This document shows positions 1-37,543 of a stretch of DNA of 37,543 bases, piece by piece. The position numbers and the translations under genes are program-made. How positions within the stretch are numbered: the first letter of the stretch is position 1; each line of letters opens with the position of its first letter. This DNA is from Hahella ganghwensis DSM 17046 (GTDB lineage: Bacteria > Pseudomonadota > Gammaproteobacteria > Pseudomonadales > Oleiphilaceae): NCBI RefSeq assembly GCF_000376785.1, contig NZ_AQXX01000078.1:1-37543 (forward strand), written 5' to 3'. A model generated the notes under the pieces. The model was not told the origin of the DNA. It saw only the letters and a program-made list of their open reading frames with translations, and did no database searches.

Positions 1-225
1 GGCAGGATCGCTGAGGTTATAAAATAGCTGCATGCAGTGGACACGAAGCATGGTGGATAACGGATACGGAGGGCGGCCGTTCTCGCCCTTGGGGTAATAG
101 CGGGCGATCTTCTTTTCCATGCGTTTCCATGGGATCAGCTTATCCATTCGCTCCAGAAAGATTTCCCGGCGGGTCTTACGCTTCTTATTCTGGTATTCAG
201 CTTCGGAGAAAGTCATCTGATCCAT
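1..225 (-). CDS. IS5-family transposase, N-terminal fragment (partial)
   Basis: The first 75 codons of a DDE transposase start at ATG 225-223 and run off the window. The N-terminus begins MDQMTFSEAEY, followed by a Lys/Arg-rich stretch, then WKRMEKKIARYYPKG, GRPPYPL and MLRVHCMQ. These are hallmarks of the IS5-group N-terminal domain (DUF772-like). The catalytic DDE part is outside the window, so activity cannot be judged. The same N-terminus appears inverted at 37348-37543. Confidence 0.85.
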   Translation of the reverse strand, partial: MDQMTFSEAEYQNKKRKTRREIFLERMDKLIPWKRMEKKIARYYPKGENGRPPYPLSTMLRVHCMQLFYNLSDPA

Positions 226-292
226 GGATAGTATTCCTGATGAGTGAAGTTGGCCGTATTATGACTGATTTGGGGAGTTATTCAGAGCCTCC
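1..292 (-). mobile_element. IS5-family insertion sequence, partial, cut by window start
   Basis: The left end of an IS5-type element lies in reverse orientation, with its terminal repeat ending at 292 (GGAGGCTCTGAATAACTCC read on the minus strand). It is followed by TTAG, which fits the YTAR target typical of the IS5 group. Bases 30-292 match 37281-37543 as an inverted copy, with no difference seen by eye. The other end of the element lies outside the window, so its length and outer target duplication cannot be determined. Confidence 0.85.
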
Positions 293-737
293 TTAGAACA
301 TTGCATCCCGTTGCAAGTTGACTGATATTAGGGCCTCTGAAAATGGCTGGCGCTGCGGTGGCTGTGTCTCTGACAAATTTCAGGGGCTTTAGAATAAACA
401 AGCTGCAGTACCGAAATGTGATAGCCATACTCGTTGAGCGAAAAACGATTATTTAAGTTTGATGTCTAAGTGAAAAATATCTTCAATAGTAAGCTGTTAA
501 TATTTTTTTGTTAAATGCACGAGAATTTTGCTTATTTTAAGGTGGCCGAATACAAGAAGGTATTAAGTAAGTGCTAGCTTTAGTATGCCTAAAAGAATTG
601 AGTTCAAAGTAAATTTGGTGCTAAGGCTACAACATGCAATATGAAATGTCTAAGAGAATGCGAGAGATCGGGCAGGTGAGGGAGTTATCGCCAGGAACTT
701 GTTGTCCGGTTGACTAGAACTACTCGGGGGAAGCGTA
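293..737. other. Gene-free stretch between IS5 and DUF4166 gene
   Basis: These 445 bases are AT-rich in the middle (about 470-560). A 27-codon ORF around 633-716 has no ribosome site and no recognisable content. No RNA gene, repeat or clear promoter was found. The first four bases, TTAG, are the inner flank of the IS5 copy. Confidence 0.5.
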
Positions 738-1328
738 TTGTCATCAACGGAGAGTCCTGTAAAGCGCTGGTTTGGTCCGCATTTTTATCAGCTACATCCT
801 GATTTGCAGAGGCTGCACCATCAGGGGGGCAGGCTGACGGGAGAAGTGTCTGTAAAGTACGGTAAGGGAATCAACGGACTTCTTGCCCGCAGGCTCTGTA
901 AAAGGCTGGGTATTCCTGGTGAAGGGGACCACAAATTCCTTGTGTCAATTTCCCATAGAGACGGAGCGATGATTTGGCAGCGGAAGTTTGATGACAAAGA
1001 TGAGATGGTGTCTGTCTTCACCCCTTCCGGAACTTGGGAAGATGGTTACTGGTCCGAGAAAACAGGCAAGATTGAATTACGTCTGACAGTGGATATTAAA
1101 GATGCCGGTTGGTTCTGGCGTTGCGTCGGAGTCAGAATTTCCGGGATACCGGTTCCATTGTGGTTGTTTCCGGAAACCTCTGCCTACAAATTAGTGAAGG
1201 ATGGTGTCTATAAATTTTTCGTTGGGTTCAGGATGCCGCTCATTGGCTTTTTGCTTTCCTATCAAGGCCGGTTAATACCGGAGTTTTATGATTTCACTCC
1301 TGAAAACAGTAAGCCCGAAAATCAATAA
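738..1328 (+). CDS. DUF4166 domain-containing protein
   Basis: The 196-residue protein matches what I know of the DUF4166 family almost end to end: FYQLHPDLQRLHHQGG near the N-terminus, GINGLLARRLCKRLGIP around residues 44-60, IWQRKFD, then WFWRCVGVRISGIPVPLWLFP and LLSYQGRLIP near the C-terminus. The family has no assigned biochemical role; in some proteins it is fused behind a saccharopine-dehydrogenase-like domain, but here it stands alone. No signal peptide or clear membrane segment is seen. The start is TTG at 738, chosen because GGGGGAAG lies 4-11 bases upstream. It is convergent with the small gene at 1404-1670. Family call is firm; function is unknown. Confidence 0.85.
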   Translation: MSSTESPVKRWFGPHFYQLHPDLQRLHHQGGRLTGEVSVKYGKGINGLLARRLCKRLGIPGEGDHKFLVSISHRDGAMIWQRKFDDKDEMVSVFTPSGTWEDGYWSEKTGKIELRLTVDIKDAGWFWRCVGVRISGIPVPLWLFPETSAYKLVKDGVYKFFVGFRMPLIGFLLSYQGRLIPEFYDFTPENSKPENQ

Positions 1329-1353
1329 TTATTATGTAATGCCAGGGTGAGGA

Positions 1354-1379
1354 ATCGGCCCGATGTTGCCGGGCCTGAT
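1354..1379. terminator. Hairpin between convergent genes
   Basis: GGCCCG (1357-1362) pairs with CGGGCC (1370-1375), extended by ATC/GAT at the edges, in the 75-base gap between convergent stops. There is no T-run on either strand, so factor-independent termination is only plausible. Confidence 0.35.
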
Positions 1380-1403
1380 CCCTCTGGTTGACCCCGGATC
1401 ATC

Positions 1404-1670
1404 TTATGCGCCTTGATTGCCGTTAACGATCTGGCCGCGTAGAACGTCATGGGTTCCGCTGTAAGGGTTTGCCGCGACTTCCACTTTATCATTTTGACGG
1501 TCGATGATTTCACCGCGGAAGACAGTTTGAGTGCCAGAGTAAGGATTGGCAACAGCGCTGGAAGTGAAGTCACGCTCGGAATGACGATCTGCAATTCCTT
1601 CAGCATTGGCACCAAAGGCGGCAACAGTCAGAACGACGGCGATGGCTGATTTCAGTTTAAGTGAACGCAT
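1404..1670 (-). CDS. Small secreted protein with two ANPYSGT repeats
   Basis: The 88-residue protein has a classical signal peptide (MRSLKLK, a hydrophobic core, cleavage likely after GANA near residue 23). The mature part holds two near-copies of one unit: ANPYSGTQTVFRGEIID and ANPYSGTHDVLRGQIVN, about 28 residues apart. There is no Cys and no lipobox. A good ribosome site (GGAG, 8 bases before ATG) supports the start. I do not recognise the family; it resembles small periplasmic proteins of unknown role found in gammaproteobacteria. It is a single-gene unit, separated from the exported protein at 1958-3142 by a terminator. Confidence 0.7.
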   Translation of the reverse strand: MRSLKLKSAIAVVLTVAAFGANAEGIADRHSERDFTSSAVANPYSGTQTVFRGEIIDRQNDKVEVAANPYSGTHDVLRGQIVNGNQGA

Positions 1671-1870
1671 TTTTCTATCTCCAAATAATCATGTTAGTAA
1701 GTTAGATGGTTCGGCGGTTTGCTTCGTTTGCCTTGCCACTTGCTGAGTATTATTGGGAGAAAGAGAGATTATGAATAATTATATAAAGATATTTGCGTTA
1801 TCATGAATCGTGATGGAACGAATGCTTGAATCAGGAGTCATGCTTCCCAGTGGGGCTTTTCTTTGAGGAT

Positions 1871-1902
1871 AAAAAAACAGCCTCGGCATTGCCGGGCTGT
1901 TT
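1871..1902 (-). terminator. Rho-independent terminator of the PEP-CTERM-like gene
   Basis: Read on the minus strand, AAACAGCC...GGCTGTTT forms an 8-bp stem, continued by GCCG/CGGC with one bulge, ending in a run of seven T. It lies 56 bases past the stop at 1958. Confidence 0.85.
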
Positions 1903-1957
1903 CAATTTCTGCTGCTATGTCAAGGAGTATTATTATGTGCGGAGTAGCATTTCCACA

Positions 1958-3142
1958 TTATCTTGCTGTCATACGTCTCCTGAATCCGATGCCCGCGATG
2001 GCTAATCCGAGAAGTGCGATAGAAGCGGGAGTGGACACCTCAGTTTCCATCGGGGCACCGGCCAGAAGATAAACATCTGCAAAACCGCCGGTTTCGCAGT
2101 TGGTGGTTTCGCCGCCGTTGCCTTCATCTTCCAGGTAACCTAATCCTGGTTGGAAGCTACCGGATGCGGTTCCGCCGAAACAACCAAATAGCATTCTGGT
2201 TGAAACGGTGTCATACCCTTGTGCCAGGAGCGCTTCGAGAGTGGCGTTCAGCTCAGGCAAGAAGGCAAAGATTTCGGTATCTGAAGTGGATTGAGCGTTA
2301 TCAATCGCCGTTTCATATCCGGCAGGACACTGTCCACCAGGGATTGGCAGAATAGGAAGAATGCCGTCGTCATCAATACAGGTGACCCCATTGACCGTGG
2401 CGAAATCAGAAGACTCCGGTAGACTGTTAAACGTTTCCTCGGTGGTATAGGCATCATAGGTCAGGCCGGTTACCTGTCCTATTTCGTAATTGATATCTGC
2501 CAGTTGATTGTCAAGATCTTTTACAGTTACTAAAGCCCAGTAATCAAGTGAGGTTAATGAGTTTTGTGGCTGGTTGTAATCGAAGCCTATTGTCAGTTCA
2601 CGGCGAATGCCATCGATGGTCAGAGCTTCGATCAACCACTCAATGCCAACATCCCAGGTCCCTAGGGAATCTGCATCTTCGACGGAGTCCAGGTTATCCA
2701 GGCTGTTGTTGTCCGGGTCATTTAGATTTCCTGCTGTGCTACCGGTTTGGCCGGTGGCAAAGAAATCATCATTGGTTGTGTCATTGCTTTTGAAGCCATC
2801 TTCGACTTCTGCCGGACTGGGGTCAGTGTCAGAGTTTTCCTGGGCACCGCCCCCTGAAGTTAAAACAATATACGATTCCAGTGCTCCTTGAGGAGTGGGC
2901 AGGACATAACCGCCATTGGTAACAGTAGTTGTCGGATCCAGTCCACTTAGATAGTTGAGTAGAGGAGCGGAGCAACTGACAGCATCTCTGATCGTCAAAC
3001 ACCCACCCGAAGCCAGACCGGCTTCCCAATCTATGCCTCCCTCGTATATCCCCAGAGGACCTGCTTGAGCGGTTAACGGACTTAATGCAATACAGGCAGC
3101 TATGGCCCCTTTGGCTATAGGAAGGCACGGATGTGATTTCAT
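1958..3142 (-). CDS. Exported protein with PEP-CTERM-like sorting tail
   Basis: The protein has 394 residues from the ATG at 3142, which has AAAGGTG just upstream and opens a proper signal peptide (MKSHP, hydrophobic stretch, TAQA cleavage). An upstream in-frame start at 3229 would bury that signal. The middle is acidic and rich in Asn, Asp and Ser, as in surface proteins. The last 27 residues read STPAS, then a hydrophobic helix IALLGLAIAGIGF, then RRRMTAR. This has the tripartite PEP-CTERM layout, with S-T-P-A-S in place of P-E-P. Such tails are known to direct processing by an exosortase. No exosortase is in the window. The function of the exported part is unknown. Confidence 0.8.
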   Translation of the reverse strand: MKSHPCLPIAKGAIAACIALSPLTAQAGPLGIYEGGIDWEAGLASGGCLTIRDAVSCSAPLLNYLSGLDPTTTVTNGGYVLPTPQGALESYIVLTSGGGAQENSDTDPSPAEVEDGFKSNDTTNDDFFATGQTGSTAGNLNDPDNNSLDNLDSVEDADSLGTWDVGIEWLIEALTIDGIRRELTIGFDYNQPQNSLTSLDYWALVTVKDLDNQLADINYEIGQVTGLTYDAYTTEETFNSLPESSDFATVNGVTCIDDDGILPILPIPGGQCPAGYETAIDNAQSTSDTEIFAFLPELNATLEALLAQGYDTVSTRMLFGCFGGTASGSFQPGLGYLEDEGNGGETTNCETGGFADVYLLAGAPMETEVSTPASIALLGLAIAGIGFRRRMTAR

Positions 3143-3352
3143 TCTGGCACCTTTTATTGATAAATTGGGATTTAATTCCCAAAATGCAAATAGCGCGCCA
3201 TGGTTTTTTTTGTTTTTCCAGTCAAACAAGTTAGTAGCTTGGTCTCGTGTTGGTTTGATTACAAAGTGTAAAAGAATGTGACATTTTGGTGGCTTTTCGA
3301 CAGCTTAATTTGCCAGTTTCTGGTAATCAGAAGGGGCGACAAACCCTGAGGG

Positions 3353-4681
3353 TTAACCGGATAATTCAATGACGACGCAAAAGCGCTGGTTTTCCTTTCG
3401 GGTATGAAAAGACCAGTGCTTTTGTTCGCAGATTTTTTCCACCAGGAAAAGGCCGACTCCATAACCATAGTCTTTTGCCGGCAGGTCATCGGCTGTATGC
3501 ATGTAGGTGGCCTCTGCTTCCTGATTCTGACAGGGGTTAGTGATAATGAGCTTTGCTGGGGCTGGGGCAGAGACGGTATGAATATCGATTTCGCCTTCGA
3601 CAGTATACTGGAGGGCGTTTCGTATCAGATTGTTCAAGGCAAGCTTTAGAAGCGAAGGCGAAGTGCTTACCTCAACGGGCCCATCTATACGAATACTCAC
3701 TTCTACTGAGGGTTTCTGCAGGTATTTGTTATCTTTAAGCACTTGCTTGAGGAGTCTTGTGATATCGACTGGCTGTGTGTCAGTGACGGGATGAGCTCTC
3801 CAGAGGTCCAGAACTGTCTGGGAGAGTGTTTGCATGGTCTTCTGGGCGTTTTTTAACTTATCCCAATACTTTCTTTGCTCAATTGAGATGGCATTTCTGG
3901 CATCCAGTAACTGGATCGCGCCAGATGTAATGGCCATTGGTGTTTTAAGCTCATGACTGAGGACTTTCAGAAAGTCCTTCTCTTTTTGGTTGGCCTCTTC
4001 AAGTTGCCGGATGGCCTCGACAAGTGAGTCTGTGATGTTACGGGTTTCGTTGAAGCGATCAGCCGACGCCGGGGGGAGTGGAGGACTGCTGCTATCACGG
4101 AGTTGGTTGACCCAGGAGGAAAGATCCGAGACCGGCTGCCTGATGCGCTGACTGGTCCAGAACCCTGTCATGATTGCCAACCCAAATGAAGCGAAAAGTG
4201 CGACGTATAAGTTGCCGTATAATGTGGAGTACTCATCGTCCAGCTGTTTCGCGGTGAAGCGATGAATGACAAACAGCGTTTCTTTTTGGTCAGTTGACTC
4301 GGAGAGGGGAGAAGATTGGGAAGACTGGAAAGCGAGCAGATAGACGGTCTGATTCTCATGCTCTGCCAGCAATACTTCGCCATTGCGCCAGGATGCCGGG
4401 CGGAATATTGCAGTGACATCATTCGGTAGCTGGTCTTCGCCCCAGTAGTATTCTCGCAGGCCCGGTTGAAATTCCGGTAGATCCGGTGGTGAATAGTGAG
4501 CGTCGATCCACTCGGCTTCGGTATACATGTAGTATTCAGTTGATTCATCCAGGCTCAGATTCTTAAGATAGCGGCCAAGGAAGAGAGTCAGCAGGAGGAG
4601 TAGGCAGAGAACCGCCAGAAAGCGGGTAACGATATAGGATTGAATACCGAGTCTAACCTTCATCAGGTTTACCATCGTCAT
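3353..4681 (-). CDS. Sensor histidine kinase (two-component system)
   Basis: An inner-membrane kinase of about 442 residues. One membrane helix lies near residues 14-36, a periplasmic sensor region runs to about 155, and a second helix spans about 155-175, followed by a linker. The H-box LSHELKTP carries the phospho-accepting His243. The ATPase domain has an N-box (LALNNLIRNALQYT) and a G-box (YGYGVGLFLVEKI). The start is uncertain: ATGs at 4681, 4675 and 4663 all overlap the end of the response regulator gene (stop at 4653) and none has a clear ribosome site, so translation is probably coupled. The signal sensed is unknown; the sensor domain is not one I recognise. It forms one operon with the regulator upstream. 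Confidence 0.9.
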   Translation of the reverse strand: MTMVNLMKVRLGIQSYIVTRFLAVLCLLLLLTLFLGRYLKNLSLDESTEYYMYTEAEWIDAHYSPPDLPEFQPGLREYYWGEDQLPNDVTAIFRPASWRNGEVLLAEHENQTVYLLAFQSSQSSPLSESTDQKETLFVIHRFTAKQLDDEYSTLYGNLYVALFASFGLAIMTGFWTSQRIRQPVSDLSSWVNQLRDSSSPPLPPASADRFNETRNITDSLVEAIRQLEEANQKEKDFLKVLSHELKTPMAITSGAIQLLDARNAISIEQRKYWDKLKNAQKTMQTLSQTVLDLWRAHPVTDTQPVDITRLLKQVLKDNKYLQKPSVEVSIRIDGPVEVSTSPSLLKLALNNLIRNALQYTVEGEIDIHTVSAPAPAKLIITNPCQNQEAEATYMHTADDLPAKDYGYGVGLFLVEKICEQKHWSFHTRKENQRFCVVIELSG

Positions 4682-5342
4682 TTTTTCGCAGCGTCACTCC
4701 CACGCCCTTAATGGTATGGATCAGTGGTGGCAGGTTTTCCAGGTTGATCTGCTGCCGCAGGCGATAAAGCTGGGTTTTCAGCATCGCATCAGTGGTCTCC
4801 TGATCTCCCCAGACGGCGGTTTGTAATTCACTTCTTGAAACCACGCCGGGGCTTTGTCGAATGAGTCTGATCAAGAGCTCCCACAGGATGGAGGAAAGGT
4901 GAATAAGGTGACCGTCCCGTTTAACGATCCTCTGCTCCAGATCAACATATAGATCTTCCAATTGGAAGATGGCCGGTGTCGGACGGTATCTGTTGGCCAG
5001 AGCCTTGATTCTGGCCGCCAGCTCCGGGAATTCGAAGGGTTTGGCGAGATAGTCGTCGGCACCTTTGGCAAATCCTGTCAGCTTATCGTCGAGGCTGTCC
5101 TGAGCGGTCAAAAATAATATGGGCATCTGCGGATAATGGCGTTTTGCTGCCAGACAGACCTCGTGACCATTGAGCCTGGGCATCATGACATCCAGAATCA
5201 GAACATCGTAGGTGTTCTGCTCCAGAAGTAACATTGCCATTCGGCCATCTCTTGCATAGTCACATTCAATCTGCTCATCAGCCAGATATTCAATGATCAT
5301 TTCGGCCAGATCACTTTCGTCTTCGGCCAGCAGAACTATCAT
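4653..5342 (-). CDS. OmpR/PhoB-family response regulator
   Basis: The 229-residue protein has a receiver domain with acidic pocket AEDE (residues 6-9), phospho-acceptor Asp51 in LILDVMMP, and the conserved Lys101 in LAKPFEFPEL. Its C-terminal winged helix (about 125-222) has the OmpR-type ending TIKGVGVTL. It is the first gene of the pair with the kinase and is transcribed divergently from the amidohydrolase at 5441. Three direct repeats in the shared intergenic region (5357-5386) have the spacing expected for tandem binding of such a regulator, so autoregulation and control of the amidohydrolase are likely (inference). Confidence 0.93.
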   Translation of the reverse strand: MIVLLAEDESDLAEMIIEYLADEQIECDYARDGRMAMLLLEQNTYDVLILDVMMPRLNGHEVCLAAKRHYPQMPILFLTAQDSLDDKLTGFAKGADDYLAKPFEFPELAARIKALANRYRPTPAIFQLEDLYVDLEQRIVKRDGHLIHLSSILWELLIRLIRQSPGVVSRSELQTAVWGDQETTDAMLKTQLYRLRQQINLENLPPLIHTIKGVGVTLRKNDDGKPDEG

Positions 5343-5356
5343 GATGTTTATGTACC

Positions 5357-5386
5357 CTGTTACTTTAACTGTTACCTTGCTGTTAC
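5357..5386. promoter_or_regulatory. Three CTGTTAC direct repeats, likely response-regulator site
   Basis: CTGTTAC occurs exactly at 5357, 5369 and 5380, so the units are 12 and 11 bp apart, about one helical turn. OmpR/PhoB-type regulators typically bind such in-phase direct repeats. The site lies 15 bp before the regulator's start on one side and 54 bp before the amidohydrolase start on the other. Confidence 0.6.
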
Positions 5387-5440
5387 CTGGGTAGGACTAC
5401 TCTTTGGGCATGTTCAATGCCAACAATAGAGGTGAACCTG

Positions 5441-7255
5441 ATGAATATGCCCCTGATACCCCTGAGTCTGCACAAGCTAAACAGACATTCGAAGACTTTC
5501 CATCATACAGCGACTAAGTCATTTAACCCATACTCCGTTGGATGGGCCAGTTTGAAAGGAATGTTGATGTTGGCAATGATGGCGGGGGTATCAGCCTGTT
5601 ATTCAGGCGGCGCCGAATCGGCTCAGGCAAGTACGGAGGATTTGGCCTCGGAAGCTGCTGACCTGCTACTGACCAACGGAGCGGTTTATACGGTGGATCG
5701 CTCAAACAGTTGGGCGGAGGCCGTGGCAATCAAAGATAACAGGATTGTGTTTGTAGGGGATACTGAATCGGCTGAGTCATTTATCGGATCGAATACCAGA
5801 GTCATGGACTTGCAGGGAAATATGGTCATGCCGGGGTTCCATGACGTTCATATTCATGCGCTGGAATCAGGTTCGGACAGTAATCACTTTATACTGGATT
5901 CAGAGGAAACCGATGCCGAGAGTTTTGTTTCTGAGATTCAGAAATCTGCACGAGGTCATCCGGACGTATCCTGGTTAATCGGGTATGGCCACTCAATATA
6001 TGCGTTACTCGAAGCGGAACGCTCACCGCTGGAGATACTTGATGAAGCCGTACCAGACCGTCCGGTCATTATCATGGAGCAGACTTCCCATTCAATGTGG
6101 GTGAATTCAAAGGCGCTGGAAGAGATGAACATCAATGCGGCCACCTCTGATCCTCAGGGAGGCATTATTATGAAAAACGAAGACGGGAGTCTTAGTGGAA
6201 TTCTGATAGATAACGCTGGTGATATGGTGATGGAGCGAGCGATGAATGCGAATCATCTGACCGCTGAAAGTGATTACCTAAGTCTCAAAGAATACACCAT
6301 GCCTGAGTTTGCCAAGCATGGGATTACCTCGGTTGTGGATGCAAGAGGGTATTGGCAGCGAAATCACCATAAAACATGGCAGCGCCTGGCGGATAATGAT
6401 GAATTGACCATGCGGGTCTCGCTGGCATTGTGGGCATATCCTGAATTGGACGATCAGGTACAATTAAACACTTTGACCTCGCTGTATCGTCAGAATCCTG
6501 GCGGATTGCTCAGGATCAATCAAATCAAGCTCTACAGTGACGGAATTCTGCACAACACTACAGCAGCACTTAAACAACCCTACGATATCAATTTGCTGAA
6601 TATTCCCGGTAATCGGGGACTCAACTATTTCACACAAGAACGAATCGAGAAATACATCACTGCGCTTGAGCCGGTCGGGTATGACTTTCTGATACATGCG
6701 ATCGGAGATCGGGGCGTCCATGAATCATTGAATGCTATTGAAAACGCCGGAACACAGGCAGGGCGACATCGGCTGACGCATGTTGAGATGGTGGATTCTG
6801 AAGACCTGCCTCGATTCGCTGAGCTGAATATTACGGCGGATGCCCAGGTAGCCGGGGAGTTTACCCAGCCTTCAATGTGGCATCACAATGATGAGCTCGT
6901 CGGCACCAGTCGGGCTGACAACCTGGTGCCAATAAGAAGTCTGCGCGAAAACGGTGCCAGAGTAACGCTCAGCAGTGATTGGAGTGTCAGCCCTTTCAAT
7001 CCCATGATCGGGCTGCAAAATGCCGTGACCCGAGATCCACAGGCTCTGTCGCTGACTCAGGCCATTCGTGCCTACACCATTGATAGCGCCTACAGCATGA
7101 GACAGGAAACTCAGACCGGGTCGATCGAGAGCGGAAAACTGGCTGATTTGATCATTCTGGACCGGAACCTGTTTGATATAGCGCCGGAGAGTATTCATCA
7201 AGCTAAGGTACTGATGACGATCTTTGATGGTGAGGTTATTTTTGAGCAGAGGTGA
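5441..7255 (+). CDS. Amidohydrolase, YtcJ-like (Amidohydro_3), possible lipoprotein
   Basis: A metal-dependent hydrolase of about 604 residues. The start at 5441 is preferred because GAGGTG sits 7 bases upstream; an ATG at 5417 adds eight residues. A long basic N-terminus precedes a hydrophobic segment ending in VSAC, a lipobox-like site with Cys53, so the enzyme is probably membrane-anchored in the periplasm. The catalytic domain starts at LLLTNGAVYTVD. The metal-binding HIH of MPGFHDVHIHA lies near residue 139, followed by HAIGDRG, HVEMVD and the Asp-containing SSDWSVSP. The substrate is unknown; relatives act on amides or cyclic imides. It is divergent from the two-component genes and probably under their control. 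Confidence 0.88.
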   Translation: MNMPLIPLSLHKLNRHSKTFHHTATKSFNPYSVGWASLKGMLMLAMMAGVSACYSGGAESAQASTEDLASEAADLLLTNGAVYTVDRSNSWAEAVAIKDNRIVFVGDTESAESFIGSNTRVMDLQGNMVMPGFHDVHIHALESGSDSNHFILDSEETDAESFVSEIQKSARGHPDVSWLIGYGHSIYALLEAERSPLEILDEAVPDRPVIIMEQTSHSMWVNSKALEEMNINAATSDPQGGIIMKNEDGSLSGILIDNAGDMVMERAMNANHLTAESDYLSLKEYTMPEFAKHGITSVVDARGYWQRNHHKTWQRLADNDELTMRVSLALWAYPELDDQVQLNTLTSLYRQNPGGLLRINQIKLYSDGILHNTTAALKQPYDINLLNIPGNRGLNYFTQERIEKYITALEPVGYDFLIHAIGDRGVHESLNAIENAGTQAGRHRLTHVEMVDSEDLPRFAELNITADAQVAGEFTQPSMWHHNDELVGTSRADNLVPIRSLRENGARVTLSSDWSVSPFNPMIGLQNAVTRDPQALSLTQAIRAYTIDSAYSMRQETQTGSIESGKLADLIILDRNLFDIAPESIHQAKVLMTIFDGEVIFEQR

Positions 7256-7313
7256 GTCATAGGCAGAGGTGAGCCATAGATAGCCGAATATAAACAACGA
7301 TTATATCAATCTG

Positions 7314-7340
7314 AAAGCCTCCGGAAGGGGGCTTTTTCTT
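7314..7340 (+). terminator. Rho-independent terminator of the amidohydrolase gene
   Basis: AAAGCCTCC pairs with GGGGGCTTT (one T-G wobble) around a GGAA tetraloop, and T-rich TTTTTCTT follows. It lies 59 bases past the stop at 7255. Confidence 0.88.
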
Positions 7341-7532
7341 GATGGAGGCACGCTAAGACCGCAATTTCGTCCAAGACCTGCACTGAGAATCTCTCTATAT
7401 TGCCAAGACAACATTTTGTTGTGAGGAAGGTCGGTACGGCTGTAACCGGATCGCGACCAGGCAAAATCTAACGTGATATAGTGGCTTGCATGGGATTCCT
7501 TCCAGGCCAAGCGGTAAGTCGGGGAAATTGAG

Positions 7533-8360
7533 ATGGCTGAACGTAATCATTTCCGTTTCGTTAAGAATGACAAGATGACGGATGTCACTGCATTGCATGC
7601 GGCCATGGGTGATTTTACTTACGACAAGCACGCTCACGAGGAATACTCGATTGGAGTAACCTTGGCGGGCCGACAGGATTTCTTCAGTGGTGGTATTCTT
7701 CACCGCAGTCATCCGGGCAATATTATTTTCATTCCACCCGGTGCTGTCCATGACGGTCGCTCAGGTGGGGATGGCGATCTGCAGTATCGTATGCTGTATA
7801 TCCAACCTGAAGAATTTGAATCGTTACTGGAAAGTGCCGGTATCAGAAATTGCGGGAAAATGCTTAAACGGGAAATGCTGATTCAGGATGATACCCTGCG
7901 ACATCATATCTTGAATTTATGCGAGCTCATCTCGAACGATAACACCAGTACGGCTGAACTGGAAATGGCGTTTGGCCAGATAGCGGCACGAATGGCACAA
8001 AACTGTGGTCAATATGAAAGTGATGGAGTAACGCGAAGGGTAGATTCACTGTTAATGCGGGCCAGAGAGTACATTCATGCCCATTTGAATGACGATCTGG
8101 GTCTGGATCAGCTCAGTCAGGCCTGTCATCTGTCCAAGTATCATTTTGTCCGAATGTTTCGTCAGCAGTTTGGTATTACACCCCATCAGTACATTTTGAA
8201 CTGTCGTATCAACGAAGCTCGAAAAGCACTTGAATCGGGCAGGCCAGCAGAAGATGTGGCCTATCAATTCGGTTTTTCAGATGTCAGCCACTTTAACCGA
8301 CGCTTTAAACCTATCTACGGTATGACACCGCGTCAGTACCAATTGAGTGTGACCCGCTAA
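7533..8360 (+). CDS. AraC-family transcriptional regulator
   Basis: The 275-residue protein has an N-terminal cupin-like sensor domain (HAHEEYSIGVTLAG near residue 34, IIFIPPGAVHDG near 70) and a C-terminal pair of helix-turn-helix motifs (about 175-272). That region reads LSKYHFVRMFRQQFGITPHQYI and the family signature FGFSDVSHFNRRFKPIYGMTPRQY. This is the AraC_binding/HTH_18 arrangement. It lies 80 bases upstream of a LysE-type exporter on the same strand. AraC/LysE pairs in which the regulator controls the exporter are common, so it is probably the exporter's ligand-responsive activator. The ligand is likely an amino acid or analogue (inference). Confidence 0.92.
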   Translation: MAERNHFRFVKNDKMTDVTALHAAMGDFTYDKHAHEEYSIGVTLAGRQDFFSGGILHRSHPGNIIFIPPGAVHDGRSGGDGDLQYRMLYIQPEEFESLLESAGIRNCGKMLKREMLIQDDTLRHHILNLCELISNDNTSTAELEMAFGQIAARMAQNCGQYESDGVTRRVDSLLMRAREYIHAHLNDDLGLDQLSQACHLSKYHFVRMFRQQFGITPHQYILNCRINEARKALESGRPAEDVAYQFGFSDVSHFNRRFKPIYGMTPRQYQLSVTR

Positions 8361-8440
8361 ATCTGTTGATGTGTCAACGCAGTCTGTCGCACACCAATTG
8401 ACTCTGAGATAGCTCTAGAACCCTAAACTGAGAAATCTGC

Positions 8441-9040
8441 ATGCTGGAAATAATAGTGTTTTCCCTGGGGCTTATGTACTCACCTGGGCCGGTTAATATG
8501 CTCGCTATGAATCTGGGAATGAACGGTCACTTTCGTACTTCGATTGGGTTCTTTCTGGGAGTTGGCAGTGCCATGCTGATTTTGTTTGTGGTCTTCGGCT
8601 ATACCGGGGCCTGGCTGGTAGATGAGCGAAACCGGTTGATTTTGAGTGTGCTGGGGTGCCTGTATATTTTCTACCTGTCCATTAAATTAGGGCGTTCAGC
8701 GGTGACCTTTGATCCAGAGCTGCAATCACCAGCTTTACTGAGTTATAGGGATGGGCTGATGATACAGTTTTTAAATCCAAAGGGGATGATCACGACGTTG
8801 CCAATTGCGACGATACAGTTTCCGGCGGCAGGTATCACCGGCTGGAGCATTCTGCTCTGGTCCGTTGTGTTGTCAATGCTCGCCTTCGGAGCGCCAGGGA
8901 CCTATGCTCTGATGGGGAAGGGGATGATGAGTCGTATCACCCAAACCGCCTACCTGAAGTATCTGAATATCGCGATGGCGGTTATGCTGTTTCTGGTCGC
9001 CTGCGACATTGCCTATGAGCAGGTATATCTGTCCATTTAG
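8441..9040 (+). CDS. LysE/RhtB-family amino-acid exporter
   Basis: A 199-residue inner-membrane protein with about six hydrophobic segments. The signature SPGPVNMLAMNLGMNGH (residues 14-30) is diagnostic of the LysE/RhtB superfamily, and the usual ALLSYRDGLMIQFLNPKG follows near residue 100. Such proteins export amino acids or their derivatives using the proton gradient. It follows the AraC regulator on the same strand. It is convergent with the permease fragment ending at 9082. Confidence 0.9.
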   Translation: MLEIIVFSLGLMYSPGPVNMLAMNLGMNGHFRTSIGFFLGVGSAMLILFVVFGYTGAWLVDERNRLILSVLGCLYIFYLSIKLGRSAVTFDPELQSPALLSYRDGLMIQFLNPKGMITTLPIATIQFPAAGITGWSILLWSVVLSMLAFGAPGTYALMGKGMMSRITQTAYLKYLNIAMAVMLFLVACDIAYEQVYLSI

Positions 9041-9081
9041 TGACATCTGAGAGGTCTGATACTTCAACCGCCTGCTACCTG

Positions 9082-9339
9082 CTATACGGGATCGCGTAAC
9101 AACAGAGCCGGTTTCAGTTTCAACCGTCGTAAAAGATATCTGGCGCCCATACCCAGAGAAACTGTGCTGACCGTGACAGCTGTGATGACTCCCAGGTAGA
9201 CAAGATCCTGTGAAGGCAGCTTCAAACGTAACTCAAGTAGTGGCAGAGCGATGGCTGATCCTAATAGCACCGCAAAAGCCGACGTGATCAATGCCAGCAG
9301 AAGATATTCCAGATGAAGGCTTTGGCGAATATCCGACAT
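9082..9339 (-). CDS. C-terminal fragment of the YbbP-type ABC permease, after in-frame TGA
   Basis: The 85 residues continue the permease without a gap: the upstream part ends LHSLGA, then TGA, then ATG, then SDIRQSLHLEYLLLALITSAF. In relatives this is one uninterrupted stretch, usually with Arg where TGA stands, so CGA to TGA by one base change is the simplest explanation. The fragment holds the last two membrane helices of the second FtsX domain. The ATG directly after the TGA would allow reinitiation and a split permease; otherwise the gene is a nonsense pseudogene. Confidence 0.7.
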   Translation of the reverse strand: MSDIRQSLHLEYLLLALITSAFAVLLGSAIALPLLELRLKLPSQDLVYLGVITAVTVSTVSLGMGARYLLRRLKLKPALLLRDPV

Positions 9340-11685
9340 TCATGCCCCCAGAGAGTGCAATACGGTTGCGTCGTAGATTTGACGGGTTCGTCCGGCTGCC
9401 ATCACACTGATCAGTACCAGTAAGCTGACGGTCAGACTGACTCCGGCTACCACCAGCAATCCGGCAGTGGCTTTACCGAGCAGATCTCTGGCTGTTTCCA
9501 GGATTGTGGCAGTGCGCACTGTAATGACATTTGGTGCAATATGTGCGATGTTGGTTTGGGCCTGGATTGCGTCCTGATCACTCATGTAAGCGGCGCCCAC
9601 ATAACGGTGAATCAGCCCGTCCAAGGCTCCCTGTGACATAATGCCTTCAAACCAGAAACGGGTTTGTAGACCTTTCTGGGAATAGATGGCGACAATCTCT
9701 GCTTCCAGAGAGCGGCCTTCTACAGTGAAGGTAATACGGTCACCCACCTGAAGACCCAACTGATTGGCTTCACGGTCTTCCATGGCCATGACCGGGTCTT
9801 CGACTTGTTGTTGCGTTGCTTCGGATACTTCCGACCACCAGCGGCCTTCAATGATATTGACACTATCGATATTGTTACTGAGGTAACTTAACTTGTACTC
9901 ATCCTCAAGGGCATCGCGCAGGTCGTCCTTTTCAAGGCCGGTGACATCCCTGAGTGGCGTTCCGTTAATTGCACTCATGCGTGCTCTGACCAGTGGTGCC
10001 TTATCCACCCGCGTAGCTGAAGAAACATCTCGCGTATTGGTGGTGTCCGTACCGCTAGAACCCTGACTGATAAGCGTTGTCCCAGCCGAAAGTGCATCGG
10101 TGACGTCCTTTAGCTGATAGGGAAAGACATCGTAAAGCACCAGTGAAGGGGATTCGTTGGGTATAGTGGCATTAATGGCCCTGACAATCGAGGCGACCAC
10201 AATTGTGCAAGCCACCAGTAACGTCAGTGCTGATCCCAGAGATAGCAGAGATATTCTCAGAGGTGCGCCGGGACGATATAGATTGGCAACGGCCAGCTTG
10301 ACGCTAAAGTGTGTCGACAGGAAGCTGTGACTTTCAAGGCGCCGGGCTAGAAATTTCAGAATATAGACAACACCATCAAGGATGAACAACATGAGTGCTG
10401 CCACAGCGATAAAACCCAGGCCGAACAACCTATCGGGAACGGTACTCATAAACAGAAAAATAATCATACCGGCACCGGTCAGCGTTGCCGATTTCCACGC
10501 TGCGCTCAGCTTAGTGTCAGCATTTTCCATTCCGCGGAACAACACTGCTGGCTGGATCGACAGTGCCCGGCCAATGGCCGGTAATGCGAAGGTATAAGCG
10601 GTCAGTACACCGAACAGCACGGCAATGACGGCAGGAAGGAGCAAGCCTGCCAGACTGGCGGTCACTGGCAGTTCTGTTGCGGCCACGGAGGTCCCAGCTA
10701 TGGCTAACAGACTGCCGATGGCAGCCCCTACCAGGCTGGAAAATCCACTTAGTATGCCGACCTGTATCAAATACACCAGAGCCAGGCGCTTTTCCCGGAG
10801 GCCCAATGCTTGCAGTGTGGCAATGGTACCCATTTTTGTCTGCAGGTAGGACTGAATACTGTTGAATACTCCCAGTCCACCGATAAAAAGAGTGCTGAAC
10901 CCGATTAACATCAGTCCAGAAGCAATCTGCTCAAGGCGTCTGGCGATGCGTTCACTACGATCTTTGAAGGTCCGTACTTCCCACGCCTGGTCGGGAAAGG
11001 CCGCATAAAATTCTTCTCGCCAGAGCTCAGCGTCAGTATCGGTACGGACGTGATATTCATAGTCGATTCTACTGCCGGGCTGGATCAGACCGGAAGCCAT
11101 CAAGGCATCTTCGGAGAGTAATACCGGCGCACCTCGCCAGTTGGCACTGAGGTTTCTGTCCGGTTGCTCCAGAACCAGGGCGCGAATGACCATCTCTAAA
11201 GAGCCGATCAACACCACATCATCTACTTTCACTTGTAGTTTTTCTGCCAGTACGGGGTCCAAGGCCACTCCCCATTTCCCGTTGGTCTGCCGGGTGGCAT
11301 CTGCAAGCGTCATGGTCGGGTTCAGTTCTAGCTGGCCGTAAAGGGGGTAATTGTCTGCGGTACTTTGTAATTCGACTCGGAGGAAGTCTCCGGTACTGGT
11401 GCCCAGCATCGTGTTGACTTCCATCACCAGCGAAACCTCTCCACGCTGATTTATCCAGGCTAGGGCATCATCAGGCAGGGGAGTGGAGACATCGACTTCC
11501 AGGTCACCTCCCAACAGGGCACGGGTATCCGACAGCAATCCTGTTTCCACCAGTTTGTACAGACTGCCTGACGCGGTAATCAAACAGACGCCGAGGACAA
11601 GACAGGTGCAGAAAATCCAGAGAGATCGGCCGCTGGCGCGCAAGTCCTGCCAGGCCAGTTCAAGCAGGAAGCGCATGATGTTCAT
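9340..11685 (-). CDS. ABC transporter permease, YbbP-like, truncated by in-frame TGA
   Basis: This part is 781 residues; with the downstream fragment it would make about 867, normal for the family. It has an N-terminal helix (WIFCTCLVLGVCLITASG), a large periplasmic region, a first FtsX domain of several helices (about 250-390), further helices, a second periplasmic region (about 520-720) and the start of the second FtsX domain. The stop is TGA at 9342-9340, in the same frame as the next ATG. The start at 11685 (or ATG 11676) overlaps the ATPase gene, so the two are coupled. The family is thought to move lipids or hydrophobic compounds out of the inner membrane; the substrate here is unknown. 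Confidence 0.85.
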   Translation of the reverse strand: MNIMRFLLELAWQDLRASGRSLWIFCTCLVLGVCLITASGSLYKLVETGLLSDTRALLGGDLEVDVSTPLPDDALAWINQRGEVSLVMEVNTMLGTSTGDFLRVELQSTADNYPLYGQLELNPTMTLADATRQTNGKWGVALDPVLAEKLQVKVDDVVLIGSLEMVIRALVLEQPDRNLSANWRGAPVLLSEDALMASGLIQPGSRIDYEYHVRTDTDAELWREEFYAAFPDQAWEVRTFKDRSERIARRLEQIASGLMLIGFSTLFIGGLGVFNSIQSYLQTKMGTIATLQALGLREKRLALVYLIQVGILSGFSSLVGAAIGSLLAIAGTSVAATELPVTASLAGLLLPAVIAVLFGVLTAYTFALPAIGRALSIQPAVLFRGMENADTKLSAAWKSATLTGAGMIIFLFMSTVPDRLFGLGFIAVAALMLFILDGVVYILKFLARRLESHSFLSTHFSVKLAVANLYRPGAPLRISLLSLGSALTLLVACTIVVASIVRAINATIPNESPSLVLYDVFPYQLKDVTDALSAGTTLISQGSSGTDTTNTRDVSSATRVDKAPLVRARMSAINGTPLRDVTGLEKDDLRDALEDEYKLSYLSNNIDSVNIIEGRWWSEVSEATQQQVEDPVMAMEDREANQLGLQVGDRITFTVEGRSLEAEIVAIYSQKGLQTRFWFEGIMSQGALDGLIHRYVGAAYMSDQDAIQAQTNIAHIAPNVITVRTATILETARDLLGKATAGLLVVAGVSLTVSLLVLISVMAAGRTRQIYDATVLHSLGA

Positions 11686-12412
11686 CCTCGACCAATTGGC
11701 CTTGATGGAGTCTGAGAACCCGTTGGCAGCGTTTGGCTATCTGTTCGTCATGGGTAACCATCACCATGGTAGATCCGGATTCTTCATTCAGTGTAAACAG
11801 CAGTTCGGTGATTCTGTCACCTGTGTGCAGATCCAGATTTCCGGTGGGCTCATCCGCCAGAACCAGTTTGGGAGAGTGAACCAAGGCCCTGGCGATGGCC
11901 ACCCGTTGTTGTTCTCCCCCTGACAGTTGGCTGGGAAAGTGGTCGGCGCGCTCCTGTAGGTCGACTTTGTTCAGCATCTGACGAGCTTTCAGCCGAGCGT
12001 CCTTCTGGCCGGCTATTTCCAGCGGCAGTGAGACATTGTTCAGCGCGGTCAGACTCGGGATCAGGTGAAAAGACTGGAATACAATCCCCAGATGGTCCCT
12101 GCGCAAATCGGCTAGCTGATCATGATCCATCGTTCCCAGCGACTCGTTGATCAGTTTGATTTCTCCACTCTCAGCCTGCTCCAGTCCTGCCAGGAGCAAT
12201 AACAGCGTTGTTTTCCCGGAACCTGAGGGGCCGATAATGGCGACAGTTTCACCTTGTGTAATGGTCAGATTAACGTCTGTCAGGATCTGGAGTCGTTCCT
12301 GTCGCATAGGGTAGGACATGGACAGGTTTTTCAGCTCAATCATTCGGATACCAGAATTTGTGTCGAGTTGATAAGTGCTATTACCTACGTTTGGTAGGGC
12401 ATTTTGTTTCAC
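11660..12412 (-). CDS. ABC transporter ATP-binding protein, YbbA/LolD-like
   Basis: A cytoplasmic ATPase of 250 residues from the ATG at 12412, where GGTGA sits 6 bases upstream; an ATG at 12343 (start MIELKNLSM) is an alternative matching the usual family N-terminus. Motifs run in order: Walker A GPSGSGKTT (about 61-69), Q-loop VFQSFHLIP, signature LSGGEQQRVAIARAL, Walker B LVLADEPTGNLD and switch His in MVTHDEQ. It pairs with the overlapping permease in the MacB/LolD-like class. If the permease is inactive, this gene may be a leftover. Confidence 0.9.
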   Translation of the reverse strand: MKQNALPNVGNSTYQLDTNSGIRMIELKNLSMSYPMRQERLQILTDVNLTITQGETVAIIGPSGSGKTTLLLLLAGLEQAESGEIKLINESLGTMDHDQLADLRRDHLGIVFQSFHLIPSLTALNNVSLPLEIAGQKDARLKARQMLNKVDLQERADHFPSQLSGGEQQRVAIARALVHSPKLVLADEPTGNLDLHTGDRITELLFTLNEESGSTMVMVTHDEQIAKRCQRVLRLHQGQLVEDEHHALPA

Positions 12413-12491
12413 CGGTCCGGGGAGGGCATTCGACTGTACCTTAGAAGCACGACATTATCCCTGCCTCCAACCTGATGACCCCCTATATTAT

Positions 12492-12534
12492 CCCTGACAG
12501 GATAGGCTATTGGTCTATGATACGGCTGTCAGGG
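12492..12534 (+). promoter_or_regulatory. fbp promoter bracketed by a 9-bp inverted repeat
   Basis: CTGACA (12494-12499), a 16-bp spacer and TATGAT (12516-12521) make a good sigma-70 promoter. CCCTGACAG (12492-12500) and CTGTCAGGG (12526-12534) are a perfect inverted repeat overlapping the -35 box and the predicted start site. This is the position expected for a repressor operator; a hairpin at the 5' end is less likely because the left arm lies upstream of transcription start. Confidence 0.55.
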
Positions 12535-12619
12535 CGATATTTGCTTTATCTCTTCAGTCTCGTTCGTCACAATAGACGGATTCCAGAACCATACCAAGAA
12601 GACGAGATAGAGTACCAAC

Positions 12620-13630
12620 ATGGAAATCATCAAAACTCTCGGCGAGTTTATTATCGACCGACAACATGAGTACCCTGACGCCAGTGGTGAACTAACGTCG
12701 CTGTTTTCATCGATCCGCCTGGCGGCAAAAATTCTGCACCGGGAAATCAATAAGGCTGGACTGGCCGATATTACCGGTGCAGCAGGCGACGAGAATGTGC
12801 AGGGCGAACAGCAGCAGAAGCTCGACGTCTATGCCAACGAAAGATTTAAGAACGCACTGGCCCAACGTGGTGTGGTATGCGGTATCGCTTCTGAGGAAGA
12901 AGAGCAGTTTGTAAAATTTGAGGAAACCAAAAACCTTGACGGCAAATACGTAGTATTGATTGATCCGCTGGACGGTTCATCCAATATTGATGTGAACGTG
13001 TCCGTCGGTACTATCTTTTCGGTATACCGCCGGGTGTCACCTCAGGGCAGCCACGTGACCGAAGAGGACTTCCTGCAGCCGGGTAACAAACAGGTGGCAG
13101 CAGGTTATGTCATCTATGGCTCCTCCACCATGCTGGTGTATTCCACCGGTAACGGCGTGAATGGTTTCACTTACGATCCGACGATTGGGGTGTTCTGTCT
13201 ATCTCACCCGAATCTGCAGATTCCTGAAGACGGCACCATCTATTCCATAAACGAAGGTAACTATGTTCACTTCCCGGAAGGGGTGAAGAAGTACATCAAG
13301 TACTGTCAGGAAGAAGACGATGCCACCAGCCGTCCGTACACTTCCCGTTACATTGGTTCCCTGGTATCTGACTTCCATCGTAATCTGATCAAAGGTGGTA
13401 TCTACCTGTATCCTACTTCAAGCCGTTACCCTCAGGGTAAACTGCGTCTGTTGTATGAATGCAATCCAATGGCGTTCCTGATTGAGCAGGCCGGTGGCCG
13501 GGCGATTGCCGATCCGGGTCAGCGTATTCTGGATATTGAACCCAAGAAGCTGCACCAGCGCTGCCCGTTGTTTGTCGGATCACCCAAAATGGTGGACAAG
13601 CTGGAGAAATTCGTCGAAGAGTTCGGCTGA
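12620..13630 (+). CDS. fbp: Fructose-1,6-bisphosphatase class I
   Basis: The 336-residue cytoplasmic enzyme hydrolyses fructose 1,6-bisphosphate to fructose 6-phosphate and phosphate in gluconeogenesis. The metal site motif [10 protein letters not shown] starts at residue 115, preceded by the acidic SEEEE loop (91-95). Further family stretches are [16 protein letters not shown] and the substrate-site [21 protein letters not shown]. Length is normal and no key residue is missing. It is a single-gene unit with its own promoter (12492-12534) and terminator (13643-13676), divergent from the ABC ATPase gene. Confidence 0.97.
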
Positions 13631-13642
13631 TACCATGCGTTC

Positions 13643-13676
13643 AACGACATCGGCTCCGCACGGTCGATGTCGTTTT
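13643..13676 (+). terminator. Rho-independent terminator of fbp
   Basis: AACGACATCG (13643-13652) pairs perfectly with CGATGTCGTT (13665-13674), 12-base loop, then TT. It starts 13 bases after the fbp stop; the T-run is short. Confidence 0.75.
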
Positions 13677-13888
13677 CCCCCTCCATTAATCCCCCCCCAA
13701 TGACGACTCCTTAACCCATTCGATTTCTGCGTTCTGCATCTGATTCATTAACCGGAAGACTCTGAATTTTCAGCCTGCGGATATACAGGAAGTGGCAGAA
13801 TCGGCTGGTATTGATCTCCCTATACAGGGGGTGCCGGTCAAAAAAAATCGGAAAAGTGCCGAAGGTTTGAAATCTAGAGGAGGGTTGG

Positions 13889-13914
13889 GGAAGAGGGTCG
13901 ATTGACCCTCTTCC
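13889..13914 (-). terminator. Strong hairpin after the NhaC gene
   Basis: GGAAGAGGGTC and GACCCTCTTCC form a perfect 11-bp stem with a 4-base loop, 20 bases past the NhaC stop. The minus strand continues with C and A rather than T, so it may act as an RNA 3' end stabiliser rather than a classical terminator. The rest of the fbp-NhaC gap (13677-13888) shows no gene I can support. Confidence 0.5.
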
Positions 13915-13934
13915 AGTAGAGTATCGGCAATCTG

Positions 13935-15287
13935 TCAGCTGTTACTGAAAGACTGTTCTTGATTCAGCGAAGTTGCTAATTTCCCTTTCGGGTAACCGAT
14001 GATAATTGAACCTGCGGCTGCCAGAGCCAGGATCCAGCAATAATAGACATTACCGACCAGATCCAAAGGCGATACCTTCGCCAGTGAAGACGCCAGCAAA
14101 ATCTGCGCGCCATAGGGCAGAATGCCTTGCACTACACAGGAAAAAATATCGAGCAGGCTGGCGCTGCGTCTTGGGTCCACGCCATATCGCTCTGCGATAT
14201 CTTTCGCCAGACTGCCGCTGATGAGAATGGCCACTGTATTGTTCGCCGTGCAGACGTTTGTCACCGCCACCGTCGCGCTGATACTCAACTCACCGGTTCT
14301 AGAGGTGTGTTTGTCACGTCCACCAAAGCGGCTGATACGGTCAATCGTATTGGCCAACCAGTTGAGACCACCCTGGGTTTTCATCATGGCGCCCAGTCCA
14401 CCGATCAACAGGGACAGGATCAAAATCTCCTGCATGCTGGTATAGCCCGCGTAAATATCCTTTGACCAGGATGCAACACTATAGTCCGGCTGCATGCCAA
14501 GACCGATAGCGCCGGCCAGGACAATACCGCTGAACAGCACGAGCATGACATTCACACCTGCCACGGCCAGCACCAGAACCGCCACATACGGCAGTATTCT
14601 TATCAGTTCGTAGTCCTTAGGAGCTTCAACAACCGCATGGGAACTTTGAAAATAAAGCCAGATCAGAGTCAGAATCGCAGCCGGAAGCGCGATCATGAAG
14701 TTCATTTTGAACTTGTCCCGCATATCGCAGCCTTGTGTGCGTGTGGCCGCAATCGTGGTATCGGATATGATCGACAGATTGTCGCCGAACATGGCGCCAC
14801 CGATGACGGTTCCCGTGGTCAGGAGCAAAGGGAGATCGGTTGCTTCAGCAACGCCGACGGCAATGGGGGCTATCGCAGCGATGGTTCCCATAGATGTGCC
14901 CATGGACGTGGCAACAAAAGCCGTGATCACAAACAAACCGGGCAATACCAGCGATGGGGGAATAATGCTCAGGCCGAAATTGACCGTGGCATCCACGCCA
15001 CCCACTGCTTTCGCCACACTGGCAAAGCCGCCGGCCAGAAGGTAGATAAGCACCATGGTGATAATGGTGTTGTCACCGACACCTTTGATAAAGGTTTCGA
15101 TCCGCGAGTTCAGCGAACCCGAGGCAAGTAGAATGGCCAAAACAATGGCCGGCAGGATCGCCACCGGGGCGGAGATTTGATAGAAGGCGAAATCAACACC
15201 TTCTGCCTGATACCAGAGTCCGCTACCAACAAAAAGGGCAAGAAATAGCGCCAACGGCAGCAATGCCAAAGGGGAGGCTTTCTTCAT
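13935..15287 (-). CDS. Na+/H+ antiporter, NhaC family
   Basis: A 450-residue inner-membrane protein with about eleven hydrophobic segments. Family-typical stretches are TSMGTSMGTIAAIAPIAVGVAEA (residues about 126-148), GAMFGDNLSIISDTTIAATRTQG (about 163-185) and TNVCTANNTVAILISG in the C-terminal half. NhaC-type proteins exchange Na+ for protons; some relatives exchange organic acids or amino acids, so the substrate is not certain. An AraC-type regulator lies upstream on the same strand with a 122-bp gap and may control it. Confidence 0.88.
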   Translation of the reverse strand: MKKASPLALLPLALFLALFVGSGLWYQAEGVDFAFYQISAPVAILPAIVLAILLASGSLNSRIETFIKGVGDNTIITMVLIYLLAGGFASVAKAVGGVDATVNFGLSIIPPSLVLPGLFVITAFVATSMGTSMGTIAAIAPIAVGVAEATDLPLLLTTGTVIGGAMFGDNLSIISDTTIAATRTQGCDMRDKFKMNFMIALPAAILTLIWLYFQSSHAVVEAPKDYELIRILPYVAVLVLAVAGVNVMLVLFSGIVLAGAIGLGMQPDYSVASWSKDIYAGYTSMQEILILSLLIGGLGAMMKTQGGLNWLANTIDRISRFGGRDKHTSRTGELSISATVAVTNVCTANNTVAILISGSLAKDIAERYGVDPRRSASLLDIFSCVVQGILPYGAQILLASSLAKVSPLDLVGNVYYCWILALAAAGSIIIGYPKGKLATSLNQEQSFSNS

Positions 15288-15409
15288 AATGAATGTATTT
15301 CCAAAGATGGGTCATGCCTGCCAGTTAAGGGGCAGGAAAAAGGTGGGAGATTATAAAGGTTGTCATGAATATCTCTAATAATTTATCGAAAGATAGTGCT
15401 TTGAATTGG

Positions 15410-16345
15410 TTATAAAAAGTGGGATTGTCTTTCCATCTTCGACCAGAGCTTGTGGCGATATCGTTGGGGCGAGTCTCCAAAATACTTTCCGAAAACCTCA
15501 TAAAACCGGGTGAGAGATGAAAAACCGCTGGCAAAGGCAATTGACGTGATGTTATCACTGGTATGAATCAACAGCTTCTCAGCGTGGCGCACACGCAGTC
15601 CGGTAATATATTCCAGCAGAGAAACTCCCATGACCTTTTTGAACAGGCTCATGGCAAAATTTTTATGGAGGCCGACGTAGCCTGCAACTTTATCGATCGG
15701 TAGATCTTCCCGATAATTTTCCGTGATATAGATCATCATCCGATAGGCCTGATAACAGGCTTTGCTTCGGACTGAATGAGGCTGAGACAACGCGGGAGCC
15801 TGAGGTTCAAGCTGTGTCAGGCGCCGCAGAAAAAGTTTGAATTCTTCATGAGCGATTTCCCTGAGTGTCGGAGCATCAGCCTTGAGGTCCTGTAATTGCC
15901 TGTGCAGTTGCCGAATATCCAGTTCATTCGCCACTGACATGGTGTATACCGTGCCGTAAAAGAGTCCCAGTTCAAAACTTTTGCATAACCGAAGTTCGAA
16001 AGACTGAAAGAGCGGAATTCTGATTCGAATCAGAGAGGCTTCATCTTCAAGGCTCAGCAACTGTGGGCGGCATTCCTTAAAGCTCCAGAGCATTTCACCT
16101 TCCCGCAGTTGTAACCCGGACTGCTCAACAAGAAACTGACCTGATCCACTGAGCATTAGATCAATCTGGTGACAAAGTTGTTGTCCATTTCCAATCGTGG
16201 CCGAAGCAGGGGAATTCTGGGGCTCTGAGTCGTTTTCTGGTTCCGGTAATAAATGGGGAAACCCGCTTCCTGTGCAGAAACTGGTTGTTTGCTCCGGTCC
16301 TTGGTGGGTTATTTCCTGAATAGAAAAGTGACAGGAACTGATCAT
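15410..16345 (-). CDS. AraC-family transcriptional regulator
   Basis: The 311-residue protein starts at ATG 16345; an in-frame TTG at 16375 would add ten residues without a ribosome site. The N-terminal 190 residues form an unassigned sensor region. The C-terminal double helix-turn-helix (about 210-305) reads LPIDKVAGYVGLHKNFAMSLFKKVMGVSLLEYI, then IAFASGFSSLTRFYEVFGKYFGDSPQRYR, which is the AraC signature. It is encoded directly upstream of the NhaC-type antiporter, so local regulation of that transporter is a reasonable guess. The effector ligand is unknown. Confidence 0.87.
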   Translation of the reverse strand: MISSCHFSIQEITHQGPEQTTSFCTGSGFPHLLPEPENDSEPQNSPASATIGNGQQLCHQIDLMLSGSGQFLVEQSGLQLREGEMLWSFKECRPQLLSLEDEASLIRIRIPLFQSFELRLCKSFELGLFYGTVYTMSVANELDIRQLHRQLQDLKADAPTLREIAHEEFKLFLRRLTQLEPQAPALSQPHSVRSKACYQAYRMMIYITENYREDLPIDKVAGYVGLHKNFAMSLFKKVMGVSLLEYITGLRVRHAEKLLIHTSDNITSIAFASGFSSLTRFYEVFGKYFGDSPQRYRHKLWSKMERQSHFL

Positions 16346-16462
16346 CTGAGTACTGCCTGTTTTTATTCTTATCAATCATCTGTGTCGTGCGCTTGTCATT
16401 TTTACTCTAGCGTGATGTTTCCAGAGGTACTACTCGGATATTGTTCTTAAACTGATACTTTT

Positions 16463-16768
16463 TTGGCGGGGGGCTTTCTATCAGGGGCTGCAGAAATGGA
16501 AGTCGGAGCTTTGCGGGTAAGGCAGGCTTTGAAGTTGCTAGAAGCTTTATTCGATCAGTCTACAAACATAGAAATGAGTTGCAGAGCTGTCGTTCGCCAT
16601 TTGTCTCTGCAGCAGAATTTCCGGAAGGTTGCAGAAACGGAATGATTGGCCTCAGTGATTAGAGCAGATCTTAATGCATCGGGCTTAGAGCAGGATTCAT
16701 TGAGTCAAAGTATAAACCAGGCTATCGATCAAATTGAACGGATTGTTCGTCCTCATTTGAAAAAATGA
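16463..16768 (+). pseudogene. Possible small gene remnant with in-frame TGA
   Basis: A reading frame from TTG 16463 runs 60 codons to TGA at 16643-16645, then continues in frame for 40 codons to TGA at 16766. The second part (VIRADLNASGLEQDSLSQSI, then a short basic end) looks more protein-like than chance. No good ribosome site and no family is recognised. It may be the decayed end of a regulator-like gene. It is the only content of the 16376-16799 gap that I can point to. Confidence 0.2.
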
Positions 16769-16799
16769 TAGCTGGCAGATTCGCTTTAAAACTCTACAA

Positions 16800-17201
16800 C
16801 TAATTCCTTAACTCCAGTCTCAAACCTTGATAATAGTCAGGCCGTGGAATCTCTCCCCCCGTATACTCCAGTAAGAACTTATCCGGTGGCTCAAAAAAGA
16901 TATGTGCTATGTACTGGTTGGCGTTATTGGCATCCTTGTTGTCCACTGATTCGCCATATAGGGGCTCCGTCGTACTAACACCGCAAATATCAAACGCTGG
17001 TTCAGTATCATAGAGTTCAAAGCTTTCGATTTTGTCATGCCAACCGCTGATTCGATGAACTAGAAAATAGTTTTGATTACCGATAAGTTTTTGGTCGATG
17101 ATTGACACCGTATCTGTTGCAAAAGAGCAGTCGGGTCCAGAATCAGCGCAACCGAACAAGGTAAAACTGCTAATGAGGATTAATAAGTAGCGTTGAATCA
17201 T
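16800..17201 (-). CDS. Small lipoprotein, possible partner or immunity protein
   Basis: The 133-residue protein starts at ATG 17201 (MIQRYLLILISS), giving a signal peptide that ends in the lipobox LFGC; a longer in-frame start at 17240 would bury the signal and overlap the upstream gene. The mature part is soluble with three further Cys and no recognised domain. It starts 11 bases after the stop of the 17213-18013 gene on the same strand, so the two are almost certainly co-expressed. A periplasmic lipoprotein directly after an unknown cytosolic or secreted protein is a layout seen in effector/immunity pairs; this is inference only. Confidence 0.65.
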   Translation of the reverse strand: MIQRYLLILISSFTLFGCADSGPDCSFATDTVSIIDQKLIGNQNYFLVHRISGWHDKIESFELYDTEPAFDICGVSTTEPLYGESVDNKDANNANQYIAHIFFEPPDKFLLEYTGGEIPRPDYYQGLRLELRN

Positions 17202-17212
17202 TTGAATATTAC

Positions 17213-18013
17213 CTATTCCATGCGCCATGTTTCGTGCCATTCAGCAGAGTAATTAAAAACCTTCGCTACTCCAATATGTGTCATATACTCCGACAGTCCA
17301 TCAGGAAGAACCAGCTTAAAATTGCCTAATGGAATTTCTGTGTAATAATCATGTTTTTCGAAAGGTTCGAAGTCGTAAATGCTTCTAACCGACCAAGTTG
17401 TATTAATTCCAATGCCATCGATTGCAACATTAAAGCTATTTAAATAGAAATGCCCGTCAGCCTTATGCAGTCTACTATCATTCTGTGCTGCTTCCAGCAC
17501 ACCGTTAGGCTTCATTTTCCCCTCGGTCTTGTAATTCATGCGTCGAAGTTGCTCTGCATGTTGGCTGGAGCGAAAATCTGCACGATCACAACGTAGGTTG
17601 CCAATATTTTGATTTTGTTTGTGGAGTTCTGAAAGGTATTTTTTCATTGCGTCCATTGTGGCAATGACGATTGGCGATTTTTGGTAAACTTCAGGATTGA
17701 TTTTAAGGTGAGCTCCATTACCGTTGACGTAATGGTCTGCGAGGGCCGCTGCTTCTTTCAAACCTTTGTAATGCCCTCCCCACCAAAATGCTTCATACAA
17801 TTCTTTTAAGAACTCCTTGTCAGTTGCATTAAATTCCATGCGGGATTTAGCCTTGCACGTCAAATAGTCGATAGCATCTTGCATAGTCTTGAAGTCACTA
17901 TTTGAGCCAAACTTGGCGGCCATGCCCATATGCCAGAGGGGAGAGTTTGGGATATCAACCTTCTTTGCCAAACATGCTTCCGCTATTCTCTTTAAAGATT
18001 CCATATTGCTCAT
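17213..18013 (-). CDS. Protein of unknown function, possible effector-like domain
   Basis: The 266-residue protein starts at ATG 18013 with GGGAGG 8 bases upstream. No signal peptide or membrane segment is seen. The N-terminal half is helical (LKELYEAFWWGGHYKGLKEA); the C-terminal half contains GHFYLNSFNVAIDGIGINTT, then YYTEIPLGNFKLVLPDGLSE and ends VFNYSAEWHETWRME, rich in aromatic residues. It faintly resembles C-terminal domains of polymorphic or type VI toxins that end in a compact beta-rich fold, but I cannot name the family. It is followed at 11 bp by a lipoprotein gene. It lies in the AT-rich accessory stretch next to the RNA-repair operon. Confidence 0.6.
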   Translation of the reverse strand: MSNMESLKRIAEACLAKKVDIPNSPLWHMGMAAKFGSNSDFKTMQDAIDYLTCKAKSRMEFNATDKEFLKELYEAFWWGGHYKGLKEAAALADHYVNGNGAHLKINPEVYQKSPIVIATMDAMKKYLSELHKQNQNIGNLRCDRADFRSSQHAEQLRRMNYKTEGKMKPNGVLEAAQNDSRLHKADGHFYLNSFNVAIDGIGINTTWSVRSIYDFEPFEKHDYYTEIPLGNFKLVLPDGLSEYMTHIGVAKVFNYSAEWHETWRME

Positions 18014-18681
18014 AAATGAGGCCTCCCTTGGACCATTTTTTGGCCAACAAGTAGCCCCATTCGACCAAATTTTTAAGGCTAGGGACGGATTATAATGTTC
18101 CGTTAAGTTGAGAGCTTATCGTCCGTAGGGGTGATGGTCTTAATGAGGATATTTAATACAAGAGCGTGAGACCAATCCTTCGGTCTCGTGCTTCATTCGT
18201 TAGTAAAAAAGGAAACTAATCCATCCTCTTTGATACCCACTGCATGGAGCTCCTAGTGGGTACCATATGGCATTGGCGGAAAATGGTGAGTGAACCGATA
18301 CAAAATATGGAGTGGGAAATTCAATCCATCGGATAACATTTATTTGCGAAATCGGGAAATAGAAAGTAGTGGTTAAGCAGAGCGGTTCTAATGCATGAGA
18401 GGCATGACAAACTTTTGCCTATTTCAAAGCCAACGAAGCTGTCCTATAATCCCCGTCAGTTTAAACATCCCCCATCTTCGAGGCGTTGGACTTTCGTTCT
18501 AATTGTGGAGCTATGTAATTACTTTCTCCTTCTTTTACAGCAAAACTTTTATTCGCTATACGATCACCATTAAGAATTGATCGGTTGCGAAGGGTAACTG
18601 CTGTCCTTCCAAATTTTATCTTTTAAAAGCATACCAAAAGCGAAGAGAGCACTTGGTATCGGGAAGTTAAGGAGATAGGTA
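18014..18681. other. Gene-free leader region upstream of the RNA-repair operon
   Basis: These 668 bases are AT-rich and hold no convincing gene. Structures seen: GAGACC...GGTCTC near 18158-18188; a perfect 8-bp stem TACCCACT (18234-18241) with AGTGGGTA (18255-18262), whose loop contains the palindrome GGAGCTCC; and CGATCA...TGATCG (18561-18583), about 100 bp before the ligase start. A 60-codon ORF at 18391-18573 lacks a ribosome site and was not accepted. A small RNA is possible but not shown. Confidence 0.4.
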
Positions 18682-19332
18682 ATGAACGTTCAACGGTTCA
18701 AATACCCTCGTACACCTCATCTTCCATGGTCTCCGGGATATACGGCCGACGATATTCGGCAATCGGATTCTCATGGATTTGAAAACAAAGAAGTGGTGAT
18801 CACCGAAAAAATGGATGGTGAATGCACGACCATTTATCGGGACTATATACACGCACGTTCGATTGACAGTCGACATCATCCATCAAGAAACTGGGTGAAA
18901 GCCTTGCAGGCTCGTCTTGCCTCGGATATCCCCGAAGGTTGGCGGATTTGTGGTGAAAATCTTTATGCAAAACATTCGCTCTTTTACTCCGACTTAGACA
19001 GCTATTTTTATGTGTTTGCTATATGGGATGAGAATAATCGCTGCCTGAGCTGGGATGAATTACTTGAATGGACGGAGCTGTGTAAGCTTCACACCGTACC
19101 TGTCATTCATAGAAGCATGTGGGATGAGCGTATGGTCAGAAATATCAATGTCGACGAATCCAGGATGGAAGGGTACGTTGTACGAACAGCAGAAGGTTTT
19201 GATTATTCAGATTTCAGCATTCATTTTGCCAAGTGGGTAAGACCCAATCATGTGCAGACGGATACCCACTGGATGGCGCAATCGGTTGTCCCAAATAAGC
19301 TAAAACCAATGGAAGGGGCTGAAAATGAATAG
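18682..19332 (+). CDS. RNA ligase family protein (first of two)
   Basis: A 216-residue ATP-dependent nucleotidyltransferase-fold ligase, expected to seal 5'-phosphate/3'-OH RNA ends. Motif I ITEKMDGE carries the AMP-accepting Lys43. The others follow: motif Ia around SIDSRHH, the family stretch CGENLYAKHSLFY (90-102), motif III YVFAIWDE, motif IV RMEGYVVR (161-168) and motif V FAKWVR with Lys184. All nucleotidyltransferase motifs are present, but there is no extra C-terminal domain. AGGAG 7 bases before the ATG supports the start. Its last 8 bases overlap the start of the HD-Pnk gene. It shares KYPRTxH at the N-terminus with the second ligase of the operon. Confidence 0.88.
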   Translation: MNVQRFKYPRTPHLPWSPGYTADDIRQSDSHGFENKEVVITEKMDGECTTIYRDYIHARSIDSRHHPSRNWVKALQARLASDIPEGWRICGENLYAKHSLFYSDLDSYFYVFAIWDENNRCLSWDELLEWTELCKLHTVPVIHRSMWDERMVRNINVDESRMEGYVVRTAEGFDYSDFSIHFAKWVRPNHVQTDTHWMAQSVVPNKLKPMEGAENE

Positions 19333-20617
19333 ACGTTCCTGGCTCCAGTCATTGGCGCTGGATGGCACACCGTCAATTGATGAGTGTATAGATCAGTTAG
19401 GAGATACTTTTCCACTGCTACATCAGTTCAAGGCGACCGAACAAGACCCTCAATGGCATGCCGAAGGCGATGTACATATCCATACAGGTATGGTTTTAAC
19501 CGAGCTATATCAATTGTTGGAGAGTGAAGCCTGCCATATCCAAGGAGAGAAAAGACAAGCTTTGGTGCTGGGTGCTTTGTTGCATGATATTGCCAAGCCG
19601 CTAACGACCCGACGCAGAGAGGTGAAGGGGATTGAGCGTGTCATTGCAACCGGACATGAAGCAATGGGAAGGTCTTATATCGCCCACAGGATACTCAATC
19701 TGGAACTACCCAATGAGGTGGTGGATTTGGTGATGGGGCTGGTTGGGGAGCATCACAGACCCAAACTCCTGGTCATCAAACAAATGGAGCGCGGTGAGTA
19801 CTGGAAGCTCGCTAGAAAAGCTTCGCCCGAGCTGCTTTATTGGCTGGAAATTGCTGATATGAGAGGTCGAATTTGTGAAGACCTGAATGTGCAAATTGAT
19901 CTATTAGAGCAATTTCGTTTGTTCAGTGAAGAGTACGAGGTCTGGAACTCCCATTTGCCATTGGAACAACTTCGTTGCGATTTGGAATCTCATGTCGAAA
20001 ATTTGCAGCCCAGTGTTAGAGACATGATCTTTGCACGAATCATGCGAGATTTCGAGGAAGGTGATATTTCAACCCTGGAAGAAGGAATAGCGCGGACCTA
20101 CTCTCTAAGAAGCGGTTTCAGTGAGGTGTATATATTGTATGGACCCAGCGGCTCAGGCAAGTCTTCTTGGATCAAGCGTTTCCTTCCTGATTGTGAAGTG
20201 ATCTCTCTTGATGAGCTGAGAGAAGAAATCAATAGTGACAGATCGGATCAATCGAATTTAAGCCAAATTCTTAATACTGCGCGTGAAAGGCTGAAAGTTT
20301 GTTTACGGGCTAAAAAAAAGGTGATCTGGGATGCGACAAACTTACGAGAGGATTTCAGACAACGGATTTGTCGAGTCGCATTCGACTACCACGCTTTCGT
20401 GACGATGGTGGTCATTCACAAGTCTGAACTTCAGCTTTTTGCAGATAATAAGAACCGGCCGCATCCCGTACCGGAAGAAATTCTTCGAAAGCAACTGGAT
20501 CAACTGGAATGGCCGGTTCCAGAAGAGGCGCATAGATACTGGATTGTTGACGGCGAAGGTCAGGTCAGAAAGTTGTCTGGTGGATTTTGTGAGGATCGTC
20601 ATGATGGAGTTCATTAA
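19325..20617 (+). CDS. HD-Pnk: HD phosphoesterase fused to polynucleotide kinase (RNA end healing)
   Basis: The 430-residue bifunctional protein has an HD metallo-phosphohydrolase domain (about 40-200) with metal ligands His53 (VHIHTGMV), His87-Asp88 (LLHDIAKP), His111 (GHEAMG), His143/His144 (GEHHRPK) and Asp178 (IADMRG). A P-loop kinase domain (about 265-410) has Walker A GPSGSGKS (273-280), catalytic Asp296 in SLDELR, and DATN (336-339). This matches HD-Pnk enzymes, known from work on Runella: the HD part removes 2',3'-cyclic or 2'/3' phosphates and the kinase phosphorylates 5'-OH ends, producing ends a ligase can join. It overlaps both flanking ligase genes, consistent with coupled translation and a joint repair role. 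Confidence 0.88.
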   Translation: MNRRSWLQSLALDGTPSIDECIDQLGDTFPLLHQFKATEQDPQWHAEGDVHIHTGMVLTELYQLLESEACHIQGEKRQALVLGALLHDIAKPLTTRRREVKGIERVIATGHEAMGRSYIAHRILNLELPNEVVDLVMGLVGEHHRPKLLVIKQMERGEYWKLARKASPELLYWLEIADMRGRICEDLNVQIDLLEQFRLFSEEYEVWNSHLPLEQLRCDLESHVENLQPSVRDMIFARIMRDFEEGDISTLEEGIARTYSLRSGFSEVYILYGPSGSGKSSWIKRFLPDCEVISLDELREEINSDRSDQSNLSQILNTARERLKVCLRAKKKVIWDATNLREDFRQRICRVAFDYHAFVTMVVIHKSELQLFADNKNRPHPVPEEILRKQLDQLEWPVPEEAHRYWIVDGEGQVRKLSGGFCEDRHDGVH

Positions 20618-21374
20618 ATATCCTCGAACCAATCATATCGAAGGGGCCAGGTTTACTTGTAACCCTCTAGATCTGAAGAAAATCAAGCTCGAGTCCGTCG
20701 CAGGAAAGCATCTCGTGATTGAAGAGAAAATGGATGGAACTCAAGTCGGTATCTTCTTTGAGAGACAGGACTTTCCTCGTATACAGAGTCGCGGACACTT
20801 TATCGACGAAGTATATAACCCAGAGTTTGATTTACTGAAAAACTGGCTTGCGACACATCGCGAATCTCTCTGGGAAGTGCTCGGTGATCGATACATATTG
20901 TTTGGCGAGTGGCTATTCGCAAAACACACGCTGTATTACGATCAATTACCTGACTTTCTGTTGGAATACGATATCTATGATAGAGAACTTGGCGCCTTTC
21001 TGAACACTTCCCGTCGACAGGAATTGCTTAAAGATTTAGGTTTTCTGTCTTCTGTTAGAGTCGTTGGACAAGGCATGTATTCAACAGCTTATGAACTGTA
21101 CAGATTGACTGGTGATTCAAACTTTGTCTCCTCCAATCAAAAAGAAAACTTTCTGAAGTCTGTATCGCAGAAAAACCTAGATCCTGATATTGCGACCAAG
21201 CAAACGGATCTATCTGGAAAGATGGAGGGGCTTTATATAAAGCATGAACATAATGGAATTGTAAAAAGCCGCTACAAGTTCATCAGAGCTGAGTTTCTCG
21301 CTAGGATTATTGAGCTGCAAGAACACTGGAGAGATCGAGCAATGATTAGAAATCTAATTCTTGGGTATTCGTAA
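20601..21374 (+). CDS. RNA ligase family protein (second of two)
   Basis: The protein has 257 residues from ATG 20601, with GAGGA 5 bases upstream; a second ATG at 20604 is equally possible, and a much longer in-frame extension to 20439 only shadows the HD-Pnk gene. Motif I IEEKMDGTQVG places the nucleotidyl Lys at 43, as in the first ligase. Motif Ia is QSRGHF, then FGEWLFAKHTLYY (101-113), motif III LEYDIYD, motif IV KMEGLYIKHE (207-216) and motif V SRYKFIR (near 226). A C-terminal helical tail of about 30 residues is absent from the first ligase. The two ligases are paralogues of one family, yet differ enough to suggest different substrates. It ends the operon. Confidence 0.87.
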   Translation: MMEFIKYPRTNHIEGARFTCNPLDLKKIKLESVAGKHLVIEEKMDGTQVGIFFERQDFPRIQSRGHFIDEVYNPEFDLLKNWLATHRESLWEVLGDRYILFGEWLFAKHTLYYDQLPDFLLEYDIYDRELGAFLNTSRRQELLKDLGFLSSVRVVGQGMYSTAYELYRLTGDSNFVSSNQKENFLKSVSQKNLDPDIATKQTDLSGKMEGLYIKHEHNGIVKSRYKFIRAEFLARIIELQEHWRDRAMIRNLILGYS

Positions 21375-22108
21375 TGAGGTGGTTGCTCAGTAAAACATTA
21401 TCAATATCCCACGAGTTTTGCTTCTTGTCAGACGAAGAATAACTTTCTATCACCGGGACATTAGCGATTAACGTGCTCCTTTATTGCTAATGTCCCGTCT
21501 GGTAGCCGTGGTCGCTCGTTATCTGCTGATGGTGTTTCATCTTGTGGTCGGGAATTCTGTTACCGGACGATACTCCAGGGGTCATTGATTGGCCAGTCTG
21601 TCAAAGTCAAAAATGTATAGGTAATCGGTTGATAAGGTATTTGCTACAGGGGATTGATACATTGTGTAATGTTTATAGCCTCGATACAGCTGAATAAGGC
21701 ATGAGCGTATACCTCTCAAGGAATGATTCTCCAGCTGCCCGGAGGGCGTCGAAGGCGGTTCAGAGACAATAATGATAATTCAGGTTACCGTCATGAGATT
21801 CTTAGAAAACATCATTCCCACCATCTGTCGTCTGGCCTGTCAGGCTATCAAGTTAAACCCGTTACAACCACTGCATTCGCCATTCTCTTTTGTAGCAGAA
21901 TATACCCGTTATAGAACGCCCACCTGACGGGTAGACGTTCGTTCCTGAAATAGATCAATAAAATAGTTAACACAGATCATGGGCCAGTCTTTTATAGAGG
22001 GAGGTATGCCCAGGGAATCGCTTTGTCCTAACAAAAATATTTACCGGGCACATGAGAGCCTAAGTAGCTGACGGAACAGGCGACCCCGGTAGTGCGAGGG
22101 TATGGTTT
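21375..22108. other. Gene-free stretch after the RNA-repair operon
   Basis: These 734 bases hold one strong hairpin (21454-21497, listed separately) and no gene I can support. A 44-codon ORF at 21793-21927 (start MRFLENIIP) and a 63-codon ORF at 21723-21914 have weak or no ribosome sites. The end near the solute-binding gene has GAGGG 8 bases before its ATG. Confidence 0.4.
21454..21497. repeat. Perfect 12-bp inverted repeat (hairpin)
   Basis: CGGGACATTAGC (21454-21465) pairs exactly with GCTAATGTCCCG (21486-21497), with a 20-base interior. It lies 79 bases after the second ligase's stop. There is no T-run. It could be an operon 3' end structure or a transposon-end remnant. Confidence 0.6.
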
Positions 22109-23515
22109 ATGAATCATTTAAGGCACAGTATTTCCTCTTACCGTTGGGGGCGATTTCTACCCCCGTTGGTCTTTCTGATCCCAATACTATTTCTGATACT
22201 TCTGATACCTGCTATCAGCGCCCGGACTCTGGCGGTTGAGATCGTTGTGGCGACTGTCGACAACGCTGACATGCTCAACATGAAAAAGCTTTCCAGTCGA
22301 TTTGAGGAGCAGAACAAGGATATCCGGATTCGCTGGAAAATCGTTGATGAAAGTGTCTTGCGCCTGATGCAGGCCAACGACAGCAAACAAGGAAAGTCCC
22401 AATATGATGTGTATACGCTGGGATTGTTTGAAGCGCCTATTTGGGGAAGCAAAGGTCGACTTTCTCCGGTCCCGGACAATTTTCAATCCAGCAAAGAGCT
22501 GACTAACTGGATACCTGAAATACTTGATGGCTTTAAATACGGTGACAATTATTATGCCTTGCCGTATTACGGGGAAAGTTCCATTACCTACTACCGTAAA
22601 GATGTGCTCGAGCAGTATGACCTGCAGATCCCAATGCAGCCTACCTGGCGGGATATTGAAGGTACTCTGGAAGTTCTGAGCAGAGTCTCCGGTGGCAAAA
22701 AGGGAAAACTTTGCCTGAGGGGAAAACCAGGGTGGGGGGAAAATATTGTGATTCTGGCCACTATGGTGAATGGCTTTGGTGGTCGCTGGTTTGATGAAGA
22801 CTGGCAGGCAGTACTTACAGAAAAACCCTGGCATGATGCGATCGACTTCTACCTATCGGTCATGGAGAAGTATGGACTGGAGCAGGCCTGGAATAACGGT
22901 TACTCGGAAAATTTGCAGGCATTTTTGAATGGGCAGTGCGATATCTGGGTGGACTCCACGGCTGCCGGTGGTGCGGTGGCGTCCGGGGAGATATATCCCA
23001 ATGTCGGCTATGCCTCAGCGCCTATGCAGATCACGGACAAAGGAACCAACTGGTTATGGTCCTGGGGGTTCGCAGTGCCAAAAGGTTCCACCAAAAAAGA
23101 AGCGGCCTGGCGTTTTGTTAAATGGGCGACTTCAGACGATTATCATCAACTGGTTGAAACGCATTATGGAATTGCGCAGGTCCCTCCAGGTACTCGTTAT
23201 ACGCTATACAGAAATCCCTCCTACCGGGAATATGCCCGGTTCGCGGATATCACTCTGGAAGCCATTGAGAGTGCTGATTTTGATGCGCCCAGCGTGAAGC
23301 CTGTGCCTTATCGGGGCATCCAGTTTATTCAGGTGGAAGAGTTTCAGCAGATTGGCAACTTTGTTGGCAAGAAGCTCTCGGAGATGCTGAAGCAGGCACT
23401 AGACGACGGTGAGTCAGTGAATCTGGACAGAGAACTGAAGCGGATGTCGGAGTTTGTTCAGGCCTCTCACAATATTGCTGAGAGGCTCAGGCAAAAGGGG
23501 CTCGATGCGTATTGA
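22109..23515 (+). CDS. Extracellular solute-binding protein (SBP_bac_1, sugar/polyol type)
   Basis: The 468-residue periplasmic binding protein has a signal sequence with a long hydrophobic core (residues 17-35, cleavage near SARTLA). The mature part matches family 1 binding proteins of the sugar-alcohol or maltose class: YDVYTLGLFEAPIWG, YALPYYGESSITYYRKDV, CLRGKPGWGEN, GQCDIWVDSTAAGG and WLWSWGFAVPKGSTKKEAAWRFVKWATS. GAGGG 8 bases before ATG supports the start. No permease or ATPase gene is nearby, so it either shares a distant transporter or acts as a sensor partner. It is convergent, with a 13-bp gap, with a homologous two-domain protein. Confidence 0.88.
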   Translation: MNHLRHSISSYRWGRFLPPLVFLIPILFLILLIPAISARTLAVEIVVATVDNADMLNMKKLSSRFEEQNKDIRIRWKIVDESVLRLMQANDSKQGKSQYDVYTLGLFEAPIWGSKGRLSPVPDNFQSSKELTNWIPEILDGFKYGDNYYALPYYGESSITYYRKDVLEQYDLQIPMQPTWRDIEGTLEVLSRVSGGKKGKLCLRGKPGWGENIVILATMVNGFGGRWFDEDWQAVLTEKPWHDAIDFYLSVMEKYGLEQAWNNGYSENLQAFLNGQCDIWVDSTAAGGAVASGEIYPNVGYASAPMQITDKGTNWLWSWGFAVPKGSTKKEAAWRFVKWATSDDYHQLVETHYGIAQVPPGTRYTLYRNPSYREYARFADITLEAIESADFDAPSVKPVPYRGIQFIQVEEFQQIGNFVGKKLSEMLKQALDDGESVNLDRELKRMSEFVQASHNIAERLRQKGLDAY

Positions 23516-23528
23516 GCCACTTTAGAGA

Positions 23529-25568
23529 TTATTGGTAGTAACCGGAGTCTTTCATCTGTCGCAGAATCAATTGCTGGGACTCCCTCAGGGCTTCTTCTGC
23601 GGTCATTTTTCTCTCCAGCATATTGGCAACATTCAGGCTGACGGCTCGTCCAATCGAGGGGAATTCGGGAATGGCGACCAACTGAATACCGGTATAGGGA
23701 GAAGGTTCCAGAGTCTGATTTACCGGGTCTGCGGTCTGGATTGCCTGCAGTACAAAGTCAGAAAATGGTGCAGCCTTTCTGTACTCTTCATGCTCGTAGG
23801 TGGATTGGCGGGTGGCTGGAGGTACGGATACCCAGCCATTGGTTTTGCCAACCATCTCGATATAACCTTTTGATGTGGCCCAGGTAATAAACGCCTGGGC
23901 AGCATATCGGTTACGGGAAGACGACGGAATTGCCAGAGCCCATGACCATAACCAGTTGGCTCCGCGCACGACGGTTCCTATCGGAGCGGAGGAGAAGCCG
24001 ACTTTGTCGTGCACCCTGGATTGATTGGGATCGAACAGAAGGCCGGCGGCAACGGTGGCATCCACCCACATGGCGCACTTGCCATCGGCAAATAGCTTAA
24101 GCGTTTCGTTAAACCCATTGTGGGTGACATTTGGCGGGCCGTAATGACTGAGAAGTTCTTTGTACAGAAGAAAGACTTTCAGCCAGGGCTTGGTGTCCAA
24201 TTGGGGTATCCAGCCGGGATCGAACCACCGACCGCCAAAGGTGTTGACCATGGTGGATATGATGGTGATATTTTCGCCCCAACCGGGTTTACCGCGCAGA
24301 CAGATTCCATAAACCCCATTGTCCGGGTCATGCAGTCGGGCGGCAAACTCTCGCATTTCATGCCAGGTGGGTTGGTCTGGCATCACCAATTCAGCCTGGG
24401 CAAACAGGTCTTTGCGGTAATAGGTCATGGAGCTTTCCGCATAGATTGGCAGAGCATAGAGCGTATCTTTATAGGACAGGCTGTTTCTGACAGTTTCAAA
24501 GATATCGTTGACATCATATTCGTCAGATAGATTGACCATTGGTACCAGCCACCCTTTTTCCGCCCAGAGTGGGGTCTCATAAGTACCGATGGTGATAACG
24601 TCGAATCGCCCGTCAGAGATGGCAAAATCACTCAGTAAGCGGCGTCTTAGCGTATTTTCATTCATCACTCTCCAGTTGAGCTGAATATCGGGATGCAGCT
24701 TGAGAAACTCTCTGGAGAGTTCTTTGATGACTTTCATTTCCGCATTGTTTACGGTACCGATGGTCAGCACGGTTTGGGGGAGGGCGGCAATACTGTTTGG
24801 TCCGAATCCGTGTTCCGCCATAATCTGGTCAAGTTTGCCGTTTTCTTTCAGTAGCTGAAGGCCGACGTTGAATTTCTGCCAAAGCAGGAAATGGTTGGAT
24901 TTGTTACGCGGAAAGCCCACCTGAAATCTGACGTTCAGCAGTGGAGGCTCAATAAACTCAAGACTCCCAATCATATGAGGGCGCTGTAACACGATCAGAT
25001 CTGCAGCGGTGTACTTATCCATGTAGGTGAAATCAATTCGGCCCCGGAATAGCTTATCCAGGTTGTTGAGGTCCGTGCGGACAAAATCCTTGCGAATGCC
25101 TCGAGTGTTTTCGAACAGTTTATTGATGTTCTCACCGGATACCAGTCCCAGGCGATAACCCTTAAGAGCCGTCTGGATTTCGGGCAACGTTCTGGGGGGA
25201 GGAGAGGGCCACTTGGCCTTTGAGTCCTTCTTCTTCAGCAGACCGATAGAGCCACCGGGAAAGGGATCTGACAGCAGAAAATCCTCGTCATCTTCGGTAT
25301 GAATAATGAGTGGGAAGTAGCCGTCCACAATGCCCTGTATAGCGCTCTCTCTGGCTCTGGGAAGTGGCTGAAAGGTGAGATTGACGTCGAGCCCGGCTTC
25401 CTGAAAGGCGGCTCTCAATACCTTGATAGCGTAACCCTGGTCCTCCAGATGCTGGCCAACATAAGGCTCGCGCTCCCAGACAGCGAGAGATACGGGGTCT
25501 TCGGCATGGCAAATAACGCCGAAAAAGACGAAAGCGGTTGCCATGAAAAGCTTTATTGTTAGACGCAT
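23529..25568 (-). CDS. Double solute-binding protein: SBP_bac_3 fused to SBP_bac_1
   Basis: The 679-residue exported protein has a signal peptide (cleavage after CHA near residue 22). Residues about 25-255 form a family 3, amino-acid-type binding domain (LAVWEREPYVG, GYAIKVLRAAFQEAGL, YRLGLVSGENINKLF, LDQIMAEHGF). Residues about 265-640 form a family 1 domain homologous to the neighbour at 22109: TVNNAEMKVIKELS, YALPIYAESSMTYYRKD, CLRGKPGWGEN, FGGRWFD, CAMWVDATVAAG, WLWSWALAIPSSSRN. There is no frame break at the junction, so the fusion is real. No transporter subunits are encoded nearby. It lies 159 bp downstream of the retron reverse transcriptase on the same strand. Ligands are unknown. 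Confidence 0.87.
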   Translation of the reverse strand: MRLTIKLFMATAFVFFGVICHAEDPVSLAVWEREPYVGQHLEDQGYAIKVLRAAFQEAGLDVNLTFQPLPRARESAIQGIVDGYFPLIIHTEDDEDFLLSDPFPGGSIGLLKKKDSKAKWPSPPPRTLPEIQTALKGYRLGLVSGENINKLFENTRGIRKDFVRTDLNNLDKLFRGRIDFTYMDKYTAADLIVLQRPHMIGSLEFIEPPLLNVRFQVGFPRNKSNHFLLWQKFNVGLQLLKENGKLDQIMAEHGFGPNSIAALPQTVLTIGTVNNAEMKVIKELSREFLKLHPDIQLNWRVMNENTLRRRLLSDFAISDGRFDVITIGTYETPLWAEKGWLVPMVNLSDEYDVNDIFETVRNSLSYKDTLYALPIYAESSMTYYRKDLFAQAELVMPDQPTWHEMREFAARLHDPDNGVYGICLRGKPGWGENITIISTMVNTFGGRWFDPGWIPQLDTKPWLKVFLLYKELLSHYGPPNVTHNGFNETLKLFADGKCAMWVDATVAAGLLFDPNQSRVHDKVGFSSAPIGTVVRGANWLWSWALAIPSSSRNRYAAQAFITWATSKGYIEMVGKTNGWVSVPPATRQSTYEHEEYRKAAPFSDFVLQAIQTADPVNQTLEPSPYTGIQLVAIPEFPSIGRAVSLNVANMLERKMTAEEALRESQQLILRQMKDSGYYQ

Positions 25569-25727
25569 TATTTATTCTTGCCCCGAGAAACCAGGGAAAA
25601 CTCCTTGGCGGGCGTGAGCCTATTCACTCAGCACCGACAATTATCAAATATGCATATATTTAAGGTAGCAGAAGGCCGGTAGACTGCCCACTTGTTGGCT
25701 GTTGGGGGCCTTGGAAAAAGTGCTGCC

Positions 25728-27065
25728 TCATTGATCGGGCCATTGAATTTTTTGATATAGAGTCATTAGCTTGTCACCTTTTTGCGGGTTCAACGACCTC
25801 AGGTAAGCAATTTTACCTTTCAAATGCGCCTGAAAATTCGGGAGTTGTTGGTGATTCTGACTTATGGGACCGTGCCTGGCGCAGTTGTTTAACATGGCTT
25901 TCAATGAATCGAATTGCTTTCTTGAAAGGTTGGTTTTTTCGTTAACCACTATTCCGGCCACCTGCTGGCGCTGTCCCTGACCCACCACGGCACTTTTTCG
26001 AGTATTCAGGGAAAAGCCTTCTTCTTCTGCAATCGCCCCCACAAGGTGCTGTAGTTTTTCAGCGGCATGTTGACTCATTCCAGGGCCGGAAAGCACAAAG
26101 TCATCGGCGTAACGGCTATATCGATAGCCCATCTTTTTTGCCAGGCCACTAAGTCTGTTGTCCAGCATTGCCGCGGCAAGATTAGACAGTATGGGAGACG
26201 TCGGTGCTCCCTGGGGGAGGTGAGGTCGTCTGAACAGTTGAATATCCCGCTCAGTCATTATTCCCGGTGGGGGTCTTAATTTTGCCCTCGGTGTTTTGTT
26301 GGTCGACAGTCTTGAGAGAATCTGAGTCACCCGATGGTTGTACCCCAGGCGGCGAAATATTCTGTATACCTGCTGGTAGCCGATGGATAGAAAGAAGTCC
26401 TTCAGATCAAATTTGAGAAGTAAGGATTGTCCCTGGTGCAGTCTCGCGTGAGTCAAACAGGAATGACCTTGCCGATAGCCCTGGACTCCAGAATGCAGGG
26501 GAAGGGGGGATAATATTTCCCGGTGGATTCGGCGTTGCAGGCTTTTCAGCAGTGGCTTCGGGGACTCCAGCAATCTTGCTCCGCCTCTGGGTTTCTCCAG
26601 CCAGCGGTAATGATAATGTTGTAGACGGGAGTCTTGACCAAACTCCTCGCGGTACTCATTGATCAACCAGAGCAGATCATGGTGAGATAAGTGGAGCCAT
26701 GCCAGAAGGTCACCCTCAGTTGCCAGTTTTGGCAGATTACATACCTCGACAGGGCAATTGGAGGGAAATGTTGGCGGAAGCGTCTGGCATTTAATATGGC
26801 GAATGCGAGGCGTTGTGTCCTCTTCCACAAATGCCAGCAGAAAGTCTTCACAATCCAGAATAGCTTCTGTTAACTGGCGCTTAAGCGTTTCGGAGTCTTC
26901 CCCTTTGACGAAGTCCGGGGATCTGCCGAGTGCAACCAATGGGCTGAGCCATTCAGGCTCTTCCCCCAAAACCTTTGTCAATCTCTGCCTTTGGGAAGCT
27001 ACATCCCGCGGACCAGATAGCAAAGTCTCCGCCAGAGAGGTGGCGACCCAACGTTGGTAATTCAT
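25728..27065 (-). CDS. Retron-type reverse transcriptase
   Basis: The protein has 445 residues from ATG 27065; an upstream in-frame TTG at 27110 lies inside the retron RNA's a2 repeat and is rejected. Polymerase motifs in order are WLEKPRGGARLLESPK, KFDLKDFF with a catalytic Asp (near 220), LPQGAPTSP (283-291), SRYADDFVLSG with the YADD metal site (319-322) and VAGIVVN (369-375), in place of the usual retron VTG. About 150 residues precede the fingers, longer than in minimal retron enzymes and, from memory, like myxobacterial-type retron enzymes. A matching msr-msd RNA gene lies just upstream (27098-27262). Together they should make a branched RNA-DNA molecule. No separate effector is recognised. 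Confidence 0.92.
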   Translation of the reverse strand: MNYQRWVATSLAETLLSGPRDVASQRQRLTKVLGEEPEWLSPLVALGRSPDFVKGEDSETLKRQLTEAILDCEDFLLAFVEEDTTPRIRHIKCQTLPPTFPSNCPVEVCNLPKLATEGDLLAWLHLSHHDLLWLINEYREEFGQDSRLQHYHYRWLEKPRGGARLLESPKPLLKSLQRRIHREILSPLPLHSGVQGYRQGHSCLTHARLHQGQSLLLKFDLKDFFLSIGYQQVYRIFRRLGYNHRVTQILSRLSTNKTPRAKLRPPPGIMTERDIQLFRRPHLPQGAPTSPILSNLAAAMLDNRLSGLAKKMGYRYSRYADDFVLSGPGMSQHAAEKLQHLVGAIAEEEGFSLNTRKSAVVGQGQRQQVAGIVVNEKTNLSRKQFDSLKAMLNNCARHGPISQNHQQLPNFQAHLKGKIAYLRSLNPQKGDKLMTLYQKIQWPDQ

Positions 27066-27097
27066 GATGAGTACATCGTCCCTGGCGGTGAAAAAAG

Positions 27098-27110
27098 AAC
27101 AACACTTCAA
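27098..27110 (-). repeat. Retron a2 repeat
   Basis: TTGAAGTGTTGTT on the minus strand, the exact reverse complement of the copy at 27250-27262. It sits 32 bases before the reverse transcriptase start. Confidence 0.8.
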
Positions 27111-27249
27111 CCAACTCGTGTTGCCGGTAAAGTATCTGCGCGCATAGCGCAGGGCCTTACCGGCGGTGATATGTGTCGTTGACGTTTAACCCCGGGGTAA
27201 CCCCGGAGTTTCCGGTGACAAATGACTGACTCATTGCTTCCGGAATCGC

Positions 27250-27262
27250 TTGAAGTGTTGTT
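27250..27262 (-). repeat. Retron a1 repeat
   Basis: AACAACACTTCAA on the minus strand, pairing with a2 at 27098-27110; 139 bases separate them. The G expected to prime reverse transcription follows immediately. Confidence 0.8.
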
Positions 27263-27268
27263 GGGGGC

Positions 27269-27297
27269 AAAGTAGATTGACTGATGCTTATTGTCAA
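27269..27297 (-). promoter_or_regulatory. Sigma-70 promoter of the retron
   Basis: On the minus strand, a consensus TTGACA (27297-27292), a 17-bp spacer and TACTTT (27274-27269) lie so that transcription should begin near 27262, the first base of a1. The RNA and the reverse transcriptase gene are probably one transcript. Confidence 0.7.
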
Positions 27298-27421
27298 CAT
27301 TGGCAATACAATAATCGGATATTCATTGTCCCGATGAGGGGCCGGTCTGGAGCGAGACAGGGAAAGAATACTGGGCTGAATCAGGCCATTGCCGGACATA
27401 TCTAAAGAAGGAACAGCGCGT

Positions 27422-28249
27422 ATGTCGAGAGAAGCAGCAGTAGCAAGTCATTACACTCATGGTGATCTACTTACAGCGATTAAAACCTCACTGGCTGATG
27501 TGGGGAAGTCGTTGGATGAACTGACGATTCACGATCTGGCAGCACTTGATGAGTTTCATATTGGGGGTAGGGCTGCCACGGAAAATTTATTGAATCAGCT
27601 GGATATTGAAATTACGGATCATCTTCTTGATATCGGATGTGGAATCGGTGGGGCTGCCAGGTATGCAGCCCAGAGTTTTGCCGGTCGGGTCACTGGTGTC
27701 GACCTGACGGAGGAATATATCAATACCGGGAATGAAATCTGTTCCTGGGTGAGCCTTCAGGATCGGGTGACGCTGGCCTGCGAAAGCGCACTGGCGTTGC
27801 CTTATAAGGAACAAAGCTTCGATGCTGGCTACATGATGCATGTCGGGATGAATATTGAGGATAAAGCCTGCTTATTCTCTGAGATCTATCGGGTGTTGAA
27901 ACCGGGAAGCAAGTTTGGGGTGTATGACGTGATGCTGGTTGGCAATGATGAACCGACCTTTCCGATGCCCTGGGCCAATACGCCTGACACCAGTAGTTTA
28001 TCGTCTCCGGCAGAATATCATCGCTTATTGCTACAGGCGGGGTTTGACATTTTGGCGACTGATAACCGTCGTGAGTTCGCACTCAGCTTTTTTGACGAGA
28101 TGCGAGCCAGAATGGCGGCCCTGGAAGGGCAGCCTCACTTGGGATTACATACCCTGATTGGTGGAGATATGGCGGAGAAATTCCGCAACCTGATCGCTGC
28201 TGTTACTGCTGGAGTGTTAGCTCCGGTTGAAGTGATTGTGATTAAGTAG
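27422..28249 (+). CDS. SAM-dependent class I methyltransferase
   Basis: The protein has 275 residues from ATG 27422, where AAGGAAC sits upstream; a TTG at 27389 is an unlikely alternative. The Rossmann motif I is LLDIGCGIGGAARYAA (near residue 68), followed by VTGVDLTEEYI, a motif IV-like FDAGYMMHVGMNIEDK and VLKPGSKFGVYDVM. This layout fits the UbiE/glycine-sarcosine-type small-molecule methyltransferases (Methyltransf_11/25). The substrate is unknown. It is divergent from the retron with a 160-bp gap to the retron RNA, so it is an adjacent but not co-transcribed gene; a role as retron partner is possible but unproven. Confidence 0.88.
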   Translation: MSREAAVASHYTHGDLLTAIKTSLADVGKSLDELTIHDLAALDEFHIGGRAATENLLNQLDIEITDHLLDIGCGIGGAARYAAQSFAGRVTGVDLTEEYINTGNEICSWVSLQDRVTLACESALALPYKEQSFDAGYMMHVGMNIEDKACLFSEIYRVLKPGSKFGVYDVMLVGNDEPTFPMPWANTPDTSSLSSPAEYHRLLLQAGFDILATDNRREFALSFFDEMRARMAALEGQPHLGLHTLIGGDMAEKFRNLIAAVTAGVLAPVEVIVIK

Positions 28250-28299
28250 ACTCTTGTAATTGAAAAGCCGCTTGCCTTTAGATTGACGCATTGGGTAAT

Positions 28300-28317
28300 C
28301 CGGGGGATATCCCCCGG
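28300..28317. terminator. Palindrome between convergent methyltransferase and chemoreceptor-like genes
   Basis: CCGGGGGATATCCCCCGG is a perfect 18-bp palindrome abutting the stop of the minus-strand gene. No T-run follows on either strand. It is probably a shared 3' hairpin. Confidence 0.45.
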
Positions 28318-30000
28318 CTAATGTGGCTTCTTCGGTTCGAGGAAGATCTGGCCGGAAGCTTCATCAAACTGTTGTGTCAGGCGTTTCAGCTGTCCGCCCA
28401 ATTCGTGCAGACTGCGGACAGCCGTTTCCACCTGCTGAATACTGGAGACATTCTCCTGACTGGCCTTGCGGATATTCTCCATGGCGTCTGCGATTTGATC
28501 CATTCCTACATTCTGCTGTTTACTGGTCGCGGCAATCTGAATTGCAACCTCTGCAGATTCCGTCAAACTCTGGTTGAGGGTAGTGATCGCCTTGCCACTG
28601 ACTTTGGCACGCTGGTGTCCAGCCTCGACAGCCTTACTACCCTGTTCGGCAACCATGACCGCTTTGGTCATTGCCTTCTGGACATCGTTGAGAATTGAAC
28701 GGACCTGTGCTGTTGCCTTTTTTGATTGTTCGGCAAGGGCTTTAACTTCCTGTGCCACCACAGCAAACCCCCTGCCGAATTCCCCGGCTTTTGCTGCCTC
28801 TATAGAGGCATTAACACCCAGCAGATTGGATTGCTCCGCCATATCGCTGACCATGGAGACCACATCCCCGACCGTCTGGGTTTGTTCGCTCAGCCTGAGG
28901 ATGCTCTCCCCAATGGCGTTCATTTGTTCTCGAATCTGAGACATGCTGTGGAGGGTTTCTTCGACGGCTTCACTGCCGTCTTTGCCGACGGATTGAGTAC
29001 GCTCTACGCTGTCAGAGACAACCTTGGCCCTTTGTCCGGCGGTAATCGCTGTTTGCTTGACTTCCTGCACGGTTGTCGCGATTTCACTGATGGAGCTGGC
29101 GGTCTCTTGCGTGGTGGAAGAGGCCTGGTTAACTGACTCCATGATTTGTTCACTGGTGGATGTCAGTACACTGATGCCCTGTAACAGTTCCTGCATCAGT
29201 AGCTTTTCTTTTTCTTCAGCATGCTTGCGCACTGATATGTCAAGAACACTGGCAAGAACCAGCAGGCCGTCACCAGTTTCCATGGGATTCAACCCGATTT
29301 CTACCGGAAACTCCGAACCGTCCCGGCGGCGACCATAGAGATCGCGACCACTACCCATAATGCGCGCTTGAGGGTTACTCAGGTACACGGCGATGTAGCT
29401 GGAGTGGTTTTCTCGAAATCTTTCCGGAATCAGCATGCTGATGGGGAAACCGATCAATTCTTCTCGAGGGTATCCAAACACTTTCTCCGTTTGACTGTTC
29501 ACCATAGTAATGGTGCCGGTACTGTTCACCTGAACAAGGGCATTCGGTACTGACTCTACAACCTGTCGAAACTGTTTTTCCGCTTTTTTTCGTGCTGTGA
29601 TATCAATAATGCTGGCCAGGGCGAGACTTTTGCCTCCTGACTGGATGGGCGTCAGCCCTATTTCTATGGGAACTTCGCTACCATCCTTGTGTAATCCAAA
29701 GAGATCTCTTCCGGCTCCCATGGCTCGACGAGAGGGCGTCGAAAAAAAAGTGTGGCGGTGGTGAGGGTGGTTGTCCCGATAGCGCTGAGGGACCAGTGTT
29801 TCTATTGTCTTTCCTAAGAGGTCTTCCCTTGAGTAGCCAAATAGCGACTCTGTCTGGGCATTGACGAGTAGAATCTGACCACTATTATCGATCAGTACGA
29901 TAGCGTTCGGCGAGAATTCAACCACATTGCGAAGCATGTCGAGCTCCGCCGGCCGACTGAAAATGTCGAGTCGAATGCGGCCCCACATAGAGTTCTTCAT
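28318..30000 (-). CDS. Soluble PAS-PAS methyl-accepting chemotaxis-type protein
   Basis: The 560-residue protein has no membrane segment or HAMP. Two PAS domains of similar sequence come first: residues about 22-137 ([32 protein letters not shown]) and about 143-262 ([31 protein letters not shown]). The methyl-accepting signalling coiled coil (about 285-540) has the tip [22 protein letters not shown] and [12 protein letters not shown] that contacts CheA/CheW. It should be a cytoplasmic sensor, possibly of redox state or oxygen, feeding a chemotaxis-like pathway. No che genes are in the window. AAGGA lies 10 bases before the ATG. Tandem PAS domains appear to have arisen by duplication. Confidence 0.92.
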
Positions 30001-30240
30001 GAGGCTGTTTCCTTGTCATCCCGATTTTGACGGACCGAAAGCGTTGGCTATCACTGCCATTCCAGTCAACATGCTCGGTTTTCTCGAAGGATAGTTGCCC
30101 CTGGCAGCTATTTCCAGTTCGGGCGTTGATATCTGTTATTGGCGTTTGGTTATTCTTGGACGCTTCGGCATTCAAAAAGAAGTTCTCCGAGCTTGTTCAA
30201 GCTGCCGTTGTATGTGCCTCAAATAATAGACCAGCAGAGA

Positions 30241-30741
30241 TTAATAGGATTTTACGCATAATTTGGAATCTTTTAAATAAACACGAAACTCTGAAAAAGT
30301 CATTGAGTCACTTAGCTGTTCACAATAGAAGTAATGATATTTGGTCAGCGACTGAGTCAGCTTTATATTCATTAGTATCGCGGAAACTGCTAAGAATAGG
30401 GTGAACACAATAAGAAGCCGGTTTGCCCATTTCTTTATTTTCTCTGATGGAGATTTTGTTCCCTCGTAAATTGCCCAGACGTGTATCACGGGGACTACGA
30501 GCAGCACGAGGACAAAGGTATACCCTGATTGGAATGATACTTCAGGCTGAGCGTTAATAACCTGATTCAGTAAATCTGACCAGGTCGTCATTGTGTAGAA
30601 AGCGGCAATTAGTGCCGCTATATCCAGCACAAGTAGAAATAAGTGGGCGTGTAATTTAGACATCTGTTTAAAGAAAATTCCTTTCCCTGGAGGAACACCA
30701 TGCGTTGCCTGCCACTTCAGTGTATTTTCCAATTTGATCAT
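30241..30741 (-). CDS. Putative inner-membrane protein, unknown function
   Basis: The 166-residue protein has three hydrophobic segments: about 32-53 (LHAHLFLLVLDIAALIAAFY), 73-94 (TFVLVLLVVPVIHVWAIY) and 107-125 (LLIVFTLFLAVSAILM), followed by a Cys-containing tail. AGGG lies directly before the ATG. It vaguely recalls small DUF1240-like membrane proteins, but I cannot assign it. It stands alone between the PAS-receptor gene and the divergent aminotransferase gene. The 30001-30240 gap shows no other gene; a 125-codon opposite-strand frame there overlaps this gene and looks spurious. Confidence 0.6.
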   Translation of the reverse strand: MIKLENTLKWQATHGVPPGKGIFFKQMSKLHAHLFLLVLDIAALIAAFYTMTTWSDLLNQVINAQPEVSFQSGYTFVLVLLVVPVIHVWAIYEGTKSPSEKIKKWANRLLIVFTLFLAVSAILMNIKLTQSLTKYHYFYCEQLSDSMTFSEFRVYLKDSKLCVKSY

Positions 30742-30986
30742 GGCCCTGCCAAAAGCGCCTTGATTTCAAGATTAAGACTTTACCAGTGGATCGCTGTAAG
30801 TCGTTGTTAAAAGAGAAGATTGCACCATTTTGCCAGCTTTATTCATAGTGCTTCAATCGGTAAAAGGGTATAGAAAAGTGAATTTCTGGCACAGTAACTT
30901 TTCTGAATTTATGGGGCTGCCTACCTAAAAATAAGCCAGGATCGTCTAAACTTAATAGAGTTGTTGTCACGAAATGGAGATTCGTC

Positions 30987-32501
30987 ATGACATATTCGAC
31001 TGATTCCGAACACCTCTCAATACTTCCGTCCGTTCCTTTACATACTTCATCAATGCGCCGTCACATCAGTGCGGCTGAAGATCATCTGTTAAATCGATCT
31101 GAGCCGTTGCGCCAGTGTTCACCGGAACAGATGTTATTCCATCGATACAGAGAGGCAGGAGCACCTCACGGACCGGCTTTATATGCGGTCAAGGGGGAGC
31201 ACTGGAATGGTGTGTGCCCGGCTTTTCTGGACTTTATCAACAATTTCCGGTTTCGGCCGGAGGATATGGGCTACGCCGAGTGCGGTTACGGTATCCAAAG
31301 ACATCGGGATTTCCTGCGTCAATTCATTGTTCGTGAGCATGACCTGAGTGGGTTGGAGAATAGCGGGGCAGGTGAGATTGATGTCGGGTGTCTGGCGATG
31401 ACTACCCGCATGGCAATGTATGATCTGGCCAAGGTGGTTTATCAGGAATTTAAAGTGCGCTGGCCGGGCCAGCAACCGGTTGCCCTGGTGCCAACGCCGG
31501 GTTGGGATTACAGAGGCATTTTTCGTGATGTCGGGTTTGATGTGTCCTATCTTCCCATTCGGCCGCAAAAAGGTTGGAAACCGGACCTGGCTGAGTGGAA
31601 AGATCTTGTTGGTGCCTATCGGCAGCATCCTACCAAACGAGTGGCATTGGTAGTCAGTAACCCACAGCACAATCCAACAGGTAGGCAGTGGCCGATCGAA
31701 GTGACTGAATTCCTGTTGTTACTCTGTGCTGAAGAGACTGCTTATCTATTGATTGATGATGCCTACTTCGGCGTGCACGACCCCCGGATTCCGATTGTTA
31801 ACCATCTGAAAGCAGTACTGCAGAAATTGAATGAAAAGGGCGGAAGTAATGCTATGGTCCGCTCCGGTATGTTTGAGCGCTGGGTGGCGACCCGTCCCTT
31901 TGGCAAGCAGTTCAGTTGTAACACGATGGGGGTGGCTGCAATTACTTCCTCACCGGCGTTACTTCGTCGTCTGGCGAGAGAATCCTGGATTAATCGATAC
32001 CACTGTAATACCCATAATGCTGAAGTAATGTGCGCATGGCTGGCAACAGACGCAGCTGCTGACTGGACTGTTGAAACCGGTATGCTTTACACACGTCAGA
32101 AAGAACGGGTGAAGGATAAACTGATCCATCAGTTGGGTTGGCCGGAACAGGGCGTTTGCATCGGCCCGTCAACGTCTTACATGATGTTTGCTGTCCCTGA
32201 AGTTTACCAGAGTGAACCTGAGGGTATTGATCGTTTCAGGGATGATCTTTTCTATGCCACCGGCACCTTGCTGTGTGCGTCTCTATTTAACCAACAGGCT
32301 CCGGCCCCCTATGTCAGGATGCACCTGGGAAGTCATCCCGACATCATAGATGAATTTATCCGCCGCTGGTGGGAGGCCGGTTTGCACTATCACCAGGACA
32401 ATCTGTTTCCGGGAGTCGATGCGCTGAAATGCCCCCTGCCACAGCAAGTATTCCGAGCGGAAGCCAAACCTGGCATCGCAGTAAAGTCGATAACTGATTG
32501 A
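30987..32501 (+). CDS. PLP-dependent aminotransferase, class I/II fold
   Basis: The 504-residue protein is longer than typical class I aminotransferases (about 400). GGAG lies 7 bases before the ATG. Motifs: an N-terminal extension of about 60 residues, LVPTPGWDYRGIFRDVGFDV, the cofactor and substrate stretch SNPQHNPTGRQ (near 229-239), LLIDDAYFGVHD with the Asp that contacts the pyridine nitrogen, and FGKQFSCN with the likely Schiff-base Lys307. A C-terminal YVRMHLGSHP contains the substrate-carboxylate Arg. It transfers an amino group between an amino acid and an oxo acid; the substrate is unknown. It lies upstream of several oxidoreductive and isomerising genes on the same strand but is not tightly linked to them. 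Confidence 0.87.
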   Translation: MTYSTDSEHLSILPSVPLHTSSMRRHISAAEDHLLNRSEPLRQCSPEQMLFHRYREAGAPHGPALYAVKGEHWNGVCPAFLDFINNFRFRPEDMGYAECGYGIQRHRDFLRQFIVREHDLSGLENSGAGEIDVGCLAMTTRMAMYDLAKVVYQEFKVRWPGQQPVALVPTPGWDYRGIFRDVGFDVSYLPIRPQKGWKPDLAEWKDLVGAYRQHPTKRVALVVSNPQHNPTGRQWPIEVTEFLLLLCAEETAYLLIDDAYFGVHDPRIPIVNHLKAVLQKLNEKGGSNAMVRSGMFERWVATRPFGKQFSCNTMGVAAITSSPALLRRLARESWINRYHCNTHNAEVMCAWLATDAAADWTVETGMLYTRQKERVKDKLIHQLGWPEQGVCIGPSTSYMMFAVPEVYQSEPEGIDRFRDDLFYATGTLLCASLFNQQAPAPYVRMHLGSHPDIIDEFIRRWWEAGLHYHQDNLFPGVDALKCPLPQQVFRAEAKPGIAVKSITD

Positions 32502-32701
32502 GCCTTAATTGATCTAACCCTCTACTCAACCCCAGGGTCGCTACCCTGACTCTTGGGGTGTATGGGGCGAAGGAAGTTTTAAAAATTCAAAAAAACTTCG
32601 AAGATATGTCGAGATTCCCTTTTTCTGTTCGACCAATCAGAAACAACCCATGGTTGATAGCCGTTAGGGTGTTTGATTAAACCTTTCGAAGGAGAAAGTG
32701 T

Positions 32702-33121
32702 ATGTCTCGTATGATTTTTATCAATCTGCCTGTGGAAGACCTTAAAGCTTCCATGGCGTTTTATCAGTCTCTTGGTTTTGAGAACAACCCTCAGTTTACT
32801 GATGATACGGCAGCTTGCATGGTGTGGAGTGAGAGCATCAACGTCATGCTTCTGACGCATGAAAAATGGCGCACCTTTACCAGTCGCCCCATACCGCCTT
32901 CCAGTTCCAGCGAAGTGATGCTGGCCATATCCTGTGAGAGTCGGGAAGCGGTGGATGTCATGAATGAGACAGCCGCCAAAAACGGTGGAACCGCCGATAT
33001 CAATCCCATGCAGGATTTTGGTTTTATGTATAACCGCAATCTGGCAGATCCAGATGGCCATGTCTGGGAAGCAATGTGGATGAATATGTCGGCATTTCCT
33101 TCGGGTGATGCTGGGAAGTGA
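32702..33121 (+). CDS. VOC-family (glyoxalase/bleomycin-resistance-like) protein
   Basis: A 139-residue single-fold vicinal-oxygen-chelate protein. It begins IFINLPVEDLKASMAFYQSLGF, the usual VOC start, and ends FMYNRNLADPDGHVWEAMWM, the usual second half with PDGHxWE. The subgroup resembles 'glyoxalase family' proteins of unknown substrate, often annotated as lactoylglutathione lyase-like. Metal ligands likely include the His of PDGH and the Glu of VWEAMW. A strong AAGGAG lies 7 bases before ATG. It stands as a single gene. Confidence 0.88.
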   Translation: MSRMIFINLPVEDLKASMAFYQSLGFENNPQFTDDTAACMVWSESINVMLLTHEKWRTFTSRPIPPSSSSEVMLAISCESREAVDVMNETAAKNGGTADINPMQDFGFMYNRNLADPDGHVWEAMWMNMSAFPSGDAGK

Positions 33122-33234
33122 TTCTGGTATATGGGCCAGAAGCTTGATGGCCAAGGAAGCAGGAAGGATAGTCGGAAGCTCAATCTCTGACTACCTTCTG
33201 TATCGTTATTAATAAACTTGCAGGTAAAACGGGA

Positions 33235-33633
33235 TTACTTTTTGGCCGCCACTGGGTCTTCCCCAAAATCTCCTTCAAGCCAGTCATGGTAACCCATGCA
33301 CATACCATCACCTTCTGTAAGGTTGACTTCGTCAATGACCGCACCGGTATCCTTTTTAATCAGAGTCACTTTGGTTTCCAAGCTAACTGAATAGCGCTCG
33401 TTATCAAGGTTTCCTGAAACACCATCTAAAATCATCATGACGCCGTATAAAGCATCATTGATTCCTTCTATAATTTTTTGTCTTGTCGGTTCATCTGTAT
33501 TCTCATTAATCTTTTTAATAGCATAATTTCTCGCATCTTCGGTAAATATCAGGCCTGCGGCGTGCTGCAGCCACAGTTCTCTTGCTCTTTTATCCTGAGG
33601 TATCGCTTTAAGCTCATAATCGTCTGATGACAT
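33235..33633 (-). CDS. Conserved-looking hypothetical protein
   Basis: The 132-residue soluble, acidic protein has no signal peptide. AAGGA lies upstream of the ATG. The first half is helical (LWLQHAAGLIFTEDARNYAIKK), then DALYGVMMILDGVSGNLDNE, a beta-rich VSLETKVTLIKKDTG and GDGMCMGYHDWLEGDFG near the end. I have seen similar small proteins with the ILDG and GDGMCMG stretches in various bacteria without an assigned role. It is a single gene between convergent and divergent neighbours. Confidence 0.7.
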   Translation of the reverse strand: MSSDDYELKAIPQDKRARELWLQHAAGLIFTEDARNYAIKKINENTDEPTRQKIIEGINDALYGVMMILDGVSGNLDNERYSVSLETKVTLIKKDTGAVIDEVNLTEGDGMCMGYHDWLEGDFGEDPVAAKK

Positions 33634-33810
33634 GGAATTTCCTTGTAATGCCTAACGTAGGTTTATTCTGTTTTTGATGCATTTTCCAGTTTACGAGTAT
33701 TTTGAATAGGCTTTATTGTTGAGTATATCGCTTTGCACAAGCTGTGCTTATTGATATTCCGAAAGTGAATGACTCTGGTAGTATGAAGTATCAATAAACA
33801 GGAGATAGCC

Positions 33811-34155
33811 GTGCCTCATTTCATACTTGATTGTTCAGAAGATATTCTGGATCAGCTTTCTCAAGAGAGTATCATTGATCAGATTCATCAAGTCGCACAT
33901 GCGTCGGGGCTGTTTGATGAGCAAGACATTAAAGTCCGGGTGAATCCTTACCGGATATATCTGGTGGGCGGCGGAAAAGCCCCCTTTATTCATGTTTTTT
34001 CTCATATCATGCAGGGGCGAAGCACAGAGCAAAAAGCAGCGCTTTCCCAATCAATTGTCCGCACCTTAATGTCGATGTTCCCAGAGGTCCCCAATATCGC
34101 CATGAATGTGAGTGAGTTTGAAAAGGCAACCTACGTCAACAGGAAAATGCTGTAA
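33811..34155 (+). CDS. 5-carboxymethyl-2-hydroxymuconate delta-isomerase family protein
   Basis: A 114-residue tautomerase-fold protein. It starts at GTG 33811 with GGAG upstream. After Met removal, Pro1 (MPHFILDCSEDI) would be the catalytic base, as in the family. The pattern VRVNPYRIYLVGGGKAPFIHV and MNVSEFEKATYVNRKML is typical of CHMI (HpcD/HpaF). The canonical enzyme works in homoprotocatechuate degradation, but no other hpa/hpc genes are present, so it may act on another substrate. Confidence 0.88.
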   Translation: MPHFILDCSEDILDQLSQESIIDQIHQVAHASGLFDEQDIKVRVNPYRIYLVGGGKAPFIHVFSHIMQGRSTEQKAALSQSIVRTLMSMFPEVPNIAMNVSEFEKATYVNRKML

Positions 34156-34384
34156 GCCATGAATGTGTGGGTTTCTTTGCCGTAAAAGAGACATGTTCCG
34201 TCTGTCCTGGCTGTTCCTGCGATGGTGTCCTTGCTTAGCATTATTCAAAGGTTCCTATATGTCATTCAATTCTTCCTGACGGACATCAACACTTAACACT
34301 TCTCTTTTATGTTATAAATTGTCTTTTGTGTAAAATAGTCGAATCGTTACAGGATTAACGAATTTTTGAAGCGAAGGAGTTGTT

Positions 34385-34486
34385 ATGAAATCTCTTCAGT
34401 TAACCACCCATCCGATCCTGGTCGCAAAAGACTTTGTCATCTTTCCCGTGTTAACGGGATTCTCTGCGTCTCTATACATTAATTGA
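34385..34486 (+). CDS. 33-residue ORF with strong ribosome site, leader or small peptide
   Basis: ATG 34385 is preceded by AAGGAG at a 5-base spacing, the best ribosome site in its neighbourhood. The peptide starts MKSLQLTTHPILVAKDFV and is moderately hydrophobic at the C-terminus (GFSASLYIN). It lies 268 bp upstream of the Rieske gene on the same strand. A CCCT/AGGG-type hairpin with inner GGAG/CTCC follows the stop. It could be a leader peptide, a small protein or a peptide substrate. No family is recognised. Confidence 0.4.
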   Translation: MKSLQLTTHPILVAKDFVIFPVLTGFSASLYIN

Positions 34487-34677
34487 ATAAAACATTTCCC
34501 TGAGGGGAGTGCGCTCCAGGGATTTGCTAATGATTGAGCAAGAAGGAATCAAGCGCTGTGCTTGCGTCCAAGAAGTGATGAACAATCTGGCTTTTCTATC
34601 AGCGCCGAGCCGGTAACCCTACATGCCTTAAAATGGGAAAACGAAACCTTATAAGAGGAATAGAGAACAAGCTTCCC

Positions 34678-34708
34678 CTCTGAGTTTCAAATACTCTGAG
34701 TTTCAAAT
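34678..34708. repeat. 16-bp tandem repeat in front of the Rieske gene
   Basis: CTCTGAGTTTCAAAT occurs exactly at 34678-34692 and 34694-34708, one base apart. A looser repeat (GGAGCGATCA / GGGACGATCA) follows up to the ribosome site. It is possibly regulatory, or a slippage duplication. Confidence 0.6.
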
Positions 34709-34754
34709 TCAAAGGAGCGATCACGTACAAAGGGACGATCATAAGGAGTAAACA

Positions 34755-36041
34755 ATGGACAGAACAGGAATGTTTGAGCCTAAAACTTATGAGGATGTTT
34801 TTAAACCGATCGGAGAGGCAACAACGTTGCCAGCCTGGTGTTATACCTCGCGGGAATGGTTTGAAAAGGAGAAAGAAACGGTATTTGGCGGGGCCTGGCA
34901 CTTCGTCTGTCTGGAAAGTTCATTAGCACCAGGACAATTCGTTACCCGGGAGTTTCTGGGCAACAATATTCTGGTGCTAAAAAATGCACATGGAAAAATA
35001 AAGGCGTTCTATAACACCTGTCGACATCGTGGAGCGCCAATAACGGATGAAAAGACCGGTCAGGCGAAAGCATTGGTCTGCCCTTATCATAAATGGGCAT
35101 ACGATCTCGACGGAAAACTCCTCAAGGCTAATGGGTTGACGGCAGAATCAAGGCAGAGGACGACCTGTAACCTGAATTTGCGTCAAATATCAGTTGAAGT
35201 AGCCTGCAACTTGGTATTCGTGAATTTCTCCAAGCAACATGTCAGTCTGCGGGAATATCTGGGGGATTACATCGAGTCGGTTGCCATGCCACACCGTATT
35301 GACCGGATGAGGTGTATTCATCACCGGGAGTACACCCTCTGCTCCAACTGGAAGCTTTATATCGAAGTAGATATGGAAACATTACATACTCCCTGCATCC
35401 ATAGTGACTCCATTGGGAAGCAACCAGTAGAGGTTCTTCAAGGAGCTGGTGAATGGCTGGGAGTATTTAACCGCAGTGCTGATACCCCGGCCCTGAAACC
35501 TGCGTACAGAACCAAAGGGTTTCCACATACCCATGGAATATACGGAGAAGGAAGCAACGGAACGCATTTCTGCGTGATACTCCCAGGTTTTTTTATTGTG
35601 ACTGCTCAGGATTGTATGTGGTGGATTCAGAAAACACCGATTTCGGAAAATAAAGTCAGTGTAAACGTTGGTTATTGTTTTCCTGAGGAAACTTTGGAGA
35701 GGGAGGACTTTGAGTCAGTTTACAGACGCTATAAAGAGCGCTGGGATCAGGTTGTCGAAGAAGATGACTGGATTACTGAATATCAACAAAAGGGGCTTAA
35801 CGATCTGGTATCGGGAATCTATACGGATCAGGAGCGAGTGGTACAAATGCTCGATCAGAGGATTCTCAGAAAAGTGTTGGGTGATCGACTCGCCGGCACC
35901 AGTGAAAAGCATGATGCCACAGACCCTGCGGTGGCCATGTCTGGTCTTGGTCAAGCGGGCCCCAGTACATGTGAGAGCACTTGCAATACTAACTACGAAA
36001 GCATCTGCGAAAACACCCACGAGAGTACCTGCGAGGGATAA
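34755..36041 (+). CDS. Rieske non-heme iron oxygenase, alpha subunit, with repeat tail
   Basis: The 428-residue enzyme has AAGGAG 6 bases before ATG. The Rieske [2Fe-2S] site is CxH (89/91), 17 residues, CxxH (109/112). The mononuclear iron site is in NWKLYIEVDMETLHTPCIH: Glu208, His211, His216. A Glu at the bridging position recalls carnitine/betaine-type Rieske monooxygenases (from memory, CntA). RYKERWDQVVEEDDW matches the same group. It probably oxidises, N-demethylates or hydroxylates a small quaternary amine or related compound; the reductase is not in the window. Unusually, the last 26 residues (403-428) are a tetrapeptide repeat with Cys/Tyr/His at every fourth place. It is followed by a transporter gene after 75 bp. 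Confidence 0.92.
   Translation: MDRTGMFEPKTYEDVFKPIGEATTLPAWCYTSREWFEKEKETVFGGAWHFVCLESSLAPGQFVTREFLGNNILVLKNAHGKIKAFYNTCRHRGAPITDEKTGQAKALVCPYHKWAYDLDGKLLKANGLTAESRQRTTCNLNLRQISVEVACNLVFVNFSKQHVSLREYLGDYIESVAMPHRIDRMRCIHHREYTLCSNWKLYIEVDMETLHTPCIHSDSIGKQPVEVLQGAGEWLGVFNRSADTPALKPAYRTKGFPHTHGIYGEGSNGTHFCVILPGFFIVTAQDCMWWIQKTPISENKVSVNVGYCFPEETLEREDFESVYRRYKERWDQVVEEDDWITEYQQKGLNDLVSGIYTDQERVVQMLDQRILRKVLGDRLAGTSEKHDATDPAVAMSGLGQAGPSTCESTCNTNYESICENTHESTCEG
35961..36038 (+). repeat. 12-nt in-frame repeats coding the Rieske Cys-rich tail
   Basis: Six consecutive 4-codon units encode PSTC, ESTC, NTNY, ESIC, ENTH and ESTC, then EG and stop. The 12-base period is visible in the DNA (GAGAGCACTTGC, GAAAGCATCTGC, GAGAGTACCTGC). 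Units have diverged mostly at third positions, so the tail is not a brand-new slippage product. Confidence 0.85.
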
Positions 36042-36116
36042 AGCCACCATCAATACATTTAATCTGCACACTCAATCGGCAGATGGGATGCCGGTTAAAC
36101 AACAGGGAAATGACTG

Positions 36117-37136
36117 ATGTCTACACTCAAAGAGAGATTTCCGCTGACCAGCTTGCCGGTGCTAATCGGTATAGGATTGGTTTCAGCCGCTTTGTTCAGC
36201 CTGACGTTTGTTATCAACTACAACATATCCTTCGGCGATGGCAGTTGGGTCTGGACGGCCGTGCTGAGATATATGTTCACTATTTTTATCCTTCTAGTGT
36301 TTATTTTCCTGTCAAAGGGACGGCAATATTTTAAGGAACTGCTGGGGTTGTTCAGGCAGCACATGGTGTTCTGGATGATCGCGGGCACGTTTTCCTGTGG
36401 CTTCTTCTACGCCGGAATCGCTTTCTCATCCGAGTATCTGCGCGGTTGGGTGGTAGCGGCCACTTTTCAGCTCACTATTATCTTTTCCCCCTTTGTCCTG
36501 ATGTTCATGGGCTACAAGTTCCCACTGCGGATGCTCCCATTTTCATTCCTGGTTTTGATAGGCGCCACTTTGGTTAATTGGACCAATGACATTGGAGCTA
36601 CCAACCTGGACTTCGTGCTACTCGGTGTGTTGCCGATAGTTATTTCCGCGATTGCTTATCCCTTCGGCAACCAGTTAGCAAATTCCGCTAAAAACGGGGG
36701 GCTGTCATATGTTCCCGTTATCCACTCCCCGATATTGAATAATGCGTTCTCAGTGGTTCTTCTATTGTGTCTGGGATCAATTCCTTTCTGGTTGTTGCTT
36801 GTTGCCATATTCCAGCCGGGGGTGCCGGGGGAAGGGCAATACCTGCAGACCTTTATCGTCGCCTTATTTGCTGGCGTCCTGGCAACTTCTGTATTTATTT
36901 ATGCCCGGAACCTTACCTCTGATCCAGTCAAAGTCGTCGCGGTGGACACTACTCAGGCGACCGAAGTGTTGTTTGCTCTGGGTTTCGAGCTGGTATTCGT
37001 CGACCCCCGGTTGCCTACCTATGTTCAATTAGGCGGCCTGGCTCTGGTGCTCTTTGGTTTGTTGGGGATTGGATTGCGATGGGAAAGGTTTTTTATGTCA
37101 AAACTTAAGAATACGCAGATTTCACAATCCCTTTGA
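36117..37136 (+). CDS. Multidrug resistance efflux transporter family (DMT superfamily)
   Basis: A 339-residue inner-membrane protein with about ten hydrophobic segments. The stretches VLRYMFTIFILLVFIF, GWVVAATFQLTIIFSPFVLMFMGYKFP, GNQLANSAKNGG and VVAVDTTQATEVLFALGFELVF fit the EmrE-like 'multidrug resistance efflux transporter' family (PF13536-type). AGGGA lies 8 bases before the ATG. It follows the Rieske gene on the same strand by 75 bp and probably shares its transcript, so it may export or import that enzyme's substrate or product (inference). Confidence 0.88.
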   Translation: MSTLKERFPLTSLPVLIGIGLVSAALFSLTFVINYNISFGDGSWVWTAVLRYMFTIFILLVFIFLSKGRQYFKELLGLFRQHMVFWMIAGTFSCGFFYAGIAFSSEYLRGWVVAATFQLTIIFSPFVLMFMGYKFPLRMLPFSFLVLIGATLVNWTNDIGATNLDFVLLGVLPIVISAIAYPFGNQLANSAKNGGLSYVPVIHSPILNNAFSVVLLLCLGSIPFWLLLVAIFQPGVPGEGQYLQTFIVALFAGVLATSVFIYARNLTSDPVKVVAVDTTQATEVLFALGFELVFVDPRLPTYVQLGGLALVLFGLLGIGLRWERFFMSKLKNTQISQSL

Positions 37137-37280
37137 TGAAGGAGTTACGCTCCTCGGGCCGCCATCCTTTTTGCAGGAGATGAGCCAATTGGTCGAATGA
37201 TTGTGATTTGGTTTTTCTCATACTTTTGACAGCTTGATTTTTTAATATTAAAGCTATTAAATGTCATTTTTATGATTTAG

Positions 37281-37543
37281 GGAGGCTCTGAATAACTCCC
37301 CAAATCAGTCATAATACGGCCAACTTCACTCATCAGGAATACTATCCATGGATCAGATGACTTTCTCCGAAGCTGAATACCAGAATAAGAAGCGTAAGAC
37401 CCGCCGGGAAATCTTTCTGGAGCGAATGGATAAGCTGATCCCATGGAAACGCATGGAAAAGAAGATCGCCCGCTATTACCCCAAGGGCGAGAACGGCCGC
37501 CCTCCGTATCCGTTATCCACCATGCTTCGTGTCCACTGCATGC
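37281..37543 (+). mobile_element. IS5-family insertion sequence, partial, cut by window end
   Basis: The element begins GGAGGCTCTGAATAACTCC at 37281, preceded by TTAG (37277-37280). Its 263 bases are the exact inverted counterpart of 30-292 as far as I can read. The rest is outside the window. Confidence 0.85.
37348..37543 (+). CDS. IS5-family transposase, N-terminal fragment (partial)
   Basis: ATG 37348 opens the same transposase N-terminus as on the minus strand at 225 (MDQMTFSEAEY, then a basic stretch, YYPKGENGRPPYPL and MLRVHCM). It runs off the window after 65 codons. Catalytic residues are not covered. Confidence 0.85.
   Translation, partial: MDQMTFSEAEYQNKKRKTRREIFLERMDKLIPWKRMEKKIARYYPKGENGRPPYPLSTMLRVHCM

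Follow-up and report, generated by a model that had tools for sequence, protein, structure and literature searches.

The stretch of DNA analysed here (hereafter the window; 37,543 nucleotides from Hahella ganghwensis DSM 17046) carries a reverse transcriptase (RT) gene that is directly preceded by a segment, positions 27098-27297 on the minus strand, with the appearance of a retron RNA gene, and it raises the question of whether this RNA is indeed a reverse-transcription template and how such a retron might act with no toxin gene found at its side. According to PMC6868368, the ends of the msr-msd transcript pair with each other in studied retrons, and priming takes place via a 2'-5' bond at a G that terminates the 5' arm on its inner side. 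Read from 27297 to 25728 on the minus strand, on which all features of the locus lie, the window displays, in this order, a -35 and a -10 element, the arm a1, a G, two hairpins, the msd hairpin, the arm a2, a T-rich run and the RT gene. The first-pass annotation had described a perfect 13-base repeat ahead of a retron-type RT, and we found the arms a1 (AACAACACTTCAA, 27250-27262; the 5' end of the RNA and its predicted transcription start) and a2 (TTGAAGTGTTGTT, 27098-27110) to be exact reverse complements over 13 bases with a spacer of 139 bases, the RT start codon (ATG, 27065) being located 32 nt past a2. A mechanically called open reading frame opens at TTG 27110 inside a2; alignment of the homologues favours ATG 27065 as the start of the RT. 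Within the RNA, a1 is followed by the predicted 2'-5' priming guanosine (27249), which resides, as previously noted, in an AAGCGA context (CAAGCGA), by a putative msr hairpin 1 of variable sequence (27210-27245), by msr hairpin 2 (CTCCGGGGTTACCCCGGGG, 27190-27208) with its GGGG-NNA-CCCC core, 9-bp stem and 3-nt loop, which is predicted to be the RT-binding element, and by the msd hairpin (27123-27164), the predicted msDNA template, which is composed of an outer stem, an internal loop and a 6-bp tip (27152-27136).

The a1/a2 repeat is the sole perfect 13-mer inverted repeat with a spacer of 100-200 bases in the window, and its length falls within the 8-30 bases expected of retrons. By itself it is only mildly unusual and not decisive, since at least one such repeat turned up in 12 of 200 dinucleotide-shuffled versions of the complete window. 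The region from 27262 to 27098 folds at -76.6 kcal/mol (z = -7.65), a value that none of 200 shuffles equalled. Further evidence was obtained from an alignment of 28 RNAs, comprising that of the window, those of 20 close loci, three from Hahella, one from the same family and three from Burkholderia. The RNAalifold consensus of these sequences has 31 pairs, 21 of which show double compensatory changes; 95.8% of the 867 cells are paired, compared to 81.7 +/- 0.8% in shuffled alignments, and the covariation score amounts to 0.414, compared to 0.157 +/- 0.011, none of 500 shuffles reaching either value. Controls in which the structure was slid along the alignment gave at most 49.7% paired cells and a covariation score of at most 0.109, a contrast that is flattering because the rows scored here had also served to derive the structure, and the number of further pair types is a weak measure of covariation, as it was attained by 44 of 500 shuffles. 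A fold arising by chance is ruled out by the z-score and the covariation.

Compensatory changes are abundant in the a1/a2 duplex and in both stem and tip of the msd. Double changes occur in six of the nine consensus pairs of a1/a2, the other three being invariant, and in 12 of the 13 pairs of the msd helices 4 and 5. In msr hairpin 2, four G-C pairs are identical in all 28 RNAs and three of nine pairs show double changes; the rows of the alignment were initially chosen by the GGGG..ACCCC hairpin, so that the conservation of this element is biased and that of the a1/a2 and msd pairs is not. CAAGC is likewise present in 28 of 28 RNAs. The proposal of two msr-like hairpins and a two-part msd hairpin holds in part: hairpin 2 and the msd hairpin belong to the consensus and fit the layout of retrons (one to three msr hairpins with stems of 7-10 bp, followed by the msd), and hairpin 1 is weaker. 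The latter is predicted at the same place in the relatives, ranks within the best 5% against mononucleotide shuffles in just 12 of the 28 sequences, and lies outside the consensus structure, being poorly placed by MAFFT. It is the conservation, rather than the repeat alone, that settles the reading as retron RNA, and, at the level of sequence comparison, the segment 27098-27297 is confirmed as a retron-type msr-msd RNA gene in which each known retron element has a counterpart that is either invariant or supported by covariation.

The occurrence of the RNA was compared with that of the RT. When GTDB species genomes were scanned with the RT, 42 loci were obtained, of which 22 are close (E <= 2e-86) and the other 20 distant (E >= 2e-55); the close ones stem from two Hahella (CCB-MM4 and HN01), from 18 Oxalobacteraceae/Burkholderiaceae records (Massilia, Duganella, Rugamonas, Pseudoduganella and one Burkholderiaceae MAG), from an Acidobacteria MAG and from a Massilia MAG. 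The RNA is kept in 21 of the 22 close loci, 20 of which are included in the alignment and one of which, in Massilia rubra (L040), was recovered by model search; in the remaining locus (L018), where no RNA match was obtained, the RT is cut off by the contig end. Loci that keep the RT and have lost the repeat or hairpins, named beforehand as an outcome that would speak against a retron, were thus not encountered among the close relatives. A covariance model built from the alignment (R1) also detected the RNA just upstream of the RT in two loci outside its training set (L088, 3e-29; L087, 3e-19), in L040 3.3 kb upstream of the RT (2e-34, likewise outside the training set), and, as a weak match (3e-4), in Tsukamurella (Actinomycetota; L085), again outside the training set, where the match ends 8 nt before the annotated RT. 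The 20 distant RT loci did not match R1 (best L026, E 0.1), and the RNA therefore belongs to the RT clade of the window. Draws of 274 genomes of the class and 398 of the phylum, scanned with stricter filters at which some weak matches are lost, gave two R1 matches each: the genome of the window itself in both, one further genome (G180) in the former with the match adjoining an RT frame, and one (G484) in the latter with the match 22 nt upstream of an RT match. The RTs beside the matches of both draws all belong to the clade of the window RT. Searching the phylum draw with the RT identified four genomes at E <= 1e-60, two of which (G699 and G701) have no R1 match; their RTs show 42-43% identity within residues 119-451, and inspection by eye reveals a comparable upstream layout of other sequence. 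R1 did not match the loci L089 and L090 (RTs 42-43% identical), upstream of whose RTs a diverged retron-like layout can be made out by eye, consisting of an imperfect repeat (GCAACG...CTG / CAG...CGTTGC) and a hairpin (GGGGTATCCCC). In the G484 locus (L088), the RNA matches the model well and the matched RT stretch contains one TGA.

Within the genus, the RT is near full length in five of the six other Hahella genomes and sits in two chromosomal contexts, one shared by the window and CCB-MM4 and another common to the other four. Among 30 other genomes of the family, a strong RT match was obtained in a single one (G029). One congener (G003) gave neither an RT match nor a match to the methyltransferase, and the search for an empty site there was unproductive. 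Four of the six other Hahella genomes additionally have a different, longer RT frame of about 590 aa that is 34-35% identical to the window RT, and the genome of the window itself harbors a second, apparently broken RVT_1 match (C75, 32018-32755), a 255-aa frame with a TGA within part of the match.

A structure conserved directly ahead of a gene might also act in cis on the RT mRNA, as its leader or attenuator, and not be reverse transcribed. The RNA does sit in the leader of the RT gene, and a2 is directly followed, between RNA and RT gene, by a T-rich run (CTTTTTTC, 27090-27097). However, its layout is that of an msr-msd, with a1/a2, an AGC box, a 9-bp/3-nt hairpin and an msd hairpin, and the best structural matches of the adjacent RT are retron RTs (see below). 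In addition, RNA and RT are naturally split in Massilia rubra L040: about 3.3 kb, including a P-type ATPase frame (2760-5138), lie between the RNA (2488-2657) and an open RT frame (5983-7323), and the promoter-like boxes are kept with the RNA. As a leader would hardly survive such a separation, this arrangement counts against a leader, even if the insertion could be recent, and we regard that explanation as very improbable. The T-rich run could act as a weak terminator and give more RNA than RT mRNA.

A TTGACA/17/TACTTT promoter with its start at a1 had been suggested, and both boxes were confirmed as promoter-like elements: the putative -35 element TTGACA is located at 27292-27297, with a TTGA box at the same register in relatives as a raw observation, and the putative -10 element TACTTT at 27269-27274, separated by a 17-base spacer. 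Transcription is expected to start about 7 bases downstream of a -10 element, and the first base of a1 lies 7 bases past TACTTT. In a survey of 32 loci, in which a script selected the top-scoring -35/-10-like hexamer pair of each locus relative to the CAAGC box, the -10 element of this pair ended 16-22 nt ahead of the box in 24 loci by raw count. Of the eight others (L019, L006, L007, L009, L013, L017, L087 and L085), five (L006, L007, L009, L013 and L017) have an in-register pair that is visible by eye.

The RT gene (25728-27065) encodes 445 aa, which by sequence and predicted fold constitute a retron RT. RVT_1 is the only Pfam family above cut-off, NCBIfam retron models match below their cut-offs, and the PADLOC models RT_other (1e-122), RT_outgroup (1e-117) and RT_XIII (9e-89) match in the same order in the window RT and in five relatives scanned. 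Among proteins of solved structure, Ec86 (4e-58) and Ec67 are the leading sequence matches. When an AlphaFold2 model (pLDDT 83.6, pTM 0.62) was compared with the PDB using Foldseek, ranks 1-18 were all retron RTs, with query-normalised TM-scores of only 0.41-0.50; the best match, Ec86 (1.8e-19), reached 0.50. In an alignment of 24 RTs (20 clade rows and four outside rows), YADD is present in all rows; motif X, for which NAxxH is the retron yardstick, reads HAxxH in the window and 18 further clade rows, FAxxH in L019 and NAxxH in the four outside rows, and motif 7 at the start of region Y, with VTG as its yardstick, reads VTG in 15 of the 20 clade rows and VAG in the window RT. According to passages of PMC6868368, known retrons also vary at motif X and motif 7, the N of motif X being replaced in two of 16 validated retron RTs (Ec48 and Mx65). 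In the Tsukamurella locus, YGDD replaces YADD at the active site of the RT (4590-5861). In an RT tree of 37 rows, drawn with a midpoint root and leaving out the Tsukamurella protein, all RNA-bearing rows together with L089 form a single clade of 25 rows (support 96/99), and seven Hahellaceae rows group together (99/97) with six Hahella rows within (95/89). The N-terminal 85 residues or so (26811-27065) are confidently predicted to form a helical unit (AF2 pLDDT 85), for which searches of Pfam, NCBIfam, BFVD and the PDB, the latter by both sequence and fold, returned nothing significant; its best Pfam side-match, TetR_C_13_2, was obtained at E 0.0036 in two of 24 whole proteins, and saposin-like PDB matches, at E above 1, do not constitute evidence.

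How, then, does the system relate to those already known? It is best taken as a retron of known kind, and the newness of its RNA, which the first-pass annotation had supposed may be undescribed, can be judged against Rfam 15 and the literature searched; msr-msd covariance models exist in PADLOC as well (PMC9252829). Rfam 15 gave no match at gathering score in the window and only snoRNA noise (E 2.5-4.6) around the RNA, so that a group II intron or another Rfam RNA, having no covariance model match, is ruled out. No description of the RNA was encountered in the searched portions of the literature, including PMC12548924, PMC12262390, PMC8867640, PMC8565338, PMC9252829, PMC12405507 and PMC6868368. 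The closest characterized relative is Ec86 (Eco1), the best PDB match of the RT in both structure and sequence. However, the Ec86 chain comprises 320-349 residues in the PDB compared to 445 in the window RT, and Ec86 has been solved in complex with an effector (7v9x), whereas no linked effector was found for the window retron. Passages of PMC6868368 state that the Ec86 and Ec73 RTs recognize an msr hairpin of 8-9 bp with a 3-nt loop, that of Ec86 having 8 bp where the window hairpin has 9, and that the usual priming box is TAGC, with five variants listed; the AAGC of the window is not among these. The AGC of the box is shared by the myxobacterial retrons Mx162 and Sa163, which have CAGC and are reported in the same source as likely vertically inherited. 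RT_other and RT_outgroup, the top models for the window RT and the five relatives, cover part of the N-terminal extension, and these labels name no effector; an experimentally studied member was not identified among the RTs so labelled. Type XIII retrons are similar in that RT_XIII is the third-best model with 297 bits over the RT part, but this model scores about 112 bits below RT_other and leaves residues 1-123 of the 460-aa frame unmatched. A long RT with an N-terminal extension is also a feature of Mx162 and Sa163.

The locus had been called a complete retron, which holds true for the RNA plus RT and not for an effector, as none was found linked to them. Apart from the RT, no gene family occurred in more than six of 30 clustered loci (6-20 kb per locus), and no operon partner that widely recurs was found among the loci examined. 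The clustering is rough, since genes were taken as longest frames, which are unreliable because GC-rich DNA can give shadow frames, and the RT itself was lost in seven of the 30 loci. The recurring families mostly reflect local synteny, and an effector limited to one lineage would be compatible with this comparison. In many loci the next gene is on the opposite strand, and neighbours vary between lineages. Those in the window (solute-binding proteins, a methyltransferase and an MCP) look metabolic or sensory and, among the loci compared, are found at the same place only in Hahella CCB-MM4; a PADLOC scan of nine other window proteins yielded two matches, the methyltransferase (mad2, 8e-15) and the MCP (LmuB, 7e-4), which probably reflect general methyltransferase and coiled-coil features. 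Since no partner gene recurs widely, the locus looks, as far as compared, like an RNA-plus-RT retron with an N-terminal helical domain and no linked effector.

Three readings of this situation have to be weighed. According to the first, the locus is a once-tripartite retron that has lost its effector and is now either in decay or retained in a secondary role, as might be suggested by the lack of a widely recurring partner, the motif departures of the RT and the TGA within the matched RT of G484. However, the partner is absent across the clade, the RT frames are long and open in the window and 21 further loci, and the RNA pairs are under constraint; moreover, had the effector been lost recently and independently in several lineages, remnants of it should be seen. 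We therefore consider this history unlikely. According to the second, the retron acts with an unlinked, perhaps housekeeping, host factor instead of an effector of its own. The variable neighbours, the frequent opposite orientation of the next gene and the maintenance of the RT in five of six other Hahella genomes in two chromosomal contexts are in line with this idea, and the vertical inheritance reported for myxobacterial retrons in part of PMC6868368 provides a precedent; no candidate factor has been put forward, and we take it as a serious possibility of somewhat less than even weight. The third reading, that of a functional two-component retron consisting of the promoter, the msr-msd RNA and an RT that copies the msd into single-stranded DNA, with no linked toxin, is in our view very probably correct. 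What speaks against it is that the priming box and the RT motifs X and 7 depart from the usual ones, that R1 does not match L089 and L090, that the RT match in G484 contains a TGA, and that a linked effector was not found. As no linked effector was found, such a retron would act either in a self-contained manner or with an unlinked partner.

For this two-component retron, the following course of events may be envisaged. A sigma-70-type promoter, whose boxes recur in register, would transcribe the msr-msd from a1 on into the RT gene. The a1 and a2 arms pair, as the covariation shows, and thereby bring the CAAGC guanosine to the duplex end, where, by analogy to known retrons, it may serve as the 2'-5' primer. 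The RT would recognize the conserved 9-bp/3-nt msr hairpin, copy the msd hairpin into single-stranded DNA and stay bound to the RNA-DNA hybrid. Assuming that copying begins immediately inside a2 and stops at the base of the msd stem, the product is predicted to be about 56 nt in length, or somewhat more. The RT-msDNA complex might then work alone, perhaps via the N-terminal helical domain of the RT, or together with an unlinked host factor. Anti-phage sensing may be the likeliest role, a weak suggestion by analogy with other retrons.

A further, more tentative hypothesis is that of an effector-less retron lineage with an msr-msd family of its own, characterized by the AAGC box and the GGGG-NNA-CCCC hairpin, in which the N-terminal helical domain replaces the toxin that is otherwise a separate protein and which extends over Hahellaceae, Burkholderiales, an Acidobacteria MAG and possibly Actinomycetota; we consider it conceivable but rather doubtful. 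If true, sensing and killing, or a housekeeping role, would be united in one protein plus one RNA. Irrespective of this, a template RNA supported by covariation is now at hand for an RT clade that PADLOC labels only as 'other' or 'outgroup'. The shape of this RNA is preserved in distant bacteria with no recurring partner gene found alongside, which suggests that members of the clade move as a unit of RNA and RT with no toxin gene next to it, and makes it possible to test directly if a retron can do without an effector encoded alongside. A compact msr-msd with a short msd is thereby added to those for single-stranded DNA production.

Two other features of the window may be mentioned. At 18682-21374, two genes of the RNA_ligase family (18682-19332 and 20439-21374) surround a gene with HD and AAA_33 domains (19325-20617), an arrangement that looks like an RNA repair cluster. 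At 22109-25568, two related SBP_bac_1 genes are convergently oriented (22109-23515, plus strand; 23529-25568, minus strand), the second with an extra N-terminal region, and this pair is also convergent in Hahella CCB-MM4.
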